This document shows, one piece after another, positions 1 to 64,000 of a stretch of DNA of 64,000 bases. The DNA lies in the NCBI GenBank assembly GCA_944324405.1, contig CALUWF010000001.1, forward strand, positions 248,001 through 312,000, given 5' to 3'. The stretch's first letter is position 1. Every line of letters begins with the position of its first letter. The position numbers and the translations under genes were made by a program. The notes beneath the pieces were generated by a model, which ran no database searches, had not been told where the DNA came from, and saw only the letters and a list, made by a program, of their open reading frames with translations. The DNA is from Candidatus Gastranaerophilales bacterium. GTDB taxonomy: Bacteria > Cyanobacteriota > Vampirovibrionia > Gastranaerophilales > Gastranaerophilaceae.

Positions 1-1121
1 ACAGCGACTCGCAGAGCGCATATCTGCTGAATAAAGCAAAGAGGGAAAATCCGCGGATTATAAATATATTAACGGGCTGCTGCGCACAGACCATTGATTT
101 ACACAAAAATTTTAATACGGATAATATTGATTTAATTTTAGGGAATAACGAAAAACTTGATATATATAATTATATAGATAAATATTTTAAAGAACACACT
201 AAAAAGTGTGTCGGGGATATTTTTAAAGTAGATGAATTTAACTGTAAAATCGTTGAAAACCCTCATCAGACGCGGGTAAGCATTAAAATACAGGAGGGCT
301 GCAACAACAGATGTTCATACTGTATTATTCCTTATGCCAGAGGAAATTCGCGCTCAAACAGTGTGGGGAATATTTTAAGTCAGATTAAGCGCCTTGTTGA
401 ATTCGGCACAAAAGAAATCGTATTAACGGGTATTCACATCGGGCAGTGGGGAAGCGAGAATAATTCAGGGCTTATTGATTTGCTTTGCGAGATAGAAAAA
501 ACGGAAATTGCGCGCTACCGCTTGGGTTCATTGTATATAAACGAGCTTGACGATAATATGATTGATTTTTTAAAAAAATCAAAAAAATTCTGTGCGCATT
601 TTCACCTTTCGCTACAGTCGCTCTGCGATAAGACTTTAAAAAATATGAACAGGAACTACTGTGCAAATGAGGCTGTTTTACTTGTGAATAAATTATATAA
701 GACTTTTGACGAGCCGTTTTTAGGGTGCGATATTATAGCGGGATTTCCCGATGAGAGCGAGGAAGATTTTAAAATTACATATGACAATCTTAATTTGCTG
801 CCAATAAGCTATATTCACGCCTTCCCCTACTCGGCACGCGAAGGCACGGCCGCATTTAATATGAAAAATCAAATACAAGATGCCGTTAAGACCGGGCGGG
901 TTAAGATGTTGAATGAACTTTGTACAAAGAAGCATAAAGAATTTTTAAAACGCAACAAAAACAGGGTTGAAGAACTGCTGTATGAAAAAAAATCCCCAAA
1001 AACAGGGGCTTACAGTGCAATCACAAGAAATTACATTAAAGTGTATATAAAAGATAAAAGAGATGATTTGAGAAATACTTTAAAAGTGGTTAATTTGGGC
1101 GAATTTGAAGAGTTATATTAA
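1..1121 (+). CDS. mtaB: MtaB-type tRNA methylthiotransferase, 3' part
   Basis: Radical SAM methylthiotransferase predicted to add a methylthio group to t6A37 of ANN-decoding tRNAs. The reading frame is open from base 3, so the gene begins outside the window; about 372 residues are visible and roughly 50-60 N-terminal residues are missing. The UPF0004 domain still shows its third cysteine motif (TGCCAQ, near nt 72-89). The radical SAM motif CNNRCSYC has its cysteine codons at 300, 312 and 321. A TRAM-like C-terminus is short or degenerate. A later ATG at 363 lies downstream of the catalytic cysteines and cannot be the true start. The TGC-x-AQ signature and length favour MtaB over MiaB or RimO. 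A hairpin with a T run follows the stop. Confidence 0.9.
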   Translation, partial: SDSQSAYLLNKAKRENPRIINILTGCCAQTIDLHKNFNTDNIDLILGNNEKLDIYNYIDKYFKEHTKKCVGDIFKVDEFNCKIVENPHQTRVSIKIQEGCNNRCSYCIIPYARGNSRSNSVGNILSQIKRLVEFGTKEIVLTGIHIGQWGSENNSGLIDLLCEIEKTEIARYRLGSLYINELDDNMIDFLKKSKKFCAHFHLSLQSLCDKTLKNMNRNYCANEAVLLVNKLYKTFDEPFLGCDIIAGFPDESEEDFKITYDNLNLLPISYIHAFPYSAREGTAAFNMKNQIQDAVKTGRVKMLNELCTKKHKEFLKRNKNRVEELLYEKKSPKTGAYSAITRNYIKVYIKDKRDDLRNTLKVVNLGEFEELY

Positions 1122-1149
1122 GAAATATTAACAAAAGTATATATTTTTT

Positions 1150-1185
1150 ATTGAAAAAAGCAATATTTTCAATGCAGTTTTTTTT
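1150..1185 (+). terminator. Rho-independent terminator after mtaB
   Basis: An eight-base stem (ATTGAAAA at 1150-1157 with TTTTCAAT at 1166-1173) is followed by a run of T at 1178-1185. The stem is AT-rich, so this is a moderate call. Confidence 0.5.
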
Positions 1186-1227
1186 ATTAATGTAAGAGGA
1201 ATTATTTTTTTAAAGGAATGAGAGAAA

Positions 1228-1431
1228 ATGTTGACACAGGCTCAAATTAACGAAAACATTGAAAACTTTTTCATAGTAAATTCGGCACTAAGCGAGTACA
1301 AAGAAACAAAGGCCGCAATAACGGATGCTATTAAGCCGCCAAAGAAAAAAGTTTATCGCAGCATGGAAAAACTTCTTAAAGAATGCTATTTTATAGGCTC
1401 ACTAAAATACGGAAATAACTTTATAGCTTAG
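1228..1431 (+). CDS. Small hypothetical protein (67 aa)
   Basis: Short, charged, probably helical protein with no motif I recognise. The ATG is preceded by AAAGGAATGAGAGAAA, which gives a purine-rich ribosome binding site. It lies alone after the mtaB terminator, and its stop codon overlaps the 3' end of the convergent zinc-finger gene by four bases. The central part is Lys/Pro-rich (PPKKK) and the C-terminus has aromatic residues. Function unknown; it is called a gene mainly because of its site and clean spacing. Confidence 0.5.
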   Translation: MLTQAQINENIENFFIVNSALSEYKETKAAITDAIKPPKKKVYRSMEKLLKECYFIGSLKYGNNFIA

Positions 1432-1901
1432 AGGTCATAGTTTTGAATAAAGCCGCAGCGGCTTTTTGACCCTTGCGAAAAAGTCCTTCTGACTCTTTTT
1501 TCGCCGATTTCTTTTTGCTGCTGTTCTTCTTTCAAAGCGTTAATTTTTGCCAAATCGCCCTTCGGGCTGAATTTATTTAAACATTTCGTACATACAAAAC
1601 TCGATTTTTGGTCGTCTTCAATTTCAATACCGCAAAAACGACATTTTATAATGAGTTTGGGCATAACGGAGAATAATCTGCCTTTTTCAATTAAATCTTC
1701 AAGTTCATTTCGATTTATGCCAAGCTCTGAAACAATTTCTTCAAGGGTTGTCTTGGGATTGGGATTTTTATTTATAAATGATTTAATTTTTTCCACAACT
1801 TCAAGCTCTGCTTTAAAACAATTATCGCAGATATCCCTTGAGCCCTTGATAAATAAGGAGCCGCACTTTTTACAATTAATTAAACCGCCCTGTTGATTCA
1901 T
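1428..1901 (-). CDS. YvyF-like double zinc-finger protein
   Basis: 157 residues with two CxxC...CxxC zinc-binding knuckles, Cys10/13/25/28 and Cys87/90/104/107. They flank a short helical segment (about 38-78, TLEEIVSELGI) that resembles a helix-turn-helix. This order and the opening 'INCKKCGSLF...RDICDNC' match the YvyF family (TIGR03826), which in Bacillus sits in the flagellar flgM region. No flagellar gene is present here, so the role may be general regulation. The C-terminal 40 residues are basic and Gln-rich. It has no Shine-Dalgarno; a TAGTAT box ends six bases before the ATG, suggesting a leaderless message. Confidence 0.7.
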   Translation of the reverse strand: MNQQGGLINCKKCGSLFIKGSRDICDNCFKAELEVVEKIKSFINKNPNPKTTLEEIVSELGINRNELEDLIEKGRLFSVMPKLIIKCRFCGIEIEDDQKSSFVCTKCLNKFSPKGDLAKINALKEEQQQKEIGEKRVRRTFSQGSKSRCGFIQNYDL

Positions 1902-1907
1902 AATAAT

Positions 1908-1913
1908 ATACTA
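1908..1913 (-). promoter_or_regulatory. -10 box, leaderless start of the YvyF-like gene
   Basis: TAGTAT on the minus strand with exactly six bases between it and the ATG at 1901. No convincing -35 and no ribosome binding site are seen. Confidence 0.4.
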
Positions 1914-2069
1914 ACACACAATAAAAATAAATTAATACTTGTATTAATTGAATTTTAATTATAAAATAAAGTAGTATAAGCCAGATTTATTTTTTAATTA
2001 GGGAGAATTTTAGATTATTGCTGATTTTTCTGATGGAAACATACTATAAGGCCAAGAAGGATATTTTTT

Positions 2070-2795
2070 ATGTACACAAACAAATGCACTAAATGCGGTA
2101 AGGAGTTTGAAACCAAAAACCCCAAAAGAGTTATTTGTCCGGAGTGTTTATATCCTGATAGAACTCCTATTTTACAAGACCCCGCCGCACAGACCGCAGC
2201 GGTTCAAAATGCTTACCCCAGAAGCTACAGCGCAGGCAGCGGCAATGAAAACAATTACAAAAGATACAACAAAGACCAGGGGCAAAAAGGCCAAAGGGGG
2301 AATTTCCAAAAACGCGACTTTAATAACAGACGCCCTCAAAGACCCGGCGCAAAACGTCCCCAACGTCCCCAGGGAAAACCAAAACCGCTTCTTGTCAATA
2401 AAGAACAGCTTATGCAAATTGAAGAATTGTACAAAAAAATGCTTCCTCTGCCAAACCCGGATGCTCATGAGGTAATAGCTGAAAAAATAGGGCTCGAGCC
2501 TAAGAAGGTCTTTTTTGGAATTAATTTAATAAGGCAAAAAATGATGCTGCCCAAAATTCCATATCCAAAGAGAAAACTTGCCATAACTCCGGATCAGATG
2601 ATGGCAATAAAAAATCTCTACGAGCCGCTTTTGCCGCTTCCGCCAATCGGATGCCACAAAATTTTAGCAGCCCAGCTTAAAATGGATGAGTGGAGGGTGC
2701 ATGTAGGCATCGGGCTTGTGAGAAAACAAATGGGTCTGGAACGCTGGAATCAAGACAGGGAAGACGCTCCCGAAGAATACAGAAAAAAAGACTGA
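2070..2795 (+). CDS. Zinc-ribbon, RG-rich protein with tandem helical repeats
   Basis: 241 residues in three parts. First comes an N-terminal zinc ribbon (Cys6, 9, 23, 26). Residues about 50-107 are disordered and rich in Arg, Gly, Gln, Asn and Pro. Two related units of about 58 residues follow (108-165 and 171-228), each with the pattern 'QL/QM-x-I-x-x-LY-x-x-LLPLP', a helix ending in KI/QL, then a 'G-I-x-L-I/V-R-x-x-M' helix. Zinc ribbon plus RG-rich tail suggests RNA, ribosome or RNA-polymerase association, but that is inference. AAGAAGGAT lies before the ATG. I do not recognise a named family. Confidence 0.8.
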   Translation: MYTNKCTKCGKEFETKNPKRVICPECLYPDRTPILQDPAAQTAAVQNAYPRSYSAGSGNENNYKRYNKDQGQKGQRGNFQKRDFNNRRPQRPGAKRPQRPQGKPKPLLVNKEQLMQIEELYKKMLPLPNPDAHEVIAEKIGLEPKKVFFGINLIRQKMMLPKIPYPKRKLAITPDQMMAIKNLYEPLLPLPPIGCHKILAAQLKMDEWRVHVGIGLVRKQMGLERWNQDREDAPEEYRKKD

Positions 2796-2877
2796 TTTTG
2801 ATAAAATTCAACAATGAGGCAAATAAAATTCTTTGCCAAAATAAAAGGCGTGCATAATAAAATAAAAGCAAATATGG

Positions 2878-2883
2878 TATTAT
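2878..2883 (+). promoter_or_regulatory. Extended -10 box, leaderless start of the GNAT-like gene
   Basis: TGG-TATTAT (extended -10 form) ends six bases before the ATG at 2890. No Shine-Dalgarno sequence fits in between. Confidence 0.5.
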
Positions 2884-2889
2884 ATACAT

Positions 2890-3942
2890 ATGACACAGAT
2901 TAAAAGCACTGTTTTTTACGATTGTTCAAAGTTGAAAAGTGTTTTTGAAAACACGGGATTTGAATTTGAAAAATCAGGTCTTGCCCCCGGTTTAACCTCT
3001 TTTATAAACTATTTTCTGCCACTGCGGGCAAAATTTTTAAGCGAATCTTACGTTGCCTATGAAAAAGACAAAGTGCAGGGCTTTATCACGCTTGAAAAGG
3101 ACGAAAAAAACCGCAAAAGGCTTAAGATTACAAAAGTATTCCTTGAAAAAAATTCTCTAGATATAGGCAAACTCCTTGTGCAATACGTTGTTTCAAGATA
3201 TTGCGCCATGGGTGCCGTTTCTTATAAGGTTGTTGTGGAAAATTCAAGAACGGATTTACTGAGTTTATTTGTTGACGGCTGTAATTTTAGAAAAAGTGCG
3301 CAGGAATTTATTTATAAAATAAATTCCGCGGTTATTTCCTGGGATGAAAACCTTGTCCCCGAAGGCTTCGGGTTTTACAAAAATATCAAAAGCGCCGAAG
3401 TTTGCAGGCTGTATAACTCAAATATCAACTCTTACCAGCGGCACAGCTTTTTGCGCGGCAAAGAACAATTTGAGCCCGATTTTGCCTGCGGGATAAAAGA
3501 TAAAACCTCTTTTTCCTATGTACTTGAAGATGAACAAAAAGGCAAAGTTTACGGGTATTTTAACATAAGCACTTACAATAACCGCGATTACCTTTTGGAT
3601 TTTGTTTTGGATACAGGATTTGAAATATATTTTGAAGATGCACTCAGATTTGTTTTTTACTGCCTGAACAAGCGTACAAGCAACTGGACTCTTTATGTAA
3701 AAGTCAAGACTTATTTTATGAATTACAAATTTTTCAAAGAGTATTGCGAAGAAAAAAATTTTGAACTTGTAAAATCAAGCAGCGTTTTAACAAAAGACTA
3801 TTTAAAAGAAATAAAAGAAAGCAGCCTCATAAACAGTGCAAAAATAGTCTTTAATGACATTACGCCCGCTTTTAAAACTAATAATACTTTCTCGGCTTCA
3901 AATTATAGAGTTCAAAATCAATGTAATCATCAGGTTCCCTGA
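2890..3942 (+). CDS. GNAT-like acetyltransferase-fold protein
   Basis: 350 residues. The first half (about 50-150) has a GNAT-like strand/helix order: a 'VAYEKDKVQGFITLEKD' strand pair, a helix 'IGKLLVQYVVSRY', a 'KVVVENSR' strand and a 'LFVDGCNFRKSAQEFIYKI' ending. The second half looks like a divergent second copy. The acetyl-CoA loop is not clearly conserved, so the substrate and even enzymatic activity are uncertain. The 3' end overlaps the convergent membrane-protein gene by 65 bp. A -10 box six bases before the ATG suggests a leaderless mRNA. Confidence 0.6.
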   Translation: MTQIKSTVFYDCSKLKSVFENTGFEFEKSGLAPGLTSFINYFLPLRAKFLSESYVAYEKDKVQGFITLEKDEKNRKRLKITKVFLEKNSLDIGKLLVQYVVSRYCAMGAVSYKVVVENSRTDLLSLFVDGCNFRKSAQEFIYKINSAVISWDENLVPEGFGFYKNIKSAEVCRLYNSNINSYQRHSFLRGKEQFEPDFACGIKDKTSFSYVLEDEQKGKVYGYFNISTYNNRDYLLDFVLDTGFEIYFEDALRFVFYCLNKRTSNWTLYVKVKTYFMNYKFFKEYCEEKNFELVKSSSVLTKDYLKEIKESSLINSAKIVFNDITPAFKTNNTFSASNYRVQNQCNHQVP

Positions 3943-4792
3943 AAAATCTTGAAATTCCAAGCGGTATCATTCTAAATCTCGGGTTATAAATTTTTTCATA
4001 TCTTAATTTAAAAGCGGATGTGGCAACTATTTTGTTTTTATAGTTAAAAGAATCCACTTTTTCAAGAAATTCCATCGCATTAAAAACATTAGAGCCAAGC
4101 TTTATCGCATCGGTTGAAATTGAAAACTCTGTTGTTATATCTTTTTTTATATTAATTTCATTAAAAGTTTTTATTTCATCTATAAATTGAAGCATAAAAT
4201 CATCAAAATAGTAAAAATTCTCACACACAAGAAAAAGCTTGTCCGACATTATTCCTTTTGAATTTTTATATTTTGAACTGACATTTTTAACAATATAGGA
4301 ATAAAATTCTTTTTTCAAAAGGTCAAATTCGCCCTTTCTGCTGACTGAAAGATTATACGCCGGTTTTAACTCAAGATTAAAAAGAAGCGCAAACCTTACG
4401 TATTTTTCTATTTCCTCTTCAAATTCTTTTTTCAATATTACATTAAGATTTTTTATTTCCTTGTCTTTCTTTTTGATTTTTTTCATTTCATCAAAGTTAT
4501 AAAGGTCAATTACCCTCTGCGCAAAAAAGTCAAAAATGTAGTGAAAAACAATGAAAAGGCCGGAAGAAACGATATAGGACATATCTATCATTCTGCCCTG
4601 AAATTCAATATTTAAAGGATAAATTGAATTTACAAAGTTTGCAAAAGGTTCAAAGGGGATTTTTACAATGTCGTAAAAAGGCGCCTCAAAAAAGCTTATA
4701 AACCATAAAAGTGCGTAGAAAAATGAAATAACGGGGCAGAGCACCTTTAAAATTATAAAAAAATTATAGACATGAGTGTAAAATTTCTTCAT
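3878..4792 (-). CDS. Membrane protein with cytoplasmic domain, unknown
   Basis: 304 residues. The N-terminal third has about three hydrophobic stretches (roughly 10-33, 75-95 and a weaker one near 45). A Lys/Glu-rich, coiled-coil-like stretch (about 103-130) and a soluble C-terminal domain follow. No family recognised. Its ATG overlaps the stop codon of panC (TAATG), so it is probably translated by coupling as the last gene of the pxpA-like/yvcK/panB/panC operon. The C-terminal 65 bp overlap the 3' end of the opposing GNAT-like gene. Confidence 0.7.
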   Translation of the reverse strand: MKKFYTHVYNFFIILKVLCPVISFFYALLWFISFFEAPFYDIVKIPFEPFANFVNSIYPLNIEFQGRMIDMSYIVSSGLFIVFHYIFDFFAQRVIDLYNFDEMKKIKKKDKEIKNLNVILKKEFEEEIEKYVRFALLFNLELKPAYNLSVSRKGEFDLLKKEFYSYIVKNVSSKYKNSKGIMSDKLFLVCENFYYFDDFMLQFIDEIKTFNEINIKKDITTEFSISTDAIKLGSNVFNAMEFLEKVDSFNYKNKIVATSAFKLRYEKIYNPRFRMIPLGISRFFREPDDYIDFELYNLKPRKYY

Positions 4793-5625
4793 TACAGCTC
4801 CATATTATCTATAAGTCGTGTTCCCGAGGGAGGAATTTTTGCCGCAATAAGCATAAGTGCATTTTTGTCGTTTTCTTGCCAATCTTCAAAAGTATCGGGG
4901 TTAACAATCTCCACATAATCAACATCAAGCCCTTCAAGTATTTTAAGGGCACTGTCGCAAAGAGTTTGTTTTTCTTTTATCCCTTTCTGCCACAACTCCT
5001 TTGAATACTTTAGCGCTGCACTCAACTTAAGCGCATCTTTCCTTGCATCCTTATCAAGGTAAGAATTTCTGCTTGAAAGCGCAAGCCCGTCGTCTTCTCT
5101 TACAATGGGGCAAGGTACAATTTCAACATTAAAATTTAAATCTTTTACAATTTTTTTAATTATAAAAAGCTGCTGTGCGTCTTTTTGGCCAAAATATGCC
5201 CTTGTACAGCCTGTTATGTTAAAAAGCTTTGAAACAACCGTTGCAACTCCGTCAAAATGCCCCGGGCGGCTCTTACCGCAGAGTTTATTTATGACACTGT
5301 ATGGCGGACAGACAAGAGTTAATTCTTTTGTATCCTGATACATTTCATCAACCGAGGGTGCAAAAACAACGTCAACACCTGCATCTTCGCATAATTTAGC
5401 GTCTTGTTGGAGTGTCCTTGGATATTTATCAAAATCTTCGTTAATTCCAAACTGCACCGGATTTACAAAAACACTGACGATTGTAAAATCATTTTGCTCA
5501 ACACTTTTGTCAATAAGGCTCTTATGCCCCTTATGAAGCGCGCCCATTGTGGGCACAAGCCCGATTGAGCCTTTTATTTCTTTTGTAATTTCTCTTATTT
5601 GACTAATTTTGTGAATAATTTTCAA
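4792..5625 (-). CDS. panC: Pantothenate synthetase
   Basis: Joins pantoate and beta-alanine using ATP (pantoate-AMP intermediate) to make pantothenate, the CoA precursor. Motifs seen are 'VPTMGALHKGHKSL' (HIGH-like nucleotide loop), 'SVFVNPVQFG', 'RPGHFDGVATVV', 'YFGQKDAQQ' and 'ALSSRN'. A TTG at 5625 is chosen as start because GAGG lies nine bases upstream and it gives 277 residues opening 'MKIIHKISQ' like the family; an ATG at 5640 or an open frame to 5718 are possible but lack a good site. The start lies inside the 3' end of panB, so the two are translationally coupled. The stop overlaps the next ATG. Confidence 0.93.
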   Translation of the reverse strand: MKIIHKISQIREITKEIKGSIGLVPTMGALHKGHKSLIDKSVEQNDFTIVSVFVNPVQFGINEDFDKYPRTLQQDAKLCEDAGVDVVFAPSVDEMYQDTKELTLVCPPYSVINKLCGKSRPGHFDGVATVVSKLFNITGCTRAYFGQKDAQQLFIIKKIVKDLNFNVEIVPCPIVREDDGLALSSRNSYLDKDARKDALKLSAALKYSKELWQKGIKEKQTLCDSALKILEGLDVDYVEIVNPDTFEDWQENDKNALMLIAAKIPPSGTRLIDNMEL

Positions 5626-6445
5626 GTTTTTGTGCCTCATCAAAGTCAAGTGTAAAACTTTCCGCAACCGAAGGGAAGGTGCCTCTTTCAACATCATTGC
5701 AATATGCGCGCGCCACATTAAAAATAATATCTTTTAAGCTTGAATACTGGCGGGCAAACTTGGGACAAAACGTATCGTATTTTCCTAAAATATCGTCGCT
5801 CACAAGTATCTGGCCGTCGCAAAATATTCCTCCGCCTATGCCTATTGTTGGTATGTTTAACCTTTGGGTAATAAATTTTGAGCTTTCTTGCGGTACCATT
5901 TCAAGTACAATTGAAAATGCGCCCGCACTTTCAAGGGCACGCGCCATATTTAAAATGTCAAATGTAGCGCTTGAATTTTTGCCCGAAACATAATGCCCGC
6001 CAATTGTGTTTATATATTGCGGTGTAAAACCCAAATGTCCCATAACGGGAATTCCGCTTTGAGTAAGATGTGTAACGACCTGAACAATATAGGGGCTTGC
6101 CCCTTCGATTTTTACAGCCTGTGCTCCGGCTTGGATAAATTTGCCCGCATTTTGTGCGGCCTGCTCCAAAGATACCTGATAAGACATAAAAGGCATATCC
6201 GCAACGACAAGCGCGTTTTGTGCCCCTCTTGCAACTGCTTTTGTAAAAACAAGCATCTCTTCAAGCGAAACTTCGGTAGTTGAACCATAGCCCAGAGCAA
6301 CCTGCGCTAAAGAGTCGCCGACAAGGATTATATCAACGCCTGCTTTGTCAAAGTATTTGGCGCTTGAATAATCATAAGCGGTAAGGGCAGTTATTTTTTT
6401 ACCCTGTTTTTTGAAATCAATAATTTTCTTTGCGGTTTTTTTCAT
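5603..6445 (-). CDS. panB: 3-methyl-2-oxobutanoate hydroxymethyltransferase
   Basis: Adds a hydroxymethyl group from methylene-THF to alpha-ketoisovalerate, giving ketopantoate. The 280-residue TIM barrel shows 'ITALTAYDYSSAKYFDKAGVDIILVGDSLAQV', 'ADMPFMSY', 'AVKIEGA', 'PVMGHLGFTPQ' and 'TIGIGGG', all typical of PanB. The start overlaps the yvcK stop (ATGA) and the end overlaps panC. No panE or panD is seen nearby, so ketopantoate reduction must be encoded elsewhere. Confidence 0.95.
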   Translation of the reverse strand: MKKTAKKIIDFKKQGKKITALTAYDYSSAKYFDKAGVDIILVGDSLAQVALGYGSTTEVSLEEMLVFTKAVARGAQNALVVADMPFMSYQVSLEQAAQNAGKFIQAGAQAVKIEGASPYIVQVVTHLTQSGIPVMGHLGFTPQYINTIGGHYVSGKNSSATFDILNMARALESAGAFSIVLEMVPQESSKFITQRLNIPTIGIGGGIFCDGQILVSDDILGKYDTFCPKFARQYSSLKDIIFNVARAYCNDVERGTFPSVAESFTLDFDEAQKLENYSQN

Positions 6446-7797
6446 ACAATTCGCTGTTTTTTAGTTTTGATTTGTTTTTTTGAACTTTTTTTGTACCACC
6501 AATAGATGGACTTTGCGAGTCTTGATGGTGAATGGCGTACAAGACCTTCTTTATTATCTTCGATAAGCTTATTCATAACAATTTCAAGACCCATTTTTTT
6601 AAGTCTTGATGTATCCGTTTCAACGGGCAGAGAGTCTGCTTCTTCGTATTTTTTTGCAAGATTTTGCGGCATAAAGTTGTTTATTAAAATAGCATCAAAA
6701 AGTTTTTTATTGCTTATTCCGCTGACACGGCTTGCATGTTGGAATAAAGCTTGCGCATGGTCAGCTGCCGAGTAGTTATCCGTTTCACCGGGCTGAGTCA
6801 TTATATTGCATACATATATTTTTTTAGCTTTTGAATTCAATATGGCTGTTGAAATCTCTTTAATAAGAAGGTTTGGGGTAATTGAAGTATAAAGGCTGCC
6901 GGGCCCCAAAACTATAAGGTCGGCGTTATTTATCGCTTCGATTACATCCTGCGAAGGTTTGCAATTCTTAGGTTCGCAAGATAACTCTATAATTTTTTTA
7001 CCCGCTTCGGGGATGTGACTTTCCCCTTTTACAATTGAGCCGTCCTCCATTCTGGCAACAAGGCGCATATCATCGGTTGTGGCGGGCAAAACGCGCCCTC
7101 TTATTAAAAGGACTTTTGAAGATTCTTTAATGGCGCTTACCATATCTCCGCAAATGCTTGTCATTGCGGTTAAAAATAAATTGCCGAAGCTGTGACCGCC
7201 AAGCCCTTCGCCTGTTTTAAATCTGTATTGAAATAATTTTGTGACAATATCCTCGTCATCTGCCAGAGCGGCAATGCAGTTTCTGATATCGCCGGGCGGC
7301 AAAACCCCCATTTCTTCGCGTAGTCTGCCCGATGAGCCGCCGTCATCCCCGACTGTTACGATGGCTGTTATATTATTTGTAATTTTTTTAAGACCCTTAA
7401 GCATGGTTGAAAGCCCCGTACCGCCGCCCACTGCGACGATTTTTGGCCCATGGTCAAGCTTCATTTTGCGATATACTACTTCCCCAAGGGTTTTTTGTTT
7501 GCGCTCCGAACCAAGCCCCAAATTCATAAAATTTGTTTTTTTCCATGCCTGTATGAAAATTATCGCGCCAAGCAGTATGAAGACAACCCCAACCGGTTCA
7601 GGCGGCATAAAATGCACAATTTTTTTGGCTGTATCAACGATAAAATAAATCGGCTCAAGCTTAAACAAAAAAGTAAGCCCCAATGCGGCGAGCACCGAGC
7701 CTATTATAATAAGGGCAAACCATCTTTTGACCTTTAACCCCGGAACAAGCCAAATTGCATCTTTTGGCATTTTAACTTTTTTTACAAAAAATTTCAT
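6442..7797 (-). CDS. yvcK: YvcK-family (CofD-like) protein with N-terminal membrane helices
   Basis: 451 residues. Two hydrophobic helices (about 26-48 and 67-85) precede the CofD/YvcK Rossmann domain, with 'VAVGGGTGLSTMLKGLK', 'VTVGDDGGSSGRLREE', 'PPGDIRNCIAAL', 'GHSFGNLFLTAM' and 'LGPGSLYTS'. In Bacillus and Mycobacterium, YvcK proteins bind UDP-GlcNAc-type ligands and are needed for growth on gluconeogenic carbon and for wall synthesis. The membrane-anchored form is common in cyanobacteria. It lies four bases after the PxpA-like gene and overlaps panB, so it is mid-operon. The C-terminus is strongly basic. Confidence 0.9.
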   Translation of the reverse strand: MKFFVKKVKMPKDAIWLVPGLKVKRWFALIIIGSVLAALGLTFLFKLEPIYFIVDTAKKIVHFMPPEPVGVVFILLGAIIFIQAWKKTNFMNLGLGSERKQKTLGEVVYRKMKLDHGPKIVAVGGGTGLSTMLKGLKKITNNITAIVTVGDDGGSSGRLREEMGVLPPGDIRNCIAALADDEDIVTKLFQYRFKTGEGLGGHSFGNLFLTAMTSICGDMVSAIKESSKVLLIRGRVLPATTDDMRLVARMEDGSIVKGESHIPEAGKKIIELSCEPKNCKPSQDVIEAINNADLIVLGPGSLYTSITPNLLIKEISTAILNSKAKKIYVCNIMTQPGETDNYSAADHAQALFQHASRVSGISNKKLFDAILINNFMPQNLAKKYEEADSLPVETDTSRLKKMGLEIVMNKLIEDNKEGLVRHSPSRLAKSIYWWYKKSSKKQIKTKKQRIV

Positions 7798-7801
7798 ACG
7801 A

Positions 7802-8443
7802 TTAAATCTGTCCTCCTACACGGTTATAATTAACCGGTGTCGGTTTTAATACATCATACGCACGTGCAGCGCTTTGAGCATCGCAAAAATGAATTGTATC
7901 CGGCTTAATTTCAAGCTCCCTTATTTGTCTTATTGTGCCATAATCGTTAAAATTTACTTCCAGCGCACATTTTAATCCGACTTCTTTTTCAATAACGTCT
8001 TTAAATTCAGGGTTATTTATAAAAAGATTTAACCAGGGATTAAGCTCTTTTATAGCACAGGCAACTTTTTTTGCAAAATCAAGATTTGAATTAAGCTCGT
8101 TTTTCATTGCCCCATGCAGCCTTACATGTTCAATTTCAAGACCCAGAGCATTTGCAAAAGAGCTTATCGCGCTTATTTGATAAATTACGCTTGCTTCAAT
8201 TTCTTCATCGCTGAGTTCCACTTTTCTTGAACCAAAGCCCTGAATATCTTGATAACCTATATGTGCACCGACTGAAACGTTATACTCCTTTGCAGCTTCA
8301 AGCGCTTTTTTGATACTCAGAGCATCGCCCGCATGAAAGCCTGCGGCAATATTTACGGAACTTACGTATTTTATTGTTTCCAATTCTTTTTCATTTTTGT
8401 AAACGCCGTATTGTTGGGCGCAATCACAGTTAAAATCAAACAC
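7802..8443 (-). CDS. LamB/YcsF (PxpA-like) family protein, short divergent form
   Basis: 213 residues against about 245-255 for PxpA, the 5-oxoprolinase subunit A. Family landmarks remain: 'FNCDCAQQYG' (usually LNCDxGExFG), 'VNIAAGFHAGD', 'VGAHIGYQD' (usually GAHPSYPD) and 'HVRLHGAMKN' (usually HVKPHGALYN). The partner subunits PxpB and PxpC are not nearby, and several metal- or substrate-site neighbours differ, so oxoprolinase activity is doubtful. The GTG start is supported by AAAGGAAAAGATTA. First gene of the yvcK-panBC operon. Confidence 0.8.
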   Translation of the reverse strand: MFDFNCDCAQQYGVYKNEKELETIKYVSSVNIAAGFHAGDALSIKKALEAAKEYNVSVGAHIGYQDIQGFGSRKVELSDEEIEASVIYQISAISSFANALGLEIEHVRLHGAMKNELNSNLDFAKKVACAIKELNPWLNLFINNPEFKDVIEKEVGLKCALEVNFNDYGTIRQIRELEIKPDTIHFCDAQSAARAYDVLKPTPVNYNRVGGQI

Positions 8444-8551
8444 TAATCTTTTCCTTTAATCCTCTAACTGATTATAAGAAAATTATACAACAAAATGTTT
8501 AATTATGTTAGCTGTTATGGGAATTTTCATATATTTTTACGACTCTAAGGC

Positions 8552-9214
8552 TTATCTTAAAGTATTGTATATTCTATCTCCCGCATCGCCAAGCCCGGGG
8601 ACAATATAGCCTTTTGAGTTTAATTCCTTATCGATGGCGCAGGTTATAATTCTTACGTCCTCAAAAGTCGTGCTCAGGCGCTCTACCCCCTGCGGAGCCG
8701 CAAGCAAACATATGAAGGTGATATTTTTTTGCGGTATTCCTTTTTTTACAAAGTTACCGACTCCGTCAACCGCCGAATTTCCCGTGGCAAGCATGGGGTC
8801 AAGTACAAAAACGTATGTATTTTGCGGGTCTTTTGGCGCTTCGCTTATTTTATTATAATACCAGACAGGCTGCAGCGTTCTTTCATCGCGATACATCCCG
8901 AGGTGGTGAATATGAGCCTGGGGCATCATTTCCTGTGCCACTTCACAAAACATCATCCCTGCGCGCAAAATAGGCGCTATTATTAAATTCAAATCTTCTC
9001 TGATTGTTTCGCTCTCGCACTCGCAAATCGGTGTCTTAATGGTCTTTTTCTGGGTTTGCAGATTTTTTGTCGCCTCCAAAAATACCGCATAAGATATTCT
9101 CTTTAGTGCGCATCTGAATTTTTCACCGTCTGTTTTCTCATCCCTTAAAACCGTTAAATTATGCTTTACAACCGGATGATCTATCACACAAATATTGCTG
9201 TTTTTGATTTTCAT
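8552..9214 (-). CDS. upp: Uracil phosphoribosyltransferase
   Basis: Salvages uracil with PRPP to UMP. 220 residues with 'VVKHNLTVLRDEKT', 'PILRAGMMF', 'HLGMYRDERTLQPVWYYNK', the PRPP loop 'VLDPMLATGNS' and 'GLGDAGDRIYNT' near the end. AAAGGAAAAAGT precedes the ATG and a TAAAAT promoter box lies about 35 bases upstream. It stands alone, separated from the GH57 gene by that gene's terminator; no terminator of its own was seen. Confidence 0.95.
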   Translation of the reverse strand: MKIKNSNICVIDHPVVKHNLTVLRDEKTDGEKFRCALKRISYAVFLEATKNLQTQKKTIKTPICECESETIREDLNLIIAPILRAGMMFCEVAQEMMPQAHIHHLGMYRDERTLQPVWYYNKISEAPKDPQNTYVFVLDPMLATGNSAVDGVGNFVKKGIPQKNITFICLLAAPQGVERLSTTFEDVRIITCAIDKELNSKGYIVPGLGDAGDRIYNTLR

Positions 9215-9253
9215 ACTTTTTCCTTTACCATTCCTTGCTATTATTTTACATTA

Positions 9254-9291
9254 AAAACCCCCGAAAACCAAAAAAGTTTCCGGGGGTTTTA
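9254..9291 (-). terminator. Terminator of the GH57 gene
   Basis: Strong hairpin (AAAACCCCCG...CGGGGGTTTT type, one bulge) followed on the minus strand by TTTTTAATG. It separates the GH57 gene from upp. Confidence 0.8.
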
Positions 9292-9305
9292 AATTGTTTT
9301 TTTAT

Positions 9306-11039
9306 TTAGTCAGCATATAAAGGTGCGAGTTTCTTTTCCTGTTGGGGTATAACGCCTTCTTCGATAGGAAGGTAAACTCTGTAGTCAATTTCGCTGAAGC
9401 AGTTGTCGATTGATTCGATTTTCTTTAGTTCTTCATCGTTAATTGCGTTGTTATCAATCATATCCGCGATTTTTTCAAATCTTTCGACGTGTTCCCTAAA
9501 TCTGTCTGTTGCGTAGTCTTTAGCCTGCCATGTTGTAATTAAGAACGGCCAGTCCGAACTTTGCAAGAGCAGATTTTCGCGCGCAAGCTGATTAAGCGCC
9601 CTTAAAAGCAATTTGTCCTCGGGTTGTTTTTCATGGCGCGAAACAATGTCGATTATACGTTTTTCGCAGGCATGGATAATCGGCCACATCCACTCTGTGA
9701 GGTGGTTTTGCCATACCCAGAAATGTCCGCCCTGACCCCAGCTTGATTCGGGGATTTGGATGGCTTCGGTCGGAGGATGTGCTTGCAGATATTCGCCCGC
9801 AGTCATCCTTTCCACTTCGGGAAGGTATTGCGCAAATTTTTTGATAACCTGTTTAATAAATTCCACACCTTCAAACCACCAGTGTCCGTAAAGTTCGGTA
9901 TCAAATGACACCATTACGAGCCCTTCTTTGCCGCCGTGCGCCATTTTGTAGTCGTTTAAGAGGTGGTAAATAAGAGTTGTATAGTGGTCTGAATTTGAAT
10001 TAACCTGATTCATTGCAAGCACGGGGTCGTAGAGCATTTTGTCGCCCAAATCTGTTGTGGAGGATGTTATTCTCCAATAGTGCATGCCTGAGTTAGGGTC
10101 TTTTCTGTGAAATTCTCTGTAGCAGCCGTCGCCCGGGTATCCGTCCGCTGCCGACCATACCTGGAACCCTGCTCTGTCGTTTCTACCCATCACGGCTACC
10201 TGTGCATCAGGCAACCAATATGCGCTATATGTATCATAGCCTGTTTTTTCCCTCTGCGGCAGAGGTATGTATTCAATATTTCCGTAAACTCCGATTGTTC
10301 TTCTGTTTCCTATTGAATTACCGCCTTCAATAACGTGAGATTCGGTAAAGAAGTATTCAATACCGTTGTTTTGAAGGGTAACTTCAATAGCGGGACGCCA
10401 CTTTTTCTTGCCGTCTTTGCCCGTAAATTCATAGCCCTGTCTGTAAGCGCACTCAGGCAGCCAGCAGCCTTTTGATTTTTTGCCGAACAATCTCTTTGTA
10501 GTATCGGAGCCTACTTTGAATTGTGCATTTAAGTTGGTATCTGTTGCCAAAAGCGGCGAAAAACCGTGTGTTGCGCCTGATGTTGTAATTTCAATACAGC
10601 CAAGATCCTGATATTTTTTAAATCCTGCGATTAAATCTTTATTAAATTTATTAATATAGAGGTCTTTTATGTGGTTAAACCAGTCAAAATAGTATTTTGC
10701 AAGGTATTTTAAATGTTGGGAGTGAGCAACCTCCGGATCGGGGTAGCGCTCTAAATCTCCCGATACGGCTTCAATTCGCGAGTCAAGATATTTAATAAAG
10801 CCTTCTTTTAAATGTTCATCGTTAAGTTGTTCCGCCAAAATCGGCGTAATGCCCACAGTCAGCTTTGCCTTAATTCCTTCGTCGTATAGCTCCGCTATCA
10901 TGTTGAGCAAAGGAACGTAAGTTTCAGCCATACATTCGTACAGGTTTTCTTCCCCGAAAGGCCACATACCTGCCATTCTGTAATAGGGAAGGTGCGAGTG
11001 CAACATAAATACAAATTGCCCCACTTTTTCTGATGCCAT
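9306..11039 (-). CDS. GH57 1,4-alpha-glucan branching enzyme
   Basis: 577 residues. GH57 catalytic (beta/alpha)7 barrel with 'FMLHSHLPYYR' near residue 11, the nucleophile region 'GCWLPECAY' (Glu196), the acid region 'VSFDTELYGHWWFEG' (Asp380), and a C-terminal helical domain with 'WQNHLTEWMW' and 'SDWPFLITTWQAKDYATDRF'. The latter motif is typical of bacterial and cyanobacterial GH57 branching enzymes, which transfer alpha-1,4 chains to 1,6 branches for glycogen. GGAGG lies before the ATG and a TATATT box a little upstream. It is monocistronic with its own terminator; no other glycogen gene is in the window. Confidence 0.9.
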   Translation of the reverse strand: MASEKVGQFVFMLHSHLPYYRMAGMWPFGEENLYECMAETYVPLLNMIAELYDEGIKAKLTVGITPILAEQLNDEHLKEGFIKYLDSRIEAVSGDLERYPDPEVAHSQHLKYLAKYYFDWFNHIKDLYINKFNKDLIAGFKKYQDLGCIEITTSGATHGFSPLLATDTNLNAQFKVGSDTTKRLFGKKSKGCWLPECAYRQGYEFTGKDGKKKWRPAIEVTLQNNGIEYFFTESHVIEGGNSIGNRRTIGVYGNIEYIPLPQREKTGYDTYSAYWLPDAQVAVMGRNDRAGFQVWSAADGYPGDGCYREFHRKDPNSGMHYWRITSSTTDLGDKMLYDPVLAMNQVNSNSDHYTTLIYHLLNDYKMAHGGKEGLVMVSFDTELYGHWWFEGVEFIKQVIKKFAQYLPEVERMTAGEYLQAHPPTEAIQIPESSWGQGGHFWVWQNHLTEWMWPIIHACEKRIIDIVSRHEKQPEDKLLLRALNQLARENLLLQSSDWPFLITTWQAKDYATDRFREHVERFEKIADMIDNNAINDEELKKIESIDNCFSEIDYRVYLPIEEGVIPQQEKKLAPLYAD

Positions 11040-11089
11040 ATTTATTGCCTCCGATTTTTTCTAATATAACTTTTATATCACAAAAAGCA

Positions 11090-11127
11090 AAAAAATATAA
11101 CCCACAAGAATTAGTTACATGGGTTAT
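11090..11127 (-). terminator. Terminator of the putative toxin/immunity cassette
   Basis: Perfect eight-base inverted repeat ATAACCCA/TGGGTTAT (11097-11104 with 11120-11127). On the minus strand it is followed directly by an ATTTTTTT run. It lies about 60 bases after the stop of the four-helix membrane protein. Confidence 0.7.
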
Positions 11128-11189
11128 TATTTACCCCAAAACACTGCCCTGAAGGCTAGTGTGAGGATATATAAATTTTTGTTAAAGAA

Positions 11190-11654
11190 CTATTTATTTC
11201 TTAATTTTAAGAATGTAACAATATAACTAAAAACTAAACCGCCACTTGATAGTATATATACAGTAAAAACAAAAAATAAACTGTCCTTTAGGGTTATTAT
11301 TTTTGCAAAATCATAAAAAATAAACGATATGGCCATGTTGGCAAAAATGTCAATCAGTGCGGTTATTAGTATCAACTGGCATTTTTTTGTTTTTAGGAAT
11401 AATGCATATCTGCTATTTGGAAAATTTAAAATATATTTTGTTATTTCCGTAGGGAAAAATACAAATTTATAGTAAAAACAGGCTAAAAAGACCAATAGGT
11501 ATATAAGGCAGTTTGGTATTTTTACAAATGAACCAAAGAAAGATATTAAAATCGACGATATTAAAAAAAATATCAAACTTGTGAAGTAGTGCAATATGTG
11601 CAGAAAGACAAGTAAATTTTTTTCCAAGCGTTGATTCATAGTGTTATTTTTCAT
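11190..11654 (-). CDS. Four-helix membrane protein (possible immunity protein)
   Basis: 154 residues with hydrophobic segments at about 15-38, 47-67, 91-115 and 125-148, short loops and a basic N-terminus. No named family. It follows the putative toxin gene by 13 bases on the same strand, inside a cassette with its own promoter and terminator, and shares its AT-rich composition. Membrane immunity proteins commonly sit directly after envelope-targeting toxins, so immunity is a reasonable inference from position, not from sequence. Confidence 0.7.
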   Translation of the reverse strand: MKNNTMNQRLEKNLLVFLHILHYFTSLIFFLISSILISFFGSFVKIPNCLIYLLVFLACFYYKFVFFPTEITKYILNFPNSRYALFLKTKKCQLILITALIDIFANMAISFIFYDFAKIITLKDSLFFVFTVYILSSGGLVFSYIVTFLKLRNK

Positions 11655-11667
11655 TGTTATTTTTATA

Positions 11668-12549
11668 TTATAAAACTTTATTTGTTTTAGTGATAACTTT
11701 GATAATTGTGTAGTATGGGGTTAACATTTTTACATTTTGAATTTTGCGTGCCATTTCAATTATTCCACCTTCATTTGGGTTAAAATCGTATGTATCTAAA
11801 ATGTAGGTTGTTATGCAATTATTTATGTTATCGATTTTTGATTCCAAAATCTGGACTTTTCCAAAGGCATGGTACAAATCTGGGCTTAATTCTTTTTTAA
11901 AAGCTATTGAAGTTTGCTTGATACTTTCATTAGTTTTTATGTCATTTATATTGTTTTGCAAAAATTCTTTAAATTCCTGCGAGTTTTCAATAGCTTTTGA
12001 TACAATACTATTTTCATGCAAGTATACCCCTAACACATCGTTCTTTTGGAATTGTGATTTGATTTTGTTTTTGATATCGTCTTTGAATCTGTATAAATTT
12101 TTATCTTTAATTAACTCTTCTGTAGATTTGTATGTTTTACCATTTATTTTGATGAAATCGTAGCTATCTTGAAACTGTTTTGATGCAAGTGACCAAAAGT
12201 TCTTGGCTATTGGTTCATTTTTTACATAAGCATATATAGGTATTCCATTATCCAATAAAAGTTTGTTTCTTCTTGCTTGATTGAGAATTTGCCATAATTT
12301 GTATATCATTACGGCTGTTCTATATTTTGTATAAAAAGAATTTTCGGTTTTTTTATTTTTGCTTTCTGTTTCCATTTTATTTGTATCTATCTCAATTCTG
12401 CATTTGCAGTTAGGATGTGGTTTTTGTGGAATTTTATCTGTATTATTAAATTTTTTACCACTTAGCTCTTTGCATGATTTACAACTATTGTTTTCAGCAA
12501 TCCAAATGTAGCCTCTATCAGTTTCTTCAACCCTTCCTTTTAGCGTCAT
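11668..12549 (-). CDS. Putative polymorphic toxin: MuF-like Cys/His motif plus colicin-M-like C-terminus
   Basis: 293 residues. Residues 14-52 carry 'C23-x-x-C26...L-x-G-K-x-F...HPNC-x-C' (His45, Cys48, Cys50), the pattern at the C-terminus of phage MuF/SPP1-gp7 head proteins, also used as a toxin leader. A basic helical linker follows (about 60-110). The C-terminal part (about 165-290) contains 'VLGVYLHEN', 'YHAFGKVQI' and 'DTYDFN' (Asp252, Tyr254, Asp255) followed by 'GGII', in the same order as in colicin M, a lipid II phosphodiesterase. The His-Arg that follows YD in colicin M is not present. No signal peptide. AGAGGT precedes the ATG. The colicin M comparison is from memory and unproven; a remnant phage protein is the alternative. 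Confidence 0.55.
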   Translation of the reverse strand: MTLKGRVEETDRGYIWIAENNSCKSCKELSGKKFNNTDKIPQKPHPNCKCRIEIDTNKMETESKNKKTENSFYTKYRTAVMIYKLWQILNQARRNKLLLDNGIPIYAYVKNEPIAKNFWSLASKQFQDSYDFIKINGKTYKSTEELIKDKNLYRFKDDIKNKIKSQFQKNDVLGVYLHENSIVSKAIENSQEFKEFLQNNINDIKTNESIKQTSIAFKKELSPDLYHAFGKVQILESKIDNINNCITTYILDTYDFNPNEGGIIEMARKIQNVKMLTPYYTIIKVITKTNKVL

Positions 12550-12582
12550 GTTAACCTCTATAGCTATGTATGCGATAAGAAC

Positions 12583-12611
12583 AATATAACTTATTTTTAA
12601 TAATGTTGCAA
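12583..12611 (-). promoter_or_regulatory. Promoter of the toxin-like gene
   Basis: TTGCAA (12606-12611), a 17-base spacer and TATATT (12583-12588) give a near-consensus vegetative promoter on the minus strand, about 34 bases before the ATG. Confidence 0.7.
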
Positions 12612-12618
12612 TTACCTA

Positions 12619-12634
12619 TATTACTCAAGTAATA
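12619..12634. promoter_or_regulatory. 16-bp palindrome next to the toxin promoter, candidate operator
   Basis: TATTACT-CA-AGTAATA, a perfect seven-base inverted repeat, begins eight bases upstream of the -35 hexamer of the toxin-like gene. This is a position expected for an operator or activator site. Confidence 0.4.
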
Positions 12635-12642
12635 CTAATTAT

Positions 12643-12677
12643 GCATAAATCCCCGCACAATATGCGGGGATTTATGC
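12643..12677 (-). terminator. Terminator after the acetate-CoA ligase gene
   Basis: Perfect 15-base stem GCATAAATCCCCGCA with its complement around a five-base loop, just past the stop of the ligase gene. The trailing minus-strand sequence is not a clean T run, but the stem is very stable. Confidence 0.65.
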
Positions 12678-12692
12678 AATATAGTTGTACTC

Positions 12693-14849
12693 TTACTTAG
12701 CGCAAGCGCAGGCATCATCCATGCCAAGAGCTTTTTTAGCTTCTTCAAGGCGCACTTTGATACGTCCGTCAACTGCGATACCTTCGCCTGTTTTTTCAGA
12801 AATTAGCAGCGGGTTAATGTCTAATTCGTCGATGAATTTAAAGTCATTAACAAGTTGAGATAATCTCAAAAGTGTTTCTTGAATTTGACCTATTTGAGCA
12901 GGTGTTGTGCCTCTTGCACCTTCAAGAAGTTTGTACGCTTTAACCGATTTAATCATATCCATAGCATCGTTATCCGTTAAAGGTGCAATTCTGAATGTTA
13001 CATCTTTCATAACTTCAACAAATACACCGCCCAGACCGAACATCATCATAGGGCCGTATTGCGGATCTGTTGCAATACCGCAGACCATCTCACGCGAACC
13101 TTTTACCATTTCCTGAATGATAACGCCTTCAAGGCCTTCCAAGAGTCCTTTTGCTTCAAGTCTTTGAAGGAGCGCTTTGTATTCGTTTCTTAATTGTGTT
13201 TCGTCTTTGATATTAACTACAACGCCGCCCACGTCCGTTTTGTGCGAAGTTGTCTTTGATGTCATTTTCATAACAACCGGATAGCCGATTTCATTGCCAA
13301 GTTTTGCAACTTCTTCTTCATTTGTTGCAAGACCGTATTTGCAGGCTCTTATACCGTATGCTTCAAGAACATCAATTGATTCTAAAGTTGTAAGCTGTGC
13401 TCTGCCTTCTTTTAGAGAATTTTTGATGATTGTTTCGACTTTTGCTTTATCTACGTTGTAAGTCGGGATTGAACCTTGCGGTTTTTCCATCCATTGACGC
13501 TGTTCATCAAGCCTTGTCATAGCTTCTGCGGCTTCTTCGGCGTACATATAAAACGGCATATTAACATTCATATTTGCAATTTTTGTAAAGAAGTCCGATG
13601 TTGTCATAAATACACCGATAATCGGTTTTTGAGGATTTTTAGCCTTAATTTCCATCAAAGCCTGAGCAACGTCGATGTCTTTTAAGCCGAGGAACGGAAG
13701 ATAGATTACCGCAATCATATCAACGTTTTCATCCTGCAAAACGGTTTCAAGAGTTTGTTTATAGTGCTCAATGGGTGCTGAGGCTATCATATCAATCGGG
13801 TTTTTAACAGATGCAGCAGCAGGCAAGAAGCTTCTTAGTTTTTCTTTTGTTTCATCCGTTATTTTTGCCATTTGCATGCCCGATTCGCAAACCGCATCGG
13901 TTGCCATAATGCCTGGGCCGCCAGAGTTTGTAATAATTGCTACTCTGTTGCCTTTTGGTATGGGGCAGTTAGAGAATGCTTTTGCGTTAGCAAAAAGGTT
14001 TTTAAGTGAGAATTCTCTTATAACGCCTGATTGCTTTAAAAGTGCAGCCGCTGCTTTATCCGCACCCGCAAGAGAACCCGTGTGAGAGCTTGCTGCGGAA
14101 GCGCCCGCTGCAGAGCGTCCTGCTTTAAGGGCTAAAATGGGTTTTTTCTTTGTAATTCTTGTGGCAAGTTTTCTGAAGTTTTGCGGATTTTGGATTGATT
14201 CCATATAAAGAAGGATTTGTTTTACATCGTCGTCATTTTCCCAATATTCAAGCATGGTTTCGGCGTTAATATCGGCCTGATTACCGATTGAAACAAATTG
14301 GGCAAAGCCGAGGTTTAAGTCTTTTAAAATGTTTAAAATACCGCCGCCGAGCGCACCGGATTGGGATACAAAACCGATATCGCCCTTAACGGGAAGGGAT
14401 TCCGCAAAAGTAGCGTCCATTTTAACGTTGTCATTTGTATTTAAAACACCGAGGCAGTTAGGGCCGACACATCTCATACCATAGTCGCGGACTTTTTGAA
14501 GAAGTTGTTTTTCAAGTTCAGCACCTTCTCTGCCTGTTTCTTTAAAACCTGCCGTTATAATGCAAAGACCTTTAATACCTTTGTTGTGGCATTGATCGAT
14601 TGTATCGAGTACAAATTTTGCATTTACGACAATGACCGCCAAATCTACTTCACCGGGCACTTCGTCTATTGAAGTGTAGGCTTGAAAACCTTCTATTATG
14701 CCGCCTTTGGGGTTAACGGGATAAATATTTCCGTTGAATTTATAATCTCTCAATCTCTGCATTATTTCGGAGCCGATTGTTTTAGGTTTTGTTGAAGCTC
14801 CTATTACAGCTATTGATTTCGGTTTCATAATTTTGTCAAGTACGTTCAT
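12693..14849 (-). CDS. Acetate-CoA ligase (ADP-forming), fused alpha-beta
   Basis: 718 residues. Converts acetyl-CoA (or other acyl-CoA), ADP and phosphate to acid, ATP and CoA, a fermentative ATP-yielding step. Domain order: CoA-binding Rossmann domain ('SIAVIGASTKPKTIG', 'VGPNCLGVLN'), succinyl-CoA-synthetase-like domain with the phospho-His region 'SHTGSLAG', then a C-terminal ATP-grasp domain ('YPVVMKMTSKTTSHKTDVGGV', 'VQEMVKGSREM', 'GLGGVFVEVMKD', 'DINPLL'). ATG at 14849 is chosen because AAAGGTC precedes it and it gives the usual 'MNVLDKIMKPKS' start; the frame is open to 14942. Downstream of the radical SAM gene by 23 bases. Confidence 0.92.
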   Translation of the reverse strand: MNVLDKIMKPKSIAVIGASTKPKTIGSEIMQRLRDYKFNGNIYPVNPKGGIIEGFQAYTSIDEVPGEVDLAVIVVNAKFVLDTIDQCHNKGIKGLCIITAGFKETGREGAELEKQLLQKVRDYGMRCVGPNCLGVLNTNDNVKMDATFAESLPVKGDIGFVSQSGALGGGILNILKDLNLGFAQFVSIGNQADINAETMLEYWENDDDVKQILLYMESIQNPQNFRKLATRITKKKPILALKAGRSAAGASAASSHTGSLAGADKAAAALLKQSGVIREFSLKNLFANAKAFSNCPIPKGNRVAIITNSGGPGIMATDAVCESGMQMAKITDETKEKLRSFLPAAASVKNPIDMIASAPIEHYKQTLETVLQDENVDMIAVIYLPFLGLKDIDVAQALMEIKAKNPQKPIIGVFMTTSDFFTKIANMNVNMPFYMYAEEAAEAMTRLDEQRQWMEKPQGSIPTYNVDKAKVETIIKNSLKEGRAQLTTLESIDVLEAYGIRACKYGLATNEEEVAKLGNEIGYPVVMKMTSKTTSHKTDVGGVVVNIKDETQLRNEYKALLQRLEAKGLLEGLEGVIIQEMVKGSREMVCGIATDPQYGPMMMFGLGGVFVEVMKDVTFRIAPLTDNDAMDMIKSVKAYKLLEGARGTTPAQIGQIQETLLRLSQLVNDFKFIDELDINPLLISEKTGEGIAVDGRIKVRLEEAKKALGMDDACACAK

Positions 14850-14872
14850 TTTTTGACCTTTCTTTTTTGTTA

Positions 14873-15502
14873 TTAATATCCTTCTTTTATCCATTCTCTG
14901 TTTCTGAATTTTGCGCCGAGGCTCTTTGCGATTTGTTCGCATTTTTCTATATCTACGTTGTATTTGTCCTCTTCAAATTTTGAAACGACACTCATTGTGG
15001 TGTCTATGCCTTCTTTTACACATTCTTTTGCAAAATCCAGCATTGCCTCGTATGCTCCTTCAAATTTCGGTTGGGAAATTTCCCTGTAAAGCTTTTCATT
15101 CTGGGCGTTTAAACTGATTGAAATACTGTCAATCAGCCCTTTTAGCTCGGGTACAATGTTTTTCTTATTAACAAAATTTCCATGTCCGTTTGTGTTAATT
15201 CTGATTTTAAGTTCCGGCATTTCTTTTTTAATATATTGGCAGATTTTTTTAACTTCTTCAAATTTTATCAAAGGCTCGCCGTAGCCGCAAAATACAATTT
15301 CTCCGCCTTCAAGTATTTTTTTGGCGGAGTTTTTAATTTGTTCTATAACGTCTTTAGCTGTGACATTTTGCACATCAAGCCATAAATTTGCCCCTTTGAC
15401 GTCGTCTTTTATATCCCTTACGCAAAACCTGCAAGCGTTAGTGCAAGCGTTTGTTATGTTTATGTATGCCTTTTGCCCTAGAAAATATACCAAATTTGAC
15501 AC
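14873..15502 (-). CDS. TatD-associated radical SAM protein
   Basis: 209 residues. Radical SAM core with the 'CTNACRFC' cluster motif after 'YFLGQKAYINITNAC', the 'GYGEPL' SAM-binding stretch, 'INTNGHG' and 'SISLNAQN'. Length and motif spacing fit TIGR04038, small radical SAM proteins found beside or fused to TatD; no tatD is in this window. Substrate unknown. The GTG start is supported by TGAGG. It likely shares a transcript with the downstream acetate-CoA ligase. Confidence 0.85.
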   Translation of the reverse strand: MSNLVYFLGQKAYINITNACTNACRFCVRDIKDDVKGANLWLDVQNVTAKDVIEQIKNSAKKILEGGEIVFCGYGEPLIKFEEVKKICQYIKKEMPELKIRINTNGHGNFVNKKNIVPELKGLIDSISISLNAQNEKLYREISQPKFEGAYEAMLDFAKECVKEGIDTTMSVVSKFEEDKYNVDIEKCEQIAKSLGAKFRNREWIKEGY

Positions 15503-15589
15503 TTAAAACCTCAAAAAGCTTTATACATAAATTTTCACACAAAAAGTTTTTAAATCAAGAAAAATCTAATAAAGAATAAGGTTTAAACT

Positions 15590-15967
15590 TTAATCAACTT
15601 GAGAATTTAAAAGCACATCCGCCGTAAGCGCCGCCATTTCGCGTGCGCGTTCGGGAGAAACTCCCTTTTGCACATAGCCTTTCGTTAAATCTTCTACAAA
15701 ATCATTCATTAATTGAAATGTAAAAATATCATCTTCAACTGTTTGTCTGTTTATAGAGGGCATAGTCCTTTGGCCTTGTGCCCTGTTTACCATGGAACGT
15801 CCGTATTGATCCTCGGGAACAAATTTAAGAAGATCGCCGTTTTGAACGGTGTCATTTTGCACTTCTTTTGCTTCACCGCTCTTGTCCGGTTGTGAAGGTG
15901 CTTTGTGGCCCTGGGGATTAAAACCCATAGGACTTGCGCCGTTCATATTTCCTATATTGTTATTCAT
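15590..15967 (-). CDS. Hypothetical protein (125 aa)
   Basis: The N-terminal half is low-complexity, rich in Asn, Gly, Pro and Gln and probably disordered. The C-terminal half (about 80-125) is predicted helical, 'DDIFTFQLMNDFVEDLTKGYV...GVSPERAREMAALTADVLL'. No signal peptide or membrane segment. TAAGGAG lies eight bases before the ATG. Monocistronic. No family recognised; possibly lineage-specific. Confidence 0.7.
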   Translation of the reverse strand: MNNNIGNMNGASPMGFNPQGHKAPSQPDKSGEAKEVQNDTVQNGDLLKFVPEDQYGRSMVNRAQGQRTMPSINRQTVEDDIFTFQLMNDFVEDLTKGYVQKGVSPERAREMAALTADVLLNSQVD

Positions 15968-16319
15968 TTAATCTCCTTAAAATTTAAATCGTGTTTTTTT
16001 GGATTTTATTATATAAAACATGAAAAAAAATTTTTTTGCCAGTAATATAGAAAATTTATATACTTTTTTATTTTTCAATAAATTAAATACCCTAAAAATT
16101 CAATAAAATCAATAGTCTATCGGGTATATAATTGTGCTTAACAAAACTTAATAAAAAAAAGCCAAGTTTATAAAAACAATGGCTTAACAAGGATGACAAT
16201 AAAGTTAATATATGGTGTATTTATTAGGTTTTCAACTCTTACATTTTATCTTTCGGCACACTGCTTCCACACTTTATTTTTTTATATCAAAAATCCTCCG
16301 TTTGATGTAGAATAATCTT
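15968..16319. other. AT-rich intergenic region
   Basis: 352 bases between divergent genes. It holds the ribosome binding site of the minus gene (15969-15974), a small hairpin AAGCCA/TGGCTT at 16159-16185 whose minus-strand side runs into eight T residues, and the -10 box for the glycosyltransferase. No supported gene. Confidence 0.6.
16308..16313 (+). promoter_or_regulatory. -10 box, leaderless start of glycosyltransferase
   Basis: TAGAAT ends six bases before the ATG at 16320. The upstream sequence carries no Shine-Dalgarno and in fact contains CCTCC, the opposite polarity. Confidence 0.5.
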
Positions 16320-17252
16320 ATGAAGTTAGTTATTCAGATACCCTGCTACAACGAACAAGACACCATTTTAACCACACTAAATGCATTGCCGAAAAAAATT
16401 AAAGGCATTGATAAAATAGAGATTTTAATAATCAATGACGGCTCAAAAGATGAAACGGAGCGCCTTGCACGGGATTGGGGAGTCGGCAGAATTATAACAT
16501 TTAAACGTAATTTAGGCCTTGCACGCGCTTTTGCCGCGGGTCTTGGTGCCGCGCTTGAGATGGGCGCGGATATTATAGTGAATTTAGATGCAGATAACCA
16601 ATACTGCGCGGATGACATTGAAAAACTTATTTGCCCCATTTTGGATAAAAAAGCGGATATTACAATCGGTTCACGCCCTATTGATAAGATAAAACACTTT
16701 TCATTCACAAAAAAACTGCTGCAAAAACTCGGCTCTTATGTCATGAAAAAAGTATCAAATACCAATGTGGAAGATGCACCGAGCGGATTTAGAGCCTTTA
16801 GCGCCTATGCGGCAAAAAAAATAAATATTTTTGATAATTATACATACACTCTTGAAACAATTATTCAAGCACAGCGCAAAGGGCTAAATATTATTTGCGT
16901 ACCAATCAGAGTTAATGAGGATTTACGGCCCTCGCGCCTTGTAAAGGGTAATTTCAATTATATTATACGCTCAATTATAACAATGGTGCGCATGTTTATA
17001 ATATACAGGCCGTTTAGATTTTTTGCGCTATTAAGTGCTGCATTTTTTATCCCCGGTACCCTTTTGGGTATAAGATTTTTATATTTTTATTTAACGGGCG
17101 AAGGAGCAGGACATGTTCAATCTCTCATTTTATGTGCAATATTAACAATTTTTGCTTTTTTATGCGGGCTTCTGGCTGTTATATCAGACCTGCTTGCAAT
17201 AAACAGGAAATTGCTTGAAGATGTGCAGTTTATGTTAAGAGAGAGGAAATAG
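16320..17252 (+). CDS. Family 2 glycosyltransferase, polyprenyl-phosphate type
   Basis: 310 residues. N-terminal GT-A domain with 'VIQIPCYNEQDTI', 'ILIINDGSKDETERLA', 'NLGLARAFAAGL', the DxD-type 'VNLDADNQY' and 'APSGFRAFS'. Two C-terminal membrane helices (about 230-252 and 265-290) resemble DPM1/GtrB-like enzymes that charge a polyprenyl phosphate with a sugar. Sugar unknown. A hairpin terminator follows. The start seems to be used without a leader. Confidence 0.88.
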   Translation: MKLVIQIPCYNEQDTILTTLNALPKKIKGIDKIEILIINDGSKDETERLARDWGVGRIITFKRNLGLARAFAAGLGAALEMGADIIVNLDADNQYCADDIEKLICPILDKKADITIGSRPIDKIKHFSFTKKLLQKLGSYVMKKVSNTNVEDAPSGFRAFSAYAAKKINIFDNYTYTLETIIQAQRKGLNIICVPIRVNEDLRPSRLVKGNFNYIIRSIITMVRMFIIYRPFRFFALLSAAFFIPGTLLGIRFLYFYLTGEGAGHVQSLILCAILTIFAFLCGLLAVISDLLAINRKLLEDVQFMLRERK

Positions 17253-17271
17253 TTTTGTTGTTTGGTGTTGG

Positions 17272-17310
17272 AAAAGCCCTCTTGATTTTGTATGGGGGCT
17301 TTTTTATTTT
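17272..17310 (+). terminator. Terminator after the glycosyltransferase
   Basis: Stem AAAAGCCCTC/GGGGGCTTTT (17272-17281 with 17294-17303, one G-T-like mismatch) followed by a T-rich tract. Confidence 0.65.
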
Positions 17311-17320
17311 AGGGTAAATT

Positions 17321-17352
17321 AAACCCGCAGGAGAAAACTCTCTTGCGGGTTT
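17321..17352 (-). terminator. Terminator beyond the gap repeat island
   Basis: Perfect stem AAACCCGCA/TGCGGGTTT (17321-17329 with 17344-17352). Read on the minus strand it would end a gap transcript after a roughly 290-base 3' region containing the repeats. It may also act on the plus strand. Confidence 0.6.
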
Positions 17353-17365
17353 TAAAAATTATGCT

Positions 17366-17395
17366 GCGCAGTCGCGCTAGGGCTCGATTAAAGTT
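17366..17395. repeat. 30-bp direct repeat, copy B1
   Basis: Identical to 17588-17617; begins GCGCAGTCGCGC and ends GATTAAAGTT. It is the outer left border of the island. Confidence 0.95.
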
Positions 17396-17400
17396 ATGCG

Positions 17401-17459
17401 GTACGGTGTCGCCTTGTCCGCCTGCTCATCGCAGCCGTCACAGGCTCACACACCTGAGG
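17401..17459. repeat. 59-bp direct repeat, copy A1
   Basis: Identical base for base to 17511-17569; begins GTACGGTGTCGCC and ends CACCTGAGG. Confidence 0.95.
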
Positions 17460-17510
17460 TGTCGACCTTCACTCACTAAGTGCATAGCACTAAGTTCGTT
17501 TGGTCGCCGT

Positions 17511-17569
17511 GTACGGTGTCGCCTTGTCCGCCTGCTCATCGCAGCCGTCACAGGCTCACACACCTGAGG
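17511..17569. repeat. 59-bp direct repeat, copy A2
   Basis: Exact second copy of 17401-17459, offset by 110 bases; flanking bases differ on both sides. Confidence 0.95.
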
Positions 17570-17587
17570 CAAACTTTATCTCGCCAA

Positions 17588-18692
<1,105 letters not shown>

Positions 18693-18700
18693 TTATGGCT

Positions 18701-20071
18701 CTAATCTTCTTTTATGGTTAAAGTTGCCCCGCAGGCAAAAATTAACATCAAAGCACCGACTAAAAACGCATATTCATAGTGATTGTTTGGCATATTATTT
18801 ATTGTCGTAACGGAAATGTTTATAAACCACGCAAGTACAGTACATACAAGGATTTGCGGAGCGGCTATAAAAATATTAAAAATACCCATAACCGAACCTT
18901 CGGTGCCTTCTTTTATGTATTTTGAAAGCATAGCAAAGGGAAGCGCCAAGATACTTGCCCAGCCTATGCCCGCAAGTGCCATAGCCGCAATTGTGAATAT
19001 TGCATTTGGCAGAAAAGCAAGTAAAACATAGGCCAGCGCCATAAGTAAAAGTGAAACAAAATGCACTTTTTTATTGCCAAAGCGCTCTGCAAGCTTCCCT
19101 ATCGGTATTGCAATTACAAAACAGATAAGATTAAAGGCCGCAAAGCAAATTGAAGAGAAGTTTTGCCCGCTCATAACAAGAGTATCGTATGAGCTTTGAA
19201 ATTCCTGCGGAATTTGGGTCAAATCCGGCACTTGATAAAGTACATGAACTACATATTGAGTAAAAAATATGTTAAGGCTCATAACTCCAATCCAGGAAAA
19301 GAATTGAATAGTACAGATTTTGCCCACCTCTGGCGAGAGAAGGAAAAAGTCTTTTAAATTTTCAAAAAATGATTTTTTAATTTCTTTTCTTGCGTTAACT
19401 TCTTCAATTCTTTGCTCTTTTTTTGAAAGTTTTCTTTCTTTTATGGTAAGACATGTCCAGCTCATGCCAAGCAAAAAGGCAATTGCCGCCATATAAAACT
19501 GCGCTGATGTGGACATTTGATAATCAAAAACGTATTTTAAAACAGGGGCTGTAGCTGCCGCAATAACAGAGCCCAAGCCTATTGCAAAACTTAAATAAGA
19601 ATTTGCAACAGAGTGCTGCTCACGCGGCATATTATCGGGGATTAACGCTCTGTAAGGCCCTTGCGCCGCATTGACACAGGCATCAATAATCCATATCATA
19701 ATTGCCGCAATAAAAAGTGCACTCCACCAAGGAGCATTTGCCCCGAAAAGCGAAGCTATTTTTTCCGAATTCGGAAGTGCAAAAAGACCTATCGCACCTA
19801 AAAGCGCCCCGCCCATAAGATAAGGAAGGCGTCTGCCAAAAGGAGTTTCCGTATTATCGCTCAATGCGCCTATGATGGGCTGTACCACAATTCCCGTAAA
19901 AGGGCCGGCCAGCCAAATTAAGCCGAATAAAAGGGGTGACGCGCCAAAGGATTCGGTAAGAGGACCTGAAAGTATAATTCTCATCTGCCAGGCAAACTGT
20001 AAACCGAAAAAACCAATACAAAAATTCAACAGCTGGGGGGTGCTGAATTTTTTCAAATTCTCGACTGTCAT
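18701..20071 (-). CDS. MFS sugar transporter, GPH/SLC45-like
   Basis: 456 residues with about twelve membrane helices. The N-terminal region 'FGLQFAWQMRIILSGPLTESFGA', 'GLIWLAGPFTGIVVQPIIGALSD' and 'GRRLPYLMGG' fits the glycoside-cation symporter / SLC45 sucrose-maltose group of the major facilitator superfamily. A cytosolic Lys/Glu-rich loop (about 215-235) joins the two halves. TAAGGAG precedes the ATG. It lies upstream of gap on the same strand with an 86-base gap, which suits sugar uptake feeding glycolysis. Substrate not deducible. Confidence 0.85.
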   Translation of the reverse strand: MTVENLKKFSTPQLLNFCIGFFGLQFAWQMRIILSGPLTESFGASPLLFGLIWLAGPFTGIVVQPIIGALSDNTETPFGRRLPYLMGGALLGAIGLFALPNSEKIASLFGANAPWWSALFIAAIMIWIIDACVNAAQGPYRALIPDNMPREQHSVANSYLSFAIGLGSVIAAATAPVLKYVFDYQMSTSAQFYMAAIAFLLGMSWTCLTIKERKLSKKEQRIEEVNARKEIKKSFFENLKDFFLLSPEVGKICTIQFFSWIGVMSLNIFFTQYVVHVLYQVPDLTQIPQEFQSSYDTLVMSGQNFSSICFAAFNLICFVIAIPIGKLAERFGNKKVHFVSLLLMALAYVLLAFLPNAIFTIAAMALAGIGWASILALPFAMLSKYIKEGTEGSVMGIFNIFIAAPQILVCTVLAWFINISVTTINNMPNNHYEYAFLVGALMLIFACGATLTIKED

Positions 20072-20109
20072 TAAAAAATCTCCTTAATACGCGTTTTTGG
20101 TACAACTAT

Positions 20110-20138
20110 TTTACATTAGAATATGTTAATTGTAAAAT
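20110..20138 (+). promoter_or_regulatory. Promoter, leaderless start of the SpoIID-like gene
   Basis: TTTACA (20110-20115), 17-base spacer, TAAAAT (20133-20138), then seven bases to the ATG at 20146. No ribosome binding site. Confidence 0.65.
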
Positions 20139-20145
20139 TTAATTT

Positions 20146-21885
20146 ATGAAAGTTTTATATAGAGGATTTTTAAGTTTAATTGTTTTTCTTTTGTTTTTGA
20201 CGCCTGCAATGGCGCAAAATGAAAAAACAACGCTGCGTGTCGGGATTTCAAACCAGGGTTTTTCAACCTATGAACATAAAAACGCCGATTTTATTTCTCC
20301 GGATAATATGCTCATTGTCGATATGGTTTCAAATTCAAAGGCCGAAGTCAAGGCTGATGTACCCGTTAGTATTGAAATTTCGGATTGGAATTTTAAAATA
20401 AGTATGGATAATGATGTGCTTGTTGAAGGGGTGAGGGGCCCTATCGTCCTTACTTCAAAAGAAAAAATCGGCATTGTGAACTTAAATCGCAAAGGAACGC
20501 CTGCTTATTATTCGGGGCTTATTGAGCTTGTGCCCGTAAAGGCGGATAAATTTAATATAGTAAATGTTCTTGATGTTCAAACTTATCTGAAGGGTGTTGT
20601 TCCAAATGAAATGCCCGTGTCTTTCGGGCTTGAAGCACTTAAAGCTCAGGCAGTCGCCGCAAGGAATTATGCAAACCGTCCGCAGAGTACATATAAAAAT
20701 TATGACATCTGCGACTCGACCGCATGTCAGGTATATTACGGCATAAACTCACAAAAAGAAATTTCTGACCGCGCAGTAGATGAAACAAAAGGAATTTTTG
20801 CGCTTTATAATAACGAGCCCATACTCGCGCTTTACTCTTCAACGGCGGGCGGAATAACCGAAGATTGGAAAAACGTATATGCTTATAATCAGCCAAATAC
20901 CCCTTCCAAGCCTTATTTAACATCTGTTTGCGATGATAAAAACCAAAAATTTCTAACAAGCGAGGAGGAAGTAAGAGAATTTTATTCAAATAAAACCCTC
21001 TCCTATGACATTAAATCCCCGCGCTACAGATGGCAGGTTGAATGGGAAACAGGTGAACTTGAGGAAGTTTTAAATAAAACTCTCTTTGAACAGTCACGCG
21101 CAGGACTTGTAGAGCCAAAATTTGACGGAACGTATAAATTAGAAGGGCTGAAGGATATAAAGGTCTTGAAAAGAGGAAATTCCGGAAAAGCGCTTGAAAT
21201 TGAAATAAGCTTTAAAAACGGAACTTTTAAAGTAATGCGCGAGCTTGGAATAAGACGGGTTTTAAAGAAAAACAATTCAATGCTTGCAAGCGGCAACTTT
21301 TTTGTGGATAAAATAAGCGAAAAAAAAGCTGAAGAAGAATTTGAAAAAGAAGACAAAGACAGCCAAAAGAGCGAGAGCAAGGCAATTTTTTCATTTGAAA
21401 AAATTCTTCATCACGATCATGACGATAAAAAAACGGAAAAATTCGTAATAACGGGAGGCGGATTTGGACATGGCGTGGGCATGAGTCAATACGGCGCGGG
21501 ATATATGGCGCAAAACGGCAAAACGTTTGATGAAATTTTAAAACATTATTACAGCTCAATTACGCTTGGGACAATGGAAAAAGAGGTTTTATATAACCCT
21601 TACGGCATACAATACAAAACCGGTTTTTATTATCCCGCAAATTCAAAACAGAAAGTACTTCTTAAGGTTAAAAACCCCAAAAGAGCCTCCGGCATAGAAT
21701 TTAAAATAAACGGCAAAGAATTTGATTCGGATATGTCAAAATACAGCGCAAAGACTCTTGGCATGGACATTACAAAGTATGTAACAGAAGGCGTTAACGA
21801 AATTGTCTTTTCACCTTTAAGTGAAAAAGATAAGACAAAATCAATAACTTTTCAGGTAGAGATTGGAAGCACGATTGACAAGTGA
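20146..21885 (+). CDS. SpoIID/LytB-domain lytic transglycosylase-like protein
   Basis: 579 residues. Signal peptide (about 1-23, ending AMA). SpoIID domain with 'LKGVVPNEMPVSFGLEALKAQAVAARNYA' (candidate catalytic Glu in NEMP), 'CDSTACQVYYG', 'ALYSSTAGGITED', 'PYLTSV', and the terminal block 'GGGFGHGVGMSQYGAGYMA' with 'FDEILKHYYSS'. A Lys/Glu-rich insert (about 385-425) and a C-terminal domain of about 100 residues are extra. SpoIID enzymes cleave glycan strands lacking stem peptides; no sporulation genes are present, so a wall-remodelling role is likely. It overlaps murJ by 23 bases. Confidence 0.88.
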   Translation: MKVLYRGFLSLIVFLLFLTPAMAQNEKTTLRVGISNQGFSTYEHKNADFISPDNMLIVDMVSNSKAEVKADVPVSIEISDWNFKISMDNDVLVEGVRGPIVLTSKEKIGIVNLNRKGTPAYYSGLIELVPVKADKFNIVNVLDVQTYLKGVVPNEMPVSFGLEALKAQAVAARNYANRPQSTYKNYDICDSTACQVYYGINSQKEISDRAVDETKGIFALYNNEPILALYSSTAGGITEDWKNVYAYNQPNTPSKPYLTSVCDDKNQKFLTSEEEVREFYSNKTLSYDIKSPRYRWQVEWETGELEEVLNKTLFEQSRAGLVEPKFDGTYKLEGLKDIKVLKRGNSGKALEIEISFKNGTFKVMRELGIRRVLKKNNSMLASGNFFVDKISEKKAEEEFEKEDKDSQKSESKAIFSFEKILHHDHDDKKTEKFVITGGGFGHGVGMSQYGAGYMAQNGKTFDEILKHYYSSITLGTMEKEVLYNPYGIQYKTGFYYPANSKQKVLLKVKNPKRASGIEFKINGKEFDSDMSKYSAKTLGMDITKYVTEGVNEIVFSPLSEKDKTKSITFQVEIGSTIDK

Positions 21886-23491
21886 GAGTGAAAATACAAT
21901 AAAAAATAAAAGCGGGGAAGGGCTGCTAAAGGCTGCCTGGTGGATAGCTGTCATCATATTTTTATCAAAAGTGGCAGGATTTTTAAGGGATATTGTTGTT
22001 GCAAACTATTACGGCGCGGGCATTGTATCTGATGCGTACTTTTTTGCCTATCAAATCCCCGCACTTGTAATTGTTATTTTAGGCGGAGTGGGAGGGCCGT
22101 TTCACTCCGCAACCGTTGCGGTTTTTTCAAAACTTATAAACAGTTTTACCCAAAAACCCGAGCCGGAAGTTAAAAAACTCTTTAATACGTTTGAAACCTT
22201 CTCCATACTTATCTTTTTGGTGCTTTCGATTTTGTGTTTTTTCTTTCCGCGCCAGATTATGGGAATTATAATCAACAATCCTTCCTCGGACGAACTTTTA
22301 AATCTTGCCTCTTACCATTTAAAAATTATGTCGCCAATGCTTGTGATGGGTTCTGTTTTAGGGCTTTATTACGGAATTTTGGTCACCTATAAAAAATTTC
22401 TGCTGCCAAATATTTCACCTTCAATGGTATCTTTTGGAATAATTATCGTTTTGCTTGTAACAAAAGGAGATGCAAGCGGTTTTTACCTTGCCGCAGGCAC
22501 GACTCTGGGATGTTTTTTCCAGCTTATGCTTCAAACTCCGATGGTACGCTCTTTAGGATACGGTTTTAAACCTTCTTTTGACTTTTTTCACAATAAAAAC
22601 TTTAACGAACTTTTAGAGCTTTTATTCCCCGCATTTTTAAGCTCGACCATCGGTCAGCTTGGGGTTTATGTTGATATGTTCTTCTCATCAGGTTTAAAAG
22701 AAGGAGCCTGGACGGCTTTTGGCTTTGCAAACAGGATTTTTCAATTTCCTGTAGGACTCCTTGTGAGTGCAATACTTGTGCCTATTTTTCCGCTGTTTTC
22801 CCGCCTTGTGGCACAAAAAGACGACAAAGGAGTGCGTCATTACTTTTCAAAAGGAGTAGGCTCGCTGATTTACGCAGGCACATATCTTATGATATTAATT
22901 TTTATCATAAGGACAGATGCGATAAAACTTGCTCTTGAGCGCGGAGCGTTTAGCTCAAGCGCCACACTTATGGTATCTGAAATTTTATTTTTCATATCGC
23001 TCTCAATTATCCCCTATGTATTTCGCGACAGCGCAACAAGGCTTTTTTACTCCTATAACGATTCAAAAACACCCTTTTGCATTGCACTTTTGTGTATCGC
23101 TTTAAAAGTCGTCTTAAACTGGCTTTTGGTAAAACCCTTCGGCATAAACGGCATTGCCGTTTCTACAACTTTAGTTACGGCTTTTAACGCGCTGAGTCTG
23201 GGAATTTTATTAAGGAAAAAAATCTCAATCGGTTACAAAAAACTTTTATTTACGACCTTAAAAATCCTGCTGGCCGGGGCATTTGCCTTTTTGGCCGGAG
23301 ATTTTATAAGCATTTTATGGGATAAATTTATCCCATGGTCACTATTTTTGGGCATTTTAAAACTGGCTACAATCAGCATAATAAGCTTTCTTGTCTACAT
23401 TTTAGCTTCGCTTATTTTAAAAATAGAATATTTATACGAATTAAAAGAAAGATTGGCGGATAAAATCGGGGGCAAATGGAAAAAAATATAA
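21863..23491 (+). CDS. murJ: Lipid II flippase MurJ
   Basis: 542 residues with about fourteen membrane helices of the MOP/MVF type. It moves lipid-linked peptidoglycan precursor across the inner membrane. Typical segments: 'SKVAGFLRDIVVANYYGAG', 'SDAYFFAYQIP', 'LGLYYGILVTYKKFLLPN' and 'GLLVSAILVPIFPLFSRLV'. Starts at a TTG inside the spoIID-like gene, with AGGT upstream; a second TTG at 21875 is an alternative. It overlaps tsaC by 16 bases, so the three genes are one operon. Confidence 0.93.
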   Translation: MEARLTSESENTIKNKSGEGLLKAAWWIAVIIFLSKVAGFLRDIVVANYYGAGIVSDAYFFAYQIPALVIVILGGVGGPFHSATVAVFSKLINSFTQKPEPEVKKLFNTFETFSILIFLVLSILCFFFPRQIMGIIINNPSSDELLNLASYHLKIMSPMLVMGSVLGLYYGILVTYKKFLLPNISPSMVSFGIIIVLLVTKGDASGFYLAAGTTLGCFFQLMLQTPMVRSLGYGFKPSFDFFHNKNFNELLELLFPAFLSSTIGQLGVYVDMFFSSGLKEGAWTAFGFANRIFQFPVGLLVSAILVPIFPLFSRLVAQKDDKGVRHYFSKGVGSLIYAGTYLMILIFIIRTDAIKLALERGAFSSSATLMVSEILFFISLSIIPYVFRDSATRLFYSYNDSKTPFCIALLCIALKVVLNWLLVKPFGINGIAVSTTLVTAFNALSLGILLRKKISIGYKKLLFTTLKILLAGAFAFLAGDFISILWDKFIPWSLFLGILKLATISIISFLVYILASLILKIEYLYELKERLADKIGGKWKKI

Positions 23492-24036
23492 TCAAAAAAA
23501 GTGAAGTCATAGCCTTTGAAACAGATACGGTCTGGGGCTTGGGGTGCATACCCGATGACATCGAGGCGGTTAATAAAATTTATGAAATTAAAAATCGCGA
23601 CCGTTCAAAACCGCTTATTTTAATGAGCCATGACGTCAATTATTTAAAAAAATACGTAACAGGTATTTCCGATTACTCCGAATTACTTATGCAAAAATTT
23701 TTCCCGGGCGCACTTACCTTGATTTTTAAACGCTCAAGCCTCACTCCGTCCTGTATTTGTGCAGGTCTTGACACTGTCGGAATAAGAGTGCCGGACAGCG
23801 AAAATTTCAAAGAAATTACTACTCAGGTTGAAGGCCATGTCCTTGCAACAACTTCGCTTAATATCTCAAATGAACCGCCCTGCAAGGATTTTGAAGAAGC
23901 ATGCGAAAAATTCGGAAGCAAAGCAAAAATCATAAAACCGAAATATAAATCAAAACCTCAAAATCTCGCCTCTACGGTTGTTTTATGCCTTAATGACGAA
24001 ATTAAAATTTTAAGACAGGGAAGCGTAAAACTTTAA
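23476..24036 (+). CDS. tsaC: Threonylcarbamoyl-AMP synthase (YrdC/Sua5 type)
   Basis: 186 residues. Makes threonylcarbamoyl-AMP for the t6A37 tRNA modification. YrdC motifs: 'VIAFETDTVWGLGC', 'KNRDRSKPLILM', 'FFPGALTLIFKR' and 'VGIRVPDS'. Single-domain form without the Sua5 C-terminal extension. Functionally linked to mtaB at the left window edge, which modifies t6A further. It ends the spoIID-murJ-tsaC operon. Confidence 0.92.
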   Translation: MEKNIIKKSEVIAFETDTVWGLGCIPDDIEAVNKIYEIKNRDRSKPLILMSHDVNYLKKYVTGISDYSELLMQKFFPGALTLIFKRSSLTPSCICAGLDTVGIRVPDSENFKEITTQVEGHVLATTSLNISNEPPCKDFEEACEKFGSKAKIIKPKYKSKPQNLASTVVLCLNDEIKILRQGSVKL

Positions 24037-24080
24037 TTTTTAGAGTATTTTGGGTAAGTGTATTTAAAATTTAAATATGC

Positions 24081-24086
24081 TAGAAT
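24081..24086 (+). promoter_or_regulatory. Extended -10 box, leaderless start of unknown gene
   Basis: TGC-TAGAAT (extended -10) ends six bases before the ATG at 24093, with no Shine-Dalgarno between. Confidence 0.55.
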
Positions 24087-24092
24087 TCCCGT

Positions 24093-25139
24093 ATGAAAAA
24101 GATTTTGCCCCATCAAGACTTCTTTTGCGCCGTATTTTGGGCTTATTTTGAATTTTTAAAACTTGTAATTATTCAAAATAAGTATGAAAAAAGCTTTATT
24201 TTTGACGCGGCAGACAAGGAAACAAAAGGAGTAAAGGGGGTGAGGCACAAGTCTTTCAGCGAAAAATACACGCTTGATTTTAACTTAACGGACAAAAAAA
24301 TAAGCGGGAAAATCTTATGCAGCATAGAGTACAAAGAAAGGTCGAAAAAACTTTTTGTCACATTCAAATTAAAATCACCCGATATTTTTATAAAAACGCT
24401 GAAAGCATTGCAACAAGCCTCTTTTGCCCTTTGCGCGGAATTCTTTAATGAACTTGCGCAAAGGCTTTTAGAGGCTCTTTTGCCGGTTGAAACACCTGAA
24501 TTTAACTTTTTTGATTACTATTTTGCTCCTGTTATAAAATGCAAAAAATCTGCCCCGCAGCAAGATTTTTCGGATGATATAACATGTATTTTATACAGTA
24601 TTTATCTTTTTAGAAAAAATAAATTTTCATTTGTCAGAATAAATGCAGATGATATTTTATTTTTAAAAGAACGCAAAAGGTACTGCGCAAACTACAAAAA
24701 TAAAGATAAAAAGGAAATAGCAAAGGCTATTTCAAGGCTGCAATACTTGGGGTTGATTTATGCCAAAAAAATCAAAAATTTTGAATGGAAATTTTATTTT
24801 TTTGAAAATTCCGTACAAAGCGCTTATATTGTGCCAAAAGAAATTTTTACTCTGAATTCCAAAAAGCATTTTGAAAAATATCTTGCGCATTTAATCTGCA
24901 AACTGGCTCAGAGCTCTAAAAGCAGCCTGAGGCTCAAAAAACCAACGGAATTTTTATATAAAAACATAAAATATATAAAACCTTCAATTGCACGCGAAAA
25001 GATAGAGTGCGCATTTGACGAACTTGTAAAAAAAGGAATTATTAAAAACTGGCAATACGGGAAAATCGATGAAAATAAACTTTGCAAAACAGACTGGATT
25101 GTAAATTACAAAAAGCTTTCAATAATATTTTCACTCTAA
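24093..25139 (+). CDS. Hypothetical protein with possible winged-helix segments
   Basis: 348 residues, Lys- and Phe-rich, with no signal or membrane segment. The middle and C-terminal parts (about 170-260 and 270-340) contain helix-helix-hairpin patterns such as 'KEIAKAISRLQYLGLIYAKKI' and 'KIECAFDELVKKGIIKNWQYG', reminiscent of winged-helix domains in plasmid or phage replication initiators. That similarity is weak and no family is named. Monocistronic, with an own extended -10 promoter and a bidirectional terminator. Confidence 0.65.
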   Translation: MKKILPHQDFFCAVFWAYFEFLKLVIIQNKYEKSFIFDAADKETKGVKGVRHKSFSEKYTLDFNLTDKKISGKILCSIEYKERSKKLFVTFKLKSPDIFIKTLKALQQASFALCAEFFNELAQRLLEALLPVETPEFNFFDYYFAPVIKCKKSAPQQDFSDDITCILYSIYLFRKNKFSFVRINADDILFLKERKRYCANYKNKDKKEIAKAISRLQYLGLIYAKKIKNFEWKFYFFENSVQSAYIVPKEIFTLNSKKHFEKYLAHLICKLAQSSKSSLRLKKPTEFLYKNIKYIKPSIAREKIECAFDELVKKGIIKNWQYGKIDENKLCKTDWIVNYKKLSIIFSL

Positions 25140-25152
25140 TATTTTAAAAGCT

Positions 25153-25177
25153 AAAAGCCCCGAAATTCGGGGCTTTT
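25153..25177. terminator. Bidirectional terminator between convergent genes
   Basis: Perfect ten-base stem AAAAGCCCCG/CGGGGCTTTT around a five-base loop, with A tracts before and T tracts after the stem, so it can serve both the unknown gene and tpsB. Confidence 0.8.
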
Positions 25178-25192
25178 AAACTTATTTTCAAA

Positions 25193-26971
25193 CTACAGGA
25201 TGTTTGATGTAATTGTAAAGTGAACACGGCAGTTGGAAGCGCCTTCAGGCTTGTCGCCGATAGGAATACCTATATAAACGTTACCCGATAAGTACCTTGT
25301 AAGTCTTACTATCAAACCGCCGCCGACGCTCATTACATAATTGGGGCCGTATGTACTTGTGCCGACATTACCAAACCAGCCTGCATCATAGAACGCTGCC
25401 CATTGAATACTGTCGTCAATAAATTTAAGCTTTTCTGGCAATATTCTGTTTAAGAAAGGAATGTGCGATCTGAATTCTAACGATGCAGTTACACCGTAAT
25501 CGCTTAAGAGGAAGCCTTCTTCATAACCACGTACGGATGAAATACCGCCGAATTGCATTTTTTCTGACGGATAAAGACCATGGCTTGCCCATTGACCGCC
25601 GGCTTGGATAATTGCCATAGATCTCATAGGCAATATTTGCAGCCTTGCGATATTTGCGTTAACTTTTACAAATTTGTTTGTAGGCAGCCAATCATAGTGA
25701 TAGCCGTCGTATTCATCAGATGCATCCATTATCGGCAAACCTACGCTTGCGCCGATGTTTCCGAACCATTTACCGTAAAAGTCGTCTTTGATATTGGTTA
25801 AGTTAACCCTTAATGCACGGGTTTTATACTCGTTTAAAAGGATTTTTTGCTCGCCGATTGTAGATTTTGTATTTCTTATATCTAATGAAACATCGCCATA
25901 TAACTTATAGTTTTCGGTCTTAACCAATCTTCTTGAAAGACCTACGAAGAAATTGTGCGAATGACCTTTGATATCAAATTCTTTCCACTGTTCGCCCATG
26001 GTCAAGCCGCTGTAGCTGTATCCTAAGTTCAATTTTGTTTCATGACGGCCGATTGGTACCGAATAGAAAACACCTTGGCTGACGGAACGTCTTGCCAGAG
26101 CTGTTGTTGACAATAATTTATCACCCCAGCCCGTGAGGTTGTACATACCTGCAAAGAATACCGCACGGTTCAGACCGATAGCGTCACGACCCTGGTTATC
26201 AAAACGAAAGTCAAAGTCAATCGGAAATCTGTCTTTCATTTGTAACGTCAAATCCGTATATTGCGCGGATTCTTCGTTATCAACCATGGAAACCTGACCC
26301 TTCATATAGCTTGAAGCGTTCATTTCGCGCAGTGTTTCCTGAATATCACGCACGTTTAATACTTTTTCCGTTTCAATATTTTTATCTTTTAAATATGTTG
26401 CGCGGACAAACTTATCTCTTGCCCACTTGTTGCCTTCGATTTCAACTTTACCGTATTTACCTTCCATAACGACGATTTCAACGTTACCGTCCTGAACTTT
26501 TTGGGGCGGAAGGTAAGCTATTGTTGAAATATATCCGTTTTGTTGATAATACTCGGTTACCATATTTGCCATTGTGATAAGGTCGTTAATTGTAACTTCG
26601 CTTCCGACTCTTTCACAGATTAAATCCATAAGCTGCTCTTCTGTAAAGCAGGTATTACCCGTAAATTTAATGGAGTTTAATTTAAAACTCACCTCTTTGT
26701 TTGGAAGTTTGTCCACTTCGTCGCGCATTTTTTTGTCCATTTCAATGACTTCACGACCTCTTTCGTGTTCTTCCATGTTTTCTCTTGTTCTTCTTTCGTA
26801 TTCTTTTAATTGAATTAAGTTTGTCTGGTCAACAACACCGGGGTCAAAGCTGCCGCCAATGGGGTTGCCTTCCATGGGGATAGAAGGTACCGCGATTGCC
26901 TGTGTGCAGAAAAACGAAAAACACAGGAGCAAAAGGGCTATATCCGACTTTTTAAATTTAAAATTGCGCAT
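25193..26971 (-). CDS. TpsB-family outer membrane transporter (ShlB/FhaC/HecB type)
   Basis: 592 residues. Signal peptide (about 1-28). A charged helical linker (50-90) leads to a POTRA_2 domain (about 93-175, 'FKLNSIKFTGNTCFTEEQL', 'NMVTEYYQQNGYISTIAYLPPQ'), then a second POTRA (about 176-250) and a C-terminal 16-strand-type barrel with the conserved 'GGISSVRGYEEG' loop. Secretes a TpsA partner through the outer membrane; the divergent adjacent gene is the obvious cargo. AAAGGAATT precedes the ATG and a TTGACA (27047-27052, minus) lies upstream. Confidence 0.92.
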   Translation of the reverse strand: MRNFKFKKSDIALLLLCFSFFCTQAIAVPSIPMEGNPIGGSFDPGVVDQTNLIQLKEYERRTRENMEEHERGREVIEMDKKMRDEVDKLPNKEVSFKLNSIKFTGNTCFTEEQLMDLICERVGSEVTINDLITMANMVTEYYQQNGYISTIAYLPPQKVQDGNVEIVVMEGKYGKVEIEGNKWARDKFVRATYLKDKNIETEKVLNVRDIQETLREMNASSYMKGQVSMVDNEESAQYTDLTLQMKDRFPIDFDFRFDNQGRDAIGLNRAVFFAGMYNLTGWGDKLLSTTALARRSVSQGVFYSVPIGRHETKLNLGYSYSGLTMGEQWKEFDIKGHSHNFFVGLSRRLVKTENYKLYGDVSLDIRNTKSTIGEQKILLNEYKTRALRVNLTNIKDDFYGKWFGNIGASVGLPIMDASDEYDGYHYDWLPTNKFVKVNANIARLQILPMRSMAIIQAGGQWASHGLYPSEKMQFGGISSVRGYEEGFLLSDYGVTASLEFRSHIPFLNRILPEKLKFIDDSIQWAAFYDAGWFGNVGTSTYGPNYVMSVGGGLIVRLTRYLSGNVYIGIPIGDKPEGASNCRVHFTITSNIL

Positions 26972-27350
26972 TTTTAATTTAATTCCTTTTCATACTTTCG
27001 GGTAATAATGCTTTATTACACTTCAAATAATAATATATAATGGCGATGTCAACAATAAATCATATTAATGATTTATTTTAAGGGATATTTTCAACATATT
27101 TTAAAAACATTCCTTTTTCAACATGGCTATTAAAATATGTAAATAATTTTTTTTGCCATGTATTTCAAAAAAAATCTTTATTTTATAATTAACAATGCCC
27201 GCAGAGGCTCTTTGGGAGGCTATTGTAAAGTTTTGTAAAATTTATTAATATTTCTCCACATTCCTGCAATTTTTTATTTTCAGATGTTTTTATATAAGTA
27301 ATCGGAATTTTATATAAGAAGTATATATCTTTAGAAGAAAGGAAACATAA
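26972..27350. promoter_or_regulatory. Divergent tpsB/tpsA control region
   Basis: 379 bases, very AT-rich. Holds a consensus -35 TTGACA for tpsB (27047-27052, minus strand), a perfect ten-base inverted repeat AATAAATCAT/ATGATTTATT (27054-27063 and 27068-27077), and for tpsA several TATA-like -10 candidates (27292-27330) plus the ribosome binding site AGAAAGGAAA. No coding potential. Confidence 0.6.
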
Positions 27351-30300
27351 ATGAAACTTAGGCACAAAAAATTAGCTTCAGCATTAATTTTACTCAGCTT
27401 CTTAGGTTACATGCCCCTCTCCAGCACAATGGCTTTCGCTATTGACGCAGGCACATTACCTGACCTTAACAATTCAATTAACGGTTCTGTTACAACAGAC
27501 GGCAACAGAATGGATGTAACTGTTCAAGGCGGTGCCGGTGCAGTTGGTCAATTCGACTGGAACAGCTTCAACGTAGGCAAAGACGGTCATGTAAACTTCG
27601 GGTTTACAAATAACTCACAAACATCCTTAAACCGTGTACTTGCTTCAGGCGGTTTATCTCAAATCTACGGTAAATTAACAAACTCTTGCGCAGGCGCAGA
27701 TTGTTCAAGCTATATGGGTACAGGTAAAGTTATCCTTATCAACCCCAACGGTATTATGTTCGGTGCCGGTTCTACAGTAGACCTTAACTCTTTCACCGCA
27801 ACAACATTTGATCTTAAAGGTGCTAAAAACATTAAAGATATGACAGCAGAAGAACTTCAAGCTTACAAAAACCAAATTAACGTACAAGCTAACGGACTTC
27901 CTGCCGATATGGTTACAAACGCTCAATTCGTAAGAGACGGCGTTTTAAAAACAACTGACGGCGCAGCAGTTACATTAGAAGGTTCAAACTTCAACATTGA
28001 TAAATCACTCGGTCTTGCAGGCGATAACGTTGTAGTTTACAAAGACTCTTTAATTAAAACAAACCTTGACTACAACTACGGCGGTGGCCAAGACCCCTCT
28101 AAACACAACCAATCATTCTCAAATGTAAGAATAGTAACAGGCGACGGTGTTAACTTCACTTATGAATTAAACGGTTATATTAAAGGACACCAAGCAGTTA
28201 AAAATAACGATTCTACAATTACAAACAACATCAACGTTGAAAATTCAAGCATTGACTCAGGCGCAGTTTATGTAGAAAACGCAGGCGCTAAAGAAGGTTC
28301 TGATATCAACATTAAAAAATCGGTTATCAAAGGTTACAAACTTGTACAAGGCGATTACGGCGATATCATCATCAAGGGCCAAAACGATGTTAATGTCGAA
28401 GATACACACCTTGAAACAATTAACACATACAAGAAAAGCAATCCCGATGTTAATACATACAACAAAAACGGCGGCAGAATTGCAATTACGGCTGGTAACA
28501 ACGTAAACCTTAAAAATTCAAAAGTTGAAACCGCATTTGCAGGCCAAAGCTTCAACGGCTCAACAGTAAGAGGCCAAAACGCAGGTGACATTTCAATCAA
28601 AGCAGAAAACAAAGATGTTAACATTGAAAACACAAATCTTCATGCTAAAGGTAATTTAACAGTTGATGCTCAAAACGGTTCTATCGCAGCTAAAGATGCA
28701 ACTTTAAGAGCAAGAAACTACTCAAGCCAAGATGAAGGCGCTCAAAACTTACTCAAAAAAGTATTATTAACTGCTAAAGACAAAATCACTTTAGACAACA
28801 CTTACTCGGAATCTTCCAACTATACAACACTTAAAGCCGACAATATCGATGTTAAAAACAACTCTGCAATGCACTCCAACAAAAACATCAATATGTACGG
28901 TAAAGATACAACAATCGCTGACTCTACACTTCAATACAACGGTTTGAACTTCGTAGAAGACGAAAATGTATTAAACAACGTAACAATCAGCGGTACTACA
29001 GCATTCAACGACAGAACTTCAAACAACTTAAAACTTACTACAAACGGTAACTTGACAATTGATAACAACAGCCTGTTAAAAAGAGGTTTCTCTGCACTGA
29101 TTAACAATGATACTCTTGATGCAGAAGTAACTTTAGATAACGCTGTTAACCACGACTCTATCGCTCTTGAATCTACAAAAGGCAAAGTTACAATCAAAAA
29201 CAACTCCGATATCAAAACAAATACAGGCGATATCACAGCTACAGCTCTTGACTCAACAAACGGTGAAGTATTTGTTCAAAACTCAAAACTTGCAGCAGCA
29301 GCTAATGTAGACATCAAACAAGCATTAACTCACAATGCAGGTACTCACATCACCAAAGACTCAACACTGAGCGGTAAAAACATCAAAATCACAACTACAA
29401 ACTCTGATGCTGACATAAATGCAGACCTTGCAAACTTTGCAAACTTAAACTACAGCGAACGCTTAGCATTAAATGCCGGCAGAGATAACAACATAACAGG
29501 TACAGGCGACTTGAACGCTACAAGAGTTGACTTCAACGCAACAAGAAACAACAACATCAACATCACAGGCAACGTAACAACTGACAACTCTACATTCAAC
29601 GGCCACGTAAACAACATAACAGCTACTAAAAACGTAACTCTTAAAAACACAACAATAAAAGCTAAAGATTCAAGCGCTCCTGAAAATACAAGAACAAACG
29701 TTAACGCAGGCGAAAACTTCACAACCGAAGATACAATCCTTGCTCTTAACGGCACAAAACTCTCAGCTAACGCTGACAAAGATACAAACATCGTATTAAG
29801 CGGTGCAAACAACAAAAAAGCAGGTATCGAAATCAACGCAAAATACACAAGCGACCAACTTTCAAACAAAACGGTTACAATCAATGCAGCTGATAACACA
29901 CTTGCAATCTCTAAAATCAAATCAGGCAACTTGAACCTTGACTCTAACGATACATTCTTGGCAGCACTGACTGACTTAACAGCTTCCGACTTAGAAGGCG
30001 TTACGGCAGATGCATCAGGCAGAGCATACATCGAAGTAGCTAACTGGGGTAAATTCAACTTAGACCCGATGAGCGAATATGAAACATCATTCACTCAACC
30101 TGACTCATTCACTTACACAGACCACTTCGTACCCGGCTCTCACCAACCTGAAGCAGGTGCAGCAATCGACACTTACAAAAAACACTTCATCGAATTTGAC
30201 TCAAACGGCGTAATGGAAAAATTCCTCCTTGTATATGAAAAACCTGTAGAATGCGGCCCCGCCCCCGACGTACCTACACCGGATGACAACTTCAACCCTG

Positions 30301-30485
30301 ATTTATCAGATACATTAATCAACCAATTACGCTTACCTCGTCAATTAGAACCCACTTCAAGAATAGCACCGATTGCTAACAACACTACAGATCCTACATC
30401 AGGTATCGTAAGCGCAGCAGCAAGAGTAGAAGTTGACGACAACGCAGCAGTTAACAAAAAACAACAAGAAGAATTTGAAATATAA
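27351..30485 (+). CDS. TpsA-like exoprotein with filamentous-hemagglutinin N-terminal domain
   Basis: 1,044 residues. Signal peptide (about 1-31, ending AFA), then the TPS secretion domain: 'VTTDGNRMDVTVQGG', 'FDWNSFNVGKDGHVNFGF', 'LNRVLASGG...SQIYGKLT', the hallmark 'ILINPNGIMFGAGSTVDL' and 'FTATTFDL'. Residues about 280-900 are a repetitive Asn/Thr/Asp-rich beta-helix ('NNVNLKNSKVET', 'NITATKNVTLKNTTIK'). The C-terminal 130 residues are Pro/Asp-rich. Exported by the divergent TpsB; probably an adhesin or contact factor. Codon choice is strongly restricted (AAC for Asn, ACA for Thr), unlike its neighbours, suggesting high expression. A strong terminator follows. Confidence 0.9.
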   Translation: MKLRHKKLASALILLSFLGYMPLSSTMAFAIDAGTLPDLNNSINGSVTTDGNRMDVTVQGGAGAVGQFDWNSFNVGKDGHVNFGFTNNSQTSLNRVLASGGLSQIYGKLTNSCAGADCSSYMGTGKVILINPNGIMFGAGSTVDLNSFTATTFDLKGAKNIKDMTAEELQAYKNQINVQANGLPADMVTNAQFVRDGVLKTTDGAAVTLEGSNFNIDKSLGLAGDNVVVYKDSLIKTNLDYNYGGGQDPSKHNQSFSNVRIVTGDGVNFTYELNGYIKGHQAVKNNDSTITNNINVENSSIDSGAVYVENAGAKEGSDINIKKSVIKGYKLVQGDYGDIIIKGQNDVNVEDTHLETINTYKKSNPDVNTYNKNGGRIAITAGNNVNLKNSKVETAFAGQSFNGSTVRGQNAGDISIKAENKDVNIENTNLHAKGNLTVDAQNGSIAAKDATLRARNYSSQDEGAQNLLKKVLLTAKDKITLDNTYSESSNYTTLKADNIDVKNNSAMHSNKNINMYGKDTTIADSTLQYNGLNFVEDENVLNNVTISGTTAFNDRTSNNLKLTTNGNLTIDNNSLLKRGFSALINNDTLDAEVTLDNAVNHDSIALESTKGKVTIKNNSDIKTNTGDITATALDSTNGEVFVQNSKLAAAANVDIKQALTHNAGTHITKDSTLSGKNIKITTTNSDADINADLANFANLNYSERLALNAGRDNNITGTGDLNATRVDFNATRNNNINITGNVTTDNSTFNGHVNNITATKNVTLKNTTIKAKDSSAPENTRTNVNAGENFTTEDTILALNGTKLSANADKDTNIVLSGANNKKAGIEINAKYTSDQLSNKTVTINAADNTLAISKIKSGNLNLDSNDTFLAALTDLTASDLEGVTADASGRAYIEVANWGKFNLDPMSEYETSFTQPDSFTYTDHFVPGSHQPEAGAAIDTYKKHFIEFDSNGVMEKFLLVYEKPVECGPAPDVPTPDDNFNPDLSDTLINQLRLPRQLEPTSRIAPIANNTTDPTSGIVSAAARVEVDDNAAVNKKQQEEFEI

Positions 30486-30506
30486 TTCCAAACTCTAAAG
30501 ATAATT

Positions 30507-30535
30507 AAACCCCCTCTTAAAAAGAGGGGGTTTTT
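30507..30535 (+). terminator. Terminator of the tpsA-like gene
   Basis: Perfect stem AAACCCCCTCTT/AAGAGGGGGTTT with a three-base loop and T run. One of the strongest terminators in the window. Confidence 0.9.
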
Positions 30536-30591
30536 GTAACTTTAAAAAATCTCATACAAATGATAGTATTTATTTTATAAAAATTTTGATG

Positions 30592-30597
30592 TAAAAT
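30592..30597 (+). promoter_or_regulatory. -10 box, leaderless start of TPR gene
   Basis: TAAAAT ends seven bases before the ATG at 30605; no ribosome binding site lies between. Confidence 0.5.
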
Positions 30598-30604
30598 AAA
30601 TACA

Positions 30605-32707
30605 ATGGAAAAAAGACTATTAACACCCCGTATTTACACAGCTATAATTTTTAGCGCACTTTTTATACAGCTTGGCGCAAACGCCCGCCAGGCGGTGTCC
30701 GTTTGTCCTGAAAAAACAGGCTGGGGTGCGGATAAAATTTCTGCACTGGAGCGGCAGCTGAGGCAGTGTGAAGATAAAAATGTAATTGAACAATATATAA
30801 ACACTCAAAAAAAACGTTCAACATATTTTAAAATCTTTAAAAGGGACAACATTGAAGCATGCGACAATCTGCGCGCGGCACTTTACTTTTTAAAAAGAGA
30901 TAAAAACTCATCAGAATACAAAAAAACTCTTGATAAACTAAACAGCTTAATTACAAAATCAGGCTTCCAAAATGACGATTACAACAGGCTTGAAGTCGCA
31001 AAAAATCTTTATTTGGAATGCCAATGGTATGCAAGCGCGTACGAATTTGAAGAGCTTGCAGAAAAAGGCTTTGAATGTGCGCAATGTTATGAATATTTAG
31101 GCGATATTGAACAAAAAATAAACAAAGACAAAACCGCATCACTTGAATATTACAAAAAATCCATTGAAATAAAGCCCGATAACGCTTCGGCCCTGTTTAA
31201 AATTGCAACCGTTTTATACAATACAAACAGAAGCGATAAAGCTATAGAATACTATTCGCGCGCCATAAACCTTACGGACGACCCGGAAATATTAAAAGAA
31301 GGTATGGTAATTTTCACCCGCGCAATTAAAAGCAAGCCAAGAAATGCAAACCTGTATGAAATTTTGGGCACAACTTATGAAAAAACGGGCGATTACAAAA
31401 AAACCTATGAACTTTACCAAAGGGCAATTTACCTCAATCCCAGAGATATTTTCCTAAAATACCGTTTGGGAGGGCTTTTATATGAAACAAAACAATACCC
31501 TCAGGCAACGCGTGTGTATGATAATATTTTAAGAGATAACCTCTACGAGTCACAAATACGCGCAGGCAAAGCAAAAAGCCTCCTTGCTCTCGGGCAGACA
31601 AATGCCGCACTTAAAGAATATCAGATAATCCTTGCCATATATCCGGACTCAAAACAGGCTAAATACGGCATTTACGAGATATTTAAAGATAAAAAAGACC
31701 TCGATTACATAATAAGCCAATTTTATCCGTTAAACGATAAATTCAAGCCGACAAGCGAATTTTATACGGAATTTGCGGGACTTTTGACAAGCCTTGATAA
31801 AAATAACGACGATTCTATCTCGCTTTATAAAAGGGCAATAGAACTTAATCCCAAAAACGCAGACGCTTATTTAAAACTCTACGAAATTTATGAGCTTGAA
31901 GCAAAGGACAAATTGGCCTTTGACCTTATAAAACAGGCATACAAAGAACTCCCCGACAACGAAGAGATTAAAAAAGTTTTTTTTTATCTCAACAAAGACA
32001 AGGGCGAAAAAAAGGATCAATTAGCGCTAAATTATTTAAAAAACGAACAGTGGGCGCATGCGATAAAAATGTATCAACAGATAGAGCCTAAAACAAGTCA
32101 GGTCTACTTTGCAATTGCAAACTGCTATAAAGCTTTAAAAAATTATCCAAAGGCTGTTGAAAATTATAAAAAATCTCTCTCAATGGAGGGAAAACACTCT
32201 GATACTTATTACTCGCTTGCTCTTACATATCTTGAACAAAAAAGCCCCAAACTCGCACAGAGTATGCTTTTAAAAGCAATTGAAGAAGACCCGAAAAATG
32301 TCAAAGCAATCAAGCTTTCGAATTATTTAAGAGGACAGATTGTAACAGACCTTTTAAATGAAGCCTATAATTATTACGACAAAAAACAGTACGAAAAAGC
32401 AATCAATATCGCAAACGAAGCCGCAAAGCGCTACCCACAGGATGCCCAAGTATACTATTACAGAGGCATTATCCTGGAGGCTATGGAGCTTTATCAACAA
32501 GCGGTAAAAGACTATAAAACCGCAATCAGGCTTAATCGTTCTTTTGGCCTCGGGTATTACTCACTTGCAAAAGCGTATGAAAAAATGGGCTCCGGACGCG
32601 ACGCACTTGAGGCTTATGAAAAATATTTATCCGGCAATCCAAGAGAAGAAGAACTCATTAAAGAAGCCGAGAAAAAAGTCATAGAATTGGGCGAAAAATA
32701 TTACTAA
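30605..32707 (+). CDS. Secreted or anchored TPR-repeat protein
   Basis: 700 residues. Signal peptide or N-terminal anchor (about 8-28). The rest is a solenoid of tetratricopeptide repeats, with clear units such as 'ALEYYKKSIEIKPDNASALFKIATVLYNTNR', 'LYEILGTTYEKTGDYKKTYELYQRAIYLNP' and 'VYYYRGIILEAMELYQQAVKDYKTAIRLN'. Probably a periplasmic scaffold or assembly factor; partner unknown. kdsB follows after nine bases, so the two are co-transcribed, which hints at an envelope role. Confidence 0.85.
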   Translation: MEKRLLTPRIYTAIIFSALFIQLGANARQAVSVCPEKTGWGADKISALERQLRQCEDKNVIEQYINTQKKRSTYFKIFKRDNIEACDNLRAALYFLKRDKNSSEYKKTLDKLNSLITKSGFQNDDYNRLEVAKNLYLECQWYASAYEFEELAEKGFECAQCYEYLGDIEQKINKDKTASLEYYKKSIEIKPDNASALFKIATVLYNTNRSDKAIEYYSRAINLTDDPEILKEGMVIFTRAIKSKPRNANLYEILGTTYEKTGDYKKTYELYQRAIYLNPRDIFLKYRLGGLLYETKQYPQATRVYDNILRDNLYESQIRAGKAKSLLALGQTNAALKEYQIILAIYPDSKQAKYGIYEIFKDKKDLDYIISQFYPLNDKFKPTSEFYTEFAGLLTSLDKNNDDSISLYKRAIELNPKNADAYLKLYEIYELEAKDKLAFDLIKQAYKELPDNEEIKKVFFYLNKDKGEKKDQLALNYLKNEQWAHAIKMYQQIEPKTSQVYFAIANCYKALKNYPKAVENYKKSLSMEGKHSDTYYSLALTYLEQKSPKLAQSMLLKAIEEDPKNVKAIKLSNYLRGQIVTDLLNEAYNYYDKKQYEKAINIANEAAKRYPQDAQVYYYRGIILEAMELYQQAVKDYKTAIRLNRSFGLGYYSLAKAYEKMGSGRDALEAYEKYLSGNPREEELIKEAEKKVIELGEKYY

Positions 32708-32716
32708 AGGAAAACT

Positions 32717-33451
32717 ATGGAAAAAACGGTCATTATAATCCCTGCAAGATACGCTTCCACGCGCCTTTGCGGAAAATTACTCAAAGAAGTTAATAATAAA
32801 CCTATAATTCAGTGGGTGTGGGAAGCCGCTAAAAAATCAAAGTTGGCGGATGAGGTTATAATTGCTACAGACAGCGAGTTGATTTTAGAAAAAGCGCAAA
32901 GCTTCGGCGCGCTCGTTGAAATGACATCAAAAGACCATAAATCAGGCTCTGACAGGATTTGTGAAGTCGCAAAAAGACACGATGAATACAACTTTATTTT
33001 AAATATGCAGGGAGATGAGCCGCAAATTACTCCCGAGGTCATAGACCTTGCAATATCGGCTTTAGTTGAAAATGACTGCGATATTTCAACCCTTGTAAGG
33101 CAAATAACGCAAGAGGAGCAAATACAAGATCCCAACTGCGTAAAATGCGTATTTGACAACGATTTTAACGCGCTGTATTTTTCGCGCTGCCCCATACCAT
33201 ACGAAAGAAACAAAGGAGAAGCAAAATACTACGCCCACATCGGCATTTACGGCTACAGGCGCGACTCGCTAATCAAAATGACTTCCCTTGAACAATCCGA
33301 CCTTGAAAAGGCTGAAAGCTTAGAGCAGCTGCGCGCGCTTAAAAACGGAATGAAAATAAAAGTTGCGCTTACAACACTAAATCCCATCGGGATTGACACC
33401 CAACGGGATTTAGACAAGTTTAAAAATATTTCTGAAAACAAAGCAAACTAA
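32717..33451 (+). CDS. kdsB: 3-deoxy-manno-octulosonate cytidylyltransferase
   Basis: 244 residues. Activates Kdo as CMP-Kdo for lipopolysaccharide inner core. Motifs: 'IIPARYASTRLCGKLL', 'VIIATDSELI', 'SGSDRICEV', 'NMQGDEPQI', 'IPYERNK' and 'HIGIYGYRR'. AAAGGAAAACT before the ATG. This is direct evidence for a Kdo-containing outer membrane. The last bases overlap the stop of the convergent Flp pilin gene. Confidence 0.94.
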   Translation: MEKTVIIIPARYASTRLCGKLLKEVNNKPIIQWVWEAAKKSKLADEVIIATDSELILEKAQSFGALVEMTSKDHKSGSDRICEVAKRHDEYNFILNMQGDEPQITPEVIDLAISALVENDCDISTLVRQITQEEQIQDPNCVKCVFDNDFNALYFSRCPIPYERNKGEAKYYAHIGIYGYRRDSLIKMTSLEQSDLEKAESLEQLRALKNGMKIKVALTTLNPIGIDTQRDLDKFKNISENKAN

Positions 33452-33702
33452 GGGTTTGTATTACCTGAACTTTCGCATTTACCTGTTGATTCATTCCAGC
33501 TGTAACCGCTGCCAAGACCTTCACAGTATGTTTTTGCGGCGTCTTGCGTTGTTTTTTCAACATCATCACCGACTCCGGTTACCGCAGTATTAACTCTCTG
33601 GCCGAGAAATTGCAATGCCGTAATAGCAATTACCGTTACAAGAGCCAAAATTAAAGCGTATTCCACCAAGCTCTGTGCGTTACTTTTTTTCATAAATTTC
33701 AT
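33448..33702 (-). CDS. flp: Flp/Fap-type (type IVb) pilin
   Basis: 84 residues. Short basic leader, then 'QSLVEYALILALVTVIAITALQFLG', which matches the Flp pilin processing site and hydrophobic stalk with the conserved Glu-Tyr pair. The C-terminal part carries two cysteines that could form a loop. It is probably the major subunit of the Tad pilus encoded at 50-57 kb. AAGGAAAATT precedes the ATG; an ATG three codons later is possible. Alone, 17 kb from the Tad genes. Confidence 0.88.
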   Translation of the reverse strand: MKFMKKSNAQSLVEYALILALVTVIAITALQFLGQRVNTAVTGVGDDVEKTTQDAAKTYCEGLGSGYSWNESTGKCESSGNTNP

Positions 33703-33765
33703 TGAAATTTTCCTTATTTCTTTTATATTTGTATTTTACCATACTTTTTCACTATGTAAATAAGT

Positions 33766-34953
33766 TTACATATATCTGAAGCCCGCTTCGTCCAAACGCT
33801 TAAAAGCCTCAATAAGACGCTCATTCGGCTGAACAATAGATACTCTGAAATGATCATCACTGTATTCGCCAAAGGCAATGCCCGGCGTAAACATAACTCC
33901 TGTTTTAAAAAGCACTTCTTTACAAAATTCTTTTGAATGTCTGCCGTTTGGCACCTTAAGCCAAAAATACATTGTAGCAGAGCTTCTTTTCATGCGCCAG
34001 CCTAATTTATTAAAGCCCCGGGCAACAATTTCGCGGCGGGAGTTGTATTTGTCCATAATCTCCTGAACATATTTATAATCCATTTCAAGGGCAGCAATGC
34101 AAGCGTCCTGAACAATTGAAGAGGTACCGTAGTCAATATTTGATTTCATTGCATATAAAACATCGATAAATTCTTTGTTACCGACGGCAAAACCGGCTCT
34201 CCAGCCTGCCATGTTAAATGTTTTAGAGAACGAATGAAATTCTATTGCGATATCTTTTGCCCCTTCGATATTAAAAATGCTCAAAGGACGGTAATTATCG
34301 TAGCACACTTCGCCATAAGCCATATCAGAGACAAGCAAAATATTATATTTTTTACAATAGGCAACCATTTTTTCAAGAAATTCTCTCGGAGCGGTTGCGC
34401 CTGTGGGATTATTCGGATAGTTTATAAAAAACATTTTTGCCTTGCGGGCAATATCCTCAGGGATTGAGTCTAAATCGGGAAGATAATCATTTTCATCCGT
34501 TAAAGGCACATGATACACCTGCGCGCCCGCAACCCAGCTTCCGCGCGATAATACGGGATAATAAGGGTCAGGTACGATATTTATATCCCCGGGGTCTGAA
34601 TATGCAAGGGCAATATTTGCAAGACCTTCCTTTTCGCCGATTAGGGTTTGAACTTCTTTAATAGGGTCAATATCTACGTCATATCTTTCTTTCATCCAGC
34701 GGGCAATTGCGCGCCTGAAGTCATCTTTGCCGCGAAAACTCGGGTAGCCGTGGCTTTGCGGTTTTTGTATGGATTCAAGAGCCGCTTTTACAATAGGATC
34801 CGGGGTCGCGCCGTCAGGGTTGCCTATGCCAAGGTCAATTAAGTCTATGCCTTGTTCACGTGCTTCCTGTTTCCACTCGTCAAGCTCGGCAAATATATAT
34901 TTCGGGATTTCTAAAATTCTTTTTGAAGGCTTTATTGTATATGTTGTTTCCAT
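33766..34953 (-). CDS. dapL: LL-diaminopimelate aminotransferase
   Basis: 395 residues. Fold-type I PLP enzyme that makes LL-diaminopimelate directly from tetrahydrodipicolinate for lysine and peptidoglycan. Seen: 'LIDLGIGNPDGATP', 'GYPSFRGKDDFRRAIARWM', 'FFINYPNNPTGA', 'DMAYGEVCYD', the PLP lysine in 'FHSFSKTFNMAGWRAGFAVG' and 'FRVSIVQP'. The sequence is of the DapL type widespread in cyanobacteria. Related class I aminotransferases cannot be excluded. TAAGGAG before the ATG; monocistronic. Confidence 0.85.
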   Translation of the reverse strand: METTYTIKPSKRILEIPKYIFAELDEWKQEAREQGIDLIDLGIGNPDGATPDPIVKAALESIQKPQSHGYPSFRGKDDFRRAIARWMKERYDVDIDPIKEVQTLIGEKEGLANIALAYSDPGDINIVPDPYYPVLSRGSWVAGAQVYHVPLTDENDYLPDLDSIPEDIARKAKMFFINYPNNPTGATAPREFLEKMVAYCKKYNILLVSDMAYGEVCYDNYRPLSIFNIEGAKDIAIEFHSFSKTFNMAGWRAGFAVGNKEFIDVLYAMKSNIDYGTSSIVQDACIAALEMDYKYVQEIMDKYNSRREIVARGFNKLGWRMKRSSATMYFWLKVPNGRHSKEFCKEVLFKTGVMFTPGIAFGEYSDDHFRVSIVQPNERLIEAFKRLDEAGFRYM

Positions 34954-34998
34954 TATTTTCTCCTTAATTCATCTATTTTACACTTAATCTGTTTAATT

Positions 34999-35979
34999 TC
35001 ACTCGGCTAAATTAAGTATCTCGCTCGCTCGTGCGCTGATATCATAATGTTTACACACAAGCTTTCTGGCATTGGCGCAAATTTTATTGCGCTCATCTTC
35101 ATAAGATAAATAATGAGAAATTTTTTCAATTAAATCATATTCATTTTCATATTGGACAAGAACATCGCACAATCCGAGATTTTCAATATCGCGCCTTTTG
35201 TCGCAAAGCAGAAAAGAATTGGAAGCAAGGACTTCAAACGTTCTGAAATTAAGCGAGTCTTCACCCTGCAAATTAATATTTAAATTTATTTTTGAGGAAT
35301 TATAAATTTTTGAGATTTCTTCCTGCTCTATAATAAAACCGCAAAAGCTTTCCTTGTATGCCTCAAGCTCGTCTTTATTTAAATATTTTCTCATCTCATA
35401 AATACTTCTCTTAAAATGCTCGGGGTAAGAAAAAATTTTCAATTTTGAAGGAAATTTTTTAATAATTTTACTTAAAATCCTTTGTCGTCTTTCTCCCAAA
35501 GGACGCCCCAAAAAGGATATGTCGTATTTTTTTGGCATTTTATAATCTTGATAAACGGAACAATCAACACAGATAGGGAAATAAAAAGATTTAAGAGGCG
35601 AAAAATCGTTCAAATATTTCTTATCCCAAAATGCAAGACGTATGTTATCCTTATACTTATTGCAAAATTCAAAAAAGTGCTCTTTTAATTCCATATCTCC
35701 GCTGTGGGCATAATTTAGGGAAGGATTATCGGCAAAATAGTGAATAATTTTAATGTTTTTATTCTCTTTTATTAAATTTTCAACACATAACCTTGCCTCG
35801 GTTTTAATCATATAGCCAAAATCGTAGCATAAGACATAATCAAAGCCAAAAGCCTCTTTTAAATCTCTTACATCAATCATCTCGCTATCATGCGCAAAGC
35901 CTTCAAAGCCTCTTTTAAAACCTTTTAAAATCAGCTCTCCTGCTATACTTATGGGTGATATGATTAAAATTTTTGCCAA
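34999..35979 (-). CDS. CgeB-like glycosyltransferase (GT-B fold)
   Basis: 326 residues from the TTG at 35979, which has GAGGGA five bases upstream; a TTG at 35991 is the longer alternative. N-terminal Rossmann half ('AKILIISPISIAGELILKGF') and a C-terminal half like Glyco_trans_1_2: 'INLNINLQGEDSLNFRTFEVLASNSFLLCDKRRDIENL', 'YENEYDLIEKISHYLSYEDERNKICANARK'. This C-terminal pattern is typical of CgeB-type transferases acting on surface glycans. Acceptor and donor unknown. The rpsP terminator lies just upstream. Confidence 0.8.
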   Translation of the reverse strand: MAKILIISPISIAGELILKGFKRGFEGFAHDSEMIDVRDLKEAFGFDYVLCYDFGYMIKTEARLCVENLIKENKNIKIIHYFADNPSLNYAHSGDMELKEHFFEFCNKYKDNIRLAFWDKKYLNDFSPLKSFYFPICVDCSVYQDYKMPKKYDISFLGRPLGERRQRILSKIIKKFPSKLKIFSYPEHFKRSIYEMRKYLNKDELEAYKESFCGFIIEQEEISKIYNSSKINLNINLQGEDSLNFRTFEVLASNSFLLCDKRRDIENLGLCDVLVQYENEYDLIEKISHYLSYEDERNKICANARKLVCKHYDISARASEILNLAE

Positions 35980-36008
35980 TTTGTCCCTCAAAATTTTATA
36001 TAAAAAAA

Positions 36009-36031
36009 TTGAGCCTCGGTTTGAGGCTCAA
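36009..36031 (-). terminator. Terminator of rpsP
   Basis: Perfect nine-base stem TTGAGCCTC/GAGGCTCAA with a five-base loop, followed on the minus strand by seven T residues. Confidence 0.85.
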
Positions 36032-36050
36032 TAAAGTGTTCTTTTCGATT

Positions 36051-36434
36051 TTATTCGTTAGCTTCACCTGCCTCAACTTGTGCCTCGTCTGCTGCCGCAG
36101 CTTCTGCCGCAGCCGCCGCTTGCGCTTCTTTTTCGGCTTCAAGTTTGGCTTGAGCTTTTTTAGATAGTTTCACTGTTTCTTTTTTATTGTAGATTAATTT
36201 GCCTTCTTCGTCGCAGTTTTTCATAAGGTAGGTAACAGTAGCCGTAGGCTGAGCACCTTTTTTAACCCAGTCTTGCGCAGAAGCAAGGTTTAGTTTCATT
36301 TCTTTTGTTTTAGGATTGTAGTGGCCTAATTCTTCAATAGGCGCACCTTCTCTTTTGCATCTTCCGTCGATGACGACAATACGGTATGTAGGATTCTTTT
36401 TATAACCTAGTCTTTTAAGTCTAATCTTAACCAC
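36051..36434 (-). CDS. rpsP: Ribosomal protein S16 with Ala/Glu-rich tail
   Basis: 127 residues from a GTG at 36434, giving the canonical opening 'MVKIRLKRLGYKKNPTYRIVV'. The frame is open to 36488 but that extension does not fit the family. Conserved 'DGRCKREGAPIEELGHYNP' and 'VKKGAQPTATV'. About 40 extra C-terminal residues are Lys then Ala/Glu-rich ('AQAAAAAEAAAADEAQ'). AAGGAG lies 13 bases before the GTG, longer than usual. The gene is monocistronic here rather than linked to rimM-trmD; ffh is 2 kb away on the same strand. Confidence 0.93.
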   Translation of the reverse strand: MVKIRLKRLGYKKNPTYRIVVIDGRCKREGAPIEELGHYNPKTKEMKLNLASAQDWVKKGAQPTATVTYLMKNCDEEGKLIYNKKETVKLSKKAQAKLEAEKEAQAAAAAEAAAADEAQVEAGEANE

Positions 36435-36780
36435 TTCTTTTACATATCTCCTTAAGTCATTAATAGTTATATAGTAATCAAAACACAAGCATAATTTATT
36501 TGCAAGCGAATTTCAAAAAAAATACTTGACATTTTAAAAAAAATTTATCCGGCGCCGTTTGATGTTTAACCCGCTCTTGTGTTGCTCTTGTGTTGCGCCT
36601 TCCTGAACACAATTATCTGTTTTCCTGAATTTAATGGCGTGTCATCCTGAACTGGCTGGAAAATCCGTTGAGGCAATGCTGAAACGAGTTCAGCATGACA
36701 GCTGCACGTTAAAGGTACATTCGTAAAATTATTAAGACCAAAAACACAAAACAGGGGTGCGAAAAACTGCTACTGTTTAT
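36435..36780. other. Intergenic region with small repeats
   Basis: 346 bases holding the rpsP upstream region, a tandem duplication GCTCTTGTGTT (36573-36583 and 36584-36594), and a palindromic repeat at 36640-36700. The right half is richer in G+C than its neighbours. No open reading frame is supported. Confidence 0.6.
36640..36700. repeat. Palindromic dispersed-type repeat
   Basis: Ends TGTCATcCTGAACT (36640-36653) and AGTTCAGcATGACA (36687-36700) are inverted repeats of 14 bases with one mismatch. This 'GTCAT-CTGAAC' form is similar to short palindromic repeats scattered in many bacterial genomes. Confidence 0.7.
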
Positions 36781-37128
36781 CTATGGGGAATTCCAATAAG
36801 TTTTAAAGCTGTCTATTTCATCTGCGGCTTTGCAAAAATCTCCCTCAAAACATATGCACCTGTCATCCAAATACAAATAAGCAGGCTCTTTAACATTTGT
36901 TACATCTTCAATAAAATTTTCCAAACCATTGTTCAAAAGCCATTTTACTACCTGCATTTCATTTCTTACGGTAAATATTTTTATAATATATTTTTCGGAT
37001 AATTTTTCAAGGAATTCAAACGCGCCCTCTTTTATGCCTGAAATCTTGTTTTTGTCATAGTTGCCTGCGTAATTGTTTAATACACCGTCAAGGTCAATTA
37101 AAATTGTCTTTTTAAAACTATTCGCCAT
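36781..37128 (-). CDS. Small HAD-superfamily hydrolase
   Basis: 115 residues from ATG 37128. Motif I 'ILIDLDGVLNNY' (nucleophile and acid-base Asp), 'IKIFTVRNEMQVVKWL' with a motif II-like Thr and a C-terminal 'YLYLDDRCICFEGDF' motif IV region. No cap domain, so probably a small phosphatase or nucleotidase-like protein. An open frame upstream to 37185 has no site. Its start faces the XRE gene with a 55-base shared promoter region. Confidence 0.75.
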   Translation of the reverse strand: MANSFKKTILIDLDGVLNNYAGNYDKNKISGIKEGAFEFLEKLSEKYIIKIFTVRNEMQVVKWLLNNGLENFIEDVTNVKEPAYLYLDDRCICFEGDFCKAADEIDSFKTYWNSP

Positions 37129-37183
37129 TTTGTTCTCTATCAGACTACATACATTTACAAAAGTGTATCGCAAAATTATAGTC

Positions 37184-37408
37184 ATGGCAAGCGAGCTTGA
37201 AAAACTCTTAAAATTAGGAAAAAATATTCAAGAAGCAAGAAAAGCGGCGGGGTTTTCCCAAAATGAGCTTGCGGAGAGGCTTAATATTTCAAGAGAGCAT
37301 TTGGCAAAATTAGAAACCGCAAAAAGAAGGATAAGCCTGAAACTCTTGTTTAAAATGAGTGATATTTTAGGGGTTAAAGAAAAATATTTTTTAGATTTTA
37401 AAGAATAA
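37184..37408 (+). CDS. XRE-family helix-turn-helix regulator
   Basis: 74 residues, essentially one HTH_3 domain: 'GKNIQEARKAAGFSQNELAERLNISREHLAKLETAKRRISLKLLFKMSDILGV'. ATG 37184 is chosen because it opens just before the domain; upstream codons are open but overlap the divergent HAD gene. No clear ribosome binding site. Divergent from the HAD gene, so it may control both. DNA target unknown. Confidence 0.85.
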   Translation: MASELEKLLKLGKNIQEARKAAGFSQNELAERLNISREHLAKLETAKRRISLKLLFKMSDILGVKEKYFLDFKE

Positions 37409-37503
37409 TAGCACCGGCCAAGCAATGTGTAATTCTCCCCTGTCACGTCTATATCCCTTGATTATTTAAAATATTGTTTTAAAATAAGAAAGGAGCGGAC
37501 TAA

Positions 37504-38274
37504 ATGAAAATATCTGTAATAACAGTGTGCCTCAATGCGGCAAATTGCATTGAGGAAACTTTTTTAAGCCTTTTTAATCAAAGTTCAAAAGAGTGGGAAC
37601 TTATAGTATTTGACGGCTTATCAAGCGATAATACCGTTGATATCATAAATAAATATAAAGATAGGATTACAGTTTTTAAATCTCAAAAAGACAAAGGCAT
37701 ATATGATGCGATGAATAGCGCCCTAAAGTGTGCAAGCGGCGATTATCTGCTTTTTTTAAATGCGGGAGATACGCTCGTTGATAATTATGTTTTTGAAAAA
37801 ACAATTCCCCTGCTTGAAAAAAATAACCCTGATATTGCCTTTGGTTATACAAGATACTCTCAAACCGGTGAAATTGAAAAACACAAAAACTGGCAGAATA
37901 AATTTTTCTTTGCGGCAAACTGCTTTTGCCACCAATGTATGTTCTACAAAAAAGAACTCTTTGAAAAAACTCTCTATGACACATCTTTTAAAATTTATGC
38001 CGATTGGGATTTTACGGTTAAATGCGTAAAAAACTACAGCGCAAAAGTGCTGCCGCTTGATTTTTGTATTTCAAATTATTCTCTTGACGGTTTTTCATCC
38101 AAAAAAGAAAATTTTAAAATAATAAGAAAAGAAAGGACAAAAATTCAAAAGGCTTATTTTCCTTTAATTTATCCCCTTTTGGCATTTGATAATTTCTGCA
38201 CTAAAAATTTAAACACAATTTGGCAGCCACTTAAAAAAGGCTTGAATAAAATATTATGCGCACTTAAACTGTAA
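37504..38274 (+). CDS. Family 2 glycosyltransferase
   Basis: 256 residues. GT-A domain: 'ISVITVCLNAANCIEETFLSLFNQ', 'ELIVFDGLSSDNTVDII', 'QKDKGIYDAMNSALKCASGDYLLFLNAGD', 'CFCHQCMFYKKELFE' and 'YADWDFTVK'. This subtype (WcaA/GT2 with HQ and DWD motifs) usually decorates surface polysaccharides. No membrane helix. AAAGGAG lies before the ATG. Ends 20 bases from the convergent ffh. Confidence 0.88.
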   Translation: MKISVITVCLNAANCIEETFLSLFNQSSKEWELIVFDGLSSDNTVDIINKYKDRITVFKSQKDKGIYDAMNSALKCASGDYLLFLNAGDTLVDNYVFEKTIPLLEKNNPDIAFGYTRYSQTGEIEKHKNWQNKFFFAANCFCHQCMFYKKELFEKTLYDTSFKIYADWDFTVKCVKNYSAKVLPLDFCISNYSLDGFSSKKENFKIIRKERTKIQKAYFPLIYPLLAFDNFCTKNLNTIWQPLKKGLNKILCALKL

Positions 38275-38294
38275 AAATGCACTGTTTCAAAACT

Positions 38295-39662
38295 CTATCT
38301 AAATCTTCCGCCCTTTGGCATTTTACCGTAGAGTGCGGCTTTGGAGCCTTTTTTAAAAGTATTTTTCAGCGCGCCGAAGCCCTGCATCATTTTTCTCATC
38401 TGTTCAAATTGCGAAACAAAAGTATTCAACTCGCTCAATTCCATGCCTGCCCCGCGCGCAATCCTTTTTTTCCTTGAAGCATTTAATAAATCAGGGTTTC
38501 TGCGCTCCTGCGGCGTCATGGAAGAAATCAGAACTTCCATTTTTTTAAACTGTTTTTCGCCCTCGTGGGAAATTTTTTGTCTGTCGTCTTTATTCAGCCC
38601 CGGTATCGGAAGCATGCCCAAAATGCCGTCAAATGAGCCGAGCATTTTAATCTGCTTTTGAATTTTCAAGAAATCTTCAAAGCTGAACTGTGCCTTTAAA
38701 AACTTTTCCTCAAGCTTTTTTGCTTCTTCGGCGTCTATATTTTTTTGAGCTTTTTCAACAAGCGAAACAATATCGCCCATGCCAAGAATTCTTGAAGCCA
38801 TTCTGTCGGGATAAAAATCCTCCAGGGGTTCAATTTTCTCGCCCATACCCACAAGTTTAACGGGCTTTCCGGTCGAATAAACAACGCTAAGCGCACAGCC
38901 GCCTTTTGTATCGCCGTCAAGCTTTGTCAAAATAATGCCCGTAATCCCCAATTGTTCGTCGAAGTTTTTGGCAACGTCAATTGCCTCTTGCCCTGTCATA
39001 GAGTCAATTACAAGCAATTTTTCATTTAGCGGGTACATTCTTTCAATGAGCAAAAGCTCCGCCATCATTGACGTATCTATCTGCAAGCGCCCTGCCGTAT
39101 CGAGAATTAATACGGTATTTTGGTTTTCTTTTGCGTATTTAATCGCTTCATCAACAATTTTTCTTACGTCTTTTTCATTTTCCAAAGAAAAGAAATCAAG
39201 ACCGTTTTCGGCGCAGAGAGTTTTCAGCTGCAAAATTGCCGCGGGTCGATAGACGTCCGCCGCGACAAGAAGCGGCTTTTTGCCTTCTCTTTTAAGCTTT
39301 AAGCCGAGCTTTGCGCTGCTCGTTGTTTTACCGGAACCCTGAAGCCCTAGCATCATAATAAAAGAAGGGTTTGTATCAAGGTTAAGCGGCTTTTTTTCCT
39401 TGCCGAGAAGCTCTACAAGTTCGTCATTTACGATTTTAATAAGCATTTGGGAAGGATTAACGCTTTTTATAACCTCCTGTCCCTGCGCTTTATCTTTAAT
39501 ATTTGATATAAAAGACTTTACAACGTTCAGCGAAACATCCGCACCCAAGAGCGCACGGCGGATTTCACGCAGAGCATCGCTCATATTTTCTTCGCTCAGC
39601 TGAGCATTGCCCGCGGTTTTTTTAATTATTTCCTGTAGTCTTTCGGAAAGTGAATCAAACAT
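38295..39662 (-). CDS. ffh: Signal recognition particle GTPase Ffh
   Basis: 455 residues. N-G domain with 'MMLGLQGSGKTTSSAKL', 'LLVAADVYRPAAILQL', 'LILDTAGRLQID', 'LTKLDGDTKGG' and 'GMGEKIEPLEDFYPDRMASRILGMGD', then the Met-rich M domain ('RIARGAGMELSELNTFVSQFEQMRKMM') that binds 4.5S RNA and signal peptides. Targets membrane proteins to FtsY. A TTTACA/TAAAAT promoter ends six bases before the ATG with no Shine-Dalgarno, so a leaderless message is likely even for this essential gene. Confidence 0.96.
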   Translation of the reverse strand: MFDSLSERLQEIIKKTAGNAQLSEENMSDALREIRRALLGADVSLNVVKSFISNIKDKAQGQEVIKSVNPSQMLIKIVNDELVELLGKEKKPLNLDTNPSFIMMLGLQGSGKTTSSAKLGLKLKREGKKPLLVAADVYRPAAILQLKTLCAENGLDFFSLENEKDVRKIVDEAIKYAKENQNTVLILDTAGRLQIDTSMMAELLLIERMYPLNEKLLVIDSMTGQEAIDVAKNFDEQLGITGIILTKLDGDTKGGCALSVVYSTGKPVKLVGMGEKIEPLEDFYPDRMASRILGMGDIVSLVEKAQKNIDAEEAKKLEEKFLKAQFSFEDFLKIQKQIKMLGSFDGILGMLPIPGLNKDDRQKISHEGEKQFKKMEVLISSMTPQERRNPDLLNASRKKRIARGAGMELSELNTFVSQFEQMRKMMQGFGALKNTFKKGSKAALYGKMPKGGRFR

Positions 39663-39668
39663 AATTAA

Positions 39669-39696
39669 ATTTTACTATAAAAAATATTTATGTAAA
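39669..39696 (-). promoter_or_regulatory. Promoter, leaderless start of ffh
   Basis: TTTACA (39691-39696), 16-base spacer, TAAAAT (39669-39674), six bases, then the ATG at 39662. Confidence 0.6.
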
Positions 39697-39698
39697 AT

Positions 39699-40466
39699 TT
39701 AACCCTGATGGGTATTTAGCTTATCAAGCGCAACATTTTGAGCGGCATTAGGCACTTTTGAACTTTTTTTGGAAAAAACATTTTCAAACAATTCACTGAA
39801 CATCATAATTATCATGCCCACACCTGCCGCAGTGCCTATTATTTTTGCCCTTTGTGACGATTTAGCCGCTTTTTTTGCAATCGCAACGATATCATCTGCC
39901 GCGCGCTGTTTTCTTGGCTTATTAAAGTATTCTTTGACCATATCCGCGGCGCTTTTTCTGAAACCGTCGGCTATTTCATTTAATGTATTAACCGCGCTTT
40001 CAAACTGCCCTTTTGTGACTTCGTTTTGTTTTATATATGTTTCAAAAGTTTTTATAACTTCATCCGCTTTAAGCTCAGCCCCTTCCGAGAGCGGTTTTCC
40101 GATATTTTCGAGAAGTTCTTTAATTTTATCTGAAAATTTTGAAATTTTATTCGGACTTTTTTTAATTTCATTTACAATCTGTGATAAAAATTCGTTATCG
40201 TCGTATTTCTTTTTTGTAAATAATGCATCGGCAAGCACTTTAGCCTTTTGCGGATCGTTTTTATCAATATTTTTTACAAAATAATCCGTAACTTCCTGAG
40301 CAATTTTATTTTTTGAAACCGGAGCAACAAGAGAAACCGCACCGCCTGCGGCCGTACCTGCGGCAGCACCTATGAGCATATTTTTGCCCTGCTGAATAAC
40401 GGAATCGGCAATTGTTTTGCTGACAGGTTCCTTGCTGGGAGTTGAATTTACACTATTTACGGACAT
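39699..40466 (-). CDS. Hypothetical protein with two short hydrophobic segments
   Basis: 255 residues. A Gly/Ala-rich segment (about 32-50, 'MLIGAAAGTAAGGAVSLVA') and a C-terminal hydrophobic segment (about 213-233, 'IIGTAAGVGMIIMMFSELF') flank a long charged helical region. No signal peptide and no family recognised. AAAGG and a TATAAA box precede the ATG. It lies 37 bases upstream of the ffh start; the ffh promoter overlaps its 3' end. Confidence 0.7.
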   Translation of the reverse strand: MSVNSVNSTPSKEPVSKTIADSVIQQGKNMLIGAAAGTAAGGAVSLVAPVSKNKIAQEVTDYFVKNIDKNDPQKAKVLADALFTKKKYDDNEFLSQIVNEIKKSPNKISKFSDKIKELLENIGKPLSEGAELKADEVIKTFETYIKQNEVTKGQFESAVNTLNEIADGFRKSAADMVKEYFNKPRKQRAADDIVAIAKKAAKSSQRAKIIGTAAGVGMIIMMFSELFENVFSKKSSKVPNAAQNVALDKLNTHQG

Positions 40467-40524
40467 ATTAACGCCTTTTTATAACCTTCACATGATAAAT
40501 AAAACAAAAAAACAAATTTTATTG

Positions 40525-41814
40525 TCATTTTGAGTTAATTATATCTAAAATTTCCCTAAATCTGTAACAATCCTTTATAATGTGCAACTCAACCCCCAGA
40601 AATTGTTTTTTAATATCGCTTATTTTTATACCGTCCAGAAATTCATCGCTGCCTTCTCTTAGCATAACAGAGGGTATTATGGCGCATTTTACACCGTTTT
40701 CCCTTATTGCATTTATCATATCTTCACCGGTTATAAGCCCGCTTACATTTATTTTATCCCCAAAGAAGCGGTTTTTAACCCCTATTACATCAAATTCAAG
40801 TCCTTGGACGTTTATTTCTTTTTTAAATTTCTCAAATGTGCACGCTGCGCTCTCGCCTGTTAAAAGAGAAATTTTTACGGGATTTTTAAGCTTTTTTTTA
40901 AATTTCTTTTTGCATTTTTCAAAATCATCGATTAAAAGCCTCATTGCTCCGACACCGTCCTCAATCTGAAAAAATTTTCCGTAATATTTTTTATCCGGAA
41001 ACTCCCGTCCCGCAATTAAAAAGAACTCATCAGAGGCCGCCGCTATATTCTTTTTCATATCCGAATTAAATTCATCGACCGCATTAATGGCAAAATCCGC
41101 AATTTTTTTATCCACGGTCTGCAATTTTTCTTTTCTGAATTTTGAAACTCCGACAGGCACAATTGCAAGAGAGTTTAAAATCTTTTTAAACTTCTTCAAA
41201 TCTTCTAATGTTCTTAAAAGTTCATCCCCGTCATTATATCCGGGACACAAAACAATCTGGGCATGGATTTTTATGTCATTGTCCCTAAGCTTTTTTAAAT
41301 CATCCGTAATTCTTGCCGCATTTGGATTATTTAGCATTTTTGCCCGCAGTTTTGGGTTTGTTGTATGGATTGAAACATACAAATGCGAAGGATGAAAACT
41401 CAAAAGCCGCTCCCAGTCTTTTTCTTTCATATTTGTGAGCGTAATATAAGTTCCTTGCAGATAAGACAGGCGCCAGTCGTCGTCTTTGACGTAGAGGCTT
41501 TTTCTTAAGCCCTTTGGCTGCTGGTCGACAAAACAAAATATACATTTATTGGCGCAGGGCTTGACTCTGTCAAAAACGGCGCTTTCAAAACTTATACCCA
41601 AATCTTCGCCATAGTCTTTTTCTATTTCAAAAATTTCTTCTTCGCCTGATTTACGTTTTACATAAAGTTCCAATTCCTCATCCAAAACAAGAAAACTGTA
41701 CTCAATTATATCTTTTGGCACAACACTGTTAACGGATATTATCTCATCCCCCCCGTTAAGGTTGAGTTCATCAGCTATTGAGCCTTTTAAAATGTCTGAA
41801 ATAACTATTTTCAT
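40525..41814 (-). CDS. DUF512 radical SAM / PDZ protein
   Basis: 429 residues. N-terminal PDZ-like domain (about 1-60, 'KGSIADELNLNGGDEIISVN'), radical SAM-type cluster 'CANKCIFCFVDQ' near residue 87, 'YLQGTYITLTNMKEKDWERL' and 'LYVSIHTTNPKLRAKML', then the DUF512 domain with 'LTGESAACTFEKF' and 'LITGEDMI'. The family (TIGR03279 in cyanobacteria) is conserved in cyanobacteria and clostridia but its reaction is unknown. It overlaps the PadR-like gene by four bases (ATGA). Confidence 0.9.
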   Translation of the reverse strand: MKIVISDILKGSIADELNLNGGDEIISVNSVVPKDIIEYSFLVLDEELELYVKRKSGEEEIFEIEKDYGEDLGISFESAVFDRVKPCANKCIFCFVDQQPKGLRKSLYVKDDDWRLSYLQGTYITLTNMKEKDWERLLSFHPSHLYVSIHTTNPKLRAKMLNNPNAARITDDLKKLRDNDIKIHAQIVLCPGYNDGDELLRTLEDLKKFKKILNSLAIVPVGVSKFRKEKLQTVDKKIADFAINAVDEFNSDMKKNIAAASDEFFLIAGREFPDKKYYGKFFQIEDGVGAMRLLIDDFEKCKKKFKKKLKNPVKISLLTGESAACTFEKFKKEINVQGLEFDVIGVKNRFFGDKINVSGLITGEDMINAIRENGVKCAIIPSVMLREGSDEFLDGIKISDIKKQFLGVELHIIKDCYRFREILDIINSK

Positions 41815-42302
41815 ATAAGTTCTAAAATCTTTTGCACTTCGTCTATTTTTGAATTAACTATATTCTTTTGCTCTTCGCTTAAGCCGCTGTAAGGATTTTT
41901 AAGGGCCTCAAGCGAACGGCCTTTGAATAAAATAAGATTGTTTTGGATATTTTTTTTAAATTGTTCTTTTTCTTCTTCGTCAAGAACGTCACTGCAAAAA
42001 ATCGCTATTTGAACATTGTTTAAAATATGTGCGGGATTATTAAATTCAAGCGATAATAAAAGATTTTTTAAATGTTTTCTGCCAAGCGGCGTAATGGAGC
42101 ATGTCTTTGAAGCCATGCCTCCTTGCGATATAAAATCGGATGTTTCAATACAGCCCAAATTCGCAAGTCTTTTAATTGCGGGATTTATCGTTCCAAGGCT
42201 CGGTTTTAAAAAGGCAAAAAACATCTCTCCCATGATTTTTGAAATTTTGTAAATTGTCGCGTCATAGCGGCAAAGTATGTATAAAATAACGATTTCGCTC
42301 AT
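41811..42302 (-). CDS. PadR-like transcriptional regulator
   Basis: 163 residues. N-terminal winged helix ('IVILYILCRYDATIYKISKIMGEMFFAFLKPSLGTINPAIKRLANLGCIETSDF') with the PadR layout, then a C-terminal helical dimerisation arm. A TAAAAT box lies ten bases before the ATG with no ribosome binding site. It is co-transcribed with the DUF512 gene. Ligand and targets unknown. Confidence 0.8.
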   Translation of the reverse strand: MSEIVILYILCRYDATIYKISKIMGEMFFAFLKPSLGTINPAIKRLANLGCIETSDFISQGGMASKTCSITPLGRKHLKNLLLSLEFNNPAHILNNVQIAIFCSDVLDEEEKEQFKKNIQNNLILFKGRSLEALKNPYSGLSEEQKNIVNSKIDEVQKILELI

Positions 42303-42389
42303 AATTAAGTTAATTTTATCATAAATTTTGTTGTTATTAAATTTATTTAATTTATAATTTAACTAGTTTAAAAAACGGGAATTTCAAAA

Positions 42390-43118
42390 TTGTTATTAAC
42401 GGCTGAAAAAAATGAAGTAAATAAAATTGTTGAAGATACAAAACTTCAACATATAGCTATAATTATGGACGGGAACCGCCGCTGGGCAAAAAACAACATG
42501 CTCCCTTCCGCAATGGGTCACAAAAAAGGGGTTGAAGCGCTTAAGAAAACTCTTAAAGCCGCGCATAAATTCGGCATTAAATATTTAACCTTATACGCCT
42601 TTTCAACCGAAAACTGGAACAGAAAACAGGAAGAAGTTGATTTCTTAATGAGGCTTCTTGCAAATACAATCAAATCCCAGCTTGAAGAACTCAATCAAAA
42701 TAACGTTAAATTACGCTTTATCGGCTGTTTAAAGGCGCTTAATCCGTCATTGCAGGAAATTTTAGCCCAAGCGGAAGATAAAACAAAAAATAACACGGGC
42801 GTAAACCTGCAAATTGCAATTAATTACGGCGCAAGAAACGAAATTACAAACGCTATAAAAGAGATGATGTATCAGGGAGTAAAACCGCAAGATGTAGATG
42901 AGGAGCTTGTTTCAAAATTTCTCTATACATCTGATATCCCGGATCCTGACCTGCTCATAAGGACAGGCGGCGAGATGAGAATAAGCAATTATCTCCTTTG
43001 GCAGATAGCATATTGTGAACTGTACATCACAAAAATTTACTGGCCGGAATTTGATGAAGATGCGCTTAAAGACGCCATATACGAATTTGCAAAAAGGCAG
43101 AGAAGATGGGGCGGATAG
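42390..43118 (+). CDS. uppS: Undecaprenyl (isoprenyl) diphosphate synthase
   Basis: 242 residues from a TTG; no in-frame ATG exists before the catalytic motif. Condenses isopentenyl diphosphate onto farnesyl diphosphate for the cell-wall lipid carrier. Motifs: 'IAIIMDGNRRWAKNN' (catalytic Asp), 'GHKKGVEALKKTL', 'LTLYAFSTENWNR', 'INYGARNEI' and 'PDLLIRTGGEMRISNYLLWQIAYCEL'. A TATAAT box (42353-42358) lies upstream. rdgB starts two bases after its stop. Confidence 0.95.
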   Translation: MLLTAEKNEVNKIVEDTKLQHIAIIMDGNRRWAKNNMLPSAMGHKKGVEALKKTLKAAHKFGIKYLTLYAFSTENWNRKQEEVDFLMRLLANTIKSQLEELNQNNVKLRFIGCLKALNPSLQEILAQAEDKTKNNTGVNLQIAINYGARNEITNAIKEMMYQGVKPQDVDEELVSKFLYTSDIPDPDLLIRTGGEMRISNYLLWQIAYCELYITKIYWPEFDEDALKDAIYEFAKRQRRWGG

Positions 43119-43119
43119 C

Positions 43120-43713
43120 ATGATAGAAATAGTCCTTGCAACTTCAAATCCTCACAAAGTTGATGAGATTAACAGCGTAAGTATGCCTCTGGGCGTAAAA
43201 TTCACTTTGCCCGACAAAGGTTTCAACCCCATTGAGGACGGAACGACTTTTGAAGAAAATGCATATGCAAAAGCGCTTGCTGCCGCACAGTGTGAAAAAA
43301 GCGGAAGAAAATATTTTATGGCGGATGATTCGGGACTTTGCGTAGACTTTTTAAACGGCGCGCCCGGGCTTAAAAGTGCAAGGTATGCACCGAGCACGGA
43401 AAAAAGAATTGAAAAACTCTTAAATGCGCTTAAAGACGTAAAAGACGCTCACAGGGGTGCAAAATTTGTCTGCTCTCTTGTCTTGGCGGATAAAATGGGA
43501 AAAATTTTAAATAAAACTTTTGGCATATGCAAAGGAACAATTGCACACAAAGAGTGCGGACAAGGCGGTTTTGGCTATGACCCCATATTTATTGTTGAAA
43601 ATAAAAATATGACCATGGCACAATTAAGTGAAGATGAAAAAAACCTCGTATCCCACAGAGGACGCGCACTTATGGATATGTTAATGTGGATTAAATGTTC
43701 CGATTTAAAATAA
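43120..43713 (+). CDS. rdgB: Non-canonical purine NTP pyrophosphatase (RdgB/HAM1)
   Basis: 197 residues from ATG 43120; upstream in-frame ATGs lie inside uppS and do not fit the family. Hydrolyses dITP, XTP and similar to monophosphates. Motifs: 'EIVLATSNPHKVDEI', 'TFEENAYAKALAAA', 'MADDSGLCVDFLNGAPG', 'SARYAP', 'GQGGFGYDPIFIV', 'MAQLSEDEKNLVSHRGRA'. The usual SxR at the end is 'SHRGRA', intact. Confidence 0.95.
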   Translation: MIEIVLATSNPHKVDEINSVSMPLGVKFTLPDKGFNPIEDGTTFEENAYAKALAAAQCEKSGRKYFMADDSGLCVDFLNGAPGLKSARYAPSTEKRIEKLLNALKDVKDAHRGAKFVCSLVLADKMGKILNKTFGICKGTIAHKECGQGGFGYDPIFIVENKNMTMAQLSEDEKNLVSHRGRALMDMLMWIKCSDLK

Positions 43714-43772
43714 TTTATTTTTATAAAAATTAATAGTATAATTTTAAAGTAAGGATAGAATTAAGGGGTTAG

Positions 43773-45530
43773 ATGACAAAAACTGCAAACATCGCAAAAT
43801 GCACATACGAAGAAATTAACAGCTACCTTTTGAAAGTTTTTGATGCGCTTCTCGACAATACGAAAGTGCCCAAAATTACAAAAATAGAAGACTGCCACAA
43901 GCAGGCAATCTCACTAAAAGCATTTGATCTTGTGTCGATTTCAATGTCGCTTATCGGCTATATCGGCTACAGATGGAACAGCGAAAGGTATTATAAGACC
44001 CTGAACATTTTAAATGATGCGCATTATCTGGCGAATTCTTCAAACTCGCTTCTTGCCCTTAAAATAAATCTCTATCTTATGGGGCAAATAGAATTTTTGG
44101 AAGAAAACTACTCTCAATCGCTTGATTTAACGGATGCCGCACTTCATATAAAACTGCCCGATACCGTTGAAATTGATGAAAAAATTAAAAATGCAAAAAC
44201 AAAAGTCGAACAAACGAACAAACAAAAATTTATAAGCTCGGCTCCGCCTTCTTTTATTCCCGAAAAAAATCAGGAAGACCCGCTTATAGCTTTACTTAAA
44301 GTCGGAAGAACCATCGCGGTCGAAACAAACCTTGATACCCTTTTAACAATTATTGCGCAGGAGATTAAACAAGCGCTAAATGCTGACAGGTGTACGGTTT
44401 TTCTGCTTGATGAAGAAAAACATCAGCTCTGGTCAAAAGTCGCGCTCGGGCTTGAAATGCAGGAAATACGCTTTGACTGCGGTTTGGGTTTGGCGGGACA
44501 CGTTGCAACAACGGGCGAAACGGTAAATATAAAAGACGCCTACAGGGATAAACGTTTTAATAAAGAAATAGATATGCAGACAGGATACAAAACAAAAACA
44601 ATCCTGTGTATGCCTATTCGTAACCTCAGCCACCAAATAGTCGGGGTTTTTCAGATTTTAAACAAAAAAGACGGTGAATTTACGCAAAAAGATGAAGATC
44701 TGCTTATCGCAATCGGTTCATCTGCGGGAATTGCGCTTGAAAATGCCAATCTTTTTGCAAGGCAAAAAAAACTGATAGAAGAACAAAAGCAGCTTTTTTC
44801 AAGCTTTATAGACACACTTTCAGCCTCCATAGACGCACGTGACAAGATTACATCAGGTCATTCAAAGCGTGTTACGATGTATGCTTCTTTAATTTGCGAC
44901 GAGCTTAATATGGACGAAAAAGAAAAAGAAGTCATAAAGCATGCTTCCCTTTTGCATGACATAGGAAAAATCGGGATAAAAGATTCGATTTTGCAAAAAG
45001 AAGGTAAATTGACTCCTGAAGAATATGACCACATAAAACTTCATGCCAACATTACTCATGATATTTTAGGAAAAATTTACGTATCAAAAGAATTTGAAAA
45101 CGTAGCGCAAATCGCCTCATCTCACCATGAAAGATATGACGGCAGGGGCTATTTTCAAGGTTTAAAAGGAGAAAATATCCCTCTTGGCGGGAGAATTCTT
45201 GCCGTTTGCGATGTTTTTGACGCCATAACTTCAAAAAGGCATTACCGTTCAAAAATGGAAATTCAAGACGCCATTAAAATTTTACTTGACGGTTCAAATA
45301 CCCATTTTGACAAAAAAATCACGGACGTGTTTTTATCGCTTACATGTGATAAAATAATAAATGTATTAACCTGCGACTTTGATCTTGAAATTGCTCTGAG
45401 CGATAAATTACTTCTTGAAAAATATAAATTCGGAGATTTATACGCAATTTTACTCAAGCAGCAACGCGAAGCACAGGAAGAAACGCTTATTCAAATTTTC
45501 AACAAATATTACAATTACAGCCAAAATTAA
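43773..45530 (+). CDS. GAF plus HD-GYP-like phosphodiesterase
   Basis: 585 residues. A helical N-terminal region (about 10-150) is perhaps TPR-like, a GAF domain spans about 185-325, and an HD-GYP-type domain about 345-540. Seen: 'HASLLHDIGKIGI' (His395-Asp396), 'HANITHDIL', 'HHERYDGRGYFQGLKGENIPLGGRILAVCDVFDAITSKRHYR'. The eponymous Gly-Tyr-Pro is Gly-Tyr-Phe at 459-461. These proteins usually cleave cyclic di-GMP. AAGGGG precedes the ATG. Co-transcribed with the following TPR gene. Confidence 0.87.
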   Translation: MTKTANIAKCTYEEINSYLLKVFDALLDNTKVPKITKIEDCHKQAISLKAFDLVSISMSLIGYIGYRWNSERYYKTLNILNDAHYLANSSNSLLALKINLYLMGQIEFLEENYSQSLDLTDAALHIKLPDTVEIDEKIKNAKTKVEQTNKQKFISSAPPSFIPEKNQEDPLIALLKVGRTIAVETNLDTLLTIIAQEIKQALNADRCTVFLLDEEKHQLWSKVALGLEMQEIRFDCGLGLAGHVATTGETVNIKDAYRDKRFNKEIDMQTGYKTKTILCMPIRNLSHQIVGVFQILNKKDGEFTQKDEDLLIAIGSSAGIALENANLFARQKKLIEEQKQLFSSFIDTLSASIDARDKITSGHSKRVTMYASLICDELNMDEKEKEVIKHASLLHDIGKIGIKDSILQKEGKLTPEEYDHIKLHANITHDILGKIYVSKEFENVAQIASSHHERYDGRGYFQGLKGENIPLGGRILAVCDVFDAITSKRHYRSKMEIQDAIKILLDGSNTHFDKKITDVFLSLTCDKIINVLTCDFDLEIALSDKLLLEKYKFGDLYAILLKQQREAQEETLIQIFNKYYNYSQN

Positions 45531-45542
45531 AAGAAATATTTA

Positions 45543-47234
45543 ATGAAAAAATATACCTCAGCAATTTTATGCATTTTTATGCTTTGCAATACGGGCGCTT
45601 TTGCAGCAAGTGACAATTTACTTGAATTTGAAAAGTCAAACGTGCCGGTAAGCAATACCGTGCCCAAATTAAAAGAAAGAAAAGACGGCATTTTCAGCCT
45701 TTCAACAATCATGGACAGTTTTTTAAATACGCGCACCCGCCAAGATGAAGAAGAGGGAAATTTAAACGACGGACAAAAACAAAGAAATGCCTTTGTGGAT
45801 GCCACAAAAAAGTTTAATCAGGGAAATGTCGTTGTTGCTTATGATGAATTTGAAACCCTGCTTAATGACATAAACAGCGACTATGCACTTTTAATATTTG
45901 CAAAGAGCATGTACGAAATCGGCTTTTTTTCAATAGGCACAAAAAGTCTTGAAAAAATACGCCACAAAAATCTTCTTCAGGACATGATTGAACAGATGAA
46001 AAAATGCTATCTGCCCTCTTTTGTGCTTGATAAAAATGAAGAAATCTATCTTGCAAAAGCATACTCCTCTATTCGCTATGATAATTCCGCACAGGAAACG
46101 GCTTTTGACCTGAATAAAAACGAAGCTTTAATGCAAAAATCCGACTATGCCAATTATATTTTATCCCGGGCAATGGACGAGTCACGTCAATACCGGCAGG
46201 CACTGCTTTTTATAAACAAAGCAAGCTTTATGAGCCCAAATAATATTTCATATATAAATTTCAAAGTCAAAATACTCGCCTCGCTTCAAAAAAACAAAGA
46301 AGCACTCAGGCTTATTGAAGAAACCCAACAGAATTACCCGGATGAAAATATCTATAAAAACAGCTTTATGATACAAAAAGAGGTAATCCTCTCTAACCTT
46401 GCAAAAGACGAAAAAGAAAAAAAATATCACCTTGCAATGAAAACCCTTTTGGAGGGAAATTACCAAAAAACGCTTGAAGAATGTCAAAATATTTTAAGTT
46501 TTGACAAAAAAAACTACAAAGTCCTCTCGCTGTTGGCACTTTGCCAGTTTATCACCGGAGATAAGGAAGAGGCAAAGAAAAACTACCTTGCAAGCTATGA
46601 AATAAATAAAGATTATCCTATGACCCTGAGCGGACTTGGAGATGTGAAATTTTGCGAATACGATATGGAAGGGGCCGTTAAATACTATAAAAAAGCACTC
46701 TCCCAAGAGCCAAACGACCAGACAAGCGCGTTGAAGCTTGCTTTAATTTACAAAAACGACCCTAAATACTCAAAGGATTTAAAAAATCTTGAAAAAAAAC
46801 TTGCAAAAATGAACCCTGAACCTTTTTTATCCTATTATTCAATAGCTGCCACGATTGCCTCGGATAATAAAAATTTGAAAAAAGAATACATAAGGCGCGC
46901 AAGCGCCATAAACCCGCTCTATGAAAACGGCTGGGCGGCGTTTTTAAATTTTGAACTTGCAAATAACAATCTTGAAAGTGCAAAAAACTTTTTGTATATG
47001 ATTTCTTTTTCAAACAGTACAAATTATATGTATTTTTACCTCAATGCGCTTTACGACATAAAAACGGGCAATACAAACTCCGCCATTGTTAATCTTAAAA
47101 ACTGTCTGAGCTTGAAGCCTGATTTTAAAGATGCAAATAAAAAACTCTTAAGGCTCATACCCAATGAAATCACACCGCAGGAAAACGTGCAAAAGCCTAT
47201 GCCGAGCAATTTTATAGATCAGCCCGTGTTGTAA
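45543..47234 (+). CDS. Secreted TPR-repeat protein
   Basis: 563 residues. Signal peptide (about 1-21, ending AFA). Multiple tetratricopeptide repeats, such as 'YHLAMKTLLEGNYQKTLEECQNILSFDKKNYKVLSLLALCQFITGDKEEAKKNY' and 'GLGDVKFCEYDMEGAVKYYKKALSQEPNDQTSALKLALIY'. Twelve bases after the HD-GYP gene, so likely the same mRNA. The 3' end overlaps the convergent ispD by 23 bases. Role unknown. Confidence 0.83.
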   Translation: MKKYTSAILCIFMLCNTGAFAASDNLLEFEKSNVPVSNTVPKLKERKDGIFSLSTIMDSFLNTRTRQDEEEGNLNDGQKQRNAFVDATKKFNQGNVVVAYDEFETLLNDINSDYALLIFAKSMYEIGFFSIGTKSLEKIRHKNLLQDMIEQMKKCYLPSFVLDKNEEIYLAKAYSSIRYDNSAQETAFDLNKNEALMQKSDYANYILSRAMDESRQYRQALLFINKASFMSPNNISYINFKVKILASLQKNKEALRLIEETQQNYPDENIYKNSFMIQKEVILSNLAKDEKEKKYHLAMKTLLEGNYQKTLEECQNILSFDKKNYKVLSLLALCQFITGDKEEAKKNYLASYEINKDYPMTLSGLGDVKFCEYDMEGAVKYYKKALSQEPNDQTSALKLALIYKNDPKYSKDLKNLEKKLAKMNPEPFLSYYSIAATIASDNKNLKKEYIRRASAINPLYENGWAAFLNFELANNNLESAKNFLYMISFSNSTNYMYFYLNALYDIKTGNTNSAIVNLKNCLSLKPDFKDANKKLLRLIPNEITPQENVQKPMPSNFIDQPVL

Positions 47235-47838
47235 TTTTTTTATTGTTCCCGCTTGTGGTAAAACAGTAAACTTTTTTGCCCAATTCCTCAACCATGCCGG
47301 AATCATCGGTAAAATCATCCCTGTGTGCAAATTTATTGTGCGCTTCCATTATCAAATCGTATCTAAAAGCCTGCGGAGTCTGCGCCAAAAATACATTTTT
47401 GCGCTCAATCGTTTTTACAATAACACCGCCGTTATCCGTTATTTTAATTGTGTCGGTTGCAAATTTACCCGCACATATTGCATCTTTTGTCTTTAATTCA
47501 TAAATTATTTTTAAAATGTCCGATTTTTCAATAAAAGGACGTGCGCCGTCATGTATTAAAACAAAATCTTTAAATTTGCAGCTTAAAAGCGCATTATAAA
47601 CACTCTGTCTCCTTGTTGCACCGTTTTTTACAAGGGTAACTTTATTCATATCAAAACTTTTACAATTTTCAATAAATTCCCTTGTGTCATCATTTGCGGG
47701 AATTATTATTTCATCCGAAATATCAAGAAATTTTAAAATAGTGTGCTCAATAACGCTTTTACCGTCAATTTTAACAAGAAGTTTATTCTCTCCAAAGCGC
47801 ACCGAGGAGCCGCCCGCAGTAATTATTGTACTAATCAA
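47212..47838 (-). CDS. ispD: 2-C-methyl-D-erythritol 4-phosphate cytidylyltransferase
   Basis: 208 residues, about 20 shorter than usual. Third step of the non-mevalonate isoprenoid pathway. N-terminal 'TIITAGGSSVRFGENKLLVKIDGKSVIEHT', 'GATRRQSVYNAL', 'FVLIHDGARPFI', 'KTIERKNVFLAQTPQAF' and 'FTDDSGMVEE' are present. The C-terminal 'KITTPEDL...A' helix is cut to 'KKITTRADL'. It overlaps thiL by eight bases and the convergent TPR gene by 23. Last gene of the Tad/ribD/aroQ/thiL run. Confidence 0.9.
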   Translation of the reverse strand: MISTIITAGGSSVRFGENKLLVKIDGKSVIEHTILKFLDISDEIIIPANDDTREFIENCKSFDMNKVTLVKNGATRRQSVYNALLSCKFKDFVLIHDGARPFIEKSDILKIIYELKTKDAICAGKFATDTIKITDNGGVIVKTIERKNVFLAQTPQAFRYDLIMEAHNKFAHRDDFTDDSGMVEELGKKVYCFTTSGNNKKITTRADL

Positions 47839-48745
47839 AATGCAAAAACTCCTCTCCTTTATATATATCTTTGTTTCTTATTTCCTCTATTTCAATATTA
47901 TCAATTAAAATTTTCTTTTCTTTAATAACTTGTCCGACAGGAATTAGCGAAGAGCAGCCTATCCTTTTAAAATCGTCTTTTGAAAGGGCGCATACAAGGG
48001 AGTAATCCTCTCCTCCAAAGAGCACCTCTGAATATTTTGTTCCTTTTAATTTGGGAATTTTATCGTAATAAAGCTCAAAACCGGTGCCCGACTCTTTTTT
48101 AAACCACTCAAGAGCATTTACAAGCCCGTCTGATGAATCCGTCATGGCATAAGGTTCTTTTGCGCCGAGCGCTATTTTTTGTGCGCATTCAGTTTGTAAA
48201 ACAGGCTCCAAATGCGCACGGGTAAAATCATTTTGTGCCTTTTTATCCTCTAAAAGCATTTTAAGCCCTCTTGCACTTGCGCCAAAATTTCCGCAAAGCG
48301 CAAGGATATAGCCTTCTTTGGCATTTTTTCTGGATGAAATATTAAAACCTTTTGTGTCTCCGATAATACAGATTGAAATGTTTATTTTTTCGCCGCCCGT
48401 GAGATCTCCGCCTATAATTTTAATGCCGAATTCAAGCGCACATTCGTCTATTCCTCTGTAAAATTCACTTATAAAATTTTCATCCAGCTTCCCGCTTAGA
48501 CAAATCGTTGCATACAAAGGTTTTGCACCGGAGGCCAAAACATCGCTTATATTAACTTTTAGCGCCTTTTTGGCAAGAATATAAGGAGTTATAAAATCAA
48601 AATTAAAATGCACCCCCTCAACAAGTGTATCAGCGCTCACGCAACAGTTTAAATCAGCAAGATAGGCACAGTCATCGCCCAAGTATGATGAATTTGAAAG
48701 GGTGTTTTTTATAATTTCAATAAATTTTAATTCTTTGTTTTGCAT
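47831..48745 (-). CDS. thiL: Thiamine-monophosphate kinase
   Basis: 304 residues from ATG 48745, directly after the aroQ stop; the open frame to 48838 lies within aroQ. Phosphorylates thiamine-P to thiamine-PP. Motifs: 'YLGDDCAYL', 'CVSADTLVEGVHFNF', 'ALKVNISDVLASGAKPLYA', 'IIGGDLTGG', 'AMTDSSDGLVNAL' and 'LFGGEDYSLVCAL'. Family length about 320. Coupled to aroQ and ispD. Confidence 0.93.
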   Translation of the reverse strand: MQNKELKFIEIIKNTLSNSSYLGDDCAYLADLNCCVSADTLVEGVHFNFDFITPYILAKKALKVNISDVLASGAKPLYATICLSGKLDENFISEFYRGIDECALEFGIKIIGGDLTGGEKINISICIIGDTKGFNISSRKNAKEGYILALCGNFGASARGLKMLLEDKKAQNDFTRAHLEPVLQTECAQKIALGAKEPYAMTDSSDGLVNALEWFKKESGTGFELYYDKIPKLKGTKYSEVLFGGEDYSLVCALSKDDFKRIGCSSLIPVGQVIKEKKILIDNIEIEEIRNKDIYKGEEFLHFD

Positions 48746-48746
48746 A

Positions 48747-49184
48747 TTACTTTTGTGCCAAATATAAACCCAAAAGCGCCATTTTATAGCCGTTTTTTGA
48801 AAAGCCCGCAACCTGCCCCAGGCAATTTGGCGCAACAAAAGAGTGATGTCTGAACTCTTCTCTTGAATAAATATTGCTTAGGTGCACCTCAACCGTTTTT
48901 ATACCGACCGAGGCAATCGCATCTGCTATTGCAACGCTTGTGTGGGTATATGCTGCCGGGTTTATTATTATACCGTCAAATTCATCTTTTGCGCCTTGAA
49001 TTTTGTCTACAATCCCGCCTTCATGGTTTGATTGAAAAAATTCAATTTTTATTGAGCCGTCAAGCTCTCGCGCAAAGTCTTTAAGCTCGTCCGATATCTC
49101 ATCAAGGCTCAATGTGCCGTATATTTGAGGCTCTCTTGTGCCCAACATATTAAGATTTGGGCCGTTTATAACAAGAATTTTCAA
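48747..49184 (-). CDS. aroQ: Type II 3-dehydroquinate dehydratase
   Basis: 145 residues. Shikimate pathway dehydratase. Motifs: '[18 protein letters not shown]' (catalytic Tyr), '[14 protein letters not shown]', '[18 protein letters not shown]' and '[21 protein letters not shown]'. TTG start with AAAGGAG eight bases upstream. Lies 15 bases after ribD. Confidence 0.96.
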
Positions 49185-49199
49185 TGTTTACTCCTTTTT

Positions 49200-50267
49200 T
49201 TAATCATCATATAAAAATTTTGCCCTGATTAGAGCGTCATCGCCGATTTTTTGCATTTCTTTAAAATCAAGCTTAATTGCTTCGTTTATTTTAAAAACGC
49301 TCAAATCACCTACAAAATCCATACCCGTACCAAATATTTTCGGTGCACAGAATTTATAAATCTCATCCGCCATTTCTTGCTTTAAAAGTGCCGTCAAAAT
49401 GGTTTTTCCGGTTTCCACAAGTATCGAATACACCCCGAAATTATAAAGCTTTGAAAATAAATCTCTGAAATTTGCAAATTCAACAGGTGTCACATTTTTT
49501 GGAAAATCACGCTCTAAATTATTTGTTGCAAGAAAAATTTTTACCCCGTCATCGCAAAAAACCTGATAATCAAAAGGAATTTTGCCATGCCTGTCGATTA
49601 TTATCCTATATGGCGATCTAAAACCCTTTATTCTGCAAGTGAGCGCCGGATTATCCGCAAGCACCGTACCGGAACCGCTTAAAATTCCAAAATGTTTGGA
49701 ACGGAGCTTTTGAACATATTCTCGCGCACTCTCGCCCGTTATCCACTTAGATTCCCCTCCTGCGGTAACAATTTTTGAATCAAAAGTTGTTGCGATTTTA
49801 ATTGTCACATAGGGAAGTTTTTTTGTTATGTTTTTTATAAAAACCTTATTCAGCTCCCTGCACTCATCCTCTAAAATCCCGGGTATTACTTCAATCCCTG
49901 CGTTTTTAAGCTTCATTGCACCCTGTGAGCAGACAAGCGGATTGGGGTCGTACATCCCGAAAACCACTTTTTTAAATCCCTTGCGGACAATTAAATCCGC
50001 ACAAGGCGGGGTTTTGCCCTCATGTGCGCACGGTTCAAGATTTACAATAAGAGTTTTATCCGAAAAATCAATATTTCCCGCATTTTCAATTGCATTTACC
50101 TCTGCATGGTTATCGCCGTATTTCTTGTGCACCCCTTTTGAAATTATTCTGTCTTCTTTTTCATCATAAACAATCGCACAAACCATAGGGTTGGGAGCTG
50201 TTTCAAAGCGATAATTTTTCGCCTCGTCAAGACAAATTCTCATAAGTTCTTCATATTTTTTTATCAT
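49200..50267 (-). CDS. ribD: Bifunctional riboflavin deaminase/reductase RibD
   Basis: 355 residues. N-terminal cytidine-deaminase-like domain with zinc ligands in 'NHAEVNAI' and 'EPCAHEGKTPPCADLI'; C-terminal reductase domain with 'ATTFDSKIVTAGGESKWITGESAREYVQKLRSKHFGILSGSGTVLADNPALTCR' and 'VETGKTILTALL'. Performs the second and third steps of riboflavin synthesis. The start is one base after the tadC stop, so it is expressed with the Tad operon; other rib genes are not in the window. Confidence 0.95.
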   Translation of the reverse strand: MIKKYEELMRICLDEAKNYRFETAPNPMVCAIVYDEKEDRIISKGVHKKYGDNHAEVNAIENAGNIDFSDKTLIVNLEPCAHEGKTPPCADLIVRKGFKKVVFGMYDPNPLVCSQGAMKLKNAGIEVIPGILEDECRELNKVFIKNITKKLPYVTIKIATTFDSKIVTAGGESKWITGESAREYVQKLRSKHFGILSGSGTVLADNPALTCRIKGFRSPYRIIIDRHGKIPFDYQVFCDDGVKIFLATNNLERDFPKNVTPVEFANFRDLFSKLYNFGVYSILVETGKTILTALLKQEMADEIYKFCAPKIFGTGMDFVGDLSVFKINEAIKLDFKEMQKIGDDALIRAKFLYDD

Positions 50268-50268
50268 A

Positions 50269-51156
50269 TCAGCCTGCCATATTCTCCATAATTTTTATAA
50301 CCGCGGGATATAATATAACTATAAACAATGCGGGCAATAAAAACAATATCATCGGAATTGTCATTTTTGTACTCGCACTTTGAACAAGTTCCTCAATGCG
50401 TTGTTTTTTTCTTGTTCTTAAGCTGTCACAATACACTCTTAAAGACTGCGCCACGCTTGTACCCATTTTCTCCGACTGTACCAGCATTGCGCAAAATGAC
50501 TGCAAATCCTGGCTGTTCACGCGTCTTGCCATATTTTTAAGCGCTTCTTCCCGTGGCAATCCGGACATAACATCCTTTGAAAGGCGTGTAAATTCCGAAC
50601 TCACAGCCTTTGACAATTCGCTAAACTCGCTTGCCACTCGCTCTATTGCCCCATCTATGCCAAGACCGGCTTCGACACATACCGACAGTAAATCAACCGC
50701 ATCAGGAAAAAATCTTATAAACTCTTTTTGTTTTTTCTTTACATGGTTTAAAATCTTATATTCGGGATATTTATAAGTAATATAGCAGATAAAAATAGCG
50801 CTTGAAGCAATCATTGTATTAAAATACATAAACAAAACAACGGCGCAGAATATTACCACTATCAAAAGAGCAAAAAGCCTTTTATTTTCAAATTCCAAAA
50901 TATCATCATCACTTGAAGCAACGCCGTATGAATAGAGAAGTTCGTGTATTTTCTTTTTTGAAACTTTATTTGCAATATTTTTAACGGAAAGAGGTTTTAA
51001 AAATCTGACAAAACGTCCGTATATATCTCTTTTTTTACGTTTTTTACCTGTTTTTCTCAATCTTGTGCGCACAAAATTATCGTCAGCATCATATACGATA
51101 AATATAACCCATGCCGCCCACAATCCTATTATTACAGGTAAAATCTCAGGTAGCAA
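50269..51156 (-). CDS. tadC: Tad pilus inner membrane protein TadC
   Basis: 295 residues. T2SS-F fold: helices near 5-18, 95-130 and 260-290, and the central domain 'FIRFFPDAVDLLSVCVEAGLGIDGAIERVASEF...LKNMARRVNSQDLQSFCAMLVQSEKMGTSVAQSLRVY'. Works with TadB as the inner membrane platform of the pilus. Ten bases after tadB. Confidence 0.9.
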   Translation of the reverse strand: MLPEILPVIIGLWAAWVIFIVYDADDNFVRTRLRKTGKKRKKRDIYGRFVRFLKPLSVKNIANKVSKKKIHELLYSYGVASSDDDILEFENKRLFALLIVVIFCAVVLFMYFNTMIASSAIFICYITYKYPEYKILNHVKKKQKEFIRFFPDAVDLLSVCVEAGLGIDGAIERVASEFSELSKAVSSEFTRLSKDVMSGLPREEALKNMARRVNSQDLQSFCAMLVQSEKMGTSVAQSLRVYCDSLRTRKKQRIEELVQSASTKMTIPMILFLLPALFIVILYPAVIKIMENMAG

Positions 51157-51166
51157 AATACTCTCC

Positions 51167-52132
51167 TTAAATTTCTATTGTTACGATTTTTTTAATCATA
51201 TATACCCCAAGTATCAAGAGCACAAGCGAAAATAAAAGCGCACTGTTGCCTTGGCTTGTATTTAAAAGAGGCTGCATGTAATCAGGCGATAATACAAATA
51301 AAATCCCCGCTATAATTGGCGGAACGCAAATTAGCATAAGGCCTGAAAATCTGGCCTGGGCGGTCTGCGCCTTCAATTGACCCGCCATTTTAAAACGCTC
51401 GCGGATTGTAAGCGCCAGCCCGTCAAGGATTTTTGCAAGATTACCCCCGACTTCTCTTTGCAAAATTACAGCCGTTATAAAAAATTTTAAATCAATATTA
51501 TCGGGCACGGTACGGGAAAGGGAAAGTATTGCAAGTTTTGAATCCGAACCTACCGTAAGCTCATCAAGAGCGGATTTAAAAACACCCGAAATCGGCATAG
51601 GCATTTCTTTTGTAATGACTTCAAACGCGCTGTAGATTGAATGTCCGGCACGAAGGGAATTTGAAAGCAAATCAAGAGTATCAGGCAATTGTTTTGCAAA
51701 TGCCGCACTTCTTATTGACGCTTTTACCTTAAGCACATTTAACGGTATAAAAAAACCTACAAGGCTGACCGGCAAAAGTTTTGGAGAGGTCACAAGAAGC
51801 AGCACGGCAAGAGGTATAACACACATAAAACTTAAGATTATAAATGTATCTACCTGCATATTAACCCCGGCAAGGGCTATTGCCTTCTTTATTTTTTCGG
51901 TTATCCGCAAATTGCTGAGTTTTCTTGCAAAAAGCTTGTAGCGGAAATTATTGTACAAAAAAGAAAACTCGTCATCTGCAAGATTTGACGAATTTTTTGC
52001 AGTATTTCTGTTTTTTATGTCTTCGAGCCTTTTTTGAAGAACGAGTTGTTTTGGAATTCTTATTGAAAAAATATTTACAAGAAGCAAAAAACTCAAAAAC
52101 CCGAGCAATAAAGAAGCAAAAAAAGCACTCAT
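51167..52132 (-). CDS. tadB: Tad pilus inner membrane protein TadB
   Basis: 321 residues. Hydrophobic N-terminal helix, two central helices (about 95-135) and a C-terminal pair. T2SS-F domain 'QLPDTLDLLSNSLRAGHSIYSAFEVITKEM' and 'FFITAVILQREVGGNLAKILDGLALTIRERFKMAGQLKAQTAQAR'. Overlaps the cpaF stop by four bases. Confidence 0.9.
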   Translation of the reverse strand: MSAFFASLLLGFLSFLLLVNIFSIRIPKQLVLQKRLEDIKNRNTAKNSSNLADDEFSFLYNNFRYKLFARKLSNLRITEKIKKAIALAGVNMQVDTFIILSFMCVIPLAVLLLVTSPKLLPVSLVGFFIPLNVLKVKASIRSAAFAKQLPDTLDLLSNSLRAGHSIYSAFEVITKEMPMPISGVFKSALDELTVGSDSKLAILSLSRTVPDNIDLKFFITAVILQREVGGNLAKILDGLALTIRERFKMAGQLKAQTAQARFSGLMLICVPPIIAGILFVLSPDYMQPLLNTSQGNSALLFSLVLLILGVYMIKKIVTIEI

Positions 52133-53634
52133 CTTTTAAGCCTTTTCAGTAAATCTACGTTTAATACGGAATTTTTTGCCAGCTCATCGCGCGTTTTGTT
52201 TGCGGAGGCAGCCGCCGGAGTTGAAGGCATAGCGCTTGTATTACCGTTTTTGGTGAGGTATGTATGTCTGTAGTTTCTGTCAAAAATCTGCGGATTTATC
52301 TCAATTCCTTTTGCAATGATTTTATCAAGAAATTTAGGACGGATACCGGTTGAAGAATGCATTCCCATAACGGTATTTACTCCCGTGCCGGTCTGTTCCC
52401 AAACAAAAATATCCTGCATTGTAATAACATCGCCTTCCATGCCCAAAATCTCGGATACTTTTGTTACTTTTCTTGAGCCGTCCGAGAGCCTTGAAACCTG
52501 AATAATAATATTCACGGCCGATGCAATCTGGCTTTTTATGTTACGTTCCGGCAGGTCAATACCTGAAAACATAACCATTGTTTCAAGCCTTGAGAGTGCA
52601 TCGCGCGGCGAATTGGCGTGGAGTGTCGTTAAAGAACCGTCATGGCCCGTATTCATCGCCTGAAGCATATCAAGCGTTTCCGCCCCGCGGCATTCCCCGA
52701 TTATTATCCTGTCGGGACGCATCCTTAAGCTGTTTATAACCAAATCCCTTGCGCTGACCTGGCCTTCGCCTTCAATGTTTGCCGGCCGCGTTTCAAGCCG
52801 CACAACATGTTCCTGCTGCAAACAGAGTTCGGCGGAATCTTCTATTGTAATAATGCGCTCGCCGTTTGGAATTTTAGCTGATAAACTGTTTAAAAGCGTT
52901 GTTTTACCTGCGCCCGTTCCGCCGCTTATTACAATATTTAATCTTGCGGCGACGGCAGCCTCCAGAACCCTTGCAATTTCAGTTGAAATCGAGCCCCACT
53001 TTAAAAGACTTTCCATTGTACCGCTGTCCGCTCTAAAACGCCTGATTGAAAGAGAAGGCCCATCCACGGCAAGCGGAGGAATAATGGCATTTACCCTTGA
53101 ACCGTCAGGCAAACGCGCATCTACCATCGGGGATTTTTCATCAATTCTCCTGCCGACTTTTGACACTATTCTTTCAATTATATTTTTAAGATGATAATTA
53201 TCCTTAAAGGTAATTGAAGTCTTATAGAGTTTGCCGTTTTTTTCAACATAGACGTTTTTTGCGCCGTTTACCAGAATATCGCTTATTGCAGGGTCTGCTA
53301 AAAGCGGATCCAACGGCCCGAAGCCTTTTGCTTCCTGAATAATTTCTCTTATGAGTCTGTCGCGCTCTATTTTATTTAAAGGAGTAGAGCGAAAATTGGT
53401 CGAGATTTGATATTCTATAAACTGTTTTATGAGATTTTTCTGCTCATTATCGTTATACTGGCTCCAATCGGGAGTAGTGTTAACTTTATCTATCAAAAGA
53501 GCATGGAGCTTTTCTTTTAATTCGCTAAATTCCTCACTTAAAGGCATTTCGCCTATAAAAGCTCCGCTGTGAATATCATTTCTCTGTGCCTGTTGTTTTT
53601 TTGCACTGTTGTTTAATCTATCTTTAAGTGACAA
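52129..53634 (-). CDS. cpaF: Tad secretion ATPase CpaF/TadA
   Basis: 501 residues. Hexameric ATPase driving Flp pilus assembly. N-terminal helical domain, then '[21 protein letters not shown]', '[24 protein letters not shown]', Walker A '[12 protein letters not shown]', '[22 protein letters not shown]', '[47 protein letters not shown]' (Asp and His boxes). The last 50 residues are a Ser/Ala-rich extension. Confidence 0.95.
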
Positions 53635-54843
53635 TTACTTTTTCTCCTTCTTTTTAAATAATCCCAGAAAGCCTTGCTCCTCGCGTTTTGCATGTTTTGT
53701 CGAAGTGTATGTATAATTATCCGACAAAAGTGCGGCAAGTTCCCTGAAGGCTTTTGCGATATTTGACTGATGATTTATATCGCTTACCGGTACTCCTTTG
53801 TTCATGGCATTAATTATCGCAAAATAATTATTCGGTATTTTATAATATACATTATGCCCCAAAACATCTTCAACGTCTTCTATTTTTATTTCGTCATTTT
53901 CCATATATCTGTTTACAATCAGTTTTATTTTGTCCTTTTGATAGCCCAAACGCTTAAAAAGGTCAAAACATCTCTGGCAATTTCTCACGGAGGGAAGGTT
54001 TAAAACCGCAATAAGAAGTATTAAATCGGAATTATCTAACGCCGTTATTGTTTTGCCGTCAAAAGAGCTTGTGGTGTCAATTATGACGTATGAAAAAACG
54101 CTTCTTAGAACATTTATCAAAGTTGTAATATTTTCGCTTGTGATAACCTCAGCCTGTTCTAAATCCGGAGGATCGGCAAGGACATAAAGGGATGTGTCTT
54201 TGTATTTTTCAAGAGTGGAGAGCAAAAACGTTTCGTCAATACGCTCCAAATTATTCACAACATAAGATGTGTCAAATGCCGGATTTAGGTCGAGAAAAGT
54301 GGTAACATCGCCCATTTGAAAATTTAAATCGACAAGGGCGACTTTTTCATTTGTAAGATTTGCAATTTCAACCGCTAAATTTGTTGCTATGGAGGTTTTG
54401 CCCATGCCCCCTTTGTTTGAAAAAGCCGTTATTACCTTGCATTTAGTCGTATCATTGATGTTGCCCAGAATAAGGTCTTTTATTTTTTCTACCGACTCAA
54501 TAAAATCAGCTTCTATAAGCGGTTTTACAAGATACTCTCTTGCCCCTGCGCGAAGCGCTTTTATAACGGTTTGAGAATCCATATCATAGGAAAGTACAAT
54601 TATTTTTGCGTTTCGCAGATTTTTAGACAATTTTACAATAATATCAAGAGTAAGCTGTGTACGTTGTGATATATCGACTATTACAAGGTTGGGATGCATC
54701 TCCGTAATTTCGGCGTATGAATTTATTGCATCGTCAAATTCGCCGATTATGTTAATATCCTCAACTCTTGCAAGATAACTCTTTACAAGCTCTCTGCTTA
54801 CCTGATCGGAATCTATTATAACTGTGTCTATTTTAATGCTCAT
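53635..54843 (-). CDS. cpaE: CpaE/TadZ: receiver-like plus MinD-like ATPase
   Basis: 402 residues. A response-regulator-like domain (about 1-125, 'LVIVDISQ', 'KIIVLSYDMDSQTVIKALRAGAREYLVKPL') is followed by a ParA/MinD ATPase with deviant Walker A 'FSNKGGMGKTSIATNLAVE', 'KVALVDLNFQMGDVTTFLDL' and 'YVIIDTTSSF'. Localises the Tad machine in the cell. The Lys and one Asp of the receiver are kept, but not the full acidic pocket, so phosphorylation is uncertain. Confidence 0.92.
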   Translation of the reverse strand: MSIKIDTVIIDSDQVSRELVKSYLARVEDINIIGEFDDAINSYAEITEMHPNLVIVDISQRTQLTLDIIVKLSKNLRNAKIIVLSYDMDSQTVIKALRAGAREYLVKPLIEADFIESVEKIKDLILGNINDTTKCKVITAFSNKGGMGKTSIATNLAVEIANLTNEKVALVDLNFQMGDVTTFLDLNPAFDTSYVVNNLERIDETFLLSTLEKYKDTSLYVLADPPDLEQAEVITSENITTLINVLRSVFSYVIIDTTSSFDGKTITALDNSDLILLIAVLNLPSVRNCQRCFDLFKRLGYQKDKIKLIVNRYMENDEIKIEDVEDVLGHNVYYKIPNNYFAIINAMNKGVPVSDINHQSNIAKAFRELAALLSDNYTYTSTKHAKREEQGFLGLFKKKEKK

Positions 54844-56204
54844 AATGTTTCCTGAATGCTCCGTGCCACAGGTGCATCAACTATCCTGGGCGTAATAAAT
54901 ATCATTAGTTCCGTGTCATTTTTGGCATCTTCAATCGTTTTAAACAAAACTCCGATTATCGGAATATCGCCCAAAAAAGGCACTTGGTTATTTGTTTTTG
55001 AACTTGTATTGTTTAAAAGCCCCGCAATAACAAGGGTTTCTCCGTCCATAAGCTCAACTGTGGTTTCGACTTTTCGTGTCTTAAAACCCGGGATTACAAC
55101 AGCATTTTGAGTATCTACAACGCCGGACGCACGGTCAATCTCGCTGACTTCAGGCGCAAGCTTGAGTTTTATCCTGCCTGTTTTTTCCATTATTGTGGGA
55201 GTAAAGTTTAAAATTACGCCTGTTTTTTTAAAATCATAAGCAATTTGCCCGTATTGGCCCATATCGGAAGGAACGGGAACTTCATTGCCCACATTAAAGC
55301 TTGCCTCTTCACCATCCACCGCAAGAAGTTTAGGCTCTGCCAAAATTTGCGCATCGCCTTTTGTTTCGGCCGCCTGCAATTCAAATGCTATGTCGCCCGC
55401 TTTATTTGAGAAGAAATATTTGACTCCGTTATCCACAAGCACGCGCGAAAACTTGCCGAGAGGAAGTGCATCCGTCGCAAAACCGCCGTCACCCGACATT
55501 GAACCGCCGGCTTGCTGAAATTTTGAATTGTTGCCGATTGAAAAGCCGGTGCCCAAATTTCTTGTAAAGTTTTTGGTAACTTCCGCTACTTTAACCTCTA
55601 AAAGCACTTGTTTTGAAGCACTTTCCGTCATATCAACGAGATTTATGTTATACGCTTTTGCAAGGTCGTTTATTTTTTTTCTTGTAGCGGTAGTGCTCAC
55701 CCTGCCCGACAATACGGCCCCATTATCATTAAAAATTATTGATATATCTTCATTTGGGGCAATATAGTCGACCGCTTTTAAAAACTCATCCACATCTTGA
55801 CGGATTACGAGATTATAAAAAACCGGCGTTTTATCCTCACCCCAAAAAATAAGACTTGTAGAGCCTGTTTTTTTACCGTTTACCATTAGCTGCTTTGACG
55901 TCAGAATAACAATGTCGGCCAAATTAGGATCAGCTATTGAAATCCTTTTAACCGGAGTGTCAAAATTTAAAATCTGTGATTTTCCCACAACCGCATAGAG
56001 CTTTTCATTATTATCGCAAAAAGCATTTTTGACTATCATTGCGTCGTTGTAAATTGAAGTTCCGTTGTTTTCCCACGGCGCTTCGATATTTATACCGCTG
56101 TTTTCAATATCCCTAAAGCCCTCAAGCGCAAAAGCCGCGCCGCAATAAACAAAAGCGGACACAAGAAAAAGCATAAACGATATTTTTGCAAATACTTTTA
56201 TCAT
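54840..56204 (-). CDS. cpaC: Tad pilus secretin CpaC/RcpA
   Basis: 454 residues. Signal peptide (about 1-26). N-terminal pilus-assembly domain ('AVVGKSQILNFDTPVKRISIADPNLADIVILTSKQLMVNGKKTGSTSLIFWGE'), BON-like segment (about 140-185), then secretin core with 'VLLEVKVAEV', 'LAEPKLLAVDGEEASFNVGNEVPVP' and 'ETLVIAGLLNNTSSKTNNQVPFLGDIPIIGVLFK'. Forms the outer membrane channel. The start follows the cpaB stop with no spacer. Confidence 0.94.
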   Translation of the reverse strand: MIKVFAKISFMLFLVSAFVYCGAAFALEGFRDIENSGINIEAPWENNGTSIYNDAMIVKNAFCDNNEKLYAVVGKSQILNFDTPVKRISIADPNLADIVILTSKQLMVNGKKTGSTSLIFWGEDKTPVFYNLVIRQDVDEFLKAVDYIAPNEDISIIFNDNGAVLSGRVSTTATRKKINDLAKAYNINLVDMTESASKQVLLEVKVAEVTKNFTRNLGTGFSIGNNSKFQQAGGSMSGDGGFATDALPLGKFSRVLVDNGVKYFFSNKAGDIAFELQAAETKGDAQILAEPKLLAVDGEEASFNVGNEVPVPSDMGQYGQIAYDFKKTGVILNFTPTIMEKTGRIKLKLAPEVSEIDRASGVVDTQNAVVIPGFKTRKVETTVELMDGETLVIAGLLNNTSSKTNNQVPFLGDIPIIGVLFKTIEDAKNDTELMIFITPRIVDAPVARSIQETL

Positions 56205-57074
56205 CTACAAAGGCGCCCCCACTATAATTTTCTTGTCTCCCGAGATAAATTCAATCTCCTCTTCATTTTTAATATTTGATTTTACCACAGGAATGTCTTT
56301 TGTGTCTTTAACATCTGAGACATTTACCTCGGGAACCTGCGGCATATCATAAGAAGGGACATCAGATAGCTCAACAAGTTCGCGCTGCGGAGCGGATTGG
56401 GAAAATTGAGGAAGCTGTGCCGCAGCCGCACTGAACTTGTAGCCTGTTCTTTCATGCCTGTTTCTCTGTATCAAAACCGCTTTATCGTTATTTACCGCGG
56501 TGATAAAAACAGGAACATCTCTGTCTTTAATTTCAAGCATAATGTATTTGCCCGAGCTGTCTTTAATATCAACTATATCAAGCACTTTAACATCCTGCGC
56601 CGAAATTGCGTTTTTTGAAAAATATATATCGACATGCGAGCCTGATTTTATAAAAGGCGGAAGCGTATCAAGCCTTATTGCAACGGCTCTGTATCCTCTT
56701 TGCGGCTCACTGTGAGTAAAATCAATATCGGAAGCTTTAAAATATCCCTCTACAATAGGCGAATCGGCCTTTATGTCTTTAGTCGCCTTAAGGCCGGAAA
56801 TTTGTGAAACGCTGGCTATTGCACCTTCTATTTCAATGGGGAACTGTTTTGTAGTAAGGTTTTTAGACTCCAGAGTATCGCCTTTTTTAATATCTGTTTT
56901 TGCAACAACGTATACTATTTTCCTTATCGGGACGCTTGTACTTGTACTTGTAAGTTTTTTTAAATTTTCGTTTTCAATTTTCAGCTTAACAATAACCTGA
57001 TAAGAGGCGACAGCAATTGCAACGCCTACTATCATAGAAATTATAAGCTGATTTTTATTCTTTTTAATACTCAT
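56205..57074 (-). CDS. cpaB: Tad pilus protein CpaB/RcpC
   Basis: 289 residues. One N-terminal membrane helix (about 9-27), a SAF domain ('YVVAKTDIKKGDTLESKNLTTKQFP') and a CpaB domain ('GYRAVAIRLDTLPPFIKSGSHVDIYFS'). The C-terminal 80 residues are Pro/Val/Asp-rich and divergent. It heads the pilus operon; TAAAAT boxes lie upstream in the 56-base gap after cinA. Confidence 0.9.
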   Translation of the reverse strand: MSIKKNKNQLIISMIVGVAIAVASYQVIVKLKIENENLKKLTSTSTSVPIRKIVYVVAKTDIKKGDTLESKNLTTKQFPIEIEGAIASVSQISGLKATKDIKADSPIVEGYFKASDIDFTHSEPQRGYRAVAIRLDTLPPFIKSGSHVDIYFSKNAISAQDVKVLDIVDIKDSSGKYIMLEIKDRDVPVFITAVNNDKAVLIQRNRHERTGYKFSAAAAQLPQFSQSAPQRELVELSDVPSYDMPQVPEVNVSDVKDTKDIPVVKSNIKNEEEIEFISGDKKIIVGAPL

Positions 57075-57130
57075 AAACTCACAAGCTTCCGCTTTACATT
57101 TTACATTATTTTACACAATAGGAAAAATCA

Positions 57131-57652
57131 TTAAGTTTCTTTACATGCTGCAATATTTTCCCTTAAAAATCCAACAAGATTTTTAAGAGCACCTTTTGCA
57201 ATGTCTTTTTTGATTGCAACCCTTGTGTCAATAAATTCCCCCTCTTTAATTTTTGATTGAAATTTTATAACCTCTATATGTTCCCTGCCCTCTTTTAAAA
57301 TTCCAAAACCCATATAGCAAAGCCCGACGGGTTTTTCTTTTGAACCCCCGGTGGGGCCTAAAATACCTGTTGTCGCAAGCGAAACAGGTTCATATTTTAA
57401 AAGCCCCAGTGCCATTTGATACGCCACTTCGGGACTCACCGCGCCCACAGTGTCAAGGGTTTCTTTTTTAACCCCCAAAAAGCGTGTTTTTGCTTCGTTT
57501 GAATAAGTTACAAAATTTTGCTCAATATAGGCGCTTGAGCCTGAAATATCGGTAAGATAAGAACTTATTAAACCGCCCGTGCACGACTCTGCACAGGCGA
57601 TTTTAAGATTGTTTTTTATAAGAATTTCTTTTATCTCTTCAAGTATTTCCAT
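57131..57652 (-). CDS. pncC: CinA C-terminal domain protein (NMN amidohydrolase type)
   Basis: 173 residues containing only the CinA C-terminal domain. Motifs: 'LKIACAESCTGGLISSYLTDISGSSAYIEQNFVTYSNEAKTRFLGV', 'GAVSPEVAYQMALG', 'SLATTGILGPTGGSKEKPVGLCYMG'. The E. coli homologue deamidates nicotinamide mononucleotide. The N-terminal MoaB-like domain of full CinA is absent. Nine bases after the secreted protein gene. Confidence 0.92.
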   Translation of the reverse strand: MEILEEIKEILIKNNLKIACAESCTGGLISSYLTDISGSSAYIEQNFVTYSNEAKTRFLGVKKETLDTVGAVSPEVAYQMALGLLKYEPVSLATTGILGPTGGSKEKPVGLCYMGFGILKEGREHIEVIKFQSKIKEGEFIDTRVAIKKDIAKGALKNLVGFLRENIAACKET

Positions 57653-57661
57653 TAAAACCTC

Positions 57662-58348
57662 TTATGAAACAGGTACATCAAGCGGTTCAAGCAGAATTAT
57701 GTCAAAGACAATCCCTTGATCAATAACAACGTCATGTCCTTTTCTGAACAGGTCAAAAATACTATCCCCGACAAGATAAACCCCGCCGCCGATTGTTCCG
57801 CCGATTGCGGCAAATGGCGTTACGAGAAATCTTCCGCCGTTAAAGAGCTCATCTCCTGATTTTATACCCCACTTTGTAGTATCCGAAATTATTTTCCCGC
57901 TCTTTTTGGTGTTTCTTTTTAATTCATTCCAATAATTTCCGCCGCCTGAAATTGCGCCGTCCTGCAATATTTCAAAATTTGAGCAGACAGCAGCTTTTAT
58001 GGGCAGTTGTTTTCCCTGAACGCTTACAACATGGTCAAATGTTAAATACAAAAGCGCGCTTCTTGAGGGTCTTCCCGTTGCTCTGTATTTTTCAACCGTG
58101 CCGCGCACTAAAGAGCCGGAGGGTAAAATTGTTCTGTTGTTTATTTTTACGTCATTAGTTAATCTTGCGCTAAACATATCGCCTGCTTGCATTTGAGAAG
58201 TCGACAGGGGTTCAACCATAACAAGATTAAACTTTGTACCCTTTGGAACTCTTTGTGTAGATACATCCGCTTTTATTTGATAAGCAAAAACAGTGCCAAA
58301 CGAGAGCATAAATGCACATAAAGCAAGTGTGCAAAAAAGCTTTTTCAT
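57662..58348 (-). CDS. Secreted hypothetical protein, VirB10/TrbI-like beta features
   Basis: 228 residues. Signal peptide (about 1-22, ending VFA). Beta-rich body: 'VPKGTKFNLVMVEPLSTSQMQAGDMFSARLTND' and 'LPSGSLVRGTVEKYRATGRPSRSALLYLTFDHV', a pattern loosely like the TrbI/VirB10 outer membrane domain, then a Gly-rich hydrophobic stretch (about 175-195) and 'IVFDIILLEPLDVPV' at the end. Function unknown. GGAGG before the ATG, which overlaps the HD gene stop by one base. Confidence 0.75.
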   Translation of the reverse strand: MKKLFCTLALCAFMLSFGTVFAYQIKADVSTQRVPKGTKFNLVMVEPLSTSQMQAGDMFSARLTNDVKINNRTILPSGSLVRGTVEKYRATGRPSRSALLYLTFDHVVSVQGKQLPIKAAVCSNFEILQDGAISGGGNYWNELKRNTKKSGKIISDTTKWGIKSGDELFNGGRFLVTPFAAIGGTIGGGVYLVGDSIFDLFRKGHDVVIDQGIVFDIILLEPLDVPVS

Positions 58349-59193
58349 TATTTTTCCTCCGTAATATCCAATTCTCTTACATTTGTTTTGCCGAATTTTG
58401 CACTCAAATCGTCAATGTGGTGAACAATATAATAAAAAGGTTCCAATTCTTTTTCCGACAAGTCAATAATTGCGCCCCAATCGCTTCTTCCATGATGTGC
58501 GGCAATCATTTTTGCAATGTTTTTAAAGCCCGCGCTCATACAAAGGCAATAACCGTACTGCGAATGGCTTATCCAGTCTTTTTTGAAATCTTCGCTGTAG
58601 TCTATATAACCTGTTTCAAGATTTATCGTATATTCAAAAATTTTGCCTATATCATGCAAAATGCACGCGGCGTAAAGCTCTTCTTTATCCACCTTGTTAT
58701 TGAGTTTCGGATAAATAAGCCGGGCAAAATCAACACATTCAAGCGTATGCACCAAAAGCCCGCCTACGTAATTGTGATGCATGGCCTTTGCGGCAGGGGC
58801 TATTTTCAAAGCTTGCGCGTCGTCTTTTAAATTTTTTAAAACAAAGTTTTTGAGTTCTTCATTTTCAAAAGTTTCAACAAAAGAAATAAGCTCATTATAA
58901 GCCTGTTCTCTTTGTTCTTCGCTTAATCCGCAGCGGGCTTCTTCAACGAGTTTCATGTTGTTTATAAGGCAGTTGTTGAATTTATCGTTATAAGTTGCGG
59001 TAAGGATTTTTACGATATTTCCCGTCTTAAAAAGCTTCTCGTCAAGACGATTAAGCGCCTCTTCCCATAAAACGCAATTTAAGATACTCCCGTCGGTAAG
59101 ATTTTTAATCTGCATTTTGCCCATTTTGGTACCGGCTTTGGTATCTCCTACCATATAATTTAAAACTTGATAATTTGAATCTAAGTCCAGCAT
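58348..59193 (-). CDS. HD-domain protein, YhaM-like 3'-5' exoribonuclease type
   Basis: 281 residues. OB-like N-terminal domain (about 1-85) followed by an HD domain: 'AKAMHHNYVGGLLVHTLECVDFARLI', 'ELYAACILHDIGKIFEY' (His-Asp) and 'ISHSQYGYCLCMSAGFKNIAKMIAAHHGRSDWGA'. The OB plus HD order matches Bacillus YhaM, an exoribonuclease. TAAAAT ends six bases before the ATG, with TTTACA 17 bases upstream and no ribosome binding site. Confidence 0.85.
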   Translation of the reverse strand: MLDLDSNYQVLNYMVGDTKAGTKMGKMQIKNLTDGSILNCVLWEEALNRLDEKLFKTGNIVKILTATYNDKFNNCLINNMKLVEEARCGLSEEQREQAYNELISFVETFENEELKNFVLKNLKDDAQALKIAPAAKAMHHNYVGGLLVHTLECVDFARLIYPKLNNKVDKEELYAACILHDIGKIFEYTINLETGYIDYSEDFKKDWISHSQYGYCLCMSAGFKNIAKMIAAHHGRSDWGAIIDLSEKELEPFYYIVHHIDDLSAKFGKTNVRELDITEEK

Positions 59194-59199
59194 GTTACA

Positions 59200-59228
59200 A
59201 TTTTATTATAAAGAAGCTTTTTTGTAAA
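59200..59228 (-). promoter_or_regulatory. Promoter, leaderless start of the HD-domain gene
   Basis: TTTACA (59223-59228), 17-base spacer, TAAAAT (59200-59205), six bases, then the ATG at 59193. Confidence 0.65.
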
Positions 59229-59234
59229 GTTTTA

Positions 59235-60089
59235 TTAATTTTCTTCCCCTCCGCCGCAAGTCAGCTTAACAAGGGTCTGATTGTTAATTTCCCCGCCGAT
59301 TAACATAATAATAGAGGTGTAATAAAGCCATACCATTAAAATGGCAAAAGTACCGATTGTCCCGTAAACTCTGTTATATGTACCGAGCTCATTGACATAG
59401 AGTGAAAAAAGCCATGAGCCCAACAACCAAAATACACAGAAAAACAAAGCGCCCGGCACCACGCTTTTTCTCTTTATTGAGAAATCCCGCGCAGGTAGCA
59501 CGTAATAATTTATCATTGCAAGAATAAAAAGCATTAAAAACGCAACCGGCCAGCGCCCTACAAGCAAAGTATGGACAAAATCCTGCGGCAGATGAATATG
59601 AAGCGCCACGAAATTTAAAATAACTTTCCCGAAAATAATAAGATTAACAGAGATAAAAAAGAAAAAAGCGTTAACAAAAACCATCAAAACAGACAAAAGC
59701 CTTGTTTGGATAAAACTTCTGTTTTCTTGAATTTTGTTTGCACGGTTGAGCCCCTTGATAATGACTGCAATCGCGTTTGAAGCCAAAATAAGCGTCACAA
59801 TAAAACCTACAAGAGCCATAGTGCCGCCGTTTTGAAAAAGTATCACTTCTCTTAATACGCTCTTTAGCAAATCAGCCACGGCATGCGGCGTAAAAACGGA
59901 TATAAAATAAATTATTTTGTCTACAAAAACCTTTTTTCCAAGCCAGCCAAACACAGCCATTAAAAAAAGCATAAAAGGAAAAATGCCAAGAACAAGCATA
60001 AATGCCATTTCAGATGCCATGCCGGGAAAGTCTTCGGTAATTATTGATTTTTTTAAATTTAAGCAGTATTCCTTTAAAAGCTTATACAT
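59235..60089 (-). CDS. YihY/BrkB-family membrane protein
   Basis: 284 residues with six predicted helices (near 30-50, 90-110, 130-155, 175-197, 210-232, 243-265). Family marks: 'MASEMAFMLVLGIFPFMLFLMAVFGWLG', 'VVPGALFFCVFWLLGSWLFSLYVNELGTYNRVYGTIGTFAILMVWLYYTSIIMLIGGEIN'. Once called RNase BN, the family's real role is unsettled. AGGGG before the ATG; eight bases after nrnA. Confidence 0.9.
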   Translation of the reverse strand: MYKLLKEYCLNLKKSIITEDFPGMASEMAFMLVLGIFPFMLFLMAVFGWLGKKVFVDKIIYFISVFTPHAVADLLKSVLREVILFQNGGTMALVGFIVTLILASNAIAVIIKGLNRANKIQENRSFIQTRLLSVLMVFVNAFFFFISVNLIIFGKVILNFVALHIHLPQDFVHTLLVGRWPVAFLMLFILAMINYYVLPARDFSIKRKSVVPGALFFCVFWLLGSWLFSLYVNELGTYNRVYGTIGTFAILMVWLYYTSIIMLIGGEINNQTLVKLTCGGGEEN

Positions 60090-60097
60090 AAGAACCC

Positions 60098-61060
60098 CTA
60101 AAGATGTTTTTTTATTTCATCCAAAATTGACTCAAGCGCCGCATCCATGGGTTTTTTAATTGTGCAGCCGGCAGCGCGGGAATGTCCTCCGCCGCCGAAT
60201 TTTTTTACAATGCAGGTTATATCCGTTTCTTTTGAACGCATTGAAACTTTTATGTCACCCCTGTCTGTTTCTTTCAATACAAAGGCAATTTCAACCGGTT
60301 TTATCGAGCGCAAAGCCTCGCTCAGCCCTTCCGTGTGTTCGTCTTTTGCGCCGAATTTCTCCATATCTTTGAGTTTTATTGTAGTATAGGCGATTTTATC
60401 ATTACATTCAAATTTTGCATTTGAAAGACAATACGCCTGCAACATAACCATGGCTTTTTGTTTTTGTTCATAGCATTTTTGGGCAATATCCGCACTGTTT
60501 ACCCCTTTTTTTAAAAGGCTTGAAACGATTTCAAAAGTTTCGCCCGTCACCGTTTCATATTTAAAACAGCCCGTATCGGTCAAAATTGAAACATAAAGAC
60601 AATTTGCCATCTCAAGCGTGATATTTTTATTTTCTTTTTCAAAAATTTTATACAAAACTTCGCCCGTGCTGGAGAGTCCGCCCTGCACGTAATTATACAT
60701 TGCAAAGCCTTTGTTTGTTTTGTGATGGTCAATGTTTATCGTAACTTTTGCATGGTTAAAAATAAGACGCGCAGCTTCTACAATTCTGTCCGCTGAGGCA
60801 ACGTCAACGCAAATTACCGTATCATAAATATCTTCAATATCATCAAATGTTTTTGCCTCTTTTATATAAGGCAGAAATAAATAAGTATTTGGGAAATTTT
60901 TATCCCTTGAAACCTGCAAGAGTATATCTGCCTTATCGCCTATAAAAGATTTCAGCGCACAGGCAGAGCCTAAAGTATCCCCGTCCGGATTAACATGGGT
61001 TATGATTAAAATTTTCTTTGCATCGTTAATGAGTTCAAAGATTTTTTGAGTCATGCCCAA
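60098..61060 (-). CDS. nrnA: DHH-family phosphoesterase (NrnA/RecJ-like)
   Basis: 320 residues (TTG 61060, or ATG 61054). DHH domain: 'ILIITHVNPDGDTLGSACAL', 'VICVDVASADRI', 'NIDHHKTNKGFAMYN', 'CLYVSILTDTGCFKYETVT'; DHHA1 domain with 'VSMRSKETDITCIVKKFGGGGHSRAAGCTI'. Likely degrades nanoRNA or pAp, or cyclic dinucleotide products. Confidence 0.92.
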   Translation of the reverse strand: MGMTQKIFELINDAKKILIITHVNPDGDTLGSACALKSFIGDKADILLQVSRDKNFPNTYLFLPYIKEAKTFDDIEDIYDTVICVDVASADRIVEAARLIFNHAKVTINIDHHKTNKGFAMYNYVQGGLSSTGEVLYKIFEKENKNITLEMANCLYVSILTDTGCFKYETVTGETFEIVSSLLKKGVNSADIAQKCYEQKQKAMVMLQAYCLSNAKFECNDKIAYTTIKLKDMEKFGAKDEHTEGLSEALRSIKPVEIAFVLKETDRGDIKVSMRSKETDITCIVKKFGGGGHSRAAGCTIKKPMDAALESILDEIKKHL

Positions 61061-61083
61061 AGATTATCACAAAAAAATATTTT

Positions 61084-61620
61084 TTAAAAAGCTTCCGTAA
61101 TATTTTTCAAATTTATTACATTCGGCGTATGAAAATTTAAATATGAATAACTGTTTTTAAGTTCATACGCTTCCTCAAACGGAAGCATTTTGAGCGCATT
61201 TTTCAAAAGCCTTGTTGCGCTTTTTATTTTATTTAGAGCAATAAGCAAATCGATTTTAAGACGATACAGGCAGTGCATTTTATCACTTTCTCCCAAGCTG
61301 ACCCGAAGGGCGCTTATTGTGCAAAATTCAAGCGCACTGTTATAATCTTTTTTTTGAAAATAGCAATAGGCAATTTTTGATGTTACTTCAAAGTCGTCTA
61401 TCCCGCCCTTATATAGCTTTTGCCAGATTTCAAGAGATTTTTCAATCTCATCTTCCAAAAGATATATTAACGCCCTTAGTTTAAGAGATTTTACATGCCA
61501 AGGGCATATTTCAAGTGCATAAGACACGTATTTCTTTGCTTTTTTATTGTCTTCTATGTAAAAAAACGTGTCGTAAGCTGTTTTATAGTATTTTTCCGCA
61601 AGAAAATTTATAACACTCAT
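61084..61620 (-). CDS. Small TPR-like protein
   Basis: 178 residues, entirely helical with tetratricopeptide-like pairs ('AKKYVSYALEICPWHVKSLKLRALIYLLEDEIEKSLEIWQKLY', 'TSKIAYCYFQKKDYNSALEFCTISAL'). No signal peptide, so probably cytosolic. AAAGGAC lies upstream of the ATG but at a long spacing. It leads the nrnA-yihY run with a 23-base gap. Confidence 0.75.
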   Translation of the reverse strand: MSVINFLAEKYYKTAYDTFFYIEDNKKAKKYVSYALEICPWHVKSLKLRALIYLLEDEIEKSLEIWQKLYKGGIDDFEVTSKIAYCYFQKKDYNSALEFCTISALRVSLGESDKMHCLYRLKIDLLIALNKIKSATRLLKNALKMLPFEEAYELKNSYSYLNFHTPNVINLKNITEAF

Positions 61621-61719
61621 AATGCTTTATTAATTCTCTAAGTCCTTTTAATTTCATTGTATATACAGTTAAACACACGGGCTAGTATATTTTTTAAATA
61701 AGTCCGAAAACATGACAGG

Positions 61720-61766
61720 GGGCATGATTTCATGAGATTACAAAACGTTACATTAGGGCATGATTT
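61720..61766. repeat. Paired 11-bp direct repeat upstream of nrdJ
   Basis: GGGCATGATTT at 61720-61730 and again at 61756-61766, 36 bases apart, ending 17 bases before the TATAAT of nrdJ. Candidate binding sites of a regulator. Confidence 0.45.
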
Positions 61767-61783
61767 TTTAAAAAGGTTTAAGC

Positions 61784-61789
61784 TATAAT
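61784..61789 (+). promoter_or_regulatory. nrdJ -10 box
   Basis: Consensus TATAAT 44 bases before the GTG start. The -35 position is poor and is occupied by the second GGGCATGATTT repeat, which would fit activator-dependent control. Confidence 0.5.
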
Positions 61790-61833
61790 TATAGAAATTG
61801 ATTTTAAAACATTACTTGGTTGGAGGAAAAAAA

Positions 61834-63930
61834 GTGAATTCGCTCAGCGAAAGTGTAAACGATTCAGGGTTGTCATTATCAAAAAACGCAATTAAAGTGC
61901 TTGAAAAAAGGTATTTAAAGAGAGATTTAAACGGAGAAGTTGTTGAAACTCCCGAAGAATTATTCAAAAGGGTAGCGGATACCATTGCCGGAGCAGACAG
62001 AGAATTCGGAGCAAGCGAGGAAGAAATTCAAAAAACGGCAAAAGAATTCTATGAAATGATTACGCAGTGTTATTTTATGCCCAATTCTCCCACGCTTATG
62101 AATGCAGGAAGAGAACTCGGGCAATTGAGCGCTTGTTTTGTGCTTCCCGTCGAAGATTCTCTTGAAGGAATTTTTGAAACAATTAAAAACACCGCACTTA
62201 TTCATAAATCAGGCGGCGGCACGGGCTTTTCTTTTTCAAGATTAAGGCCCAAAAACGACGTTGTGCACTCGACAATGGGTGTTTCATCCGGCCCTGTTTC
62301 TTTTATGGAAGTATTTAACGCTGCAACGGAAGCCGTTAAACAAGGCGGCACAAGGCGCGGTGCAAATATGGGGATTTTAAGAATAGATCACCCGGATATT
62401 TTGGAATTTATTCACTGCAAAGACGATTTGACAAAATTAAATAACTTCAACATCTCAATTGCCGTAACGGATGAATTTATGAAAGCGGTTGAAGAAGACA
62501 GGGATTTTGAACTTATTCACCCCAACACAAAACAGTGTGTTAAAAAAGTAAGAGCAAAAGAAATTTTTGACATTATCGTAAAAGGTGCCTGGTCATCGGG
62601 TGAGCCCGGAATTATTTTCATCGACAGAATTAACAGGGATAACCCCACTCCCGCCCTTGGCGAGATTGAATCAACAAACCCCTGCGGAGAAGTTCCGCTT
62701 TTGCCTTATGAAGCTTGCAACTTAGGCTCGATTAACCTTGCAAAAATGATTAAGCAAAATCCTGCGGGCGGCCTGGATGTTGATTGGAGCAAACTTGCAA
62801 ACGTTACAAGAAAAGCAATACACTTCCTTGATAACGTAATTGTTGTAAATAATTACCCTCTGCCTCAGATTGCGCAAATGGTAAGTAATATAAGAAAAAT
62901 CGGGCTTGGCGTTATGGGTCTTGCGGATATGTTAATGAAGCTTGGCATTCCCTACAACTCCGAAGAAGGCTGTTCTTTGGGCGCTAAAGTGATGGAATTT
63001 ATAGATTACCACTCAAAAGCTCAAAGTATAAACTTAAGCGAGCAAAGAGGCAAATTTAAAGGTTTTGACGAAAGCGTTTATGCGCGCCCCAATTACCTTT
63101 ATGACAAATACAAAGGCAAAAGTGCCGGTGTTATTATTGATGAGATGTGGGCAGATTTAGACAACAGAATTGCAAAATCAGGTATCAGAAACGCAACAAC
63201 AACCTGCATTGCACCCACAGGTACAATCTCTATGATAGCAGGCGCCTCAGGCGGTATTGAGCCTCTGTTCGGACTTGTGTTCAAGCGCAATATCATGGAC
63301 GGCACAATTTTGCTTGAAGTTAACCCGATATTTGAAAATTACGCAAAAGAACACGGATTTTACAGCGAAGCCCTTATGGAAGAAATCGCAAATACAGGTT
63401 CTGTCGCTCATATAGACGGAATTGACGAAAAAACAAAAAATATTTTTGTCACGGCACATGACGTATCACCCGAAGCGCATATTATGATGCAGGCGGCTTT
63501 CCAACTGCATACCGATAACGCCGTTTCAAAAACAATTAACTTTGTTGAAAGTGCCACTGTTGAAGACGTTGCAAAGGCTTACATGCTTGGCTTCAAAGCG
63601 GGTCTTAAAGGTCTTACCGTTTATCGTAACAATTCAAGATGGTCATCGCAGCCTATGGTAATAGGCGAAGTAAAAGGCGCACATAAAAAAGAAGGGGAAG
63701 AAGAACAGACACAGCAGCAAGAGCAAGGCTCACAACAAAATCAACCTCAGGGCAATGTAGACATCCCCTCTTTTGAAAGTGAGCATAAAAAAGTGGAAAC
63801 TATAGGGGAGAGAACGGATGAAAACGGCGTGACTTTAAAAACCGTCGTTTGTCCCGAATGCGGTAACTCTATTGAAATGGCGGAAGGCTGCTTTATATGC
63901 CTTAACTGCGGTTACTCGGGTTGCAGCTAA
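61834..63930 (+). CDS. nrdJ: B12-dependent (class II) ribonucleoside-diphosphate reductase
   Basis: 698 residues from the GTG at 61834, chosen because GGAGG lies eight bases upstream; a TTG at 61798 has no site. Reduces ribonucleotides using adenosylcobalamin, with no need for oxygen. Seen: 'PNSPTLMNAGRELGQLSACFVLPV', 'HKSGGGTGFSFSRLRPKND', 'GTRRGANMG', active-site 'NPCGEVPLLPYEACNLGSINL', 'ATTTCIAPTGTISMIAG', and after a Gln-rich linker a C-terminal zinc ribbon 'CPECGN...CFICLNCGYSGC' that acts as the redox shuttle. Sole reductase seen; no nrdR nearby. Confidence 0.96.
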   Translation: MNSLSESVNDSGLSLSKNAIKVLEKRYLKRDLNGEVVETPEELFKRVADTIAGADREFGASEEEIQKTAKEFYEMITQCYFMPNSPTLMNAGRELGQLSACFVLPVEDSLEGIFETIKNTALIHKSGGGTGFSFSRLRPKNDVVHSTMGVSSGPVSFMEVFNAATEAVKQGGTRRGANMGILRIDHPDILEFIHCKDDLTKLNNFNISIAVTDEFMKAVEEDRDFELIHPNTKQCVKKVRAKEIFDIIVKGAWSSGEPGIIFIDRINRDNPTPALGEIESTNPCGEVPLLPYEACNLGSINLAKMIKQNPAGGLDVDWSKLANVTRKAIHFLDNVIVVNNYPLPQIAQMVSNIRKIGLGVMGLADMLMKLGIPYNSEEGCSLGAKVMEFIDYHSKAQSINLSEQRGKFKGFDESVYARPNYLYDKYKGKSAGVIIDEMWADLDNRIAKSGIRNATTTCIAPTGTISMIAGASGGIEPLFGLVFKRNIMDGTILLEVNPIFENYAKEHGFYSEALMEEIANTGSVAHIDGIDEKTKNIFVTAHDVSPEAHIMMQAAFQLHTDNAVSKTINFVESATVEDVAKAYMLGFKAGLKGLTVYRNNSRWSSQPMVIGEVKGAHKKEGEEEQTQQQEQGSQQNQPQGNVDIPSFESEHKKVETIGERTDENGVTLKTVVCPECGNSIEMAEGCFICLNCGYSGCS

Positions 63931-63939
63931 AAACTTTTT

Positions 63940-63970
63940 AAGGCGGCAGTTTGCCGCCTTTAGGTTTTTT
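63940..63970 (+). terminator. Terminator of nrdJ
   Basis: Stem AAGGCGGCA/TGCCGCCTT with a three-base loop, followed by TAGGTTTTTT. Confidence 0.85.
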
Positions 63971-64000
63971 ATATAAAATACAATTATCATGCGCAAACTT

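What the first reader, a model, noticed from the sequence alone, without database searches (positions are those of the whole stretch)
25193..30485. Divergent two-partner secretion system with a codon-restricted exoprotein
A TpsB barrel and a TpsA-like exoprotein face each other across a 379-base control region. The exoprotein's Asn, Thr and other codons are limited to a few forms unlike its neighbours, so that long antisense frames are open by accident. Such bias suggests a very abundant surface protein. A two-partner system in this non-pathogen lineage points to a colonisation or contact factor.
Basis: partly seen in the sequence, partly recalled or inferred. Interest (0 to 1): 0.5.

Follow-up and report, generated by a model that had tools for sequence, protein, structure and literature searches.

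The report
Abundant two-partner-secreted gut surface protein
An uncultured gut relative of cyanobacteria carries a normal two-gene secretion system whose secreted rod-like protein looks, from its codon choice, like one of the most strongly made proteins of the cell; the system is of an ordinary type, but the protein ends in a short conserved tail of unknown role.

Summary
TpsB (25193-26971, minus) and TpsA (27351-30485, plus) face each other across 379 bases; both match their Pfam families over the curated cut-offs. The lineage is Candidatus Gastranaerophilales.

TpsA ranks 2 of 288 sampled ORFs for ribosomal-type codon use, behind only GAPDH. One part fails: codon restriction does not open the antisense frames; background codons leave them as long.

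TPS transporters are near-universal in this family: 375 of 383 genomes matched, 364 over the cut-off. TpsA is predicted as a beta-helix closest to EtpA, HMW1 and HxuA. A predicted-disordered C-terminal motif (residues 994-1030) is among its most conserved parts and occurs once in this genome. It travels with an adjacent TPR gene, but mostly within one clade.

Verdict: new member of a known kind; the tail is the unexplained feature.

The parts
25193..26971 (-). TpsB: outer-membrane transporter, 592 aa, POTRA_2 at residues 96-171, ShlB barrel at 238-552, VRGY motif at residue 480
   Evidence: Pfam over cut-offs; profile matches to CdiB, TpsB4 and FhaC; VRGY found in the window and L051 copies, RGY invariant in 10 aligned TpsB; codon-use rank 21 of 288
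27351..30485 (+). TpsA: secreted exoprotein, 1044 aa, calculated 111.7 kDa with its leader
   Evidence: Pfam TPS and NCBIfam adhes_NPXG over cut-offs; predicted beta-helix, mean pLDDT 78.9; codon-use rank 2 of 288; mass
27351..27440 (+). probable Sec leader of TpsA, residues 1 to about 30 (by eye)
   Evidence: basic start and hydrophobic stretch read from the translation; no signal-peptide program was run
27741..27752 (+). NPNG motif of the TPS domain (residues 131-134)
   Evidence: sequence; N131, P132 and G134 invariant in 21 aligned TpsA; NPNG described as crucial for folding and secretion in PMC5422565 (passages)
28062..29330 (+). variable middle of the beta-helix, residues 238-660
   Evidence: mean pairwise identity 0.64 and 0.68, pN/pS 0.40 and 0.39 in 14 genus copies, against 0.82 in the TPS domain
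30330..30440 (+). conserved C-terminal tail motif, residues 994-1030, predicted disordered
   Evidence: identity 0.90, pN/pS 0.13 within genus; 13 invariant columns in 11 aligned tails; pLDDT under 50; single match in own genome
26972..27350 (.). divergent control region, 379 bases, with long stretches conserved in the genus
   Evidence: alignment of 14 genus copies; the L048 stretch taken was shorter, 319 bases, and lacks the TpsB end; no Rfam match anywhere in the window
27054..27077 (.). perfect 24-bp dyad (10-base arms), operator-like
   Evidence: only site at 0 mismatches in own genome, one further site at 3 mismatches, control pattern 1; mostly conserved in 14 genus copies; binding untested
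27339..27343 (+). Shine-Dalgarno AAGGA of TpsA
   Evidence: sequence; conserved in the alignment of 14 genus copies, one with AAGGG
30507..30533 (.). hairpin right after TpsA, terminator-like
   Evidence: 6 terminator-like sites found, 5.3 expected in shuffles of the region, so weak as a count
25152..25178 (.). hairpin between gene 24093-25139 and the TpsB stop, terminator-like
30605..32707 (+). TPR-repeat protein, 700 aa, exported-looking N-terminus (by eye); candidate partner of the tail, by linkage only
   Evidence: Pfam TPR families; directly downstream of TpsA in 19 of the 20 genome-contig loci in which both genes were seen, L059 being the exception; orthologue present in 30 of 32 tail-positive genomes

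Best explanation
A chromosomal, vertically inherited type Vb (two-partner) secretion system of Candidatus Gastranaerophilales. TpsA crosses the inner membrane by Sec (inferred), its TPS domain with the NPNG turn is taken up by the POTRA domains of TpsB, and it threads through the TpsB barrel and folds outside into a rod-like beta-helix (family knowledge plus prediction). It is probably one of the most strongly synthesised proteins of the cell and a major surface or released protein (inferred from codon use). Its conserved ends and variable middle fit an adhesin-like contact protein whose exposed flank varies (inference). Stepwise estimates: two-partner system 0.97; strongly expressed 0.85; surface adhesin or coat rather than toxin, protease or iron scavenger 0.55; retained at the surface by its C-terminal tail 0.35.
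For: Family matches over cut-offs for both partners. Solved relatives by profile: EtpA, HxuA, HMW1 for TpsA; CdiB, TpsB4, FhaC for TpsB. Beta-helix model, residues about 38-870; VIA-align Z 31.8, 2.4 A over 352 residues to the EtpA secretion domain, Z 30.8 to HMW1, Z 30.1 to HxuA. Codon use: rank 2 of 288, in the company of GAPDH, ribosomal proteins, 2-oxoacid:ferredoxin-oxidoreductase-like ORFs and GroEL (both named by eye) and an SLH-domain protein. TpsA uses more NNC codons than the rest of its locus in 21 of 21 loci compared, only marginally in L058 (0.30 against 0.28). Synteny and trees.
Against: No expression, localisation or adhesion data; codon use is only a proxy. The codon reference is 14 ribosomal ORFs and a sample of 331,571 bases, 18% of the genome, so stronger genes may lie outside it. 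Phe and Asn codon choice in TpsA goes beyond the ribosomal set and is matched best by GAPDH. No adhesin-specific domain was found beyond TPS. The TpsB model was too poor to use (pLDDT 36).
Confidence: 0.75

Rival explanations
1. The codon bias was imported with the gene from another lineage.
For: TpsA codon use differs sharply from most neighbours.
Against: Same direction of bias in all 14 genus copies and in six more distant copies, L051-L056; TpsA, TpsB and TPR trees separate the same two groups with full support and agree on most inner pairs, although they differ in some inner placements such as L042 and L048; gene order TpsB-TpsA-TPR-KdsB kept in loci with only 34-38% TpsA identity; deviation vector most like the genome's own GAPDH, cosine 0.87.
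Confidence: 0.04
2. A contact-dependent inhibition (CdiA-like) toxin system.
For: TpsB is by sequence closest to CdiB among solved structures.
Against: No toxin domain over cut-off; VENN in 1 of 21 copies, not in the window's; C-terminus conserved, not hypervariable; the downstream gene is a TPR protein, not a small immunity gene.
Confidence: 0.04
3. The tail (994-1030) is a new kind of C-terminal retention or processing signal, held or cut in the periplasm, possibly with help of the exported-looking TPR protein next door.
For: Tail among the most conserved parts though predicted disordered; one per genome here; tail and TPR orthologue co-occur (30 both, 2 tail only, 1 TPR only, 158 neither, of 191 genomes); in g38 the TPR orthologue is kept although not found within 1.5 kb downstream of TpsA. 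Other TpsA are known to be held by C-terminal parts (HMW1, HxuA, CdrA; PMC5422565, passages).
Against: The strongly tail-positive genera sampled fall in one clade, so shared descent explains most of the co-occurrence. TPR codon use is average, rank 100 of 288, which does not fit a one-to-one tether. TPR stays next to KdsB where TpsA lies elsewhere (L059).
Confidence: 0.22
4. TpsA codon bias reflects local mutation or strand skew, not expression.
For: GC skew of -0.25 and AT skew of 0.34 over 29001-30000.
Against: The next gene on the same strand (30605-32707) has no such bias, rank 100 of 288, z 0.7; TpsB on the other strand has a milder bias in the same direction, rank 21.
Confidence: 0.03

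Closest known systems
EtpA/EtpB of enterotoxigenic E. coli
   Same: Two-partner secretion; best structural match of the N-terminal half (Z 31.8 over 352 residues) and best sequence-profile match
   Different: 22% identity in the aligned part; TpsA here has its own conserved tail; EtpA's flagella-bridging role (PMC10284417, abstract) was not tested here
HMW1 and HxuA of Haemophilus influenzae with their TpsB partners
   Same: TPS secretion domain fold (Z 30.8 and 30.1)
   Different: No C-terminal cysteine pair: 20 of 21 copies have one cysteine 67-129 residues from the end, L050 none, so the disulfide-loop anchor described in PMC5422565 (passages) is not present in that form
FHA/FhaC of Bordetella
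   Same: TPS domain fold (Z 23.9 to the FHA secretion domain); FhaC among TpsB profile matches
   Different: FHA is far larger (recalled, and PMC5422565 passages); no haemagglutinin-repeat match in the window copy, one weak hit (E 0.0077) among 21 members
CdiA/CdiB
   Same: TpsB is closest to CdiB in sequence
   Different: No toxin domain, no immunity gene, conserved C-terminus

Membership tests
Two-partner secretion, TpsA | N-terminal TPS secretion domain | tested here: met
   PF05860 in 21 of 21 aligned copies at E <= 0.1; window copy 43.5 bits over cut-off 33.5
Two-partner secretion, TpsA | NPNG turn motif | tested here: met
   NPNG in 16 of 21 copies including the window's; NPSG or NPAG in the other five
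Two-partner secretion, TpsA | right-handed beta-helix exoprotein | tested here: met
   prediction only: pLDDT mostly over 80 in residues 38-870; matches EtpA, HMW1, HxuA, FHA
Two-partner secretion, TpsA | Sec signal peptide | tested here: inconclusive
   looks like one by eye; no predictor was available
Two-partner secretion, TpsA | export shown to depend on the partner | not testable with these tools
   needs an experiment
Two-partner secretion, TpsB | ShlB-type POTRA plus barrel | tested here: met
   PF08479 and PF03865 over cut-offs
Two-partner secretion, TpsB | VRGY motif of loop L6 (name recalled) | tested here: met
   VRGY at residue 480; RGY invariant in 10 aligned copies
Two-partner secretion, TpsB | 16-strand barrel | tested here: inconclusive
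   model unusable, mean pLDDT 36.3
CdiA/CDI | variable C-terminal toxin with VENN-type boundary and immunity gene | tested here: not met
   no toxin domain; VENN in 1 of 21; conserved C-terminus; TPR gene downstream
HMW1/HxuA-type anchored TpsA | C-terminal cysteine pair forming a locking loop | tested here: not met
   one cysteine near the C-terminus in 20 of 21 copies, none in L050

The most novel reading that the evidence does not exclude
A clade of Gastranaerophilaceae covers itself with a hyper-expressed TpsA rod that is held or processed through a new type of C-terminal signal: a disordered 37-residue motif, preceded by one nearly conserved lone cysteine, which stays in the periplasm and is handled by TpsB and/or a dedicated exported TPR protein inherited with it.
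Probability: 0.2. Interest if true: 0.55.

Novelty: new member of a known kind. Interest (0 to 1): 0.33.

Why it matters
It names a probable major surface or released protein of an uncultured gut lineage; no paper on two-partner secretion or filamentous haemagglutinin in this lineage was found in the open-access library searched (the one co-mention, PMC11955657, was seen only in the listing). That makes it a practical antibody, probe or metaproteomic target, and the tail offers a testable case of how a TpsA without the known disulfide anchor is held or released.

Tried and rejected
Antisense reading frames as a real or codon-caused feature: rejected. The run lengths are reproduced by both kinds of shuffle, and the longest frame-1 antisense run varies from 76 to 214 codons across the 14 genus copies.

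Foreign-donor origin: rejected on synteny, trees and shared bias. CDI toxin: rejected.

The tail as a sorting tag shared by several proteins of the genome: rejected, one match in the own genome. The dyad as a regulon site: only one exact site in the genome; a regulator was not identified.

TPR as a proven partner: not accepted. The counting rule for 'orthologue' was two or more matches at E <= 1e-30, one of them taken to be the roughly 28% housekeeping paralogue; the rule was chosen after seeing the output, and for G069 (31% and 29%) it may not mean what it says. The tree of the paralogue (40 of the family genomes, g43 not sampled) puts the ten strongly tail-positive rows in one clade together with G075, so independent origins are lacking; the three weak-tail rows (G026, G069, G085) lie elsewhere and may be chance or remote matches. 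G075 lacks the ShlB match, the tail and the TPR orthologue, but is 80% complete.

Known RNA elements: none in Rfam. Promoter scan: as many as in shuffles, not used. Weak CUB and DUF4468 hits in 5 and 3 of 21 TpsA: not used. Structure of TpsB: unusable. Loci L057 and L059 were left out of the TpsA codon, alignment and tree counts because no whole reading frame was taken from them (L057 is cut by the locus end, L059 matches in two frames); L058 was left out of the trees and the control-region alignment. L003-L015 and L038-L050 are the same 13 genus loci met twice and were counted once.
Full report
WHAT IS THERE. The window holds two divergent genes: TpsB, 25193-26971 on the minus strand (592 aa), and TpsA, 27351-30485 on the plus strand (1044 aa), 379 bases apart. 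TpsB matches ShlB (E 1.3e-33) and POTRA_2 (E 1.4e-18); TpsA matches the TPS secretion domain (E 4.8e-11) and the NCBIfam adhes_NPXG domain (E 4.1e-13), all over the curated cut-offs. They are the only PF05860 and PF03865 matches in the genome at E <= 0.001. Named relatives of the locus are MAGs of Candidatus Gastranaerophilales, among them Candidatus Galligastranaerophilus.

CODON USE. I sampled 14 stretches of the same genome plus the window (331,571 bases, 18%), took 288 largely non-overlapping ORFs of 100 aa or more by a mechanical rule (two ORFs antisense to ribosomal genes dropped), and used 14 ribosomal-protein ORFs (1985 codons) of the main cluster as reference. By log-odds of ribosomal against background codon use TpsA ranks 2 of 288; GAPDH is first (GAPDH by Pfam). 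After correction for amino-acid content it stays second, z = 16.7. It has the lowest effective number of codons of 244 ORFs and the highest NNC share of two-fold codons (0.74) of 275 ORFs. Its deviation from background has cosine 0.87 with that of GAPDH (rank 1 of 176) and 0.72 with the ribosomal set (rank 3 of 177). TpsB ranks 21 of 288; the next gene on the TpsA strand ranks 100. So the bias is a property of TpsA, and less so of TpsB, not of the neighbourhood.

IS IT LOCAL OR FOREIGN? TpsA's NNC share exceeds that of the other genes of its locus in 21 of 21 loci (0.42-0.74 against 0.24-0.44 in the 14 genus copies; 0.43-0.48 against 0.22-0.32 in L051-L056; only 0.30 against 0.28 in L058). The order TpsB, TpsA, TPR, KdsB is kept in 13 of 13 genus loci and in six more distant loci, L051-L056, where TpsA is only 34-38% identical. 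Trees of TpsA, TpsB and TPR (20 rows each) split the same 14 and 6 rows with full support and share most inner pairs, while differing in some inner placements. L050 has the weakest bias of the genus and the longest TpsA branch in it.

ANTISENSE FRAMES. The claim that restricted codons open the antisense frames fails. The longest antisense run of 214 codons is reached in 144 of 1000 synonymous shuffles with TpsA's own codons and in 169 of 1000 redraws with background codons, with means of 176.8 and 165.6. The protein's amino-acid composition is enough.

ANATOMY OF TpsA. The model from 21 aligned copies has mean pLDDT 78.9 and shows a beta-helix from about residue 38 to 870, a low-confidence stretch 908-940, a hairpin 942-963 and an unstructured tail 966-1044. 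Solved neighbours are TPS proteins: EtpA, HMW1, HxuA, FHA and HpmA secretion domains. Within the genus (14 copies) identity is 0.82 in the TPS domain, 0.64-0.68 in residues 238-660, 0.85 in 661-870, 0.90 in the hairpin and 0.90 in residues 994-1030; the last has the lowest pN/pS (0.13; overall 0.31). The variable middle is where an adhesin would be expected to vary; that is inference.

THE TAIL. Eleven aligned tails share 13 invariant columns over genera. The motif is found once in this genome, at the end of TpsA. In 191 genomes of the family it is found in 32, from 9 of 41 genera. One cysteine lies near the C-terminus in 20 of 21 copies, not a pair, so the locking disulfide loop described for HMW1 and HxuA (PMC5422565, passages) cannot form in that way.

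THE TPR NEIGHBOUR. The gene at 30605-32707 encodes a TPR-repeat protein with an exported-looking start (by eye). In 191 genomes of the family an orthologue (rule in Tried and rejected) is seen in 31: both with the tail in 30, tail only in 2 (G026, G085, weak tail matches), TPR only in 1 (G219, 82% complete), neither in 158. In g38 no TPR match lies within the 1.5 kb after TpsA, yet the genomes keep TPR pieces elsewhere. But the ten strongly tail-positive genomes sampled fall in one clade of a paralogue tree of 40 rows, so common descent alone may account for this. The TPR gene also sits beside KdsB in L059, where TpsA lies at another place, and its codon use is average. I treat the partnership as a lead.

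CONTROL REGION. The 14 genus copies conserve long stretches, among them the Shine-Dalgarno sequence of TpsA and a 24-bp dyad at 27054-27077. The exact dyad occurs once in the genome; one more site at 3 mismatches equals the control. No Rfam family matches the window.

DISTRIBUTION. TpsA relatives were found in 14 of 15 genus genomes, own included (the exception, G012, is 75% complete), and in 23 of 58 relatives in all. ShlB-type transporters match in 375 of 383 family genomes at E <= 0.001, 364 over the family cut-off; weak ones may be other Omp85 proteins. TPS domains match in 134 of 292 genomes drawn from the phylum, 117 over the cut-off. The system is thus ordinary for its lineage.

HOW IT MOST LIKELY WORKS. 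Shown: the two partners, their domains and motifs, conservation, codon use. Inferred from the family: Sec export, recognition of the TPS domain by the POTRA domains, passage through the barrel and folding outside. Inferred from codon use: high abundance. Inferred weakly: adhesive role, and surface retention by the tail.

LITERATURE. Searches for Gastranaerophilales or Melainabacteria with two-partner secretion, haemagglutinin (both spellings, for Melainabacteria) or adhesin listed no paper about such a system in this lineage (listings only, and one search listed 15 of 1,933). In PMC4451040 (passages) attachment of the relative Vampirovibrio is ascribed to type IV pili, OmpA, von Willebrand domain proteins and a type IV secretion system; 'agglutinin' does not occur there. 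The library holds open-access papers only.

Noticed in passing
window 24093-25139 (+): 348-aa protein with no Pfam, NCBIfam or credible PHROG match; no relative of it was seen in the 22 genome-contig loci compared, among them six genus loci (L040, L041, L043, L045, L047, L049) that hold over 5.8 kb beyond TpsB.
   Followed up: partly
window 27054-27077: Perfect 24-bp dyad between the divergent genes, unique in the genome at 0 mismatches; regulator unknown.
   Followed up: partly
L031:9086-10552 (-), own genome C6: SLH-domain protein with strong ribosomal-type codon use (rank 9 of 288): another candidate major envelope protein.
   Followed up: no
L050 (CALUXW010000033.1) 7204-10323: TpsA copy with the weakest codon bias in the genus, a long branch and no C-terminal cysteine: possibly relaxed expression or a changed role.
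   Followed up: no
TpsA residues 113 and 118 (27687-27704) and equivalents: A close pair of cysteines inside the TPS domain in 21 of 21 copies, a possible disulfide in the secretion domain.
   Followed up: no
G016:C2 (L016), G026:C49 (L017), L058: Larger or multiple TpsA copies in other genera: a 1415-aa frame in G016, two adjacent copies in G026, three partial matches in L058.
   Followed up: no
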